NCBI RefSeq assembly: GCF_964355755.1
Contig: NC_092670.1
Location: forward strand, 15,313,201-15,377,200
Direction: 5' to 3'
Length of the DNA stretch: 64,000 nucleotides
Source of the DNA: Antedon mediterranea
Taxonomy: Eukaryota; Echinodermata; Crinoidea; Comatulida; Antedonidae
The notes below the pieces were generated by a model. That model had not been told where the DNA came from and searched no databases. It saw only the letters and a program-made list of their open reading frames with translations. Of the stretch, positions 1-64,000 are shown in pieces (the stretch's first letter is position 1; each line of letters starts with the position of its first letter). The translations under genes were made by a program, and so were the position numbers.

Positions 1-2371
1 ACGAATAATTAATAGATGCTTGATTCCAACGATCTATAAAAAGACCAAATCCAATATCAATCTTATATAATAACAAGAAATATTTCTTACATAAAACGCT
101 GCTCGCTTATTGAAAAATATTTTTTATTTCAAATGTTTTTGAATGTGTCATTTTATTGTCACATAATAGTTATTTTACCTGAAAAAAATGTAATTTAAAG
201 CAACAAATACTTAAATTGTCTGTCAGACAATGGTTTTTGGGTTTCTTTTCTCTTTTTATATGTGAATACATTTTAGTTTTTGTTACAGAAGCGAATACTC
301 AATTTCTGTCACTTTAGTTAATTTTATTGCTAAGGTCAAGTCTGGGGTTCACTTCATAACCCTAGATATTTCAAGTGTGAAGTATCCTATTAAAAACACA
401 AACTTTAATGGACTGTTTCGATAATAATTCAATGAATATCTGACAGTGAATATACCAGAAATGCTTTGGGATTTGTAATTTTAGCATGACATGTCCTAAT
501 AGACTCTTTTTCCAGACGTTTTTTTGGGTCTACTGTAGCAGCTGGAATCAATAAATTATAGTGGAGTTTCCATTTTCGCAAAACTGTCGTCCTTAGAACT
601 ATAACTGCTGCTTGTTTTAGCCTCTGATTGAGTAGTCCTAATGGGACGTAGCTGGCTAGAGCAGCAGCGTGAAAAAGGTGTAGTAGATACCTTCATATTT
701 GTACTGAGACTAAATGTATTTTCCTACTTTAGAAGAAAGAAGGAACTGATTTGGTGGAGGCCTCTATATTTATAGAAAATGCGTGTGAGGTGATTCAATA
801 ATTTACACAAGGCAGCCAAGTAAAGTTGCAACACGATTTGTTCCGATTGGAATCAATTAACAGTTCAATCCTTCTCAGCTAAATTGAGGGACCTTCCTCA
901 AGGACTAAAGGGTCTCTGCCAAGTTTAGTATTCTACTACCTATATAATTAGAGGCCTTTCGGGCAAAATAATAGGACAATGCTGTAATTTTACTTTCCTA
1001 TTGTTTATTTTCTCCCAATAGAATGTTTCTCCACGGTAATGGGGTGCTGCTTGCGTTGTCTGAGAAAGTGCACATAGTAACACCAATAAACCCACCAATC
1101 GCATAGTGAATCAAGCTTTAGGCCTACATATATTAAAAACATGAATCAAAATACTTTAAATGTATTCCACCACAAATAGTAACAAAATTTGTGTTGTCAA
1201 TATGTTGTTTAAGTCAAGTACATGTGTAGTAGACATTCTATGCATTATTTAATATTAGCCCAAAGTAGCCATATATCATACAATGACCGTATAAACAGTG
1301 ATACCTTTCTGCGTCCTACCATCCAATTATTAAATTATTAATAATAATTCAATTCAATTTATTCCGGATTTTACAAAACATACAATAACACATGCACCAC
1401 ACATGCTAGACCCGGGGGACTCCTTCAGCGAACTCAATCGCTTTCGATGGAACGTCTTAGTCTGCAGTGACACACTTTTACAAATTTTAAATAACTAAAA
1501 TTAATATGTCACTTTATTAAGTCCCAGATCCGAGGGAATCTAATTAATGTACTGTTAAAGAAAGCATTAGTTCTAGATTTGGTGTGTGAATTTTAGGTGA
1601 TCAAAACTATATATTAAATCAGGGAGTTGTAAAATAAATTTTTCTTATTTTACAACTCCCTGATTAAATTAACAAAGTATGTCAATAGATTATTCGTAAT
1701 TCGGTTCGTTAAATCATTATTAGGGCCGATTGGCTGAGTTTGTGCGAGTCTCTCGGGGCCGTGTTCACTCGGGCCTTACATAAACTCTCAACCCGATTCC
1801 ACATCATTCAACAGCAATAATAATGCCATAGTATAAGTAATTTTGTATGCCTACGTTCTTTAAATAAAGTGTGATGTTAACATTACGAGAAGGCTACCAG
1901 CAATTAATATTGTATTAGAAAATAATACACTTAGCCTTTTCGCTGTTGTAAAAGATTGCCTTCCGGATCACCTCGTCTTGAAAATGTTGCCAACGTGGTG
2001 GGAGTTATTAGATAGGATAATAGATAGATACACATGGCTCAGTAAATTCCAACATCTTCCGGAAGGTGGTTAATGGCGACGATGACTTCCGCTTCTTTGC
2101 GAGGAAGTCAAGGGGTTATATATTATGATTCTAGTACTCAAGATTAAAGTAATAATAAATTAAATGATTTATCTTGAAAATAACATTTCTTTTGAAGATT
2201 ATATTATTACAATGTATAACCCTAAACCAGCCTGTTAGTAGCGATGATTGATCGCTGTTGGTCGGGAATGAAATACGGTGCGTAGGTCGTAGGTTGTCCA
2301 AATTTTAACTGTCACATCGGGTGTCATATATATATAAATACAGAACTCAACATTTGTTACTTCTCAAAACA
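1..2371. other. intergenic DNA, no gene recognised
   Basis: No reading frame here shows a recognisable domain, and I could not assemble exons with matching phase. The stretch is AT-rich. It holds a near-perfect hairpin (1618-1664) and, around 1329-1460, an AT-rich segment that resembles the 3' end of an old retroelement, although that is only an impression. The 3' end of the ZP-domain gene begins at its right edge. Confidence 0.6.
1618..1664. repeat. hairpin with 20-bp perfect inverted arms
   Basis: Positions 1618-1637 are the exact reverse complement of 1645-1664, with a 7-base loop. The arm core CAGGGAGTTGTAAAAT recurs at about 34189-34204, followed closely by a short inverted copy of its end, so it belongs to a repeated family and is not a unique structure. 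It is probably a short foldback element or the tip of one. No gene reads through it. Confidence 0.8.
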
Positions 2372-2377
2372 TTTATT
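2372..2377 (-). terminator. polyadenylation signal of the ZP-domain gene
   Basis: AATAAA on the minus strand, about 65 bases past the stop codon. A second AATAAA overlaps the stop itself (TAATAAA near 2437-2442). Either could define a very short 3' UTR. Confidence 0.5.
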
Positions 2378-2439
2378 TCACACAAAAGAAAAAAAACACA
2401 TTCGGTTATCAGATAATACTTTAGAATTTCATTCGTTTA

Positions 2440-5400
2440 TTACATTCTAAATGTCATGAATGTATCGCTTTCTTCTTCAAAGTTTCCGATACTTCGGCGA
2501 CGTCTGGAGCAGTTACCACGCTTGAGGTCAGCACAACGTGAACTACTTGCTCCAGGTTTACACGATACCATCTTACATTTCACAAATACCTAGAAAAAAA
2601 ATGTATCATTTTGTAACTAGTTTGCTTTTCACTTAGGCCCTAGTAGTGTTCGCCTTCAGTCTAAATCGATCTGTTTTATTATATTCACAGCCAGGTAGCC
2701 TAAAATAGCAAATCTCAGCTAGTATCTTTTAGTTGTAGCATATTTGGGTCAGTCTTGACAACGGTAATACAAATATGTCTTTCCACCAATATCCCATTAA
2801 CCCACCCTTTTCCTTGGATTATGGCCCTAGTTTAAATATAGTGTTTGATTATAAGCCAATTTTGATAACAGTAATTGTTATCGCTATCTTACCTCGTTAG
2901 TTAAGCCATATTGCAGGAATCCAAATGATTTAATAGAGAAACGGTGATCCAAACCAGAAGGAATAAAACTGACGGATGAATCTACACCACACCTAAATAA
3001 TCAAGAAAGAAGAGAATTATTTGTTATTTATTATACTGTATAATAATGTGCTATTCTATAGACACTGTTGAACATCATAGCCGTGTCATGTGTTCGTATA
3101 TTATTGCTGGAGCATTTACAACCATTTTTAGGCTTATATGAAACGCCAGGAAAACAAAAAAGAACATCCACAAAACAGAACATTACCGGTAGGTTAAACA
3201 CTTCATTTTACACCTTTTTACATCTTATGTACACCAAGCGCTGCATAAGTCGTACCAATCTCCCATTCCATCTTTATGTTCGAAAATATTGGACAACTAG
3301 TTCACATAGTTACCAAGTCAAGCCAATCAAAACATTTTATTTCTTTTTTCTTATATTGAAATTATATTAATACAATTAATATTCATTTCGTCAAAAGTAG
3401 CAGGATCAATAGATAGTACAGGTAATTTGTTTTAATGTAATAATTAGCTAAATGAGTAAACAAATGATGAGAAAATTAGATACATAGTGAACATCTTACC
3501 CGTTTTCAATGAACGTGTATTTCTTGTCATTCTCTGTGCATGTTCCAAATTTAGCCATTGCTCTGCAGCTTTCGATGGCAACGTCCTTCGAAGAGGTGCT
3601 CTTTGCAGAAAAGTACAATGTTTCTTTAAGTTCAACTGATGCAGTTCCAGTGATGTCTTTGTTGTAACTTGAGTCTTCATACATCTTAAGATAAGTCTTA
3701 AACTCTCCAGTTGCTTTGTATTTTTCAGGGTTAACGGCTGCTACTGGTTTGAAGAATACGTCATTAACACCAACTCCTCTCATTTCACAAATAATTTGCA
3801 TCTCAATCTTATGCTTTGCTCGGGTTACTGGTGCACCTGGAAAGATTGGTTTGGGGTCGTCTCGGATTGTGTTGAAGAATTTAGTTTTTGATTTTGATGA
3901 ACGCTGGAGAAGAAAAAAAAACGATTTATACAAACATGTTTTAAACAAATGCATTCTTAATAACATACATTATAGGCTACATTAATATTTATATAACTAT
4001 CAACAACTGTACAGAGTTCAGTTCATTTGATGTCAATTTCCACACATATAAAAATAAGAGACGAAGCTATAACTAGATTCCATTATTAGATAATTGTTAC
4101 ACAGTGGCCAATAAAAAAACATTTAAAATTGTTAAATGTATTAATAGCACGTTGATACCTTAATGATAGTTCCGCACTCGTCATAGCCAAACTCAATCTG
4201 GTAGTACATTGGGTCATTGTCCTCAATTTTGCATCTTGTGTCATGAAGGTGAAGCTCACTTGCTGGAATGTTATTCACGTACGTTTTAGGGATGCGGACT
4301 TTTATGTAAGAATCACCACATTCTACTTCTGGCTCTGGTGGCTTAGCTGCAAAAACAATCAGAGTTTGATACATTATACGATAGGCCTATGTATTTGGAA
4401 CAATACAATAACATTTTTGATTTTCGTTGCATACTTGCTATTTCTTATAGATGACAAATTTTGTTTTTGTAAAAGCACAAGTTAACGGAGTACTTACTCG
4501 AACGTTTCGATCTCTATCAGAGATCATTCTCAACTGACTGCGGAGTGTTAATGCTATTTCTTGTTTTCATTAAGACGCAGCGCAAGAACGCAAAACTAAT
4601 CATTGAATTATTGCTTCCCATTGGTCAACTCACTTGCACTGCGCTTAGTCTCTCCGTTGCGTTCTACAGTAGGCTATAATGGGAACCAAGCTTTCGCTCT
4701 TCTGTTGCGTCCTGGTGGGAACCAAACTTTACGCCCTTTCGTTGCTTCCTGGTTGGAACCAAGCTTTACACCCTTGCGTCGCGTCCTAATGGGTACAAAA
4801 CTTTACGCCCTTTTGTTGCGTCCTGGTTGGGATCAAGGTTTACGTCCTTGCGTCGCGTACTGATGAGAAACAAGCTTTAAGCTACGTCATTGAGTCCCGT
4901 CCTAATGGGAACCAATCTTTACGCCCTACCGTTGCGTCCTGGTGGGAAGTAAGCTAAATTTTTTTTACATCAGGTGAGCTACTATACTTACGTATTTTAA
5001 AGTTATACATTGCGGTATCACTGACAGCCTTGGCGCTTCGGCCACATGGGGTTGTCCAGACTCGTTCACCAAACCCTGATTCAACAAAAACCACATAGCC
5101 TTTGCCTCCTTCAAGTCCAGATGGCGCAGGGTATTGAACAATCGTTGGATCACTATCTGGGAACCTGACTACGTCATTATCAAGAGCATTATACTTGGCA
5201 ACTACATCTCCTTGCATGTCTTGGATCTTGATGAGTGCCTTGGTTTTTGGACGTGTAACCTATAAAATGCAGTGATAGGCCTAAGTATTTGTCTACACTA
5301 TCAATTACATTTTGATAGTATTCATGTCCGATACTTTTTATAATTTAACAACCGTGAGCAATTCATGTCTTGAAAAAAATAATTCTTTAGATATCTTTAA

Positions 5401-8400
5401 CTGTAATTTCTCTCAATTGAAATGTATTATTAATAAAATTTAAATAATCTTATTTACATTTTTGTATATATTTATATTGGCTTATATTTTATAGTTTAGT
5501 TATTTTATTTTTAACCTGTTATTGGTGTTTTACACTGTTGACTTGAAATAAAGAATAAAGAAAAAACAGAATAAAGAAAAACATTTTCTTATTTTCCTAA
5601 ATAGCCCCCATAACTAAAACTAACCCTCCAAATAATCTCTCCGAACTATATAAAAAAAAGGTAGAAACTGAATGACATGGTCAGTCGGAAATAGTAACAT
5701 GTATGATATTTAATGTATTTATCATGACTTCTGCACTAAAACGTTTGAAAAACAAATACTGTTATCGGATCTTTGCTATATTTACCAATCTTTTAAACCG
5801 TGGATACTCTACATTACTTACGGGTGAATCAAATTTGATTTTCCAAAATGCATCTGTTCCCTCGTACTCAGAGTTGACAACTGGGGTAGACTGCTCTGAT
5901 AGAATAACAGGAGGAGATACTTGTTGTTCGAAGGGAAGACCGTCCGCTAAACCAGTAATAAAAGCACAGAAAACAAACAGTGTCATAAGGAACAACCAAG
6001 AGTTGTAATCTCAGATGAATGATTAATCGTGTGATATCTCTGACCATGTTTAAAGAAATCTAGTAAATGGTTCCAAAGCTTTTTTAAAATGATATAAACA
6101 AAATAACAATAAATAATAATAGCAAATACAAATACTGTTAACAAGACCAGAGCAATCAAAGTTGCGACCTCTGTTAGAGGTAAAACGGTGAACGCATCCA
6201 ATTAAAAGTGTGCGTACAAATGTGCGTGCGAATAAGTATGCGCATCCACGGGAATGTACGTATTGCTTTAAACAGTCTGTACACTTTGATTAAAAATAAT
6301 TGATTAAAATTAACTAATAATCTTACCTGATACAATCAAACGTCCAGACTTAGGATCATTTTGAACACTGCAAGTTAATTGAATGTATTCAATGTTAAAC
6401 ATTACTTTTTATTTTGTATTTTATTAATTTCGACAAAAACGTACAAAAATAAAAATTAATATCAAAATTTTTACACCATAACAAAGTGAATTATTTGAGA
6501 GACTCCTCTACTTTTTTTAAATTAAAATTTAATAACAATAAATAAATAACAATAGCATTTAAGCCGATTGATACAAGTAACGATTGCTCCATGCGCATGC
6601 GAAATGAATGTCATCTGATCTTGGCTCGTATGTCTAGGCCTACTTACCCATTCTCATCAGTAGCTGTAAAACTGAACACATAGGTCCCTTCTGTTTCAGG
6701 TGTAAAAGACAGTTTTGCTTTGACAACCTTTTTTCTTGGTTCTGAACCTTTAACGTATGACATTGTCATTCCACTTGGATAACTGCCTTGGATTTCAGTT
6801 ATACTGAAATTAAGTAAGGTCAACATTATTGTGGAGTGTGCTATTTATTATTATCTTATCATGATAATATAATATTTTTACTTACTTACTTTACTTACTT
6901 TTAAATATTCCTATTCTTAATAGGCAATATTTTATAATTAATAAAAATATTAGGCACATACATTGATGCATCTGAGCCCTTTTGTATCGAAGCAGTGACC
7001 TCACTATCCCACGTTTCTCCGGGTGCAATCACGCTGCACTCCTCGAGGTCAATCTTTGGTCCTACACATGATCCGGCTAGTGAAGAGAAACGAATTGAAA
7101 TAATATTATACGTAGAATCGGATATGTTTTAAGCCTATTACATATTGTGCATATTTATAATTCATTTTTTAACATTATTTCTTTATGTGATAACACTTTC
7201 AGTATCGCAGTTATGACTTTAAAATGTAGATCAAAGATAATAAGATTAACTTGAAAAAATGAATAAAATGTTCACAGTTAAAATGATTAATAAAACGCAG
7301 AATAAGAATTAAATGGTGTTGAATTTTCGTTGAATTTGGTTGTTATTCTTACGGTTAAATAATAAGAAAAATAATACGATTGAGGAAACAATTTCATCTG
7401 GTTTAGATTTAGTAAGAGGTAGAGATAGAGTTCATAAATTCTAAACCACTGGAAAACATTGTTATTAAATAACGTTTACAAAGGTTGTTTTTATAAAAAG
7501 CATCAAATCATTCAATATGTACATTATTATAATTAATCTCAATATTATACAGAGATGCAAACTATATACGTTGTTTGCGAGATGTTCGTTCCTAACCTCA
7601 GCCGTTTATTGTATGTACTGTATTACGATTTTTTAACAACACAGCACCTTCACAGTCTTCCGTTCCATGTAGCAGAACGAGTGTGAATATAGCTTTAGTG
7701 TCAGTGAATAACACTATTAAGCTTGGTTCTCACTAGAGACCCAACGAAAGGACGTACAGTAGACATAACGCAGGTAAGTTGACCAATGACAAGCGACTGT
7801 TCGAATAACCGGGCCATTGCTTGTGATTGGTCAAATTACTTACGTTGCGTTACGTCCTTGCGTTGCGTCCCTAGTGGGAACCAGGCCTTAGATTTAACTT
7901 ACGTGCTGTTACGTCAAGAAGAAATTGGAATGGAACTGTGCTCTTAGCTTTCCTGTAAGTTTTATCAGGAAAATCTTCGATCATAACAGAAGCGCCATAC
8001 CACCCTTGTAAATCATCTTCTCCAGTAATAAACTCGATCTTGCATTCTTCCTAAAATTAAGAAAACAATTTATGTTTACACTATATACTTGCAACCTGCT
8101 ACTAGAATGTTTTTGATTGGTAGCTTTTCCATAACTTTTCGAACGCGCCAATCTCCAAAACCATATACCTGATAAAGTTTGGTCAATGACGTTGCCCGTC
8201 CACATACACGGTTAACATCATTGCTATCTCGACCCTCTGGGCATTCATCATCATTTGCCCATCGACATTTTGTCGGGTCTCCGTCTCCATCAGTGGCTGA
8301 AAGATTAAGATGATGAAAATAATGTGATGCGTTGATATATTTCGCCTAATCGTTATCTTGTTCTAAAAGACATTTTCTTTTTCGGAGAGAGGACAAATTG

Positions 8401-9599
8401 TTCCTTAATAATATAATATTTATACCACTATTCCTAACACTTACGGTTAAGGTCGATAAGTCTTTTGCAACCATGTCTGACTCTATAAACTGGTAAACCG
8501 GCTTGGACTTGTGGAGAGTCGTTTTTTATCGAAGTGTCAACTTTGGTCAAAAGTGACCAACACTTTCCAGCACCGTAATTTTCAAGCTTAATCCAGCTAC
8601 TGTCGGTACACGTGTCAATTGTCTTGAATCTTAAAAAAAATGCTTAATAATAAAATGAAGATTATTCGTAGGCCTACAGCTTAAAATTCAGAAAGAGGTA
8701 ATGAGCTTACATTTATGCGTGTAATTCTCCATAATTGATGTGTACACTGAAATAATAATAAAATTACTTACGCCATAGTGAATTCTTTACGGTCTGCCAT
8801 ATAATCAACTTGTCCATCTAGAAGACTCCACCCCATTTCTTGTGAAATTGAGGTACATTTTAGTTTCAGTGGGGTTAAGATGGTCGTGTTGGTACCACAA
8901 TCGATACATGTTAAAGCAAGAAGGTTTTCGGCAATCAGGTTGTCTCCTACTTCGTTGCAATAGTATTCTGGGTAATAGTTAATCAACTGGAAAGATAGAC
9001 GCCAGAAAACGCGTATCTATTGAAAACAAATTCACATCATAATCAGGAATTATAACAAAATAATAATAATAATACTTTTTACTTTGGACGCAAGTATTTT
9101 GACCAATCACAACGTGATGGAGCAATGTTTCGGCAATCAGTTTGGCTCCTATTTCATTGCAATAGTATTCTGGGTAATCCGTTGTCAGTTTGAAAGATAG
9201 ACGCCAGTAAACACGGATCTATTGACAAAAAGACTTTATATTACTTAGCCATATCAACACATATCCACAATTTACATATCAAGTGTTATATTACTAAAAG
9301 CAAAATTTATTTGACTTTTATTCTAATAATTGATCCTGTCAAAGTTATTCTACTGCAGTTACTGCAGTAACTACGTTCTTCAGTGCAATAACGAATGATT
9401 TTATTTCAATTTTCAGGGTCATGAGGAGAAAGAAGATGTTTGAGAAAGGTAAAAATAACAAACGACTAGAAAGTAATAAAAATCATACAGGTACCTTAGC
9501 TTTTCCGAGTCTTTTATAGTAGAACGTACCACCACGGTAGTGAGTAGCGTACACCTCAGCTACCATAAACGCCATCGCTAAGAGCACCAAAGTTCTCAT
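2440..9599 (-). CDS. secreted zona pellucida (ZP) domain protein, 14 coding exons
   Basis: The 785-residue model uses exons 9495-9599, 8772-9016, 8445-8629, 8169-8296, 7903-8050, 6962-7076, 6648-6803, 6327-6367, 5822-5946, 4992-5259, 4159-4346, 3500-3903, 2893-2992 and 2440-2589. All phases match at GT-AG junctions. The N-terminus is a signal peptide ending in EVYA, followed by THYRGGTFYYKR. THYRGG starts a domain known from invertebrate secreted and adhesion proteins. The next exons carry DGDGDPTKCRWA and GWYGASVMIEDF, typical of that region. The last four exons form a ZP module: ZP-N with its cysteines (VECGDS, DTRCK, DECGT, IICEM), then ZP-C with GCGVDSS and FSIKSFGF. A basic RRRRS furin-like site follows. 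The protein stops 16 residues after the RRRRS motif with no membrane segment, so it is probably a secreted, polymerising matrix or coat protein. The donor of exon 6 (GTATGT at 6961) is the least certain junction. Confidence 0.85.
4598..4957. repeat. tandem array of a MITE end, about 39-bp unit
   Basis: Roughly nine diverged units of a sequence like GTTGCGTCCTGGTGGGAACC, each followed by AAGCTTTACGCCC, sit in the intron between the ZP gene exons at 4159-4346 and 4992-5259. The unit matches the terminal part of the foldback element seen complete at 7719-7890, so the array looks like an amplified MITE end. Confidence 0.75.
7719..7890. mobile_element. MITE family 1 copy (TIR foldback, ATTGGTCAA core)
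   Basis: The copy begins AAGCTTGGTTCTCACTAG and ends with the inverse, CTAGTGGGAACCAGGCCTTA. Inside are two inverted copies of a (T)GACCAAT(C/G) motif and GTTGCGT/ACGCAAC arms. It carries no coding capacity and lies in a ZP gene intron. Related copies are at 16057-16211, 37554-37690, 50495-50577 (left half) and 59370-59512 (right half). Confidence 0.75.
9118..9218 (-). pseudogene. partial duplicate of ZP-gene exon 2
   Basis: After a good acceptor (TTTTGTCAATAG) the minus strand reads IRVYWRLSFKLTTDYPEYYC then NEIGAKLIAETLL. This parallels the functional exon at 8772-9016, which begins IRVFWRLSFQLINYYPEYYC. Similarity stops after about 101 bases, where a fragment resembling MITE family 1 begins. 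The second half of the exon and its donor site are missing, so it cannot be a normal mutually exclusive exon. It lies about 200 bases upstream of the true exon and is best read as a broken tandem exon duplication. Confidence 0.75.
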
Positions 9600-10265
9600 G
9601 ATTACCTGAGCAAAATATAAAAAAAATCAACCATAAAAATGATTACATTGCCTATATTTTACTTATTTGCACAAAATAAAAAATAACCTTTTTTTATTCA
9701 TCAATCTGGATGGCAATTATTTTGAAAATTATTATGGAAAGGAAATTGTAATTAAGGGAACTGCGCATATATAACCTTTATAACAAATCGGAAAAACATA
9801 CATTTATAATTAGAAAAAATTCACGTAATGTTGTGAACATGTATTGGTATAATTTATTACCGATAAATAGAAACGATGTTTACACAGAATAATATAAGTA
9901 TAATCCGGATAAATAACCAAACCCGAAGCCCTACGAGAGTTATTAGGAAAAACCTTTAAATTTGATTTAAAAGCAAAGATACGCAGGCCAAATATAAAGC
10001 CAAAGAAACTTGAGAAGGTATATAGAATGAATTTCTCCATTGTAGAAAGTTTCTGAATCTGAATCTGATATTTTATTATAATGTTCACCCGATTCTTGGT
10101 GTTGTATCATTTAGATTTCTCTAGTATCATAGAATTGATAATACAATAAAACTCGATTCATGGTGCAAAATATCAAGTCGCTCAATGTATTAGAAGTTTA
10201 TAGAAATAATATAAAGAAACAATGGAGTGAAAAATCTATAGACGAGTTATTGGCTTGCTGTTGGA

Positions 10266-10548
10266 TAAAGCCTGGTTTCCATAAAATCGCTACATGACAG
10301 AGCGGTAGCGATTCTATGGAAACGCTAGAATTTATCGGGGATCTAGTACGCGAGGGCTAAATATTCTTTATTTGGTACGCGTGTACGATTCATCGCCGAC
10401 ACAATCGGCAAAGTTCAACCATGTTCAACTTTGCCGATTGTGACTGCGATGAATCGGCGGGGAGCCTTCCCGATTGCGTCGGTGACATCTGCGAGTGTAG
10501 CGATTTTAATGGAAACGCTGTAGCGATTTTAATGGAAACCAGGCTTAA
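10266..10548. mobile_element. MITE family 2 copy (TTAA-type foldback)
   Basis: This is a long imperfect palindrome of about 280 bases. It starts AAGCCTGGTTTCCATAAAAT and ends in the inverse, TTAATGGAAACCAGGCTTAA. Inner arms include CGATTCATCGC and ATCGGCAAAGTT with their complements. A second copy at 40588-40859 is bounded by TTAA on both sides, which suggests TTAA target sites as in piggyBac-type elements. It carries no coding capacity. It lies in the 5' UTR intron of the ZP gene. Confidence 0.8.
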
Positions 10549-10574
10549 TGGTTGAACAAAAAAAGAGAACTTAC

Positions 10575-10620
10575 CTTTGTACGTTCTTGTTTACAAGAAG
10601 CAGCTCTTCGACAGAAACTA
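10575..10620 (-). other. non-coding first exon of the ZP-domain gene
   Basis: The minus strand reads a short leader ending ...ACGTACAAAG followed by the strong donor GTAAGT (donor starts at 10574). The matching acceptor, TATATTTTGCTCAG, lies just before the leader bases GTAATC and the ATG at 9599. The 5' boundary is set only by the distance from the TATA box and is approximate. Confidence 0.6.
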
Positions 10621-10647
10621 TGAGCAAACGTTAAAGGTTCAGCAATG

Positions 10648-10653
10648 TTTATA
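10648..10653 (-). promoter_or_regulatory. TATA box of the ZP-domain gene
   Basis: TATAAA on the minus strand (context TGTATATAAACATTG) lies about 75 bases upstream of the end of the non-coding first exon, a spacing that suits a start site near 10620. Confidence 0.55.
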
Positions 10654-10659
10654 TACATT

Positions 10660-12303
10660 CAGTCACGGCTATAGGGTATCAAATTTAGCCAAAATATCTG
10701 TCTAGATAATTATGTTCATAAAGTAGCGTTATTAATGTTTTGCGCATGATTAAGTTTAATTAGGAACATCAATTATTAAACAGAGAATTGTTACATTATT
10801 AAGACAAAAGTTAAGTGATCTCTCCCTGGTTTGATTAATAGACTGCAGGTTCTCGTGTATTATTCGTGCAAAAATCGATCGAAGACCCGTTTTCAGACAA
10901 TTCATTCGTTTTGAACATTAGCCTATAATTGTTGGTTAAGTTGTGTAAGATTTTCTTTACTTTGAAACACGTGTGTTAGGGCCAAATTATCTTATTTTTG
11001 AAAAGGTTTTGTTTTTTACATGCAATTTTAAATCGGAAAGAATTTGGGAACTTTAAGCCTACATTGACTTTATATTTTCAGAGAGACTCATAGCTTGGAA
11101 AGAGTTGGTTGACCTTGTAGAAGTGTTTACTTTGTACGATAGGATCTAACTTTTTACACTTATTCATCTCAAATTAAAGTACAGTACGTTTGTCATTTAT
11201 TTATTTTTTTTATTTATTTATTTATTCAATTCAATCACTAAAATGTACATAAGCCTACGTATATAACAGACATTTATTGAAGGATGAGGCCAGCATGGTA
11301 AACACCTCCAAAATAAATAAATTCATGTGGATAAGACGTTCAAATGAAGATACAAGCAGTACAACAAGATAAAAAAGATATTTTCGTCTCAACCATAAGT
11401 CTTATTCTGGATGGCATCCATAAACATATAATATGATACTATTATAATGAAGATATTATAAAACTAAAGTGTATGTTATGTATTGATATTTTTTTTCTAT
11501 TAAAAATTGTATTTTTATTTTTAAAATCATTGTTGTATGTATGTGTTTATTTGAATAAAGTGATTGGTCAAACTGAAAATGAAAGAAAGTATTTTACTAT
11601 TAGATTTTTTTTTTCAATATTCAAACAACATTTATTAGTCATAATTACTCGGGTGTTCTAAAACCTTAGTGAACTTAATGTTTAAATATTCAACATCCTT
11701 ATTAAAAAGGTTCGATCAAAACACATGTTAACTTAATTAATAATCAGAACGGATAATTAACTGAACTGAATTGAAACCTAATCCCAAATATATAATACTT
11801 AATTTAAACTAAGCTTATTAGCAACTCCCTAACCAATAACAACAGATCAATTACTTTATAATCACAAGTGCTATACCGGGTTGATGTGAAAACAATAATT
11901 TGCTAACGTCAACAAAAAAAACGTAATATCAGAATTTCATTATAGGCTGTAAATTATACAGTTGAATAGTACCACCGCTTCATCAATTTTGTTTATCAAA
12001 GTCTATACATCCCGGATGTAGGCCGTGATATGTGTAATATTTTGTCTTTCTTTAACCGGTTACAATACATCATAGGCCTATCATGCTGGCGTATAAACAA
12101 TTTCTAGTTAAACATCTATATTGTGAATAATAATGACCCACCATCAAAAAATACATGTATATTCGTAAGGTTGTTTTTTGTGCTGGTGGACTATTTCAAT
12201 AACATTATTATCATAACTGTATAGTCAATAGGCCTGTTTGTAGAGGCAAAGCACGCGTGAAAATTGTGTAAATCTAGCTCTCATTTGAACATTTTGGACT
12301 ATT
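10660..12303. other. intergenic DNA between the divergent ZP and SDR genes
   Basis: No coding exon was recognised. The region is AT-rich. Around 11200-11420 it contains a T-rich segment with repeated TTTATTTATT and AATTCAATTCAAT, resembling the worn 3' end of a LINE. The two flanking genes diverge from this interval, so their promoters should lie at its edges. Confidence 0.5.
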
Positions 12304-15300
12304 ATGAATTTCTTGTTTGGTAAAGTGGTCTTAATTACAGGTACAGTAACATATTTAGTATAGGTGTACCGATATTAATAAGGTATTATGCCAGTAATCC
12401 TACACACGAGAGACACATTACTTTGATAAACATCTAGTGTTTTCTTCGGTGGCTTATCCAGGATTCTTGCCTTTGCATTTGCATTTAAAATTGTGTTTGT
12501 TAGAAACTATGAATAATATATTTTATAATATCGATTAGGCCTCATATCGATTATGCTTCATGTCATGTACCGATGTTTTATTAAAGTTTAATTCTTCTCA
12601 ACATAATTTCCTGATTTTGTTAGTCTATGCATCATGGTAGTTGTACGAGGATTGTGTTGATGGTGATGGTAGTGATTATGACTACGACACATTACAAATC
12701 CACTTTCGAAGACTTTTTACAGTGTATCTTGTATATATCTTTGTACAATTTACCAAGATTGGTGAATGAATTCTCTTATAACGGTTATATTGTTAAAAAT
12801 AGTTATTCTATTTCTATATCAGGGGCAAGTACTGCAATCGGTGCCGGGACAGCGGTACACTTCGCTACATTGGGATGTGGCTTAGCGTTGGTCGGCAAGC
12901 ATATGGACACACTCCAAACAGTAGCTGTAGAATGTGAAGAAAGGGGACTGGAAAGAGACCAGGTTTGATTATTCCCATTATCTGTAGTGTTTTTTTAATT
13001 ACTGACTGCATTTGTGTTATGTTGCGCACTTCTTTCTAAAGCTCCGTACGTTTACACACAATTCAATTTACTAATCGAAAATATTACTATAAATGTGTTC
13101 AAGTCTATGTGATTTTACAAAGAACTAGTAAGTCTGGACAGTGTAACATGAAAACACAATGTGTTTGTTATTCATGCTATGTTAAAAGACATAGAAAATT
13201 GAGAAAGGTCAAAAGTTGTTTAATGTATTATTCCCTAATCATTGTCTTTCTCCGTTTCAATTTATACATTACTGCGGAAAGTTATTTTTATTAAGCATAG
13301 TGTCAAGCCATATTCATTTTAGAATATTATTGTATTGCAGATTATATTGGTAAAAGCTGATGACACGAAGCAAGTTGAAGAAACGATTTCATCGGTGATC
13401 AACACATTTAAGAAAATCGACATTGTTGTAAGTAAAAACAAACATACATACTAAAAGTTGGGTACCAACGTCGAAATAAAGGAGATAGTATTGTATGGTT
13501 GTTTCTCCTCCGATCATTATGTAATTTTCATTTTGCACGCATGTACATGGTGATACTATAACTCATTACAATCAGTGTGAATACGTTAAAATATAAATCT
13601 TTTAAAAATCCAATGTGTGTTATCGTATAAGTGTGATTCTTTCCCAGGTTAACTGTATAGACTGCATGGCATATGGAGGCCTAGAATGTTCTGGGGATGT
13701 CTTCGACAAAATCTTTGAAACCAATGTGAAGTCAATATTTACGATTTGCAAAGCAGTTCAACAACATATAATAAAATCTAAAGGTTAGAATTTAGGTTAT
13801 TGAATATTTGCAATCCCTGAATGCAGTACACCTGAAAAGGGAAAGAAGTATATACGCTACCATATAAGGCATATTATAGCTCAAAACTGAAATATTTAAT
13901 GGAATATATACCATCATGAAATAACACGTTTAACTGGCATGAAATGCCTTTCAAAGTATCATATATATAATATAGATTATTTATAACTTTTTTAAATATT
14001 TCAGGTGTGATCATTAATGTTTCAAGCGCGTACAGTTTAAGATCAGTAAGTTACGTGTTTTGAATCATATTTCTCACTTTATACCATACTCACTAAATAT
14101 ACTTTACTAGAAAACAACTTATTATGTTATAGGCCTACATTTAAGTATTGAATATTATTAATTGCAATGTTTCTCTCTCTGTTAGTCACCGGGTTTAATG
14201 ATATACGGAATGTCAAAAGCTGCCGTGGATCATATGACAAAAACTCTAGCGTTAGGTGAGTAATTGTTTACTATACTTATTTCATTCTTATTCAATCTTT
14301 CTACATAAAACAAAAGGTTAAACAGGAGCAATGTGCCTATATCCTATACTGAAATGTATCATGATTTGAAAGACCTCATTCTTCCCTGATTTAAAATAAA
14401 TGAAAAGTGAAATGTGTTTTTTTTCTTCATAGAACTTGCTTCAAAACAAGTACGAGTCAACGCTGTAAAGTAAGTTTTCAAAAATAACAATTTTAGTAGC
14501 ATGCACCTTTTATTTATTTCATTTTTTTTAATACTGTATGTCATTTTAATTTCACATCATTATTCACCTAAAAACAGTAATTTAAAGCAAAAAATAGTCA
14601 AATTGACTGGAAGTCAATTGGTTTGTCTTTTGAAAGTGAAACCGTTTTTTTCCTTACGGACGTGATTTACTATCTGCGAAATGTCAAACGTTTTTTTTTA
14701 TTAAAATTCATTTTTCGTGTGTTTGGGGGTGACAATACATCTTTAACATTTTAAAAATAGATGATTATTAATCAACTAAGTTCTTTATTTTAGTCCTGGA
14801 ATTGTACAGACGCCGTCTTACGTCAGACCAAATACAGATTCTGTAGAACAGGTATATCTTTGTATTCATTGTTATTATACACCGTCATTAATGGGAATAA
14901 TCTATAGAGTTTTGCTGCTACACAGTGCAGAACATGTCCTTATTTTAAAGCTTAGCTATTATAGCCATTAATATTTTAGGTAATATTTGGTTAAATGTAC
15001 ATAATCTAAAAATATGTAACATAAATCATGAAATATTCAATGCAAACATGTTTTGCTAAAAAGTTTACTTTTCACATTTTGTTGAAATGCTTCTCTATTT
15101 TACAACATTTGTGTACAATAGAATAGTGGATATATGAAATAATAAATTTAATTATTTTTAACCATTGTATTTTTAAATTACCAGATGCGTGCCGAAGTTC
15201 AGAAATGGCACCCATTAGAACGAATCGGTCAAGTTGAAGATGTAGCCAAGGCAATTGCATTCTTAGCTTCAGATGAAGGAGGCTTTATTACTGGTGAAAC

Positions 15301-15346
15301 ATTACCAGTCGACGGAGGAAGGCATATCAGTCAACCAGAAAAGTAA
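12304..15346 (+). CDS. classical short-chain dehydrogenase/reductase (SDR), 9 exons
   Basis: Exons 12304-12340, 12823-12962, 13341-13427, 13648-13783, 14005-14045, 14186-14255, 14433-14469, 14794-14851 and 15185-15346 join in phase to give 255 residues, the usual length for a classical SDR. It is a predicted NAD(P)-dependent oxidoreductase, with no signal peptide. The cofactor-binding motif [10 protein letters not shown] spans exons 1-2. The catalytic Ser is in NVSSAYS and the catalytic pair in YGMSK. NPGIVQTP and the C-terminal [11 protein letters not shown] are standard for the FabG-like group. The structural NNAG motif is changed to NCID (exon 4). The exon 2 donor is GTTTGA, weak but in phase. 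The substrate cannot be told from sequence. Confidence 0.88.
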
Positions 15347-17060
15347 ACAGAGTGCTGTATTTTGGATATGACATTATTTTCTAGTATCAAATTCTGTAAT
15401 ACAGCAGCACATATATATAAATCACATGTTGTACCTGTATCGCGGAACGTTGTTATGATACGACATGTAAAACGGAGAGAGAGATTCTATACCACGAAGT
15501 TTGCTTATGATAGTGGACAAATTTAAATACAGTCCAATTAAAATCGGCTGCAAAAACAGAGAAATCGTTAAATATTAGTAACCTGACCTTCCGTTTCCAC
15601 AACAAACCAGGCAAATGAGTTAGGCCTACTAGAATACTAGGCCTACATTCTCCTATAATGGACCCAGAACCGTTGTGAAGTCTCTGTGATTTCGTTTTCA
15701 ATTATTAATGATAAAATAGTAAAGTACTAGCAAACGTAAACAATAAACATGAAGAAAATATTGGCATGTAAATGTGTTTATTTCATCTGTGTAAATTAAT
15801 ATCAAAGGCGATGTATCTTTATTCGTCATGGTTTAAGAAGGTCAAATATTGCTAACAACTCGTTGCATAAAATGTTAAATTATGAAAATTAACGTCTATG
15901 CAATCGCAATAGGGTTCAATACTTCTTCAATTATACATTTATCTTATTGATTTATGTTATAACAAGATCTCTTTAATATTCAAAATAGCTGCTGTATGGT
16001 CTTCTTAAATTTTGGACGCTGCTATTTTGCATATTATAGTTACATCACGAACCATAAACCTTGGTTCCCACTTAGACGCAACGAAAGGACATAAGCGCGT
16101 CGTAAGAGTAATTTGACCAATCACGACAGAATGGATGTCGCTTGTGATTGGTCAACTCACTCGCGTCGCGCCTACATCGTTGCGTGGAATCTAAAAGTGG
16201 GATCAAACTTTAAAAACAAGTGGGAAATACTTATGCATAAACTCATAAATGCCTATTTGCAATTACACGATAAAACTCCTAAAAATTCTCAAAAACATTT
16301 TCATTTGTAATTACAACGTACTGGGTTGGTAGATGCTACTATCGTTTGTCTTAACATGACGGAGTAATTTGTTATTTATATTTTATTACCTGCAACATTT
16401 TATTTATAATCAAACTATTATAAGATAACACGAACAAATCCTTTTGAAATATTTTACATCTCAATAATTAATGTATCAACAAGAATTTTGCTAAAAAAAC
16501 GAAAATATGTTGGAAACAATTTATTTATTAATAATGTAATGCATTCGTTGTTTTGATATACAATTACTGATTTAACTACCTATCTAGATCAATTTACAAT
16601 ACACAGATTTATATAAATGCGTATGAAAAAAAACAGCGGTAAAAATTAATAATTATTTAAAACATTGCATGATAATACAGTTTTTAACAACTGTGTTCAG
16701 GGAATGAAATTAAAAAAAAAAATGTTTTCTCATTTGAAATATGAGGCCTATGATTATGATCTTAGTAAAAAAGAATAACCTAACTACATACACTCACCTA
16801 CTGACTAAATTAAAAATGCCAGTTTAATCAGACACAAACAAATAACATTTTCTAAAAAAAACTGTTTCCATACATATAGTACAGGCGGAATAAAAGAAGT
16901 GGTGAATTATCGTGTTTCTGGAAAGTATAGAGATTAGAAAGATTTCTAACAACTGGTAAATATTCTTGTAAAATTTCACAATTCATTCATTTTGTCGTGA
17001 AACTCATCATCAAATAACCTGCATGTTATCTTTCAAATTGAGTCATGTGATGTCGTTATC
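15346..17060. other. SDR 3' flank and intergenic DNA before the p23 gene
   Basis: An AATAAA at 15742-15747 is a likely polyadenylation signal for the SDR gene. A MITE family 1 copy lies at 16057-16211. An AATAAA on the minus strand at 16520-16525 could end the convergent p23 transcript. No further gene was seen. Confidence 0.5.
16057..16211. mobile_element. MITE family 1 copy
   Basis: Left end AACCTTGGTTCCCACTTAGA and right end AAAAGTGGGATCAAACTT are inverted relatives. Internal TTGACCAATCACGA is paired with TTGTGATTGGTCAA. It has no coding capacity and sits between the SDR and p23 genes. Confidence 0.75.
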
Positions 17061-20000
17061 TCACGATTTTGTCTCTACTGTATCATCTTCAAGATCAGGT
17101 AGTTCTGGAAAATCAATTTAAATAAAGTTCAATGTAAAAATAACAATTTAGTAGATAACTCTCTTAATAGCTTTTTATCAAAATGCACCCTCTCAAGTAC
17201 TGTACTTAATAAACAGTGCCCTCTCTGCTACTCAACAATTATACACTGTACCCTTTCAACTACTTAACAGCGCCCTCTCAAATACTTACTAAGCAACAAA
17301 ATGCACCATTTTAAGTACTTAATAGTGACCCTCTACTGCTTAGAAATAGCACCATCTCCGCTACTTATATTACTAAATAATACCTTTTTAATCAATTATA
17401 GTATAAAAGTGCACCGTCTGAACTACTCAACAAAGAGCACTCATTCAACTACTTAATATGTAGCGCCCTCTTTGCTAAATATAAAATACCACTCTCTCAA
17501 CTAGATAGCACCCTACAAAGTACAGTATTTATTAATTAGCGCCCTCTCTGCTACATATCAAATACTGCTCTCTCAACCAGATAGCACCCTACAAAGTAAC
17601 TAAACTTTTACTTACGTTCATCATCACTGTCATCGCTTCCTTGATTAAGATCATCCAATCCTGGAAAGGCAGCACCGCCGCCACCCATCTGAGCCATCAT
17701 CTGAAAACGAATCAAGAAATTGTGGTTTGCTATTGGACGGAATTGATAAATGGTGGCGATGAACAGTACTTGATCAACATGGATGAATAGCAGACCAGCT
17801 TGGCTATAATTCTTCACAGGAGGGACTTTTCCACAAGGCTAATTGAACAGCAAAAGATGCATGCATGTTCAGACCTACAGAGTTATGTTTTCATATCCTG
17901 AACCAGGATTAGTGGAAGCCACCTCTTTTGACACTCATCTTTCATTCGTTACAACAGCTCAAGGTACAAAATTAGTGAACGACGCTTACGATACTATACG
18001 ACTCCATGGATCTGAACATTAAGTTAACAAGCCAAGTGAAATATGATTAATAATCAACAAACCTCTTCAAGATTTCCTCCCATTCCACCGGGCATACCTC
18101 CCATTCCACCAGGCATACCTCCCATTCCACCAGGCATACCTCCCATTCCTCCAGGCATACCTCCCATGCCGCCCATTGGACCATCTTCTTCATCCGATTC
18201 ATCCTCATCTTTCCATTTGTTGAAGTCTGTCTTCAAGTAAGGTAACTATAGACCAATGAAAAAACATATTTTTATGCATAAAAAGGCACGCGTGTTCACA
18301 TGAAAGAAATCAATGTACAGAATATATTTTAATTTAATGCCCATTTATACTAGGATAATATCAAACGATGATAAATATATATAATACATATTTACAAAAA
18401 ACAAAGACAAATAGAAAAGTTTTCGTAACAGATCAGAATAACTATATATAACCTCAAAATAATATTTTCAAAAATCTAATGAAATAATGTCACGATTAAA
18501 GAATAATAAAATCTATATTTATCATCTTTGTCCTTCATATGTAGCGTAAACAGCTTTTTGTAGATGAAAATATAAATGTTATGATACACGTCAAACTATT
18601 GGTTCTCCCGATTTTCACATAAACAGTTTTAGAAACATGCATGTACTGAAGTCAAATAAATTAATCATAAATGAATTACTTGCACATACCTTAGTTTTAG
18701 TCATCCTAGGCCAGTATGGTCCAGGTGTCTTTTTTTGTACAACAATAAATATCTCCCTACTACTTATTCTTGTTTTTGGTTCCTACAAAAATAAAAAATG
18801 AATGCAAAAAACAAACTGCAGCAACAAATTTGCAGAAGACTACACTAGAAAACTTTAGTTTTTGAACAAAAATGTGGTATTACTAGCACTGTAGACTAGG
18901 CACATCGAATACTATAAAGCAACCATCATGCAGTCTTAAATTTTTGCAATAAGGAAATCCTGAAAAAGAATTTGAATCTAAAGAAAAAATAATCTATTTG
19001 TGATAAATAATTTTAAAAGAATAAAAATACAGATTAATGAACAATAAAGATCAATAATTCTTGTTGGTCTTTTAACGCTGCGAGACATCAGTAAATCGCA
19101 CTTTATAAAAGTTTATTTAATATTACTATTACTTAACACGATGATTTTTAATTTGAAAACGGATAATTAACCGATAAACTGCCTGTGGAAACAAGGTTAA
19201 AACGATTCCACTAAAAAAAAATAAACCAATAATTATCTCATTTAAGTCAGATAAATGCGATAATATTTAACCTTTGACCTGAAGGACAAATTGTTTCAAT
19301 GTGATTGGACTGGTTCCGCTCTGGTTATTTGGTAATGACTGATCATGCGCAATTTATTGGTTAAACAATTTGGTTAAACAATATTGTTTTGGCTGCAGAA
19401 GCACGACCTTACTTAGATAAAATACTGTAACAAAACAATTTTTAAAAATGACAATAATCTCCTTAATCCTTACATTTTCTTCTACTAAATCATAGAAGTC
19501 TAACTCTGCCTTGTAAGATTTTTGTTCAGGCCCTCCTTTACCCTCAATATGTAACTTGTTTTCTGTACATGTTAAATTTGACACTTTAAAGTCATCCACA
19601 GTCACTGTTATTAGTAGAGTGTCCTTTCTTTGTGCCCAAAGAATTTGAGGGTGCAATCTGCAATAAACAATTGTTCGATATAGTAAATAAATCAATTACA
19701 TTTTGCAGGCACTAGGCCAACCAATAGTGTATAGGCTGTAGGCCTACTTTCGCACTTAACTTGAAATCACAGGGATAATTATATTAACTATGAATGAAAT
19801 CTGTAAATATAATTAATAAATTAGGCTATCATTTATAAATTAAAATAAGACTTCATTAATATAATTCACGGTCATCACCACGCAGGCCGGTGAATGCTTT
19901 TAAATTGGGCCTCAAGCTTGAGAGATTTGAACAAAAACGGGGAAATTCCCGGTCACTCTTTGTTAGGCTTGTCGGCTTTCCGCAAGCACCGACTAAATGC

Positions 20001-20172
20001 TAGGCCTACATCACCGGTGGTCGGTGTGTGTGGTCGGTGGGAAACCGTGTGCTCTTTCTTCGAGTCCTCTCTATTCTACTTACTACTCTAGCCTAACTAA
20101 CTAGCCTAGGCCTAGTTTAATCATAGGTTAAGATTACTAATTAAACTTATTTACTTACACAATATCTGCCAT
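17061..20172 (-). CDS. PTGES3: p23 / PTGES3-like Hsp90 co-chaperone, 6 exons
   Basis: Exons 20159-20172, 19474-19657, 18690-18782, 18063-18245, 17616-17700 and 17061-17104 give a 200-residue protein with all phases consistent. It starts MADIVLHPQILWAQRKDTLL, and the CS domain occupies about residues 5-115. PGPYWPRMTKTK followed by TDFNKWKDED is the conserved p23 region that contacts the closed Hsp90 N-domain. The acidic tail is interrupted by four 7-residue GGMGGMP units (about residues 135-165) and ends in DSDDE and DLEDDTVET. Human p23 is 160 residues and lacks this Gly/Met tract. Gly/Met-rich p23 tails occur in plants and some invertebrates. Its expected role is a cytosolic co-chaperone stabilising ATP-bound Hsp90. 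The 14-base first coding exon is set by ATG plus a GTAAGT donor. Confidence 0.88.
17165..17600. repeat. degenerate tandem repeat in p23 intron 5
   Basis: Many diverged short units of the type GCACCCTCTCAACTACTTAA fill this intron. The best-preserved pair starts near 17461 and 17537, a shift of 76 bases, and shares TAGCGCCCTCT and AGATAGCACCCTACAAAGTA. No frame runs through it. Confidence 0.65.
18075..18170. repeat. 21-bp coding minisatellite (GGMGGMP units of p23)
   Basis: About four near-identical 21-base units (plus strand CCTCCCATTCCACCAGGCATA) lie entirely inside p23 exon 4 and encode GGMGGMP repeats. Because the unit is a multiple of three, gain or loss keeps the frame open. Confidence 0.85.
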
Positions 20173-22410
20173 TGTCTAGATTGTACTTATGACAATTCTA
20201 TTCGAAACACCTTGCTTGGGCCTACCGTCCTAGCCTAAAATAGTTTTTTTGGGAAATTTGGATGATTCGCGATTCAATATCCACGGGCACGTGTGACCTT
20301 CGAACTCACGTACGTTTCCAAAACATTTTAAAGATTTTAAATGATTATTATAACAATAAAATAATCGCATTATTTATTACTAATAATATTATTAGTATAA
20401 TATTATTTTCAATCTTTTTTTTAAAACAATATAGGCATAACTAGGCCTAGTAATAGCTGTATAAACGCAAATAACTAAAATGTAACCGATAGGAAAATTG
20501 GAATTGCGCCCTCTCTACGACGATGGGCGACGTGATTAAAAGTGATGATTTTGTAAACATCGGTGACCTTGTGAAATCTGAAACTAAAGAAGTGAATGAC
20601 TTTTTTCTTTATTTTTCATATTATGGTGGTTATTAATTATTTAAATGCATAGAATAGTTTGTATCTAAAAGTATGAAATATAACTTATTAATTATATAGA
20701 TTGGTTTATGAACGTTTTAGGCACAATATCGCGCAATAACTTGCCAAACACGAAGATAGGCCTATTATGTGCCAAAAAATTCATTCACGGTGTGGCCAGG
20801 GTCTAGATTGATTGCGGTTTAGTTTCCTATCCAGGGTCTTCGCTTTGGTTGACCATTTGCGATAGGACGGTATACTATACCGTGTAGTACTAGAGGCCTA
20901 GCTTAGCTCGCCCTGTTTTCTGTCCTAAAACGTAATTATTGTAGCAGTCTTGCTAGCCTATATTTAATAATTTGACAATTTATTTGATGAGAGCTGATAT
21001 TATGTTTTCTTTTCAAAAAATATATAAATTAAATGGTAGGCTAGGCCTACTACTAGTAGTATAGGCCCTCTGCCTATGTATAGGCCCATTAAAAGATTGC
21101 TAGCTAAGGTATTAAACAAACTTTTTACGTTAGAAACCTAGATAGACAGAGAGAGTGATGCAAGAAAATGGAAGAAAACGCTGCATTCCTAATTTGATTC
21201 TTTACTCTCGTTCTGTTGTCGTGGTGTGATGCTAAACCGGTTTTCCTGTTAATTGTACACAAAAAAAGAATCATATCCAACACCCAGTCAGCATTATTAT
21301 GAGGTGGACTTCAGTAGTGCGCATGGGGCTCCAGTAGGGTGTAGAGGACCTAATCCAAATTTTGTAGCATGGAATATTTGTGCCATGGCCCATGTAGCAT
21401 GCTATAGCCAAATGCTACACAACATCATCCTATTGCTTTCATTCATGGTAGAGCCTAAAACGCAATACAAAACTATGTTTCCAACCCCAATTTCAGGTTG
21501 ATCAGCAGTTATGGCAAATCGGTAAAATGAAAAGTCTCTCTATTGTAGTATTGTATCACATTACATTGAGAATGGCATATAGGCCTACGACATTCATAAT
21601 ATTATAATTTTGAATTATTTCCATTCAGACATTGTAATAAATCACTTTACAGCAGGTGTAAAGAGACCATGCAAGTAAATTGTAAACTTGTAGAATGTTT
21701 AAGTAAAATATAATTGCAGCTCTGCCCGGTTAAGCCCTTTCCATAGCTAGGATCTTTCAGTTATCATCAGTACATACTGTAGGCCTATAAGAATTGTGCT
21801 TGAATATCATCATTACATTGTTTTAAGGGAGGGGTCCTGGATAAGCTAATGTAGTGTATAGTCAAGCTAGAATACCATGACTTCGCCCTACCTCAGCGAA
21901 CTAATCCTAACACCACCACAATAGTGGATTCGATAAGAAGAAGGGAGGGGAGAAACTTGCAAAGAAACCTTAATGTTAATGGTTGTAAATTAAAATTAAA
22001 GTAGATGTCTTGACCATCAAATTATTCTGTTGAGCTGCAGTTACTGCAGTACTACATTTGTTTTACTCTCTAACCTGTTTACAATTCAAGATGTTTTGAG
22101 GCACACTGTTTATTGCAGTGACTGCTTCTTAAAAATCATACGGTAGTAACCAATGCAGTAGAATAATTGTGACTTGATCCCTATATCAGTTTTACAGTAG
22201 TTATATAAATTTGGACCATTAAACCCTAAATTGTTGTTAATAATGATATAAACAATTCTGCTCCTCAATTCAGCCGTAAACAAGTACTTTTTCTATTTAT
22301 ACAGAATATACAGTTCAACTGAAATAGGCGTTTTCTAACTACCATACTCAGTGTATTCTGAACTGCATTGCTGGTACCTGGACCAAATTGTTGACAGATC
22401 TTAGAAGACA
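20173..22410. other. divergent upstream region between p23 and the AMPK gamma gene
   Basis: This region should hold the p23 promoter (left edge) and at least one promoter of the AMPK gamma gene. No TATA box stands out. Several TAGGCCTA palindromes occur (near 20443, 20758, 21040, 21582, 21779). A foldback element of the CTGCAGTAA family lies at 22008-22187. A short frame starting with the ATG at 20524 has no clear splice donor. Confidence 0.45.
22008..22187. mobile_element. MITE family 3 copy (CTGCAGTAA foldback)
   Basis: The left end is a degraded ATCAAATTATTCTG then CTGCAGTTACTGCAGTA. The right end is the inverse, GCAGTAGAATAATTGTGACTTGATCC. It is non-coding. Other copies are at 27486-27690, 28348-28537, 34081-34315 and 37215-37433, and a fragment is at 9335-9400. 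Confidence 0.7.
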
Positions 22411-25400
22411 ATGGCAACGGATAGAATGGACGTTGATTTTGATGATACCTGCAAGGTATGTTGTTGGTGAACATGTGGGATAGTAGGGTGGTTTCAGTGA
22501 GGGAAACCCAGCCATCTTTCGGGTTGAGTATGGGTTTACCTCAGTGTTCACCCTGCTGTTGGAGCCTGTTGTTCACCTGCACCCACTCTCACTACTTATC
22601 ATTTGAGCTACAAAAAAAATGTCGATGAATGTCAATTTTGCAGATTATATTAGGTCACATAATGACCCTTAAATGATAACAGTTTTTTCACCAGCTGTCC
22701 CAATATAAAGGTTTTACCAAGAGAGGGTCAATACAAATAAATAATTTTAATTCAATACACTATATTGTTTGAATTATCTCCTTAAACACCCCCTCCCCCT
22801 ACCCCTTTTCTCTCTCACTTTTCCATCACCCATCTCATCATGGAAGCTTTTTAATTTTCATTCAAACCTATCCATTCAACATAGATAACCAACCCACAAC
22901 AGAGTTAATCTTGTCAAAACACTAAATAAATACCAAGTCTATTGAACAAATGTATTTTTATATTTAGGGTGGGTTCACTCCATTTGCGTCCCGCTCTCTT
23001 CCCCTCACACACTGTACCCTATGGAAATTCAATAAAAACAACAAAACACAAAGCTGCATACTTACTGTACTAGTTTTCATAAACATCCTTCTTATCTATG
23101 GTGCTCTATCTGTTGATATGCTACAGTACATTATGAATAAGCTAGCTCCAGATGGTTGGTTTACATAAGACTGATAACTTAAAAACATAGCCATGGTAAT
23201 GACCTTGACAGTCCAGCCAATGGTCAATGTTCACTTTACTGTCCATGACATTGAGGTCTCAACTATCTTGTGTTCATGACATTGACTGTTTTAAAGTGCC
23301 TAGGAGAATATTTGCCAGGACAGCTGGTGTGCATCTACTGTAGGTCTGCAAGGTCTGTGACTTTAATTATTTATCAAGGTTTAATTATAATAAGTCAGTA
23401 CCAACAAACAATAGGTGTTGTGTAGTGTTGGACAACTTCCAAATATTAAAGGGAACAAAATGTATGGTATGTTTTACAATTCAACAAATTGCCAGTCCCC
23501 TTTAAAATTGTTATCTTTATGGATTGTGAATATGCCATAATGCCACACTCATAAAAATTACAATTTTGTTAAAGTACAGCTACTGTATTTTACCTGTTCC
23601 ATGTCTTCCATTTGTTTGTTTAATTATTAATTATCCACTGTTTCTTGGTATCTACTGATATGTTATGTAAGTCTGTCTGTTGATCCATAATAAGGCATTG
23701 TACATCTCATGTCATGTTTAATACTGTACATGTTGTAGATGAGTTCAACATACCATTCTCATTAATAACATTAACTGGCTTTACTTAAATGTCAAGTTTG
23801 AGGTCAATGGTCTGCAATCTAGGGTTGCTTGACCTCTATGTCACTACTTAGCCATTCAGGGTCATTGTTATGTAATACATTCTTGATTGCATAAACCAAT
23901 CTGTTTTTTAAATTGGTATTTAAAGGGTCTCTGGCTTAATAAGCATAACATAATACATCCAGTGATCATACTACTTACAGTGCTATGTAAGAAGAGTGAA
24001 ATGACAGATTTTGTTCTCTGGAACTATTTTTAGAATTTTACATTTTTCAAAATGACTTTGATTTGAATACATGGAGTGTATTTAAATTTAAAATTAACGG
24101 TGTTAACATCTGATTGCTGTAAATCTGGAATTGTATCGCGGTTGACTACTAGAACATTTGCTATGCCGCTGTTTAAACTTTCCTTGTGGCAGGGTCCATT
24201 GAACTCATCTGTGAGTATGTTGTTGTTTATAGCTACAGTAAAGCAGTTTCTTCTGTCAATCTCCTCAACATTACCTCTGTTTAATTACAGATGTTATTCA
24301 ATTTTCAGATTCTGTATATGTATATTTGTTTGCCGATTTGAAATCTACTTATATTTATTTTGGTCATTTTATGGAAACAAACATTAAAAATGTCATCGCT
24401 AAAAAGGTTTTGCTGTTTCCAGACAAAGGGGAAATATTATACTGTAATAAAATAAATAATTCTAATCTCATAATTTTATATTTGGTTGTGTATTTTAACA
24501 TTTACTTTTTTATAATAATTCAATTTGTACATTTTGTTTGCAGGACCTGAGCTCGTTTGCGATGCCTCTGCTTGAGACAGATGAGTTAGATGGGACCAAA
24601 ATGTCATCGAGCCGAACGTCTCGTAGTAGTAGCAGTAGCGGCTCGTCATCGCCACGTGCAATGGTGGGTGATAATTTTAAGGGGAGGCGTTTCTCGTTTC
24701 CTAGCAATACCACCAAGCTGGGGCTTTACAAGTCCGTAAGTTGCTTGACGTTATAAACGCACTTTGAAATTTATTCGATTTGCGTTTTTATCACAAGCAC
24801 GGTCGTGTGTAAATTCATTCTAACGACACTGGGATAACATTTACAAAAAAAAGTAAAAAGTGATGCTGTAGCTTGGTGTTTTTTGTTTGCCTTTTAATTT
24901 TAAGGGCCTATGTTCAAATCTTGTGATACTCCCATTATTGTTTATGTGTATTAACCTCATTGTAACAACACTGGTCTTGCTTTTCAGAACCTATCTAAAA
25001 TAATGGCACAGGCTTGGTGGTTTTTATGTTTAAAGCTTAAAATTTCCTGGGTTCAATTCAGCTGATTATACTTTTCCTTTTAATTTTGTCAATCCTGATT
25101 TGATCAGTTTTAGTTTATATTTAAATTAATATTCTTTTTTTGTGTTAGCACCATTCTTGGTGTGTTTCGTAATGTATGTTTGCGCATGTGATCTTGTATT
25201 GTTTCACAGTTGAGGTAATTTCATCAATTCCATAATTCTTATTATTATATTATTGTTTGTTCAGTATTCATGTTTTCTATGTTTTTTTCATTTTCATTAC
25301 TATGTGTGAAATAACATCATATTAGCTAATGTTAATACAAATGACATTATTAACATTCATTTCATTTCAAAATGTTCATTGCAAATTTTGTTTAATGTTT

Positions 25401-28400
25401 TGTATCTGTGTAGGAGATAGAAAGTTGTAACATGTTATTTTGTATATTTGAATAGAATTAGGAGAAATTTTCTTCTTTCTTTATACGAGTGGTTATTTAA
25501 ATTTAGTGTTAACTTTTAGTTGATAAAATTGTTACTTACAATCACCTGATTTTGTCCAAATTAGGACTCGAACAAGAACTTAAATGTTGATTTGCTTACA
25601 ATCAACCCGCCACCAGTCATAAAGCGTAAAGTCGCCACTCCCACCTCCCTTGCATTGCCCGAGTCAACAAGCGACAAGATACCAGAACTATCCGCAGCTC
25701 CATTTCGACTCGGAAACAGACTCATCTTCAGACGAAGTGAAAGTGGATCTCAGAGTCGGATTGAGGTAGTCCATTTGACGTCTACTATTCTGCATGAAGC
25801 TTTTAAAGATGATTTAAAATTCCTATGCATTTTGTATTGTACTAATTGTACATGGCTTCATGTGTAGAATGAGCACAGTATGGCGACCCTGTTCCTCGTC
25901 ACTCCTTTTAACCCAAGTTTTATTTGTTTTTAGCATGTTACCCACAATATGAGGAAATTGACAACACAAAATTTTATTGAAAAGTATTTTTAAATTCTGA
26001 TATTTTCAGAAACCAGAAAAATACTTTTATTGCCAATTAATTTTAGGTAAATAAAAAATTATTTATGGAACAATTTTATCAATCCTCAAGCTCTGTGACT
26101 GGAGTGAATGTTGTATTTGAAAAAAATTGATAGTACTTCAAACTAAGAGAATGCTTTCAAATATACTAAAATGTCTTGTGTACTAAAGGCCTAACAGCCC
26201 TGATCCCAGTAGTATCGTGATTAAGAATTTCTAAAACCCTGCAAGATGCTTCGATAGACATCACAGAACGTATCAGAAACAACCCAATGCAAACAAGACA
26301 AGAAGTTGAGCTCTTTGATATTTGAACAAGATCAGTTTGCCCACATCAATGGATGCATCCTGGTGACAGCTTGTGATTCTTTGTTTTAACAGCATTTGTG
26401 TTGTATCAAGGTCTTTTGGCCTCCTTCTCACCAGCTATCAAAGCCAATGTCACGCCATATCACAGTAACAGTCTTAGTGTATAAAGGTAAAATGTTCTGA
26501 AATATTTCGTGTGAGCTATCAAAACCAATCTCATGCGATGTCAAAGTTTTACAAACCATTGGTGTGTAGAGGTCTTATTGTATCAACACTAAACATGTAC
26601 TTTGGCCTTCAATTGTACCATATCTCCAGAAGAAATGCAGCATTAAACTGGTGGAGTGGTAGAGGTCTTACTGTATATCAGCGCTAGACGTTGCTGGCCA
26701 TTAATCAATACCTGAGATATTAAAACACAAACCATTGGTGTGTACTGTTAATGTCTGGTACTAGTTTACTGCCGACCTCGAAGAAGTAGAAGACGACTAT
26801 AAACCTGTTGTGTTTAAGTCAAGAACTATAGTGTGTTCCAAGTGAAACCAAGCCATCTTGTTTCTGATAACAAAAAAGGAAATTTTTATTTCCTAATAAT
26901 GTAAAGTTATTGTATACTGTATCTCTTCCATTAGAAGCTGTTATCTTTTCCTTGTATCATTATGATGTCTGTTAAATCAGCATGTGTTATAACTGTGCAT
27001 TCTGTGTGTCTATTTCAAGTGAGCATTGTCTATTTCAAGTGAATGTTGTCTATTTCTGTATGTTTTCCTCATAAAGCATGATGTTAATTCTTCAAGCATG
27101 ATCAGTGATCTTATCTTGTTATGTATTTCAGCATTAAAGCTAGCCCAGGTTCTAGACCGAAATTAGTAAAAACAAATGTTGGCATATATGGCATTTCATG
27201 TATATGATCCTGTACATGAACTCATATTCAGATAAAAACAAATGTAACGTTGACTGCCTGGAGGACTAACACATAAAAGACAATAAATACAGACTTGAAA
27301 GTCTTCTGTAAATGAAAGTATACAATTAAGCTAATTTCTGAATAGGTATAGGATTGATTGATTATTTATTGATTATTGATTGATTATTAGTGGAAAGGGT
27401 CATAATAATATAAGTTCAAATCGCCACTATACCTGTGATATTGATACCGTACCACAACAGAAAAATAAAGTGTGCAATCTTTATGAAATCATGTCAAAAT
27501 TATTCTCCTGCAGTTTACTGCAGTAAATATGATTTTAGTATGTTTCAATGTAGAAGTTTGTATAATATTAATTATGTATGAAAAATACAGAACTGTACCT
27601 TAAAACAAACATTATTTAAAGAGTACAGTATTTCATAATGTAATTATTACTGCAGTAACTAAAGCTAAATACTTTTGACATACCTGTTCCCTTAAAAAAA
27701 AATGTATTATTCATTGTTATATCACTTTGTATTTCTTTATGTCACAGTTTTAAATATTTTGTTACATTTATTTTTCCCCAATTTTATTTGCTATCATGGT
27801 GCTATTTGGATGTAGGAGGTAGGTGTAGTTAATCAAACTAAACATTGTCAGGTCCACAAAGAGCATGCGCATTTTAAGAGAGAGATCACATGAACTATCC
27901 TGGTATGAATGCTTAATATGCAAATTTAAAATAATTAATATGCAAATAAGTTTCAGTTAGTATTGTAGTCTCATGGCCAAACAGTTAGATTTTTTATTTT
28001 AAAAGGTTATTCAAATAATACTAAAATAAACCCCAAAAAAATATGCAATTACTATAAAATATTTAAATAAAAAATATAAGTTGATGTTTCTTTGCAAATT
28101 AAAGTGACTTATTTATACTTTTTTATTTTAGTCAACTAAACGGCGATGGCATAGTGGACCGGCACAAGAGTCAACCACAAGTCCAGGAAGGGCAATGCAA
28201 GCCACACTAGCCCAGAGCAAGTCTGTTGGTAAGACATTGTTTACAAACACTTGCAGAAATTATCTTCCCCCCCCCCCCCTTTTTTTTTTTCTTTTTTACA
28301 AAATTATTTCTTCACAAGGCAAAAACACACGATGCAAAGCATTTAGTGATCATGTCAAAATTATTATACTGCAGTTACTGCAGTACTAAATTTTAAACTC

Positions 28401-31400
28401 TTTACATCCTGTTCATACAATTATTTAGCAAGCTCTTTTTTGGATAACTATACAGTATACACTGAAACATACATACATTATTGCAGTAAAAGATGTACTG
28501 TAGTAAACTGCAGTACAATAATGTTGACATGATCCCTTAGCTATTTCTTCTTTATAAATACAGTCACTGTATACAGGTTTTTTAAAAGGTAATACTTTTT
28601 TATGGCATCTATATTGAATGGCTAATAAATACTATACAAAAAAATACTATACAAAAAAAATTATAAACATTTCTGTACTTTCTTTTATTTCAATAAGGCT
28701 GCTTAAAACAACTTTTTTTAGCATAAAATATTGTTTGATGCTTTTTATTTAAATTTGTTATTTTCCTTTCATGCTCTTATAATACTGTACTCTTGAATTT
28801 TCATGTTTTTTTTACAACTGTTTGCTATGATTATTTAAGTATAAAAATCATTCTCTGGTTGAACTGGATTAGTTAAAATATACGTGAAAACCTTTTATTA
28901 GACTTGGCCCGTCCATATCGTCCTCATCCTACACAACCACCCTATTCTCATCCATATTTTGATGATTTGTTTCAGTATCATGGAAAATTGTGTAATACAG
29001 CATCACATGTGGTGCCTATATCATGTATGTTCATTTTCATCATATCATTTCCTTCATCTCTCTATCAAAATAATTAAAGGTTCGCCTCGCAACTACTTTG
29101 CAGCCATGAGGATGCGTGAGTATGTAACCGAGCCTGAACGACGAAGGCCTCAGCAGCAATGGTCCAGAGCCAGACATTTTTCTGAAGAGGACCCCTTCAG
29201 TACACCTTTTCACCCTGTAAGCTATTCTAGCCTAGATGCAGTAGAACCCCTCCTGTGGGATACCACTATTAAGTTGCGCTTATGTCGACAATTAACTCAA
29301 CGCAACTCAACTCAACTAAAAGACACAAGTTGCACAAAAGCGCTGTCAAGCAGCGAATGAGCAACTCAGCGGAACTAATGAGCAAGCGCTTATACCATTT
29401 GTATTCATTGTAACTAGTCGTGGTTACCATAACATGACGTGATTCGTAGTTGTATAGGAACCATGCACAAGTGCTTATTTTGAAACTGATCAATACTGGT
29501 CACGATTATCCTTACTGCACGTGTGATGTTATTCAAAGTTTTCAGTTGCATACATTTTTATTTTATTCAATTTTCAGGCACAAAAAAACATGACAACAAG
29601 ACAGCGGTGCAGCACCCTGAGGATTGCCATGAGTGCAAAGCACTATCGAGATGGCTCTCCATATACTGCACTTGAACAAATAAGTAAACCATAAAAAGAC
29701 AAAGATATAAAAATTTAAAATTGCGAGGCGTCAAGTTGAAAAATCATTAAAATTGAATCTAAAAAATATATATATATAAATATTATGTACAGATAAAAAT
29801 GATTGTTTAAAGATAAAAAAAAATAAAAAGTTTAAAGTTGCCTGACATAAGACCGGAGAGCTGTCACAAATGTGTTAAAACTAAATAAAGAATGTTCTCT
29901 AATATAATTAGGAATCTCTTGCCATACACGGGGAAAATTAGTGTACAATGAATATTTAAAAGAATTGGTTCTGGCATATTTGTGTTTAAAAATAACTGAT
30001 TCGGAATACCTTGGATTAAAATCAACAAAATCGTGAATATTAAGATCAATTCGACCATACATACATTTCATAATAAAAAGTATACTGAGAAAACACACTC
30101 TCTGGTCCATAGATGGCAAATTTAAATGTTCGAGCCGTTGCTCGTAATCGTCCTTAGCACACAATTTTGTGATCCTTCGAAGAGGTTTATTTATGCTAGT
30201 AATATGTTGTTTTTGATGAGGCACCCAAACAGGGGCAGCATACTCAAGTATGGGCCTACATAAACCGTTAAAAAGCCTCATCAAAATTACAGGGTCGTTA
30301 AATATCACAAAACGCTTTATGAATCCGACAATTTGGAGAGATTTTGTGGTAATTGCGGACACATGCGTTGACCAAGAGAGATTGCTTTCAAAGTGAATAC
30401 CAAGATATTTGTAGGAGGTAACTGCTTGAAGGTCATTAGTGTGAATGTGATAACGAGCATGAATGGGATTACGTTTGCGAGTAATATGGAGAACTTTGCA
30501 TTTTTTAGCATCGCGAGGTATTGTGGTACTGAGAGGAACTGAAAGCAACTGATAGAAACTAACCCTATGTTAACATTTTTTGTGCGCTTGCCAGTTGCGG
30601 TCAGTTGAGGTCAAGGTCAGGCTCGGAGCGATTGTGTCGACACAGTTGAGTTGAGTTCAGTTGATACTTTTCCATGAAACAAGCAAAATGTAACATTTGT
30701 TTAACACTGATATTATTCAGAGGACACTTTGATGGGTCCTAGGTGTCGTCTTAATAGGAGGTTCTACTGGACATTTATTTGGCATTTTTTTATTTTATTA
30801 TTTTATTTTATACGTTTGCCTATTTTCTTAAACATATTTTAGATTCAGATTATTTCAGTTCTTATTAAAATGTTTCACTTTAAAAAAAAAACTTTTTTTT
30901 ATTCTTCCTTATTTTTTACCTATACTTACAAATTTTAGAATTAAAACATTATTTTGGTAGAATAATGGTAATCTCATATTAATATAAAAAACAATTTTTG
31001 GAAATTTAATTTTATAGTATAATATTTTACATTATTTAGAGATAGTGTAAAGAAAATTAATTTTAATGAAATTACCAACTATAATTACTAAAGCTGAAAG
31101 TTATTCATTTTTTTTTTTTTAGCATCTTTCTTTCTCGCTTGAGATTTTGAATAATTTATACAAAAATTAAATAAGTTCATGTAAATTAACAAACGTTTTA
31201 CCATTCCAGAGATCATATTCTGAATCTTATGTGAGAAAGAAAGGTCAGTGTAACCATGACAACAATCAACAGTCCGTTTCTCCCTTTTACCTGCTTTGCT
31301 TGCATCAGCTCTTTAGATTATTTTTCAGTATTATAGTGTTATCAAGTTTAATACTCATGATTGGTCGTAAACGTGCGAATAAGTGTCCTATGCTGAACTC

Positions 31401-34400
31401 GCCACAAAATGTTTTGTCACATCTTTTAGGGTAGTTGTTTTGTCACATCTATTAGGGTGGTGAAGGTAATCATTTTAAAATCATCCGACATCGGTGTCTG
31501 TAGGTAACCACAGGTTTTTGACTATGAACATGACATTTTCATGTGAGCTTATTGCATACCTATACTAAGTTGAAAGTTCAAATTTACAGGCAGCCAATTA
31601 CATTATTGATGGTATAAGCCTTATAATTTATTTTAGTTATAGTATTAATGTTCTGCCACCTCAATGCAACACAATCTCTCTCTCTCTCTATGTTTATTAT
31701 AACATGGCTTTTCAACATTATTGTATTTGATATTTTGTCCAAGTTGGTTTATTGATCGGTCGGTTTTAAACATTTGAGCACCGGACGCTTATTCACATTT
31801 TACGACTTCTTTTTAATTCATACTAATTTTCAAGCATACTTCTTAAGATCAGTTGTTGAACTTGTATTGTTGCATTTGTCATGACTAAAGTTTAACCCAC
31901 AGATTTCACCTTGTCCACGTCCAGTACCCATTATTTTTTTTCCCAACGTGTTTAAAGGCCGAGATGCACAACATTGGCAAAAATAATAGTGGGCGCTATA
32001 AGCATGAGCATAAATCAAATATGCCAGTTGTTCTTTGACTGAATGGTTCAAAATCCATTGATGACATTGGTTTTATTGGGTTTTTTTTTGGGGGGGGGGT
32101 GGGAGGGGGAGAGAGATCATATTTAGAGGGTTAGGTTCAGTTATATTTAGGATATATAGGTGAATTATTCATGATTTCTGCCTTAACACGTTGGGGAAAA
32201 ATAATGAGTCCAGCACATCTGATTACTGCTGTAATAACTGCATTCACTCTGTTGCTCATTGTAGAAATGTTTGTTTGTAATTTCAGTTCTCCAGTTCAGA
32301 ATATTCATTAGACAGAATGGATATAGATTCAGGTAATATGTAAACACTCAGAAGAAAATGAAAAGATAACTTGTGGTTGTTGTTCTGGACAATAATATCA
32401 TGGAGAATATCCCCTGAGGCACCCCTCAATCTACCCTCCCCCCCCCCCCCACTTTCTTTAGGACTACTACTCTCAGGAAAACGACTGTATCCAATTAACC
32501 CTAATACTAAGGTGGTTGTTGTCCTACAATTTTTTTTTCCCTTAAAAGATGTTACAAAAGAACAACAATATTTTAGGTTAAATAATTATGTTCAAAAGTA
32601 GTGTTACAATATCTATATTAATTTACCTATTTTGTCCAATTACAAAAATTCTGTTATTTCCTGTGTATTACTGTACCTGCCAACTACTGTAAACACACCA
32701 TCCTTTGGATGAGACTTTTGATGTTGATCCTGTGTGTAGCATGATTTGTGGGATTGTCTTTTCACCACAACTGGATTCACCACAATAACTGAATCATACT
32801 ACTGGAAATATGGTCATTCAGACTTTCACAGGCTATTGTTCGTGTCATATACCGGATACATTATTAATACTATTTTGAAACTTTACTAATTTAGCCATAC
32901 TGTATTTGTATAGCAATCCAATTATATAATGCGAATTAGTGGGTGGCTTTAACTTTCTTTTAAAGAGTATATAATGGATCTACTGTTAACACAATTTTCA
33001 AGCCTTTATCACAGAATTCAAGTCTTTTTATTGTGGTGTATGCATGACTGCACAGAATGCATTTTACATACAGCCTACATATTATCATAACAGGTTGTTA
33101 ATGTTTGTACATCACAGGTGTTAATACTGTATATTCGTACCACTGTGTACCAACAAGATTCATTGGTTGTATTTGTAAAAGTCAAGCATCACATGATACT
33201 ACCATGGTATACAAACCACTATTTAATTTGATGTTATCAGTTGTTAGACAGAAAGAAATGATAGTACCACAAATAAACCGACTTATTAATTTGTGAATTT
33301 AATGTTCGTCTCATGTTGGGCCTGTCTATTTCATTACAGTGCTGTCTTTTGCTAAAGCATACAGCTTTCTCCATTATATACTCTTTTTACTAATAGCATT
33401 TCTCTTTCATCTTTTTTAATATGTTTGCACTATCACGCTGTGCTGCTGCTTTTGCCTTCCATTTCAACCTTTTGTTTACATGCATGCTTAATTCATTGTT
33501 GATTTTTTAAATCATACTACACCGTATATCCTCTGGTATAATCCCACGTCCTCCCCCTAGAACAAGAAGTCTTTTGAGGGTGTGACTAGAGAGAGGCCTA
33601 CACCCAGACCAAAAGTCAATACTGGGACTATTGGGAATATGCCTGAGACATAAAGTAGATTACACCTGAAGTTGAATTATACCTGAGGATATACAGTAGT
33701 AACAATTTTATTTATATTATTATATCATATTTTGTTGTATATTCAATTTCTAATCTAATTTTCTGTATTTGTGTTTTTTTTTTATGTTAGTTTGTATATT
33801 ACAGTATACAATTTGGTTATATTTCCATAAAAATTGAATTTCCATAAATAAATATTTTTTTATTGCCCACTTTTATGTGTGCTTTACTCGCCATCATATA
33901 CTATGTCTAGCCAAGGATCTATCTTAAATGAGTATTATGGTGGACTATTGTTTCTCACAATAGCCCACCATATCACCATACCTACAAACGATAGATAGAT
34001 TTTCTAGGCTACAACATCAAGCCTTGCTTTATTAACATATTTGGGGAAACTATATATTTAATAGGCTCTTTGTACAATTTAGTGATCATGTCAAAGTTAT
34101 TCTACTGCAGTAACTACATTTTGACTCTTCCAATGTAGATGTTTATGAGCAGGCAGTCTGAGTCACTTCATAAACAGTGTGTATAATCAGGGAGTTGTAA
34201 AATCTCCCTGGTATAATTACCCCAAAAAAGAAAGAAATTTCATTTGTAGAATAAAGAGGATAAGCAATTAGTTACTGCATTAACTGCAGTAGAATACTTT
34301 GACATGATTCCTTAGCTTCTTGGAACCTCTTCTGACCATGTATCATTTAGTTCTTTGAGTTATATATTAACTATCATCAACTCAGGCTATGAGAATGAAA

Positions 34401-37400
34401 TCTAATAGTTGGCTAATTTACAGACTGCAAATATTGCTTTTATTTATTTATTTTGCATTTTGTTTAATAAGATAAAACAAAGATTTTGATTTGCAAATTT
34501 ACAGAGGAAGAGGAACTTACGTTTGTTCGTTTTATGAAGGCACATAAATGCTATGAAATCATACCTACAAGCTCTAAACTAGTTGTTTTCGATACCCAGC
34601 TGTTGGTAGGTATACGTTTCTCTAGTATAAGCCCACCTTGAGGCTTTTAAGCCCAGGCTCATATCTGGTATAATTTTGTACAGCATATATGGGTATTGGA
34701 GTGACTTCTATATTTTTGAGTCTCAGTTAATTTTTTCTCCAGTATAAACTCACTCTGGTCGTTATAAGGATAAATTAGATATGTGGATCCATTTTTATTT
34801 TACATGTGTTTGTAGATAACAACCTCTATATTTTGGGTCTTAGATATTAGCCCACTACATAGTGTAAATCCACCCGAAAAATGACTTTTTGCTATTTTAC
34901 AGTACTAATTTTGCTTCAAGCAATTTTCAATCTAATTTTGTCAGAATGATATAGATAAAATATAATTTGGGCAAATAAACTGTGTTGAAGCCATTGATAC
35001 TCTACTGTTTATCTACTACAATCACTTGTTTTTATAGGTAAAGAAAGCATTTTATGCTTTAGTTTACAATGGTGTGCGAGCAGCTCCATTGTGGGACAGT
35101 GCTAAGCAGGATTTTGTTGGCAAGTTTTATATTTAATTTTATAATACATATTTTTCTACAGTTGCTTAATAAGAAATGTTTCATTACTTTTAATACTGTT
35201 TTTGGTTACCCATACTACTGTACATGTATATTATAAAAGTGAATATCTTTCAATTATTCAACAATTACCAATTACAGGCTGATAATTAATTAAATAAATG
35301 AATGATGTTTTATGTATTTTTAGGAATGTTAACTATAACAGATTTTATCAGTATACTGCAGTACTACTACACAACACCATATGTAAGTAATTTTTAACAG
35401 ATACAATCCCTCTAAACTCCCATTGCCATTGCCAATGCCATTTTCTTGTCACATAATTATTTACTTTGACAAAATTATTTACCTGAAAAACAGTAATTTA
35501 ATGGGGAAAGTAGTCAACCAGAACAGACAATGTTAATTTGTAAGCCGAAATAATTATTTTTCTTTGGTTTTAAATTATTTAACTTTTACGTTTGATATTT
35601 AGTCATCGGTATGTTTTATGGGAGACAAAAAAAAAATCTTATTTTTCTATTTGATATGATATCATGTTTTTAATATTATATTAAGCTAAATCCATAATTT
35701 ATTGGATTTTCATTTAACCTTTATAAATATTTTAACCAACTTTTACAGGAAAAAATGGACAAGTTGGAAGAGCATAAGATAGCAACATGGAGAGGTGAAA
35801 ATCTTATTAAAAATACATTTTTAGTGTTGATTTAACCTCCAATCAACTATTTTTAAAATACATGTTTTTTCTCAATTATGCAATGACCAGCAGTTTACTC
35901 ACACATAAACTGAAGAGCTTGATGTACTTGCAGAATCATGAAATTGTGCACAAATTTATGTAACCTGACAAATTGTTTGACTGCTTCAGACCTTATTTTT
36001 GTTTGTTTTTCCATATAACTGCCCTTTTAGTAGTTTTAGCATTAGTAATGGCATATAGCTGCAGCTCCATTATCGTTCCTAATCTATAGGCGTTAGCAAG
36101 TGGGCTACATTTTTTACATTGCAATGCAAAATATAGGACATTAGGCTATGTTTTACCATTTTTATCGCCCCTCTATTTTAATATGCTTGATCCACCACTG
36201 TCATCAGCTTTACTGTGTCTACTCTTTGTAGAACTCTTTGAAATTCCAACAGTAAGACGAAGTAACATATAGAATCTGTAGATGCACATGCCTGAGATAA
36301 TCAATAAAAGTCTTTCACACCTGTTCTGGCACGGTTTCAGTCCGGTGGCAGAAAATCAAATCGACTACAATGTTTTTCACCAACGCGCATACCAATTGCT
36401 GCATAGCCATGTGGAACATCGTTAAAACAAAATAATGACATTCAAGTTGATTTGCCAACTCCGGACTGGAACCATACAGCAACAAGTGGTGTGAAATACC
36501 CTTTAGTCCAGATCTCTTACCATTGTGCCATATGTGTCATATACAACTACAAAACTTGGATTGGTGTACAGTAAATGTAAAGACGTTTTAGTACTGTGAG
36601 ATTGTCAACCTTGCTAAAAAGGCTTTTGAAAAATCGTTCAGACTGGGTAGAAGAAATAGTGATAAAGAAAATACACTCCCCAGATCCATCATTCATGACT
36701 ACACCCATATTTGATCATAGTTTTAAAGATATATTGTCCCCTAGAAAAATAATTGAAAAAGTATTTGATTGAAAAACTAATTTTACCTGATATAGAAAAA
36801 AAATTGTCAACTGAAAGCCCATTGTTTTGAATTAATGGGTTTTTGGTTAAATTTAGCTTAAACACCATTTTTGTTTGTGGGAAAAGTGAATAACTTTATT
36901 AAAAATAAATTGCCTATTAAAATTTTGATTTTATACATCTTTATTTTTCATGTTTTAGGTGACAATACATCTTTTTGTGTTACTGTATTAGTGCATGATT
37001 GTGATTTATAGTAACGTCATTTCATTCATACCATTTCCTTTTCATTAGATGTGTTGAAAGTCAAACAGCGTCCTCTTGTGTTCACACACCCGGATGCAAG
37101 GTTAGTCTCCACCCTTGAATCTTGAATTTCCATTTAATGTTTACTCCTGTTTTTCTAGATGTTTTGAGTAGCATCGGCGCATATAAATCTTTAGTATACA
37201 CAAACCCGGACACAAGGTAAGGTGTATGTCACCAAATCATTCTACTGCAGTTACTGCAGTAACTACAGTCTTTACTGCAATAACATGATTTTAGTATGTT
37301 TAATGAAATAGTTTATGAATAATAAGTTTTGAGTGTGTTTGTCCAAAAAAGATTAATAAAAAACAGGTTTAAGGGTATACAAAATGTAGTTTGTACTGCA

Positions 37401-40400
37401 GTAACTGCAGTATAAACATTTTGACATGGTTCCTAATGGTGTATTTCACCAAATCATCTCGCATTGTATTTTTTTGTTGAGAAGAACATTTACTCTACTG
37501 TAGGAAACATGCTCATTTACCTAAGATGTATCAAAACATATCCATCTAATGCTAAAGCTTGGTTTCCACTTAAACGCAACACAAAGTTGTGTTGGCCAAT
37601 CACAAACAACAGTTTGGATGGTATATCATATTGTGATTGATCAAATTGCTTGCCTTGCATGTCCTTGCATTTAATGAGGAATCCAGTTTAAATTCTTGTA
37701 GGCAACCAATTATAACATTAATAAAGTTCATATTTGTTTGTATTGATAGCATTTAGTTCTCGAACACAAAAAAAGATAAAAAAATATCCAGCTATTAATA
37801 AGTTCTTGTAATCAATGATAACATTTTATTTATTTATTTTTTTTTTAATTATCTTTTCTGGAGGTCTAGTCATCCATAAAAAATTTCAAAATATATAAAA
37901 TACTGTAGTGTTTATCAAAATTTTGTCCATTACCAGATTATTTTCAGTTGTTCACCATGTAGAGCACATTAAATTTTTAAAATGTGTGCAATAGTAGTAC
38001 ATTTTTACATACGCAGTGTTTTCATATGTGCTCCATGCTTTATATACTGTATTATAGGTGTAATGCAAAACTTTTTAAATTTTAAATTAATTTCTTCTTG
38101 TAATGCCATGTTTTTATATGTGATCATTTTTTGAATATAAACATTATTTTAAAATGTATTGTCAAAGCACCAGAAAAATTGAGTCGTAAAAATAATAATA
38201 ATAATGCCCAATGCACAAAACCTCTAAGCTCTTCACATTATTGCCCCGGTAATGTCAAACATGTCTGGAAACATACTCCCATAATGTTGCAGTCGTAATC
38301 AGCGCAGTTGTGTTTTGACCTATACCAGGTACCCATTTGTACACCTGGGTGGAGAGACACAAATGTAATGCGACAAACTTTGGATTCAAACCCACGATCA
38401 GCTATATATAATAGTCCAACGTCCAACACACTGCGCCACATGCCCTTACAGTTTTACTTCTAATCTGAATGTATACATTTCCAAAGCTCATTGATTTGTA
38501 ATACTAAGTGAATGTCCATCTTATTTTATGTTTAATTTACCTTCATTTTATTTATTTTTTTTTTTTTCCATAGTTTGTTTGAAGCTGTGCGTATGTTAAT
38601 TCAAGAAAAGATACATCGCTTACCAGTCCTGGATAAAACAACTGGCAACGTCATTTACATTCTCACTCACAAACGCATCCTAAAGTTTCTCTCACTTTTG
38701 GTAAGATGAACATTTCAGTTGTGTGAAACAATTTGTTTTTAAGATATTCATTTTTTGCCACAATAAAAGAAGCTGCCTTTTATTGTTAAATTGGTTGTTA
38801 AGTTTTCTAAAAATTTAACACATTTACAGGTGTTAAAGTCAGTAATAAAGAGGCCTTGAGACAACCTCATTATGCTTACATAATCCTATAAATGAAGTTG
38901 GTAAAATTTACCAAAATAATATCATACAATTACAGTATTACAAAATATATTAATTTATAGGATCATAGTTCTTATGAGAGAGAACGTCTTTTTAAAATTG
39001 ATGTGTCCAGTATCAAGTATTTATTTTCCAATAAAAAGGTAGTACGTTTAAGTGTGCAGGATTCATCTTTGGTTTGAGCATGGAGCTAACAGTTATAAGT
39101 TTGCCGTCTCACTCACTAATTTATCTTTGTTTAGTTTGTTATTGTTTTTTTTTTCTTGTATATAACACCTGTCGTTATTATGTTAAATAATATTAAAATT
39201 AGGTTAGTTGTGTAGGGCTGTATGTAAATATAAAAATGAGAACATTATCTAGACGATAACCTATTTTAAATCTATTTTGATTATTCACAGTTCAAATAAT
39301 ATTTATTTAGTCACAAATCAATAATAACCCTGAGGGAGATTATAGGCTAAAACCTACAGAGATTCTGCACTCACTTTATGGTAACAAAACCATAAACAAA
39401 ACAAGAAATTAAAAAATACAAACACAATAAATAGAAAATAGAAAACAATAATATTCTGAAATGTGTTTATGGTAGAACTGCATTTAATTCTTGCATTTTA
39501 GAAGGCAGACAAGTTAATAATAAGACACTTCATGTCCTAAAAAATGTGATTGGCCCATATATGGTAGTGCTATGCTTAAATATGGTAGTGATATGATATC
39601 ATTATGTCCATATATAGGCACATCACATTTTTTTGACACATGATATTTGATAGCGTAGACAGGGGTTTAAGGTCACCAGTGCAGTTTACTACTTAGCTCA
39701 CCGTGTAGTGTAAAATCAAACTTGTAAAATTATGATAATTACTTAAATTTGCTGACAAAAATGCTCTTTCTAATGTGCATGTTTTTTTGTTCTTAGTATA
39801 AAATTAATTAAGAGATTTTTACAACGTACAATAACTTCAAAATAAAATTTAATGACGTTTAGGAACCATCATGGAACCAGTCTCAAGAACAAACGACTAA
39901 ACTTAACAAGATACAAAGCACCAAAGGGTGACAGGAAATACTTAAACAATTAGTAACAAAGACTGAAAAATTTTGTGTTTCGTAGTGTAGTTGTTAATTT
40001 TATTCATTTTTTCTTCAGAATGGTTCCGAAACGTTGATCTTTTATGTCATTTAATTTTATTTTTAAATAAAATTAATCGTAAACAAAAATATAAATTGGT
40101 CACTAACATAGTGTTAAAACAGCACATTACAAAAGATCCTCAGTCCCCTTGGTTATTTACAAAATCAAACATAGGAATTGTATTGAAATATTGGTTTTGC
40201 TCTATTTATCTAGGTTTTTCTCTATTGTTAACTGCATGATGTACAGTACTTCTAGTATTAACCTTTTTTTACCAAAAAAAAAATGGTTTATTGTCAATTA
40301 AATTGGGTCTTTTATTGGTAATTACATTTTTAAAAATATGTGCATTTTTAAATTTATGTGATATTTTTACAAATTTTGTTTTTGATATGTTATATTTTTT

Positions 40401-43400
40401 TGTAGAAAACCGAGATTAAACGCCCAGCTTTACTGAAGAAGAGCATTAAAGATTTAGGGATTGGAACTTACTCAAATATTGCAACGGTAATATTTTAATT
40501 GCTTTCTGTAAATTATGTTGTCTTCATGTTGTAAATGGAAATAGGTTATTTGATGATACTGTATCTTCAAAATTTACAAAAACTTGATTAAGCCTGGTTT
40601 CCATAAAATCGCTACACGGCAAAACGTAGCGATTCTATGGAAACGCTAGAATTTGTCGGGGATCTAGTACACGAGCGCTAAATATTCTTTGGTACGCATA
40701 CGATTCATCGCCGACAAAATCGGCAAAGTTGAACATGGTTGAACTTTGCCGATTTGACTGCGATGAATCGGGGAGACTTCCCGATTACGTCGGCGACATC
40801 TGCACGTGTAGCGATTTTAATGGAAACGCTGTAGCGATTCTAATGGAAACCAGGCTTAAAGGAAGAAAACAAATGTTTTACAAATAAATTTGTGTACATT
40901 TTCTAAACTACCTTAGGCGAGGAAAGACACTCCTTTGATCACAGCGTTAAATACATTTGTTGAAAGAAGGGTCTCGGCATTGCCAGTTGTAGATGAAAAT
41001 AACAGAATTGTTGATATCTATGCCAAGTTTGACGTTATTGTAAGTAATACTTATGTTTTTTCATTTTTAAAGGGTTCCTTTTTCCACAAAAATCAACATG
41101 GTTAACACATATAACCCCGCTTGGAGGACACCCCTATTAAAGGGACACTTTGTTAGCTAGATACTGAATTTTTTCCTTTGAATGCCCCTGCTCAAATTTA
41201 TATATGTGTATTATTTTATCTCTGCTTTATAAATTAAAAAAATAAAATGATAATATATAAATTATACATTATCATTTTATTTTTTAATTTATTCGATTTT
41301 AGCCCATTCTTGTAGAATAATATACAAATAATGATGCAATTGTACCAATGCTTGCAATGGTACAAATAATGATGCAATTGTACCAATGCTTGCAGTAGTA
41401 CAAATAATGATGCAATTGTACCAATGCTTGCAGTGGTACAAATAATGATGCAATTGTACCAATGCTTGCAATGATACAAATAATGATGCAATTGTACCAA
41501 TGCTTGCAATGGTACAAATAATGATGCAATTGTACCAATGCTTGCAATGGTACAAATAATGATGCAATAGAGAGAAATGGCGAACCGACGTCTAAAATGG
41601 TGACTACTTCTTCGCATGCAGCTAAAGTAAAATGACGTCACGTTAAAGCGTGTCGTCACAGAGTCTCATGCATATGCAAAAGGATGTTTTGTCTCTGCTT
41701 CTTGTGTTGTGCGCTCATCATGATTTTACAAAATGTTTTCAGAGTGATATTAATTATGGTGCGATCGGTGGTACAGAAAATAATCCGATATTGTTCCTGA
41801 TAACAAAGAAGCAGATTAAATATAGTTGTTTATTCGACCCATTTGGCTTAGTTGTATATTGTGCTCTGGGAATGAATGATTACACTAAGTATTTCACTAA
41901 GAAATCAGACCATGTGCTAATGTTCGGGTGTCACGAAAGCTCAGACCACGAAAGCTCAGACCCCCTAAGACCTAAGATCACGAAAGCTAAGACCCAACAC
42001 CTAAGATTACAAATACTAAGATATACTACAGCTTAAAAACAATACTTGTTTATCCATACATAATTTTAAACACAGTAGGTTTCATTTATTACCATAAATA
42101 TAATTTAATACTACCGCAAAACATAGTTAAACTCACATTATTTTCGCCCGTTGAGTAAATGTATATTTTTTCTTTACAACAAACAAACTTGACGGGTTGT
42201 TTGTTGGTATATATTTACTCCATTGTGTTGGTTCAGAGGATGTTTTTCTTACGCACCTGCCTTTCTTGTATTTTGACTCCAAATTTGTTGACTAACTTTA
42301 TCCTGAACACCACACATTAAAATTAGGACTTATAAGTACTTTCAGAAGGAGAAACACATAATAACAAATAAATAAATCCTTTAAATTGATGATTTTACAG
42401 ATGTGTTTCTTTGTATACTGTAATGTAACTCCTCGAGCTCCCCCCATGCTCAATGTTTTTGTTTTTATGGAGCGCCAAAAGAGCAACAATAATAGTACAA
42501 GTATAAAAACAGAAAAAAAACGAAACAAAAAAACTTATCATGATTTTTAAATTAAAATGTATTTGCCAGTATTTATTTCTTCGTACTTGCATGATTATAC
42601 TATTATCATTACAATTTTAATTTTACATTGTTCCATCCACACTGTAGATGGACTCCACAGAGTTTTCAGCCCTCTATATAATTTTTGCTCTTTTGACGTT
42701 CCATAGAAACAAAAACATTGAACATGGCCCATGGGGTAGGCCTACTGTACTGTAGGCTAGTCATTTTGTGTGCGAGAAAAACGTCTGTAAAATCATCAAT
42801 TTAAAAATGTATTTGTTACTTTTTATGTGATTCTTTTTCATGAAAGTGCCAATTCTAAGGTGTGGTATTCAGAATAAATGTTAGGAGTTAAAATACAAGG
42901 CAGGTGCGAAAGATAAATATTTGTAATCTTAGGTGTTGGGTCTTAGCTTTCGTGATCTTAGGTCTTAGGGGGTCTGAGCTTTCGTGGTCTGAGCTTTCGT
43001 GACACCCGCTAATGTTCAGCCATCTTGTAGAACTCCTTTATTAGTCTCCAATCCAGTCGTTAAATTGCTAATATGGGTAGGCCTAGACAGACTTTCTATG
43101 ATACCTACTCACTAGCGGCCTAAACTAAAGTAAAATACAGTAGGCCTATACACTGCCCACTATCAGGCCATCCATATCCTCCCCTTCATCGTTACCGCGT
43201 GGCATCGTGCAGATGTACACTAACCCGGCATACTAGCTAACTTCACACCCACCCTAGCTCTCAGGTATGCACTGCGCTGCCACTACATACAGTAGGAGGC
43301 CTAGCCTATTTCGGGTCTCATGTCTTGCAGCATTTGAAAATACGTGACTAATATTGTACATTATTATTATTTTTTATTCGCACTGGAAGTATCTAGGCTC

Positions 43401-46400
43401 TCCTGTCATGTTAAAATTAAAGTATATTATTTATTATCCTCAGCAGTGAAAACAATTATTATTTTTCGATAAATCTCGCGTCGCGTCGCGTGTGTGAAAA
43501 AACTCTCAGCAAGTTTGCTTCATTAATATGCATGAGACTCTGTGACGACCCACTTTAACGTGACGTCATTTTACTTTAGCTGCATGCGAAGAAGTAGTCA
43601 CCGTCTAAAATCCGAGTGGGTATAAAATCATAACAAACCGTTGAGGGCGGCACATTTCCTATGTTTATACACGTGAATCATGGCGTCGTCTAACCAATGT
43701 TGTTGCTGTAACGCTCATAATTCTTTTTCTATTTGTGTATTTAGTCATCCATCATTCACAATCATATTCCTAAAAATATCTCATATCTATCTGTAGGTCT
43801 ACATTAGACTAGGCCTATAGTATTATAGTAGAACGGTCTTATCATGGTCTTATCAAGTATTCATTACTGGCGGTAGCCCCCCGGCAGGAAGCTTCACTAG
43901 CCACATAACAAAATGGCAGTTGTCAAGCTGAAACTAAATGCTAGGCCTACGTCTACTAGAGATGCTCTATTTAGTCTTACTACCTAGCTAGGAGAAGCCT
44001 AGCAGCACCCTAGCTAAAGTAGTAGTAGTACAGTATGCAATAAAGAATTTCCAATATTATTATTATTATTATAATAACCGATAATCCGTGCTAGGCTCGC
44101 TCGAGTAGGCCTGCTCGAGTAGGCCTACTCGAGGTCAACACAGCATCAGCGAAACTATCTAGGGCTGCGCCTAGAGCTGGGTACAGTATATAACAAAAAC
44201 GCGTCTTAATCAATCAAAATTGAAATAAAATATGTTAAGATTTGCCCATATAACATTAAAATTGTTAAGGGTGTTGCAAAAAAAAAAGATACTGCTATTA
44301 TGTGTGTTTTAAACGTTCTTTTCTAACTACCTTTTTAACTCAACCCATCGGAATTTCCCATACAAAAACATGTGGCGAAATGGTTTGTTTACAATCTATA
44401 CCCACTCGGTGAAATTTGAGTGACGTCATCGCGGTTCACCATTTCTCTCTATTGTACCAATGCTTGCAATGGTACAAATAATGATGCAATTGTACCAATG
44501 CTTGCAGTGGTACAAATAATGATGCAATTGTACCAATGCTTGCAATGGTACAAATAATGATGCAATTGTACCAATGCTTGCAGTAGTACAAATAATGATG
44601 CAATTGTACCAATGCTTGCAGTGGTACAAATAATGATGCAATTGTACCAATGCTTGCAATGATACAAATAATGATGCAATTGTACCAATGCTTGCAGTGG
44701 TACAAATAATGATGCAATTGTACCAATGCTTGCAATGGTACAAATAATGATGCAATTGTACCAATGCTTGCAATGGTACAAATAATGATGCAATTGTACC
44801 AATGCTTGCAGTGGTACAAATAATGATGCAATTGTACCAATGCTTGCAGTGGTACAAATAATGATGCAATTGTACCAATGCTTGCAGTGGTACAAATAAT
44901 GATGCAATTGTACCAATGCTTGCAGTGGTACAAATAATGATGCAATTGTACCAATGCTTGCAGTGGTACAAATAATGATGCAATTGTACCAATGCTTGCA
45001 GTGGTACAAATAATGATGCAATTGTACCAATGCTTGCAGTGGTACAAATAATGATGCAATTGTACCAATGCTTGCAGTGGTACAAATAATGATGCAATTG
45101 TACCAATGCTTGCAGTGGTACAAATAATTTCATGAAGTGTAAGATAAAAGGTCCTAAACCTAAACCATTCAAGAAAGCATTACTCCAATTTGGAGGGAGA
45201 GTAGAACAATTGTAGACAGTGTGATACTAGACTAATTTAAAAACACTTTATAAAACCTTGTCTACACTATCAAACTTTACATGAAAAAAGGTGTCATTAT
45301 ACCCAAATATGGTAGTGATATGCCCAAATATAGTAGTGATATGACAACATGATCATGTCCATATATGGGCACATCCCATTCTTTTCTTCAAGAAAGTTTG
45401 ATAGTGTAGACAAGGTTTAACTCTACCTTATCACTATTTTGTTCTCAGAATCTTGCAGCAGAGAAGACATACAACAACCTAGACGTGACGATTGAGCAAG
45501 CTTTAAAACACAGGGAAACGTATTTTGAAGGAGTGGCCAAATGTAAAGCTAACGAATCATTAGAGACTATCATTGAAAAGATTATTAAAGCAGAGGTCTG
45601 TCTTACTTGGTATTACTTTAGTAACAATGATGCCTTGGGGTAGTGCTTTATTAATATTGGAATTGGAAAATCTCCTCAATATGTACACTTATGAATTTAA
45701 ATGTAGATGAAAAGCATATACTTACTTACTAATACCAAAGAACTTATAACACAAGAATCTCCTGTTCTTCAATTTGCATTCAAAACACAATATCGGAAGT
45801 ACAGGGTTAAAAGGTCAAACTGGGCGACGCCATTTCACAGCATGGAGCAGCACCCCCTCCAAACTAGGAAGTCAATTACTCTACCCCCCCCCCCCCCTAG
45901 AGTATTAGCAGATCCCCTCTATGATTTTGACTTTCTAATTTGATGCGGGCGCCCTACTCCTCAGTCAATTACTCTACCCCCCTAGAGTATTAGCAGATCC
46001 CCTCTATGATTTTGACTTTCTAATTTGATGCGGGCGCCCTACTCCTCAGTCAATTACTCTACCCCCCTAGAGTATTAGCAGATCCCCTCTATGATTTTGA
46101 CTTTCTAATTTGATGTGGGCGCCCTACTCCATGGCTCACAATGGCGCCACCCATAGCTCTATTCTATCCCACAATGCCTTTCGAAATTGTTACGTGCTTC
46201 GGACAAACAGGAGATTCTTGTGTTATAAGTTCTTTGCTAATACTTATTTACTTGGTACTGAATTATTTTAAAATACTTATTCCTTAAATTAATCACAATT
46301 TAGTGGCTTCAATAATTTAAAATCCCATTCCTTACATTTTTACGATCTAATTTAAGGTCACAAACTACATTTAGTAGTAAATATAGTAGAGTAAGTAGTA

Positions 46401-47726
46401 GTAAGTATAGTAGTACTAGTAGTAAAATAAATACTATATTAGTGGTCCTATAACTGTTTTTATCTTTCACGATTAAAAATGTGAAAACTAAGTAAATTAA
46501 ATAAAATAATTTAAGCGACCCGCTAAAAATCGTTTTTATTAAGGGAGTGCATGATTTCTCTCTTTTTATCATAATTTACCATAAAACGTACATTTAAGAC
46601 AAAGAAAACTTGGTTTAATGTTTGTAAAGTATATATATATTTATATATATACTTATAATTTTATATGCATTATTTTCACAAAACGTCAAAGATGGTAGGG
46701 AATGGGTTTTTAAAGATGGAGCCCATCCACCATAAAAAGTGCCATACCACTTTATTAATATGTTCTCTCTATCTTTGGTCATAATTTGTTTTAGGATAGG
46801 TCTGGTTACATGATTTTTGTTTTAATTTTTATTTAAATATAAACATACTTTTATTAGTGTTTATTTTTCTAACTAGCTGTTTTTCCGTCTTAGGTTCATC
46901 GTTTAATTATTGTTGATAATGAAGACCATTTAGTTGGTGTTGTATCGCTGTCTGATCTACTCAATCACTTGGTGCTTAAACCTGCAGGTAACAACAATAT
47001 TTACTATTTTAGACTCTAAATAATCAAAACACATCCAATAAAATGGGAAGGATTTGAATACAGTAAAACATCTATTAAGGGGATACCCCAAATATTAATA
47101 AGGATTTTCACAGAAAAAAAAACTAAAAACAAATATACCAAAATGAACAATAATTGATCTGGATTCAAGAAATTGAAAATAATTGAAAATTTAGCCGGTA
47201 ACATTTCACCAATGAATAGTGTAAAGCCAGAGAAAGTATCATAAATATTATCATATTTATTATGATATCCATTTTTGTATTAATAACGATGTTATTCTGT
47301 GCCTGTGATATAAATGAATTTAATTATTTTGTCTTTTTTTTTATTGAACAAATACATTGTCTTTTCACGTGTGGTTGAATCAACCAATCCTGTCCCCCTA
47401 CTGAGGTGTCCCCAGAGTAGGGGTTGGCCATACTGTTTCCTCTTGTTTCATGGGAAAGTGTCCCTTAATTAGTCGTGTTCCAAAGGAGAGGTTCTGCTTT
47501 AATTAATTTTGACAATAAAAGTAATTTATATCGTTATTAAATCATTATTAGATCGAAAATTTAATTGAATTTCCATTATTCTATAAAAAGGATTTATTTA
47601 TTTTGATTTTATATATATTTTTTAGGTGTACCATCGAGGAACCCAAGTGGAAGTTCATCTGTTACTGGTCCAGATAGCACAGTTAGCAGTCCAACTCTAA
47701 ACATGTCGCCAACCCAGTTACCATAG
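22411..47726 (+). CDS. PRKAG2: AMP-activated protein kinase gamma subunit, PRKAG2-like, 18 coding exons
   Basis: Exons: 22411-22455, 24544-24735, 25565-25765, 28132-28228, 29080-29216, 31210-31230, 32287-32332, 34505-34605, 35038-35119, 35324-35382, 35749-35794, 37049-37100, 38574-38700, 40406-40486, 40917-41039, 45449-45595, 46894-46987 and 47626-47726. All are in phase, giving 583 residues, close to long vertebrate gamma-2. The N-terminal [17 protein letters not shown] matches the gamma-2 N-terminus; the rest of that half is Ser/Arg/Pro-rich. Four CBS repeats follow from [18 protein letters not shown]. The nucleotide-site residues are visible in [20 protein letters not shown] and SLSDLL. 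It is the energy-sensing regulatory subunit of the AMPK trimer. The first exon ([15 protein letters not shown]) and the 21-base microexon 31210-31230 are the least certain. The intron after 35119 uses a GC donor. Confidence 0.88.
27486..27690. mobile_element. MITE family 3 copy
   Basis: It begins AATCATGTCAAAATTATTCT then CTGCAGTTTACTGCAGTAA. The far end is inverted, TTACTGCAGTAACT ... TTTTGACATACCTG. It lies in the AMPK gamma intron upstream of exon 28132-28228. Confidence 0.7.
28348..28537. mobile_element. MITE family 3 copy
   Basis: It starts TGATCATGTCAAAATTATTA followed by CTGCAGTTACTGCAG, and ends with the inverted AACTGCAGTACAATAATGTT followed by GACATGATCC. It lies about 120 bases past exon 28132-28228. 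Confidence 0.75.
29578..29683 (+). other. possible alternative exon of the AMPK gamma gene
   Basis: After an acceptor TTCAATTTTCAG, an open frame starts in the phase left by exon 29080-29216 and runs [20 protein letters not shown]... to ALEQI. A donor (GTAAAC at 29684) would leave phase 1, which does not fit the next exons. Read through, the frame meets TAA eight bases later. If used, it would make either a frame-breaking cassette or a terminal exon encoding an N-terminal-only isoform. An AATAAA lies near 29821. It could equally be chance. Confidence 0.3.
29832..30548 (-). mobile_element. 5'-truncated non-LTR retrotransposon fragment (reverse transcriptase C-terminal part)
   Basis: A 238-residue open frame contains [34 protein letters not shown] and [13 protein letters not shown]. 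This is the thumb and C-terminal region of a reverse transcriptase of the jockey/CR1-like non-LTR groups. The catalytic FADD region and the endonuclease are absent. It lies antisense inside the AMPK gamma intron after exon 29080-29216. The T-rich minus-strand sequence past 29832 (to about 29700) may be its 3' UTR. No target duplication was identified. Confidence 0.8.
31210..31230 (+). other. candidate 21-nt microexon (RSYSESY) of the AMPK gamma gene
   Basis: An acceptor ACCATTCCAG and a donor GTGAGA enclose 21 bases coding RSYSESY in phase 0-0. This exactly fits between exon 29080-29216 (ending phase 0) and exon 32287-32332 (starting phase 0). Skipping it would also keep the frame, so it may be regulated. 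A downstream donor GTCAGT at 31243 would break the frame. Confidence 0.45.
34081..34315. mobile_element. MITE family 3 copy containing the CAGGGAGTTG motif
   Basis: Ends GTGATCATGTCAAAGTTATT and the inverse GTAGAATACTTTGACATGAT, with CTGCAGTAACT/GCATTAACTGCAG arms. The centre (34187-34215) carries the same CAGGGAGTTGTAAAAT motif as the hairpin at 1618-1664. Confidence 0.7.
37215..37433. mobile_element. MITE family 3 copy
   Basis: Left end AATCATTCTACTGCAGTTAC then TGCAGTAAC. Right end GTACTGCAGTAACTGCAGTA followed by an inverted TTTTGACATGGTTCC. It lies in the intron after exon 37049-37100. Confidence 0.7.
37554..37690. mobile_element. MITE family 1 copy
   Basis: Starts AAAGCTTGGTTTCCACTTAA and ends with a diverged inverse, GAATCCAGTTTA. 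Internal TTGGCCAATCACAA is paired with TTGTGATTGATCAA. It lies in an AMPK gamma intron and is more diverged than the other copies. Confidence 0.65.
38195..38452 (-). mobile_element. SINE with tRNA-like head
   Basis: The minus strand begins with an A-box-like TGGCGCAGTGTGTTGG and a B-box-like GGGTTTGAATCC at tRNA spacing. A body follows with CTCTCCACCCAGGTGTACAA, a conserved core seen in SINEs of aquatic animals. A 3' tail of ATT repeats (plus strand AATAATAATAATAATG near 38195) completes a tRNA-derived SINE. It is non-coding and lies antisense in the intron before exon 38574-38700. Confidence 0.7.
39536..39676. mobile_element. MITE family 4 fragment (AATATGGTAGTGATATG element)
   Basis: Contains AAATATGGTAGTGATATGAT and GTCCATATATAGGCACATCA, and ends TTTGATAGCGTAGACAGGGG. 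This matches the right part of the foldback element at 45255-45419. The left end is missing or diverged. Confidence 0.6.
40588..40859. mobile_element. MITE family 2 copy flanked by TTAA
   Basis: Bounded by TTAA at 40588-40591 and 40856-40859, with terminal inverted AGCCTGGTTTCCAT and ATGGAAACCAGGCT. The internal palindromic arms match those of the copy at 10266-10548. It lies between AMPK gamma exons 40406-40486 and 40917-41039. Confidence 0.8.
41333..41565. repeat. 38-bp minisatellite, left block
   Basis: About six units of a 38-base repeat (core TGTACCAATGCTTGCARTGG then TACAAATAATGATGCAAT). The block stops at the left end of a terminal-inverted-repeat element and resumes at 44453, so the two blocks were one array before the insertion. 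Confidence 0.9.
41926..43007. mobile_element. nested 1,082-bp element with 90-bp perfect TIRs and 10-bp target duplication
   Basis: The left terminus 41926-42015 (starting GGGTGTCACGAAAGCTCAGA) is the exact reverse complement of the right terminus 42918-43007. Both sides are flanked by GCTAATGTTC (41916-41925 and 43008-43017). Each terminus contains three copies of a motif like CACGAAAGCTCAGACC. Long TIRs plus a 9-11-bp duplication are typical of Mutator-like elements; the family call is inference. Internal sequence is a looser inverted repeat around 42387-42810 with no transposase, so it is non-autonomous. Confidence 0.88.
43611..44412. mobile_element. possible nested TIR insertion in the right arm
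   Basis: CCGAGTGGGTATA near 43611 is the inverse of TATACCCACTCGG near 44399-44411. The segment between interrupts the otherwise matching right inverted repeat of the 41566-44452 element. About 800 bases long, it contains several TAGGCCTA palindromes and no recognisable coding sequence. Exact ends and target duplication are unclear. Confidence 0.5.
44453..45127. repeat. 38-bp minisatellite, right block
   Basis: About 18 units of the same 38-base repeat as 41333-41565, very uniform (variants mainly at CAATGG, CAGTGG and CAGTAGT). All three minus-strand frames are open through it, giving long spurious frames with a 38-residue period. In the duplicated unit B only about one and a half units remain (54636-54683). 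Confidence 0.92.
45255..45419. mobile_element. MITE family 4 copy (foldback)
   Basis: Begins AAACCTTGTCTACACTATCA and ends with the inverse TTTGATAGTGTAGACAAGGT. The middle holds ATATGGTAGTGATATG repeats and GTCCATATATGGGCAC. It lies just upstream of AMPK gamma exon 45449-45595. A truncated copy is in unit B (54812-54938). Confidence 0.75.
45714..46258. mobile_element. foldback element with internal 86-bp tandem repeats
   Basis: The left arm (TACTAATACCAAAGAACTTA, ACACAAGAATCTCCTGTT) is inverted at the right (ACAGGAGATTCTTGTGTTAT, AGTTCTTTGCTAATACTTA). Between them, about 45896-46135 holds nearly three copies of an 86-base unit containing TTAGCAGATCCCCTCTATGA. It lies in the AMPK gamma intron after exon 45449-45595. 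Confidence 0.7.
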
Positions 47727-47925
47727 TATACTTTATTTATAATTATTTGTATAGAGCACAGTTGTTATCTGACGGAAATTAGCAATTTTAGTGACATTTT
47801 TTACGTCTTGGTAGCTTTTATTAAAATAACGTCAGTGCAGAGCAAGCTATTTAAATACAATCATAAGATAAGAACCAAGAACCAAGATTTAATGCATAAA
47901 AAGTAAATATGTCTCGATCAATTCA

Positions 47926-47931
47926 AATAAA
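47926..47931 (+). terminator. polyadenylation signal of the AMPK gamma gene
   Basis: First clear AATAAA after the stop codon, 200 bases downstream. Confidence 0.45.
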
Positions 47932-49691
47932 TGTATAAATTTGAATATATATACAGAAAATTAAGTTACACCATTATACCACCCATTATGAATTAAAAAA
48001 CGTTTAAAAGCAAATTAAAAGCATAACACTTTGTCTACTGATAACATACATTATGTACAAAAAATAAAATGTCAAAGTTCATCTGCATCTTACGTTATTT
48101 TAAATGTAAATAAAAAAAGGAATTTATTTAATCTAACCACATTCTAGATTAATGTTTCTATAAATTTGAGAAAAAGGCGATATATTGCAAAATAAGGTTT
48201 TTGTAAATACTCCCATCACTTTGAAAAGGCCAAAAACATTTTTTTTAATTAGAGGTTTTGTTGTTTTTTAAATAAGATTTTCTTTTTATTTTTCACTTTA
48301 TCTTATTACAAACATATTTGCAGTTTACATTGTAAATGTATTAAACAAGCATGTACTCTTTACTGCAGTACAGGTACTGCTGCTACTCTTTACTGCAGTA
48401 CAGTTACTGCTGCTACTCTTTACTGCAGTAGAGGTACTGCTGCTACTTTTTACTGCAGTACAGGTACTGTTGCTACTCTTTACTGCAGTACAGGTACTGT
48501 TGCTACTCAATTTACTGCAGTACAGTTACCGCTGTTACTCTTTACTGCAGTACAGTTATCGCTGCTACATTTTACTGCAGTACAGGTACTGTTGCTACTC
48601 TTTACTGCAGTACATCCTTTGAGTGACATGTAGGTTTAACTTAGGCGATTGTTTTATAGCCTTGGTTTGCATTTTATTGTTAAGATACTGCAGTAATATC
48701 TTTAACCTCCTGCATTAATCTTCATATCATATTTAAAATATGTTCCATGGTTCATTTTTTTTATCAACTCCATTTTCGACCAACCTTAATAATGATTTGT
48801 ACTTCACAAAACAATCTTATAACTGTTTTATTATAATTGCAAAAAATCTATTTCTACCAGGAAAATGTAATTTTATTTACGATTGGAATACCAAACATAA
48901 ACGGTTGATTTAATTGCACTAGTAAACATTTACATACAACTCGTTATTGTAAAAAATACAAGGAAATTTATTTTTCAAATGTTAAATTCTGCACAGAATT
49001 TCAATCTTCCCAGATTTAAGAAAGTGTGTGTTTTGTAAATAATATAGAGCTGGATTTTAATGTGTAATAGAAGTAATGTGCGTCATTTTGTTCGTAACAT
49101 ACACTAAACCCAGAAGTAACATAATTACTATGTTTGTTTTATTTATTAGGACTGTTTGTTGTTTGTACCGAAATTTAATTAACTTTTTGAGTGTTCACAC
49201 ATTAATAAGTGACGACTTTGACATAAACGCATTAAGTAGCATGTTGACGTGTAAGTAGAATGTTGACGAACGCGTTAAGTCGCATGTTGACGCGTTAAGG
49301 CCAATTTACATTTACAAAAAAAATAATAAATAGGCTTATGAGCATTTTCATAAAACGCGCTCAGGATGGATAGAGCTTACATGTATGACAAGCTTCGCGG
49401 TTTTCCGATTACAGTCACCTTTCATAAATTGACCTTTAGAGTTCACACTTAGTCTTTTGTACAAGTGGAAATCTTTGCAGCAATTTAATCATTGCAAATG
49501 GATTAGTCGCTTGATATGGATCACCAGTGGACCACTGAAAAGGGAGAGAATAAAACGACTTAACAAAAGCTACTATAATTTGCATAAGCAGTTGAGGTTC
49601 TTTCTTTGTGAATGAATACAGTATTGTATTTACGTGAATCAGGTTCGTCGTTTTGTTCATGGTGCTATTGAGTTCTTATGTACTTGTGACC
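47932..49691. other. 3' flank between convergent AMPK gamma and P450 genes (unit A)
   Basis: AT-rich. Contains the 30-bp minisatellite at 48354-48615 and no recognised gene. A small frame at 49443-49542 on the minus strand (WSTGDPYQATNPF...) follows a splice-acceptor-like CTTTTCAG and recurs in unit B, but it changes at three residues in 32 and has no upstream partner exon. Confidence 0.5.
48354..48615. repeat. 30-bp minisatellite with ACTGCAGTA core (unit A)
   Basis: Nearly nine units of TACTCTTTACTGCAGTACAG followed by GTACTGCTGC. The core resembles the ends of MITE family 3. The unit B copy at 57295-57533 has about eight units. Confidence 0.9.
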
Positions 49692-49697
49692 TTTATT
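49692..49697 (-). terminator. polyadenylation signal of P450 copy A
   Basis: AATAAA on the minus strand (context AGAATAAAGG), about 460 bases past the stop codon. The same signal is kept in unit B at 58576-58581. Confidence 0.45.
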
Positions 49698-50159
49698 CTT
49701 TGGAAACACAACTAGATTCTGTCTCAGTAAACTTCTCAGGGAAGATTAATTTCACTCTTCGCTGATTCTACCATGTTTTTGTGAAAATTAAAGTGTTAGT
49801 TTACAAAATCCTTTCTATTTCTACTATATATCGCATGATGCTTTGAGTGCATTCTAGTGAAATCTAAATCGATTTATACAGCGCCTAATATCGTGAGACC
49901 TCCGTCTAAGCGCCGTATAAACCGGGGTAGGTGGGGGTTAAACAAATAAATTAAGAGAAAAAACATCCATGCAACAAAAAAATCTAAACTGAAGTACTGT
50001 ATGATCGTCGACTAGTTATGTCTCGGTCATCTTGGACTAGGGATTAAAGTTCCAACACCAGATGACCACTAACAAGTTTGGTTGCAAAATGTATGTGTGA
50101 TTTACTCAGCCGAAGCATCATCATTGTTAGAGACATCTCCCCACAGATTGTGCAACCGT

Positions 50160-52470
50160 TTATTTCTTCTCTACGGTCATAGCATACGGTTTAGGCATCC
50201 TAATGATACCGACGGTAACATCGTTAAGAGAAGGAGGAGATTGAGATTCAGGCACTTTGAAGGTAAACCTCTGAAGAAGGTTAATTGTCAATAAGTAGAT
50301 TTCCATCTTTGCTAGAAGTTGACCAATACATATCCGATCACCTTAAAATGAATGAAATAAAAGCAAGTTGTTTCATTTATTAAAACCTGGTTGTGGTTAG
50401 TGGTACACGGTATCTGTTACCTGAAACTTTCGGTTACTTTAGGCCTATATAACAATGTCGGTTTTTAGAATTGTAAAACGATAATCCAATAGTTAAGGTT
50501 GGTTCTCACTTAACGTAGTTAGTTGACCAATCACCAGCGACAGTTCGGATGGCCCATCACGCAGTAATTGCGTTCGTAGTAATCTATTATATCTATACAA
50601 ATAGATAAATAACTTATACAAACCTATTCCAAAAGGAATAAATGCTTCATTCTGTTTGATCGTCTTTCCATCTTCCTCTAGATGCCGCATTGGATTAAAT
50701 TCTTCGGGATTTTCCCAGAACTTTGGATCACGGTGCACAGCCCAGGAATTTAAAATAAATCGAGTATTTGCAGGAATTGTATATCCCTTTATCTTTACCT
50801 CTGATGTTGTACATCTAGGCACGTTACTATGAGCTACCGTTGCATGGCGCTGGACTTCCATAATCATTGCGTTGACATACGGTAGTTTATCTCGATCAGA
50901 CCAGCTAGGAGTTTGATCTCTGCCCAAGATTTCTTCGATCTCGTTTTGTGCCTAAAAAGATTAGATGAAATATTCTTTTTATCTTTCGTGGTTAACCACT
51001 ACCTTTATTCATTCAGTTTTTTTTTTTCAATTCAATTTTTTATACATCTTTCTTCGTAATATTCTGTTTTTGGATCTCTTTAATATTACTTTAGATTAGA
51101 TGGAATATCTAAAAAATATCTAGAAAAAATCGTAACGAATAAGATAAATAAAGCAATACGCCTATCATTGGATTATACCTTTTGATAAACTTCAGGATAA
51201 TTTAACAGATACAGTAACATCCACATCGTAGTTGTTGTAGCAGTCTCTGTACCAGCCTGGAATAAATCCTGCACACCTCTCCAAATGACGCCTGAATCGA
51301 AGACTACCTCCTTCCTGTCTAACTTCTGCCGAATGATTTCGGCAATGTAATGGTCAATCATGTCTCGAATATCTTCCGGATTAAATGTTGATTTATGTTT
51401 ATCCACTATCTCAACAATGAAATTTCTGACAGTCGCTATTAACTTCCGTTCTTTTGATCTATACCGTGTATTCCACAGAAATGGGAAACAGTTGGATAGA
51501 GAAACTTGACCGATAGTCCCAAACACCTTGCTCAGTGATTCAAGCAAAACTTTAAATTCCGCATCTGAATACTCGTACCTCTGGCCAAAACTAATAGAAC
51601 AGATGATATTAGACACAGCATTGTTGATAAAATGGCAGGGGTCAAAAGTTGATGACGTATTTGCTTTCTTTTCGATTTCGTTACACATGTATCGTGCTTC
51701 TTCGTTTATCCGATTTTCTAGACTACGTTTTCCGACACCGAAGTTCCGGAAAGCTGTAAGCGCCCATCGCCGACGTTCTTTCCATACAGGTCCATTTTCA
51801 AACACCAAACTTCCTATAAAAATGAAAATAAATTATGGAACTAAAATGATGATGCTTATATAAAATGAACAAAGGCTAATATATAAAAAGTAATACTCTT
51901 GGTTCTCACTGCTATGACGTAACGTAAAAACGTTGTATTATTTCTATTGTTTGGCTTATTTCTTATTCATAACTACAAATGCTTTATTTGGTCGATTGTT
52001 TTGATCCGGGTAGACTTCTTTAGGAAACTTTTGATGACCAATCGAGAGTTCCAATTATCCGTCGCAATTCTGGTTATCAACATCATGGGTATGAAAAAAG
52101 GTATGTTCTACGTAGGCCTACCTGAAATCGAAAACCCATTTTTTAGATCAGGGAGAGCAGGTCGATCCGAGCAGACGTTTGCATTCTTTATGAACGCTTC
52201 TTTCGCAACCTCAAAATCATTAAGTACTACAACATTCAATCCTGCGATTCGTATAGTAAAGATACTGCCATAATCTTTAGCCCACGATGCAAATGTACGG
52301 TATGCTTCTTTGCCCAATCGAGGTGCTATACCAATTATGGGGAATCCCCATGGTCCTCCTGGTGGCAAGTTTTTAGGTGAGTTTATATATCGTACTGTCA
52401 CTAAAACCACGCAGAAGACGATTAGAAGACTCGATAAATTACAGTCAAAAACAGCTTCCAAGAACGACAT
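50160..52470 (-). CDS. cytochrome P450, CYP2-type, tandem copy A (4 coding exons)
   Basis: Exons 52122-52470, 51179-51813, 50624-50951 and 50160-50341 give 497 residues, full length for a microsomal P450. The N-terminal membrane anchor (LSSLLIVFCVVLVTV) is followed by the proline hinge NLPPGGPWGFPIIG. Helix I carries FQAGTETATTT. The EXXR-type motif is EVQR, with the downstream NPEEFNPMRHL, and the heme loop FGIGDRICIG holds the axial cysteine. These mark a clan 2 monooxygenase of the endoplasmic reticulum; substrate unknown. Start chosen at MSFLEAVFDC because the upstream extension begins with TTG. Only four coding exons is fewer than in vertebrate CYP2 genes. The third intron contains the left half of a family 1 MITE. 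It is convergent with the AMPK gamma gene. Confidence 0.92.
50495..50577. mobile_element. MITE family 1, left half, in P450 copy A intron 3
   Basis: AAGGTTGGTTCTCACTTAAC and GTTGACCAATCACCAGCGAC match the left half of the family; the right half is missing. The same intron of copy B has the right half (59370-59512). Confidence 0.6.
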
Positions 52471-52945
52471 TTTGTTAAATGAACAGCACTGTGCTGCAAT
52501 AACCAAGGCCTTGGCTGCTTATGGGCAGTCAACTGTAACATAGGAATAGAGTAATTGTATTTGTATAAAAGCTTTCTGGGGGCTTTATTAATATCGTCAA
52601 CAACGTTACGGTGGTCACGACGTCACGTGATATTCTGTTATTTGGATCATAATATCAAATATATTGCATTAAAACCTTAAGCTTTGTTGTATTTGGAAGT
52701 ACCAAGCGCCCCATGAATATTTTGGCAGTTGTTTTCTATTGTGAAATTTAATTATATTATTAAAAGTGAATTATTATGTATACAATAATAAACACGCCAC
52801 ACAAACGTAATATTCTTATTTTTTGCCTTCTTGTAAAATAAAGGATGGCCGTTAGCCAAAGTAATAATTTAAGAGAGATTTATTTTCTTGCAAAATTGTC
52901 TTTTCTGTTTAATTCCCCCATTCGAATAGCCTAATAATAATTATA
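52471..52945. other. 5' flank of P450 copy A and duplication junction
   Basis: Upstream of the P450 start lies an acceptor-like CTATGTTACAG on the minus strand, so a 5' UTR intron is possible. Unit A ends and unit B begins at about 52940-52945. No other gene is present. Confidence 0.45.
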
Positions 52946-53125
52946 AGTAAGAAAGGTATTTTCATTTTAAAAGGGGTTCTTTTCCACAAAAGGAGCAAAA
53001 ATCATCATGATCAACACTATAACCCCTCTAAGGGTACACCCCTATTAAAGGGACACTTTGTTTGGTCCTGAATGTATTCCCTTTATACGCCATTGCTCAT
53101 ATTTATATCTGTGTATTATTTTATC

Positions 53126-54556
53126 AAGCGACATCATCAAGCAAGGAGGGGAGGAGATAATCCAACAGCTAATAAAACTTTTCAACCAAATCTTAGTGAT
53201 ACAGAAGATACCAAGAGCATGGAAAGAAGCCAAGATCATTCTTTTGTTCAAGAAAGGGGACAAAGCAGATGTTAAAAACTACCGTCCCATTAGCCTCTTG
53301 TCTCATCTGTACAAAATCTTCACTAAAATAATCCATAACAGAATAAGAGATGTTTTAGACAACAACCAACCTAGAGAACAAGCAGGTTTCAGAGCAGGGT
53401 ACTCGACAATAGATCATCTACAAGCAATAAACCAGCTAATTGAAAAGGCAAGTGAATACCAACTCAAACTCTGTCTTGGCTTTGTGGATTACCAAAAGGC
53501 ATTCGATTCTATTGATCATTTGGATATGTTTGAGGCGCTCCGAAAAATAAATGTTGATGAAGATTACGTCAGAATCATAGAAGATATCTACACTGATGCA
53601 ATAGCCAGAATCCATATTGATAATGATATATCAAGAGAGGTTCATATACAGAGGGGGGTACGACAAGGTGATACTCTGTCCCCAAAGATATTCACAGCAA
53701 CCATCGAAGAAGTATTCAAAAAGGCTCAGCTTAATGGAGGTATAACTATTGATGGAGAAATGCTTACAGACCTCCGTTTTGCGGATGACGTGGCATTGAT
53801 TTCAACATCAGTTGCAGATATGAAAAACCAACTCTCAAGTCTGAATAAGGAGAGTAAATCAATCGGACTAACTATGCACAAAGACAAAACAAAATACATG
53901 ACTAACTTTGACACACAGGAAGACATTGAAATAGAGGGCCGGAAACTAGAAAAAGTGGAAGAATATAAATATCTAGGACAAACACTGAAAATGGAAGACA
54001 CCACGAAGGAAGAAGTTATGTTAAGAATAAAAGCAGGATGGATGAATTTTGGCAGACACAAACACATGTTGACTGACAAGAGTATACCAATGTCACTGAG
54101 AAAGAAATTATTTAACCAATGTGTGCTATCAAGTATGACATATGGTTCAGAGACATGGGCAATAACAAAGGAACTTGAACAGAAACTTACAACTACTCAA
54201 AGAGCAATGGAAAGGAAGATGATGAACTTATCGCTTCGAGACAGGGTAAATCATACAATCATAAGAAAAAAGACAGGTGTTACAGATATAATGGAGAAAG
54301 TAAGACAATCAAAATGGAGATGGGCTGGGCATGTGGCGAGATTTCAAGATAATAGATGGACATACAGATTAACAGAATGGCAACCAAGGGTAGGAAAGAG
54401 GAAAAGAGGAAGACAAAAAAAGAAGGTGGAGAGATGATCTAACAACATACATTGGAACGGCTGCATGGACTAGGACAGCAAGAATTAGACAGAAATGGAA
54501 ATGTTATGAGGAGGGCTTCATTCAACAATGGATGAACTAATTGCCTAGATAGATAG
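53126..54556 (+). mobile_element. RTE-type non-LTR retrotransposon, 5'-truncated, with 11-bp target duplication
   Basis: ATTATTTTATC flanks it on both sides (53115-53125 and 54557-54567), and the uninterrupted sequence is present in unit A near 41209-41220. The open frame carries reverse transcriptase motifs: WKEAKIILLFKKGDK, NYRPISLL, QAGFRAGYSTIDHL, FVDYQKAFDSID, RGVRQGDTLSP, the catalytic RFADDVALIS and YKYLGQTLKM. The endonuclease half is lost. The C-terminus continues in another frame (RWRDDLTTYIGTAAWTR) after a one-base shift in an A-rich run near 54415-54425. The 3' end is a GATAGATAG tail, as in RTE elements. Confidence 0.9.
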
Positions 54557-54635
54557 ATTATTTTATCTCTGCTTTATACATTATAATTTATTTTTGAACA
54601 ATTTATTGAGTTTAGCCTGTTCTTGTAGAATAATA

Positions 54636-54683
54636 TACAAATAATGATGCAATTGTACCAATGCTTGTAATGGTACAAATAAT
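54636..54683. repeat. remnant of the 38-bp minisatellite (unit B)
   Basis: A little over one unit (ACAAATAATGATGCAATTGT, ACCAATGCTTGTAATGG). It shows either the ancestral short state or a contraction relative to unit A. Confidence 0.8.
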
Positions 54684-55750
54684 TCCATGAGGTGAAAGCA
54701 AAGACAAAAGGTTCTAAACCATTCGAGAAAGCAGTGCTCCAATTTTGATTGGAGGCAGAGTAGAACAATTGTAGACAGTGTGACAGTACAGGTTAATAAT
54801 TTATAAACACTACTCTGTCTACACTATCAAACTAGTTTGACGACAAAAAAAAGTGTGATGTACCCAAATAAGGTAGTGATATGCCCAAATATGGTAGTGA
54901 TATGACATCATCATGTCCATATATGGACACATCATATTCATTTTTTCAATAATTTGCCTTTGGATTTATATATTTACATTATTTTCACCAAAACGTCAAA
55001 GATTGTAGGGAATGGGTCTTTAAAGATGGAGCCCATCCATCATAAAAAGTTCCATACAACGTTGTTATGCTCTCTCTATCTTTAGTCATCATTTTTTTAG
55101 GATATGTCTGGCTACATGATTTTTTTGTTATTATGATTTAAATATAAACATATTTTTAATAGGGTTTATCTTTCTAACAAGCTGTTTTTTCGTCTTAGGT
55201 TCATCGTTTAATTATTGTTGATAATGAAGACCATTTGGTTGGTGTTGTATCGCTGTCTGATCTACTCAATCATTTGGTGCTGAAACCTGCAGGTAACAAC
55301 AATATTTACTATTTTAGACTCAAAATAACCAAAACACATCCAATAAAATGGGAAGGATTTGAATACAGTAAAACATCTATTAAGGGGATACCTTTGAGAC
55401 CCAAAAATTAATAGGGATTTTCACAGAAAAAAAAAACTAAAAACAAATATACCAAAATGAACAATAATTGATCTGGATTCAAGAAATTGAGAAGAATTGA
55501 AACTTTAGCAGCCAACATTTCACCAATGAAAACTGCAAGCCAGAGAAAGTATCATAGTTATTATCATATTTATTATGATATCCATTTTTGTATTAATAAC
55601 GATATTATCTTGTGCCTGTGATATAAATGAATTTAATTATTTGGTCTTTTTTATTGAACAAAAACATTGTACCTTTAATATAGTAGTTGAATCAACCAAT
55701 CCTGTCCCCCTAGTGGGGGTGTCCCCAGAGTAGGGTTTTCCCATAGTTTT

Positions 55751-56372
55751 AAAACATCATTATTACCTCCGCCAAGGAGGTTATGTTTTCACCCCTGTAT
55801 GTTTGTGGGTGTGTTTGTGTGTGTGTTTGTGTGTGTGTGTTTGTGTGTGTGTGTCTGTGAACAGCCTGGAGGCCACAGTTTTTATCCGATTCTCACCAAA
55901 TTTGGACACAATGATCTATGCCCAAAAAGCTCGGACGAGTTCGAATTTGAGGGGGAAAGGTCATAGGTCAAGGTCACAACTAAGAAAAAACTATATTACT
56001 GCCTAGAGACCACAGTTTTGATCCGATTCTCACCAAACTTAGCCACAATGATCAATGACTCATCATATAATTTTGGTTAAATTTTAAAGGGTCAGGGTTA
56101 AAAATCAAGGTCCACAACAAAAAAAACAATTAATAAAAAAAAAAAAAAAAAACTCTCTGCGGGACTTGAACCAGGGACCTTAACTGTGAGAGGCTGGATA
56201 CATAACCATTACACCAAACTCTCATCCACAGCTTTGTAGTGTGCAGTTAGCCTATTTACACTTTAGAACTAATAAAAAAAATGTAAAAAAAAAACATTTT
56301 GGGGGGGGGGGGAATTTTATGTAGGGGAATTTTACAGTAGGCGGAGGTTTGTACTCTCGGAGTACCCTCTAG
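55751..56372. mobile_element. inserted repetitive element with ACCTCCGCC/GGCGGAGGT ends
   Basis: The block is absent from the matching place in unit A (about 47430). It begins TTACCTCCGCCAAGGAGGTT and ends with GGCGGAGGTTTGTACTCTCG. Inside are a GT-rich stretch (55801-55858), two related segments starting near 55865 and 55985 (GGCCACAGTTTTTATCCGAT and ACCACAGTTTTGATCCGATT), an A-run, a tRNA-like relic (56153-56223) and a G-run. It is a post-duplication insertion of a composite interspersed repeat. Confidence 0.75.
56153..56223 (-). ncRNA. tRNA-Glu-like relic inside a repeat
   Basis: The minus strand contains an A-box-like TGGTGTAATGGTTA, an anticodon-loop-like CCTCTCACAG (CTC) and a B-box GGTTCAAGTCC at tRNA spacing, resembling tRNA-Glu. 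The acceptor arms do not pair well and it is embedded in an inserted repeat, so it is probably a tRNA-derived pseudogene or SINE head and not a working tRNA. Confidence 0.55.
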
Positions 56373-57294
56373 TTTCCTCTTGTTTAATGTTTCATGGGAA
56401 AGTGTCCATTTAATAGGCGTGTTCCAACGGAGGGGTTCTACTGTAGGCTAATTAATTTTGACAATAAAAGTAATTTCATTATTAAATCGAAAATTAAATT
56501 GAATTTCCATTAGTCTATAAAAAGGATTGATTTATTTTGATTTGTTATATTTGTTTAGGTGTACCATCGAGGAACCCAAGTGGAAGTTCATCTGTCACTG
56601 GTCCAGATAGCAGTCCAACTCTAAACATGTCGCCAACCTAGTTACCATAGTATACTTTATTTATAATTACCGTATTTGTATAGAGCACAGTTGTTATCTG
56701 ACAGAAATTAGCAATTGTATGACATTTTTTACGTCTTGGTAGCTTTTATTAAAATAACGTCAGTACAGAGCAAACTATTTAATTACAATCAGAAATTGTT
56801 AAAACATGTTTTAATAAGGAAATAGAATCAAGATTTAATCCATAAAAAGTTAAATAGAAAAGTAAATATGGCTAGATCTTTGAATATATATACAGAAAAT
56901 TAAGTTACACCATTTACCATCCATTACATATGACTAAAAAAAGTTTAACAACAAAGTATAACACATTGTCTACTGATAACATACATTATGTACAAAAATT
57001 AGATGAAAATGTCAAAGGTCATCTGCATCTTACGTTATTTTAAATGTAAATAAAAAGAGGAGTTTATTTAATCTAACATCATTCTAGATTAAAGTTTCTA
57101 TCAATTTAAGAAAAAGGCGATATATTGCAAAATATGATTGTTGTAAATACTCCCATCACTTTAAAAAGAAAAAACATTTTGTTTTTCAATTAGAGGTTTT
57201 GTTGTTTTTTAAATAAGATTTTCTGTTTATTTTTCACTCGATCTTATTACAAACATATTTGCAGTTATTAAATTGTAAATGTATTAAACAAACA

Positions 57295-57533
57295 TACTCT
57301 TTACTGCAGTACGGCTACTGTTGCTACTCTTTACTGCAGTACAGCTACTGTTGCTACTCTTTACTGCAGTACAGGTACTGCTGCTACTTTTTTACTGCAG
57401 TACAGGTACTGTTGCTACTCAATTTACTGCAGTACAGTTACCGCTGTTACTCTTTACTGAAGTACAGTTATCGCTGCTACATTTTACTGCAGTACAGATA
57501 CTGTTGCTACTCTTTACTGCAGTACATCCTTTG
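57295..57533. repeat. 30-bp minisatellite with ACTGCAGTA core (unit B)
   Basis: About eight units equivalent to 48354-48615, with a different copy number and a few variant units (for example ACTGAAGTA). Confidence 0.88.
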
Positions 57534-58575
57534 AGTGACATGTAGGTTTAACTTAGGTGATTGTTTTATAGCCTTGGTTTGCATTTTATTGTTAAGATAC
57601 TGCAGTAATAGCATTAACCTACTGCATTAATCTTCATATCATATTTAAAATTATGTTCCATGGTTCATTTTTTTTATCAACTCCATTTTCGACCAACCTT
57701 AATAATGATTTGTACTTCACAAACAATCTTATAACTGTTTTATTATAATTGCAAAAAATCAATTTCTTCCAGGAAAAGGTAATTTTATTTACGATTGGAA
57801 TACCAAACATAAACTGTTGATTTAATTGCACTAGTAAACATTTACATACAACTCGTTATTGTAAAAAATACAAGGAAATTTATTTTTTAAATTTTAAATT
57901 CTGCACAGAATTTCAATCTTCCCAGATTTAAGAAAGTGTGTGTTTTGTAAATAATATAGAGCTGGATTTTAATGTGTATAGAAGTAATGTACGTCATTTT
58001 GTTCGTAAAATACACTAAACCCAGAAGTAACATAATTACCATGTTTGTTTTATTTATTAGGACTGTTTGTTGTTTGTACCGAAATTTGATTAACTTTTTG
58101 AGTGTTCACACATTAATAAGTGACGACTTTGACATAAACGCGTTAAGTAGCATGTTGACGTGTTAAGTAGAATGTTGACGAACGCGTTAAGTAACATATA
58201 AAAAAATTATAAATATGCTTATGAGCATTTTCATAAAACGCGCTCAGGATGGATAGAGCTTTCATGTATGACAAGCTTCGAGGTTTTCCGATTACAGTCA
58301 CCTTTCATAAATTGACCTTTAGGGTTCACACTTTGTCTTTTGTACAAGTGGAAATCTTTGCAGCAATTTAATCATTGCAAACGGCTTAGTCGCTTGATAT
58401 AGGTCACCAGTAGACCACTGAAAAGGGAGAGAATAAAACGACTTAACAAAAGCTACTATAATTTGCATGAGAAGTTAATGTTCTTTCTTTGTGAGTGAAT
58501 ACAGTATTGTATTTACTGTGAATCAGGTTCGTCGTTTTGTTCATGGTGCTATTGAGTTCTTATATACTTGTGACC

Positions 58576-58581
58576 TTTATT
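58576..58581 (-). terminator. polyadenylation signal of P450 copy B
   Basis: AATAAA on the minus strand at the position equivalent to the copy A signal, about 470 bases past the stop. Confidence 0.45.
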
Positions 58582-59047
58582 CTTTGGAAACTAGATTCTG
58601 TCTCGGTAAACTTCCCAGGGAAGATTAATTTCACTCTTCGCTGATTCTACCATGTTTTTATGAAAATTCAAGTGTTAGTTTACAAAATCCTTTCTATTTC
58701 CACTATATATCGCATGATGCTTTGAGTGCATTCTAGTGAAATCTAAATCTATAGTATTCTGGTTATACAGCGCCTAATATCGCGAGACCTCCGTCTAAGC
58801 GCCATAGAAACCGGGGAGGGGAGGGGTAACACAAATTACCAAGAAAAAAACCATCTATGCAACTAAAAATCTAACTGAAGTACTGTATGGTGATACGTCG
58901 TCCAGTTATGTCTCGGTCATCTTGGACTAGGCATTAAAGTTCCAACACCAGATGACCTAACAAGTTTGGTTGCAAAATGTATGTGTGATTTTCTCAGCCG
59001 AAGCATCATCATTGTTAGAGACATCTCCCCACAGTTTGTGCAAATGT

Positions 59048-61231
59048 TTATTTCTTCTCTACGGTCATAGCATACGGTTTAGGCATCCTAATGATGCCGA
59101 CGGTAACATCGTTAAGAGAAGGAGGAGATTGAGATTCAGGCACTTTGAAGGCAAACCTCTGAAGAAGGTGGATTGTCAATAAGTAAATTTCCATCTTTCC
59201 TTGAAGTTGACCAATACAAATCCGATCACCTTAAAAGTAAGTTATATAACGATATTTAATGAAACCCGTCTGAATAGGTTGTAGTAGATATTCGTTATCT
59301 GAAACTTTCGGTTACTTGATATAAGGATGTCGTATAGGTTCTTCGAATTGTAGAACGATAAACTTACTAATACGTAACGACGTAGGCGTAACGTAAATGA
59401 GTTGACCAATCACCAGCGACAGTTCGGATGTCCCATCGCGTGGTGATTGGTCGAATGACTTAGGTTCCGCTTACTTCATTACGTTACATCCTGATGGAAA
59501 ACCAAGCTTTAATAACCTATTACTACTAAACTATTAGGCTACAAACCTATTCCAAAAGGAATGAATGCTTCATTCTGTTTGATCGTCTTTCCATCTTCCT
59601 CAAGATGCCGCATTGGATTAAATTCTTCGGGATTTTCCCAGAACTTTGGATCACGGTGCACAGCCCAGGAATTTAAAATAAATCGAGTATTTGCAGGAAT
59701 TGTATATCCCTTTATCTTGACCTCTGATGTTGTACATCTAGGCACGTTACTATGAGCTACCGTTGCATGGCGCTGGACTTCCATAATCATTGCGTTGACA
59801 TACGGTAGTTTATCTCGATCAGACCAGCTAGGAGTTTGATCTCTGCCCAAGATTTCTTCGATCTCGTTTTGTGCCTAAAAAGATTAGATGGAATATAATA
59901 AGATGCATTACTTGAAAATTGTAACGAATAAGAAATAAGATAAATAGCAATACACCTATCATTGGATTATACCTTTTGATAAACCTCAGGGTAATTTAAC
60001 AGATATAGTAAAATCCACATCATAGTCGTTGTAGCAGTCTCTGTACCAGCCTGGAATAAATCCAGCACACCTCTCCAAATGACGCCTGAATCGAAGACTA
60101 TCTCCTTCTTGTCTAACTTCTGTCGAATGATTTCGGCAATGTAATGGTCAATCATGTCTCGAATATCTTCCGGATCAAATGTTGATTTATGTGCATCCAC
60201 TATCTGAACAATGAAATTTCTAACAGTCGCTATTAGCTTCCGTTCCTTTGATCTATACCGTGTATTCCACAGAAAGGGGAAAAAGTTGGATAGAGAAACT
60301 TGACTGAGAGTCCCAAACACCTTGCTCAATGACTCAAGCAGAACTTTAAATTCCGCGTCTGAATACTCAAACCTTTGGCCAAAACTAATAGAACAGATGA
60401 TATTAGACAGAGCATTATTGATGAAATGGCAGGCGTCAAATGTTGATGACGTGTTTGCTTTCTTTTCGATTTCGTTACACATGTATCGTGCTTCCTCGTT
60501 TATCCGATTTTCTAGACTGCGTTTTCCGACACCGAAGTTCCGGAAAGCTCTAAGCGCCCATCGCCGACGTTCTTTCCATACAGGTCCATTTTCAAACACC
60601 AAACTTCCTATTAAAATGAAAATAAATTATGGAACTAAATGATGATGATTATATAAATGTTTTAAAAAGTATAATACTGTTGGTTTTCATTGTCACTTTT
60701 ACGTAATAACGTACTATTTTATTTATTTTTGTTATTCTTAACTACAAACAAATGCTTTATTTGGTCGATTGTTTTGATCCTGGTAGACTTCTTTAGGAAG
60801 ACCAATCGAGAGTTCCAATGTCCGTCGCAATTATATTAAATTAACGTCATGGATATGAAAAAAGGTATGTTCTACGTAGGCCTACCTGAAATCGAATACC
60901 CATGTTTTAGATCAGGAAGAGCAGGTCGATCCGAGCAGACGTTTGTACTCTTTATGAACGCTTCTTTCGCAACCTCAAAATCATTAAGTACTACAACATT
61001 CAATCCTGCGATTCGTATAGTAAAGATACTGCCATAATCTTTAGCCCACGATGCAAATGTACGGTATGCTTCTTTGCCCAATCGAGGTGCTACACCAATT
61101 ATGGGGAATCCCCATGGTCCTGGTGGCAGGTTTTTAGGTGAGTTTATATATCGCACTGTCACTAAAACCACGCAGAAGACGATGAGAAGACTCGATAAAT
61201 TACAGTCAAAAACAGCTTCCAAGAACGACAT
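59048..61231 (-). CDS. cytochrome P450, CYP2-type, tandem copy B (4 coding exons)
   Basis: Exons 60886-61231, 59973-60607, 59547-59874 and 59048-59229 give 496 residues in the same structure as copy A, with all junctions kept. Diagnostic motifs are intact: FQAGTETATTT, EVQR, NPEEFNPMRHL and the heme loop FGIGDRICIG. Differences from copy A include loss of one Gly in the hinge (PPGPWG against PPGGPWG), and QLQGKMEIY against QLLAKMEIY just after the heme loop. Others are HLLQRFAF against NLLQRFTF and several in exon 2. No stop or frameshift is seen, so it is probably a working paralogue. Changes near the heme loop could alter activity or stability. Confidence 0.92.
59370..59512. mobile_element. 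MITE family 1, right part, in P450 copy B intron 3
   Basis: TTGACCAATCACCAGCGACA then GCGTGGTGATTGGTCGAATG, ending TGGAAAACCAAGCTTTAA. The left terminus is missing, whereas the copy A intron keeps the left part. The insertion therefore predates the duplication. Confidence 0.65.
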
Positions 61232-62980
61232 TTTGTTAAATGAACAGTACTGTGCTGCAATAACCAAGGCCTTGGCTGCTTATGGGCAGTGAACTGTAAC
61301 ATAGGAATAGAGTAATTGTATTTGTATAAAAGCTTCCTGGGGGATTTATTAATATCCTCAACAATGTTATGGGTAGGTCACGACGTCACGTGATATTCTG
61401 TTATTTGGATCATAATATCAAATCTATTGCATTAACCTTAAGCTTTATAACGTTGTATTTGGAAGTACCAAGCGCCCCATGACAATTTTGCCAGTTGTTT
61501 TCTATTGTGAAATTTAATTAATATTTTATTAAAACTGAATTATTATGAATACAATAATAAGCAAAGGTAATATTAGTCTTATTTTTTGCCTTCTTATGTA
61601 AAGTAAAGGATGTACTTTAGCCAAAGTATTAATTTAAGAGAGATTTCTTTTCTTGCATTTCATTGCATAATTCCCCCATTCGAATAGCCTAATAATAATG
61701 ATTAAATACAATAAAAGAAAATCAATAACAGAGAAAATTTTAATAACAATATCTTTAACTCGTTAAATGTGCATATAAATTAATTATAAATATTCCACAA
61801 AATACTAAAACGATGAGACTTTGGAAATTGGTAAAACAACCAAATACAGCTTCCAGAACGACACCTTTTTTACTGAATATTACTTAAGTACATTGTGTTG
61901 AAAATTGGCGGATGATGTGATCTTGTTTATATTATAAAGAATTAAATTCAAGCTACCTCGTCAACACAGGCCTTGTGCAATAATACGTTCTGAGAGAATA
62001 GTCGGCGAACAATAGAGTATCAGGATTTTAGGCAAAATAAAACAATGAGTTTCGGCTCCAGAATTAACTTTAGTTAATAATCGATGTGGTTTCACAAACA
62101 TGAGAATGATGAAAATCCAATCACTGGTGGTCACACATTGGAACACGACTCCGATACAATTTCGATGGAATTGAACGAATCTAAATAATGGTTTGAAAAT
62201 TACCATTATAAAGAAAATTAAAATAATAGTTTTTAAAGTAGGTTTCTTTTCTGGGTAGTATTCTCTTCTGCTCGTCTTTAGAATGGTCTTCCGGCCACAA
62301 GCAATTTTAAAGAGGCGACATCAATCGATATTTACTTAGGTAACATCTTAGGTTCTCTTTGTCGATTTTTAAAATCTGTTTTGATTTTTTTTTTTTATTG
62401 GATAGGATAGTAGATATCGTTTTCACTCTAGCTCCTGTGAATTCTGTTTCGGGCGAGCTCTCATGGGAGCTTCAAGCGGGAGCGATGAAAACGGTCCCTC
62501 TTTCATCCTTTACTGGTGGTTAGTTTATGGACTGTTTTTTGTGTGGAAGCGCTAGTAGGCCTATTATAGGTAGTAGTATCCATGGAGGTATATAGTTTAT
62601 CATAGTGTGGTGAGCTAATATAATATATAGACAAACAATTTCAAAATAATAGTGCATAAAATACTCTTGCTTTATCACCTTATAAATTAAATGATATTTT
62701 TAATAATTGAAGTGGGAATGTTTGCAGGTTGGCAATTCGTTGCTAAACTTGTTTCTGGTCGGTAAACAAATATAAGAATTTTACAAAATGTATGTAGGCC
62801 TATGTCTAGTAATTCATTTTAAATTTAACGTTTAATTTTTTGTAATGCAAAACATTGAGAGATGTCAACAATTAGGAAATTGCTACTGCATTAGGCCTAT
62901 CCATCGATGACGCAATAGGCCACACTTTATTTTATGCGCGCATGATCGATCATCGATGATATATCGACAAAAACAAGAAA
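61232..62980. other. intergenic DNA between the divergent P450 copy B and MTMR14-like genes
   Basis: Unit B ends near 61702. Past it no coding exon was recognised. A short imperfect foldback (GTTTTCACTCTAGCTCC ... GGGAGCGATGAAAAC) lies at about 62420-62500. TAGGCCTA palindromes occur near 62559, 62796 and 62891. The MTMR14-like promoter should lie in the last few hundred bases. Confidence 0.5.
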
Positions 62981-63906
62981 ATGCAGAAGGCGAGTAGTGT
63001 AGAAGAAAGGAGATCAGTAGAAGAACTTATCTCTCTAAAAGAATTACAAAGTTTGATTCGTTATTTTTCTAAAAATGTATATAGAACACGGTGTACTATT
63101 TCTGAGGTACTGTATGTCACATAAAATAGTCGAAATGATGGAGTAGATAGGCATTTACTTCTAGCCTAAAGCTAAGCCTAGCGTCTGAATGAGCATGAAA
63201 ATACGGCCACTTAACTTGGCTCGAGTTGCCTACTTGATTCCTGAGGCTGGTGGGACGTTGTGATAGGCCTAGCCTAGGCCCTGCATAAGCTCAATCTAGG
63301 CCGAATAGATTAGTAGTAGGCCTGATTAGTACTACTACTAGTACTATGTCTACATTATAATTTGTGAATGCTTCTGTTTAATTAATTTTTAAGGTTACAG
63401 CATTTGAAGAAAAGTGTTTGATTTTATTTCGAAAAGACTACCATTTTTTTGTGAGTAATCTAAATTTGTATTTAGTAAAATTTAATTATGTGTATAATAA
63501 AGGCCTATATTATTATTATTACAACTTATATTTATTATTATTATTATATTATATTAGTGTCATATTTAATTACTTATAAAAGTCCCACATTGGTCATGAA
63601 AGTTGAGGTTTAGGTAATTATATCGTTATATCAAAATATCTTGGCACATTTCAAATCAAATCCTGTTTTACTTTATCGTTTTGTTTTAACTCTTTGCTTA
63701 TTTTATTTGTCTCCATTCAGATCATAGTTTTTTTTCTTTCAGTAATTTGCCATTTGATTCATAAAAATTATTAGTTATGTTTTTTTTCACCTTTGAAAAA
63801 AAAATATTTAGACTATACCAAATGCGAATGGAGAGTTATGTGGGCAATATCCAAAGAATCTTGTAGTACTGGAGTATGAACACAAGAATCATGCTGATAC
63901 AAGCAG
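62981..63906 (+). CDS. MTMR14: MTMR14-like phosphoinositide 3-phosphatase, first three coding exons (partial)
   Basis: Exons 62981-63106, 63394-63450 and 63812-63906 join in phase and the gene continues beyond the window (last donor GTTTGT at 63907, phase 2). The start is the first ATG (MQKASSVEERRSVEELISLK). The conserved block TAFEEKCLILFRKDYHFF followed by TIPNANGELCGQYPKNLVVL and EYE matches the N-terminal region of MTMR14 (jumpy), where the human protein has a closely similar stretch. MTMR14 dephosphorylates PI3P and PI(3,5)P2 and acts in autophagy and muscle function. The catalytic domain is outside the window, so activity cannot be judged. The first donor, GTACTG, is weak but in phase. 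Confidence 0.82.
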
Positions 63907-64000
63907 GTTTGTATTTCATGTCTTGTTCCTCTTCAGGATTTTTACAGGGGGTTCGTTTTTGTACAAAATGGACAACAATCATTAAAAAAAATCAACCCTC

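Follow-up and report, generated by a model that had tools for sequence, protein, structure and literature searches.

How did several transposable elements come to be stacked inside one minisatellite, and can the order of their arrival be read from a single genome? The question is raised by an intron of an AMPK gamma gene in the crinoid Antedon mediterranea. The window (the whole stretch analysed, 64,000 nucleotides, positions 15,313,201 to 15,377,200 of NC_092670.1) is part of the contig that we call C1, and the genome searched amounts to 354 Mb in 18 contigs. The initial annotation, made from the letters alone, described a 38-bp tandem array split by one element with terminal inverted repeats (TIRs), which would carry two further insertions side by side. 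We consider that a linear nest is very probably the best explanation of the whole: a minisatellite entered by an element E1, E1 entered by E2 and E2 entered by E3, each element with a target site duplication (TSD) of its own.

The host intron and its minisatellite

The nest lies in a GT..AG intron of the plus strand (41040..45448, GTAAGT...TCTCAG), directly 3′ of an AMPK gamma exon (40917..41039, +; recognized by 18 residues) whose 5′ limit is that of the open frame and not a mapped splice site. Spliced translation across the intron gives a peptide, and the flanking-exon peptide matches AMPK gamma-1 structures and chains with E=7e-36, which upholds the placement in an AMPK gamma intron originally proposed. 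A further exon, marked by 32 residues, occurs twice on the plus strand (46894-46989 and 55199-55294), and the flanks of the array recur about 9.5 kb downstream, with 41262-41370 resembling 54574-54683 and 45081-45394 resembling 54636-54952 at 78-89% identity. Since the exon is present at both positions with similar flanks, the downstream stretch is a tandem copy, though a partial one, of the gene's 3′ part.

Several other features surround this arrangement. The duplication matches align 41037-41370, 45081-45394 and 46662-46798 with 52940-55104; the downstream copy keeps one exon (17 residues) with identical protein and has no match to the exon at 45449-45595. Frames that look like cytochrome P450 occupy 50160-51832 on the minus strand, a stretch that separates one copy of the AMPK gamma 3′ segment from the other. 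At 45253-45418 lies a small repeat whose inverted repeats are perfect over 26 bp (AAACCTTGTCTACACTATCAAACTTT); related pieces occur at 39539-39667 and 54816-54952. An 85-bp tandem repeat is found at 45892-46130, and its ACTCCTCAGTCAATTACTCTA motif recurs elsewhere in the sequence that received one E2 copy (L056).

Tandem Repeats Finder reports the 38-bp minisatellite in two plus-strand parts, 41323..41568 and 44451..45128, with 97-98% matches in both; the last two bases of the left part and the first two of the right part are the AT target duplications of E1. As had been read from the letters, the array is broken at a single point; we find that its phase is kept and every unit preserved (2884 from start to start over the interruption). 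Searching the genome with the array gave strong matches at this locus only; beyond these there were a single unit (54636-54683) and, at other places on C1, two weak partial matches. The lone unit (54636..54683, +, with its bounding repeats) lies in the partial duplicate of the same intron and consists of one 38-bp period with TACAAATAAT on either side. The array arose locally, since a single 38-bp unit is retained in this duplicate at a distance of 9.5 kb downstream, and the one-unit paralogue likely represents its unexpanded starting state.

Once E1 is taken out, the array's first 304 bp differ from the 304 bp that follow (a shift of eight units) by 1 mismatch, against 6-10 for all other unit shifts: an 8-unit block is duplicated. 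In the first block E1 separates unit 6 from unit 7, and the equivalent position is intact in the second; because only one copy of the block carries E1, the insertion came after the block duplication. In these respects the array resembles minisatellites that expanded from a unit with short direct repeats on either side, here the TACAAATAAT repeats that flank the 38-bp period of the paralogue, and it shares with them the higher-order duplication. Compared with ordinary minisatellites, hosting a nest is its sole unusual point.

Anatomy of the nested elements

E1 spans 41569-44450, with AT on both sides and its left end split by E2. The initial annotation had placed an outer TIR element flanked by AT at 41566-44452; its nature and flanks stand, with adjusted limits. 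The left terminus, AGAGAGAAATGGCGAACCGAC followed by GTCTAAAAT (the target of E2), occupies 41569..41598 (+) and is uninterrupted in other E1 copies, while the rest of the left end, the body and the right terminus lie at 43612..44450 (+). Without E2 and one GTCTAAAAT copy, E1 measures 869 bp, and its two ends, E2 set aside, read AGAGAGAAATGGCGAACCGACGTCTAAAATCCGAGTGGGTATA and AGAGAGAAATGGTGAACCGCGATGACGTCACTCAAATTTCACCGAGTGGGTATA.

The body of E1 has 34 full-length matches in the genome, and its terminal motif occurs 76 + 72 times on the two strands, versus 0 + 0 for a reversed control pattern. We compared 29 copies besides that of the window. All 29 are flanked by AT/AT, and the duplication suspected at the window copy is thereby substantiated; for a copy taken alone, a repeat of 2 bp carries little weight. 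A precedes in 29/31 and T follows in 30/31 of the pairings tabulated, among them two spurious ones; averaged over the examined copies, the target reads C-A-AT-T-G with the central AT duplicated. Four copies (L016, L020, L024 and L030) are found at an identical point of one dispersed repeat, their flanks being 91-99% alike over several hundred bases, and the E1 of these loci was probably carried along by another repeat.

E2 (41599..43602, without assigned strand) is a non-autonomous TIR element of 2004 bp including E3, with ends GGTGACTAC...GTAGTCACC. Its TIRs are 77 bp long and 75/77 identical, and it is bounded by the 9-bp duplication GTCTAAAAT at 41590..41598 and 43603..43611 (both +). Ends of this type with perfect 9-bp TSDs were found at the window copy and at 17 others (13 loci and 4 more), and E2 ends occur elsewhere without E1. 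The segments 41593-41680 and 43527-43600, formerly taken as long inner inverted repeats of the outer element, are therefore reassigned: they are the ends of E2, with their own 9-bp GTCTAAAAT repeats. E2 is present inside none of the 29 other E1 copies examined. By script, 27 of them run through GACGTCTAAAATCCGAGTGG; L020 and L030 differ by point changes. Two tandem E2 copies at 23408-23410 kb of C1 (L033/L034) share a common 9-bp duplication, GATGATATC.

E3 (41926..43007, without assigned strand) is a 1082-bp non-autonomous TIR element, GGGTGTC...GACACCC, with TIRs identical at 90/90 positions. The element with perfect TIRs annotated at this position is thus confirmed, with the correction that it sits inside E2 and not directly in the outer element. 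Its 10-bp target duplication, GCTAATGTTC, is found at 41916..41925 and 43008..43017 (both +), and perfect 10-bp direct repeats flank 10/10 E3 copies checked. There are at least about 40 near-full-length copies, at 94-99% identity, and an unoccupied E3 site was found in one E2 copy (L032). At C1:3.03 Mb and C1:9.04 Mb (L064/L065 and L066/L067), two E3 copies have the same flanks in opposite orientation, which means that the insertion site itself is duplicated.

Family assignments and choice of target

By TSD and TIR structure, E2 and E3 are probably non-autonomous Mutator-like families, an assignment that we keep provisional since the searches gave no coding copy that shares their ends. Target duplications of the MuDR/IS256 group range over 4-10 bp (PMC10045372), and the 9-bp duplications and 77-bp TIRs of E2 fit this group as well as the 10-bp duplications and 90-bp TIRs of E3; both elements also have many interspersed non-coding copies. 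They differ from known Mutator-like elements in that neither set of ends is linked to a MULE transposase and their sequence families were matched to no named one. That E2 and E3 belong to other superfamilies, such as Merlin or an undescribed group, is an unlikely alternative that still deserves some weight: no transposase sharing their ends was found, yet duplications of 9 and 10 bp with long TIRs lie within the published MuDR/IS256 range (PMC10045372). As for Merlin in the case of E2, IS1595-type domains are few in the genome, with none beside E2 copies among the matches listed. Nothing closer was found in the literature on 10-bp duplications and transposons in minisatellite arrays.

Among the genome matches listed, there is no autonomous partner with E2 or E3 ends. 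PF10551 (MULE) matches exist in the genome, with none near E2 copies among the matches listed, and the ends of three MULE loci considered as partners (L087-L089) match neither element. A 13.1-kb copy on C3 (L084/L085/L040), considered as an autonomous E2, is really a 1.8-kb E2 split by an element of 11.2 kb in which an rva_4 integrase domain is recognized. A 5.5-kb copy on C5 was also set aside: its frames resemble LINE reverse transcriptase by eye, and it has no E2 transposase. Six further loci with E2 ends have no recognizable transposase in the 3.6 kb read. The 11.2-kb element inside the C3 copy (C3:15559138-15572236) has inverted repeats of ~355 bp. One possible reading gives it TA...TA ends and a duplication of 6 bp, AGCAAA; such features are reported for IS3EU (PMC10045372).

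The initial annotation could name no family for the outer element, which we can now place. ISL2EU elements, of the PHIS superfamily of DNA transposons, are defined by A-AT-T targets with AT duplicated and by one frame with THAP, HTH and DDE domains plus a YqaJ frame (PMC4482050). In the genome search with DDE_Tnp_4, one of the best matches, an open frame of 547 aa, adjoins an E1-like match on C8 (L061). At this locus, termini identical to those of E1 bound an element of 4438 bp with flanks AAT...ATT. Its 547-aa frame (3208-4848 of L061) contains THAP (3.6e-6), HTH_Tnp_4 (1.3e-11) and DDE_Tnp_4 (1.3e-38), and a second frame (2234-2752) matches YqaJ (7.3e-11), the YqaJ region being split over several reading frames by introns or decay, so that it may not be intact. 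Over the whole genome, just 4 YqaJ matches are listed. E1 itself has no coding capacity; it agrees with L061 over the left 162 bp (98%) and the right ~700 bp (88%), as after a simple internal deletion.

Because its A-AT-T targets and the same-ended copy with THAP/HTH/DDE and YqaJ match the published definition (PMC4482050), we assign E1 to ISL2EU as an internally deleted, non-autonomous element. The likeness extends to the 2-bp AT duplication at the sites and to the arrangement in L061, where one frame unites THAP, HTH_Tnp_4 and DDE_Tnp_4 and a separate one has YqaJ; the mean published length is ~4840 bp against 4438 bp for L061, and an animal host is common to both. ISL2EU TIRs usually start with GG, whereas E1 starts with AGAGAG; the source calls GG only usual (PMC4482050), so that it is not a defining requirement. 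Unlike coding ISL2EU elements, the window E1 is a deleted form of 869 bp, non-coding and split by another element.

Could the array have been the cause of the E1 insertion and not a coincidence? Apart from the window copy, 5 of 29 E1 insertions fall within tandem arrays, with periods of 32-88, compared with 5.7% of the window in arrays (P ~0.02), and the array offers CAATTG once per unit. Measured against control positions in the same flanks, however, the excess is not significant (5/29 versus 13/116, P 0.27), and many preferred sites per array would account for it with no special recognition. We therefore hold it improbable that E1 is drawn to minisatellites as such, and equally doubtful that E1-type ISL2EU elements prefer minisatellites with CAATTG units, making arrays landing pads where successive transposons pile up. 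A special attraction of E1 to tandem arrays is not established.

The target also bears on the alternative that E1 is a Spy-like element with no TSD, ending in TAGAG...CTCTA, with AT not duplicated. The AT target is palindromic, and at the window copy the letters also agree with TA termini and zero TSD. Spy elements have an AAATTT target without duplication and a transposase frame only (PMC4482050), whereas E1 targets centre on C-A-AT-T-G and the same-ended coding copy has THAP, DDE_Tnp_4 and YqaJ. The sites, A-AT-T with C/G preferred outside, are also as published for ISL2EU (PMC4482050). On target sequence and coding content together we reject the Spy reading, which we regard as very improbable, in favour of ISL2EU.

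Order of events at the locus

The segment 43612-44409 looks bounded by inverted repeats (CCGAGTGGGTATA...TATACCCACTCGG), and 43611-44412 had been annotated as a further TIR insertion. It is E1's own body together with the inner part of its ends: the CCGAGTGGGTATA segment is continuous with the AGAGAGAAATGG terminus in 27/29 other E1 copies by script, and in L020 and L030 with point changes. An arrangement in which a single outer element possesses long inner inverted repeats and carries two independent insertions (41926-43007 and 43611-44412) can be dismissed as next to impossible, since the genome copies rule it out: the segment 43612-44409, for which no convincing flanking direct repeat is seen in the window sequence, lies just inside both termini in 29/29 other E1 copies and in the 4.4-kb coding copy, and the supposed inner repeats are found elsewhere without E1 and with their own perfect 9-bp duplications. 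To the question of whether outer and inner ends form one larger unit, the copies thus answer yes for 43611-44412 and no for E2 and E3. That the layering gives a legible sequence of events was correctly foreseen; side-by-side inner insertions were not the right form of it, and the data give the array, then E1, then E2, then E3.

Because E2 lies in E1 and E3 in E2, the elements would have entered in the order E1, E2, E3; the basis is geometry, together with copies that lack the inserts, within one genome and not cross-species dating. The TIR identities (75/77 in E2, 90/90 in E3) are consistent with E3 as the younger of the two inner elements. The following history is very probable for the linear nest. 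Its element boundaries, TSDs, dispersed and insert-free copies and the coding copy of E1 are shown directly, whereas transposition in trans, the way in which the array grew and the superfamily to which E2 and E3 belong are inferred. The array would have grown in the intron, perhaps by slippage or unequal exchange, from one 38-bp unit between two TACAAATAAT repeats, and an 8-unit block would then have been duplicated. E1 would have inserted at one CAATTG of the array, duplicating AT, presumably moved in trans by the transposase of full-length relatives such as L061. E2, with its 9-bp duplication and 77-bp inverted repeats, would then have entered the left end of E1, and finally E3, with its 10-bp duplication and 90-bp perfect inverted repeats, would have entered E2.

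No function is indicated for the nest, which is most likely neutral intronic sequence. The analysis names the outer family and corrects the anatomy of the nest; otherwise this is ordinary repeat biology with ordinary parts. The locus lets the successive steps, from unit to array, block duplication, E1, E2 and E3, be ordered from one genome, and most of these steps have unoccupied sites for comparison.
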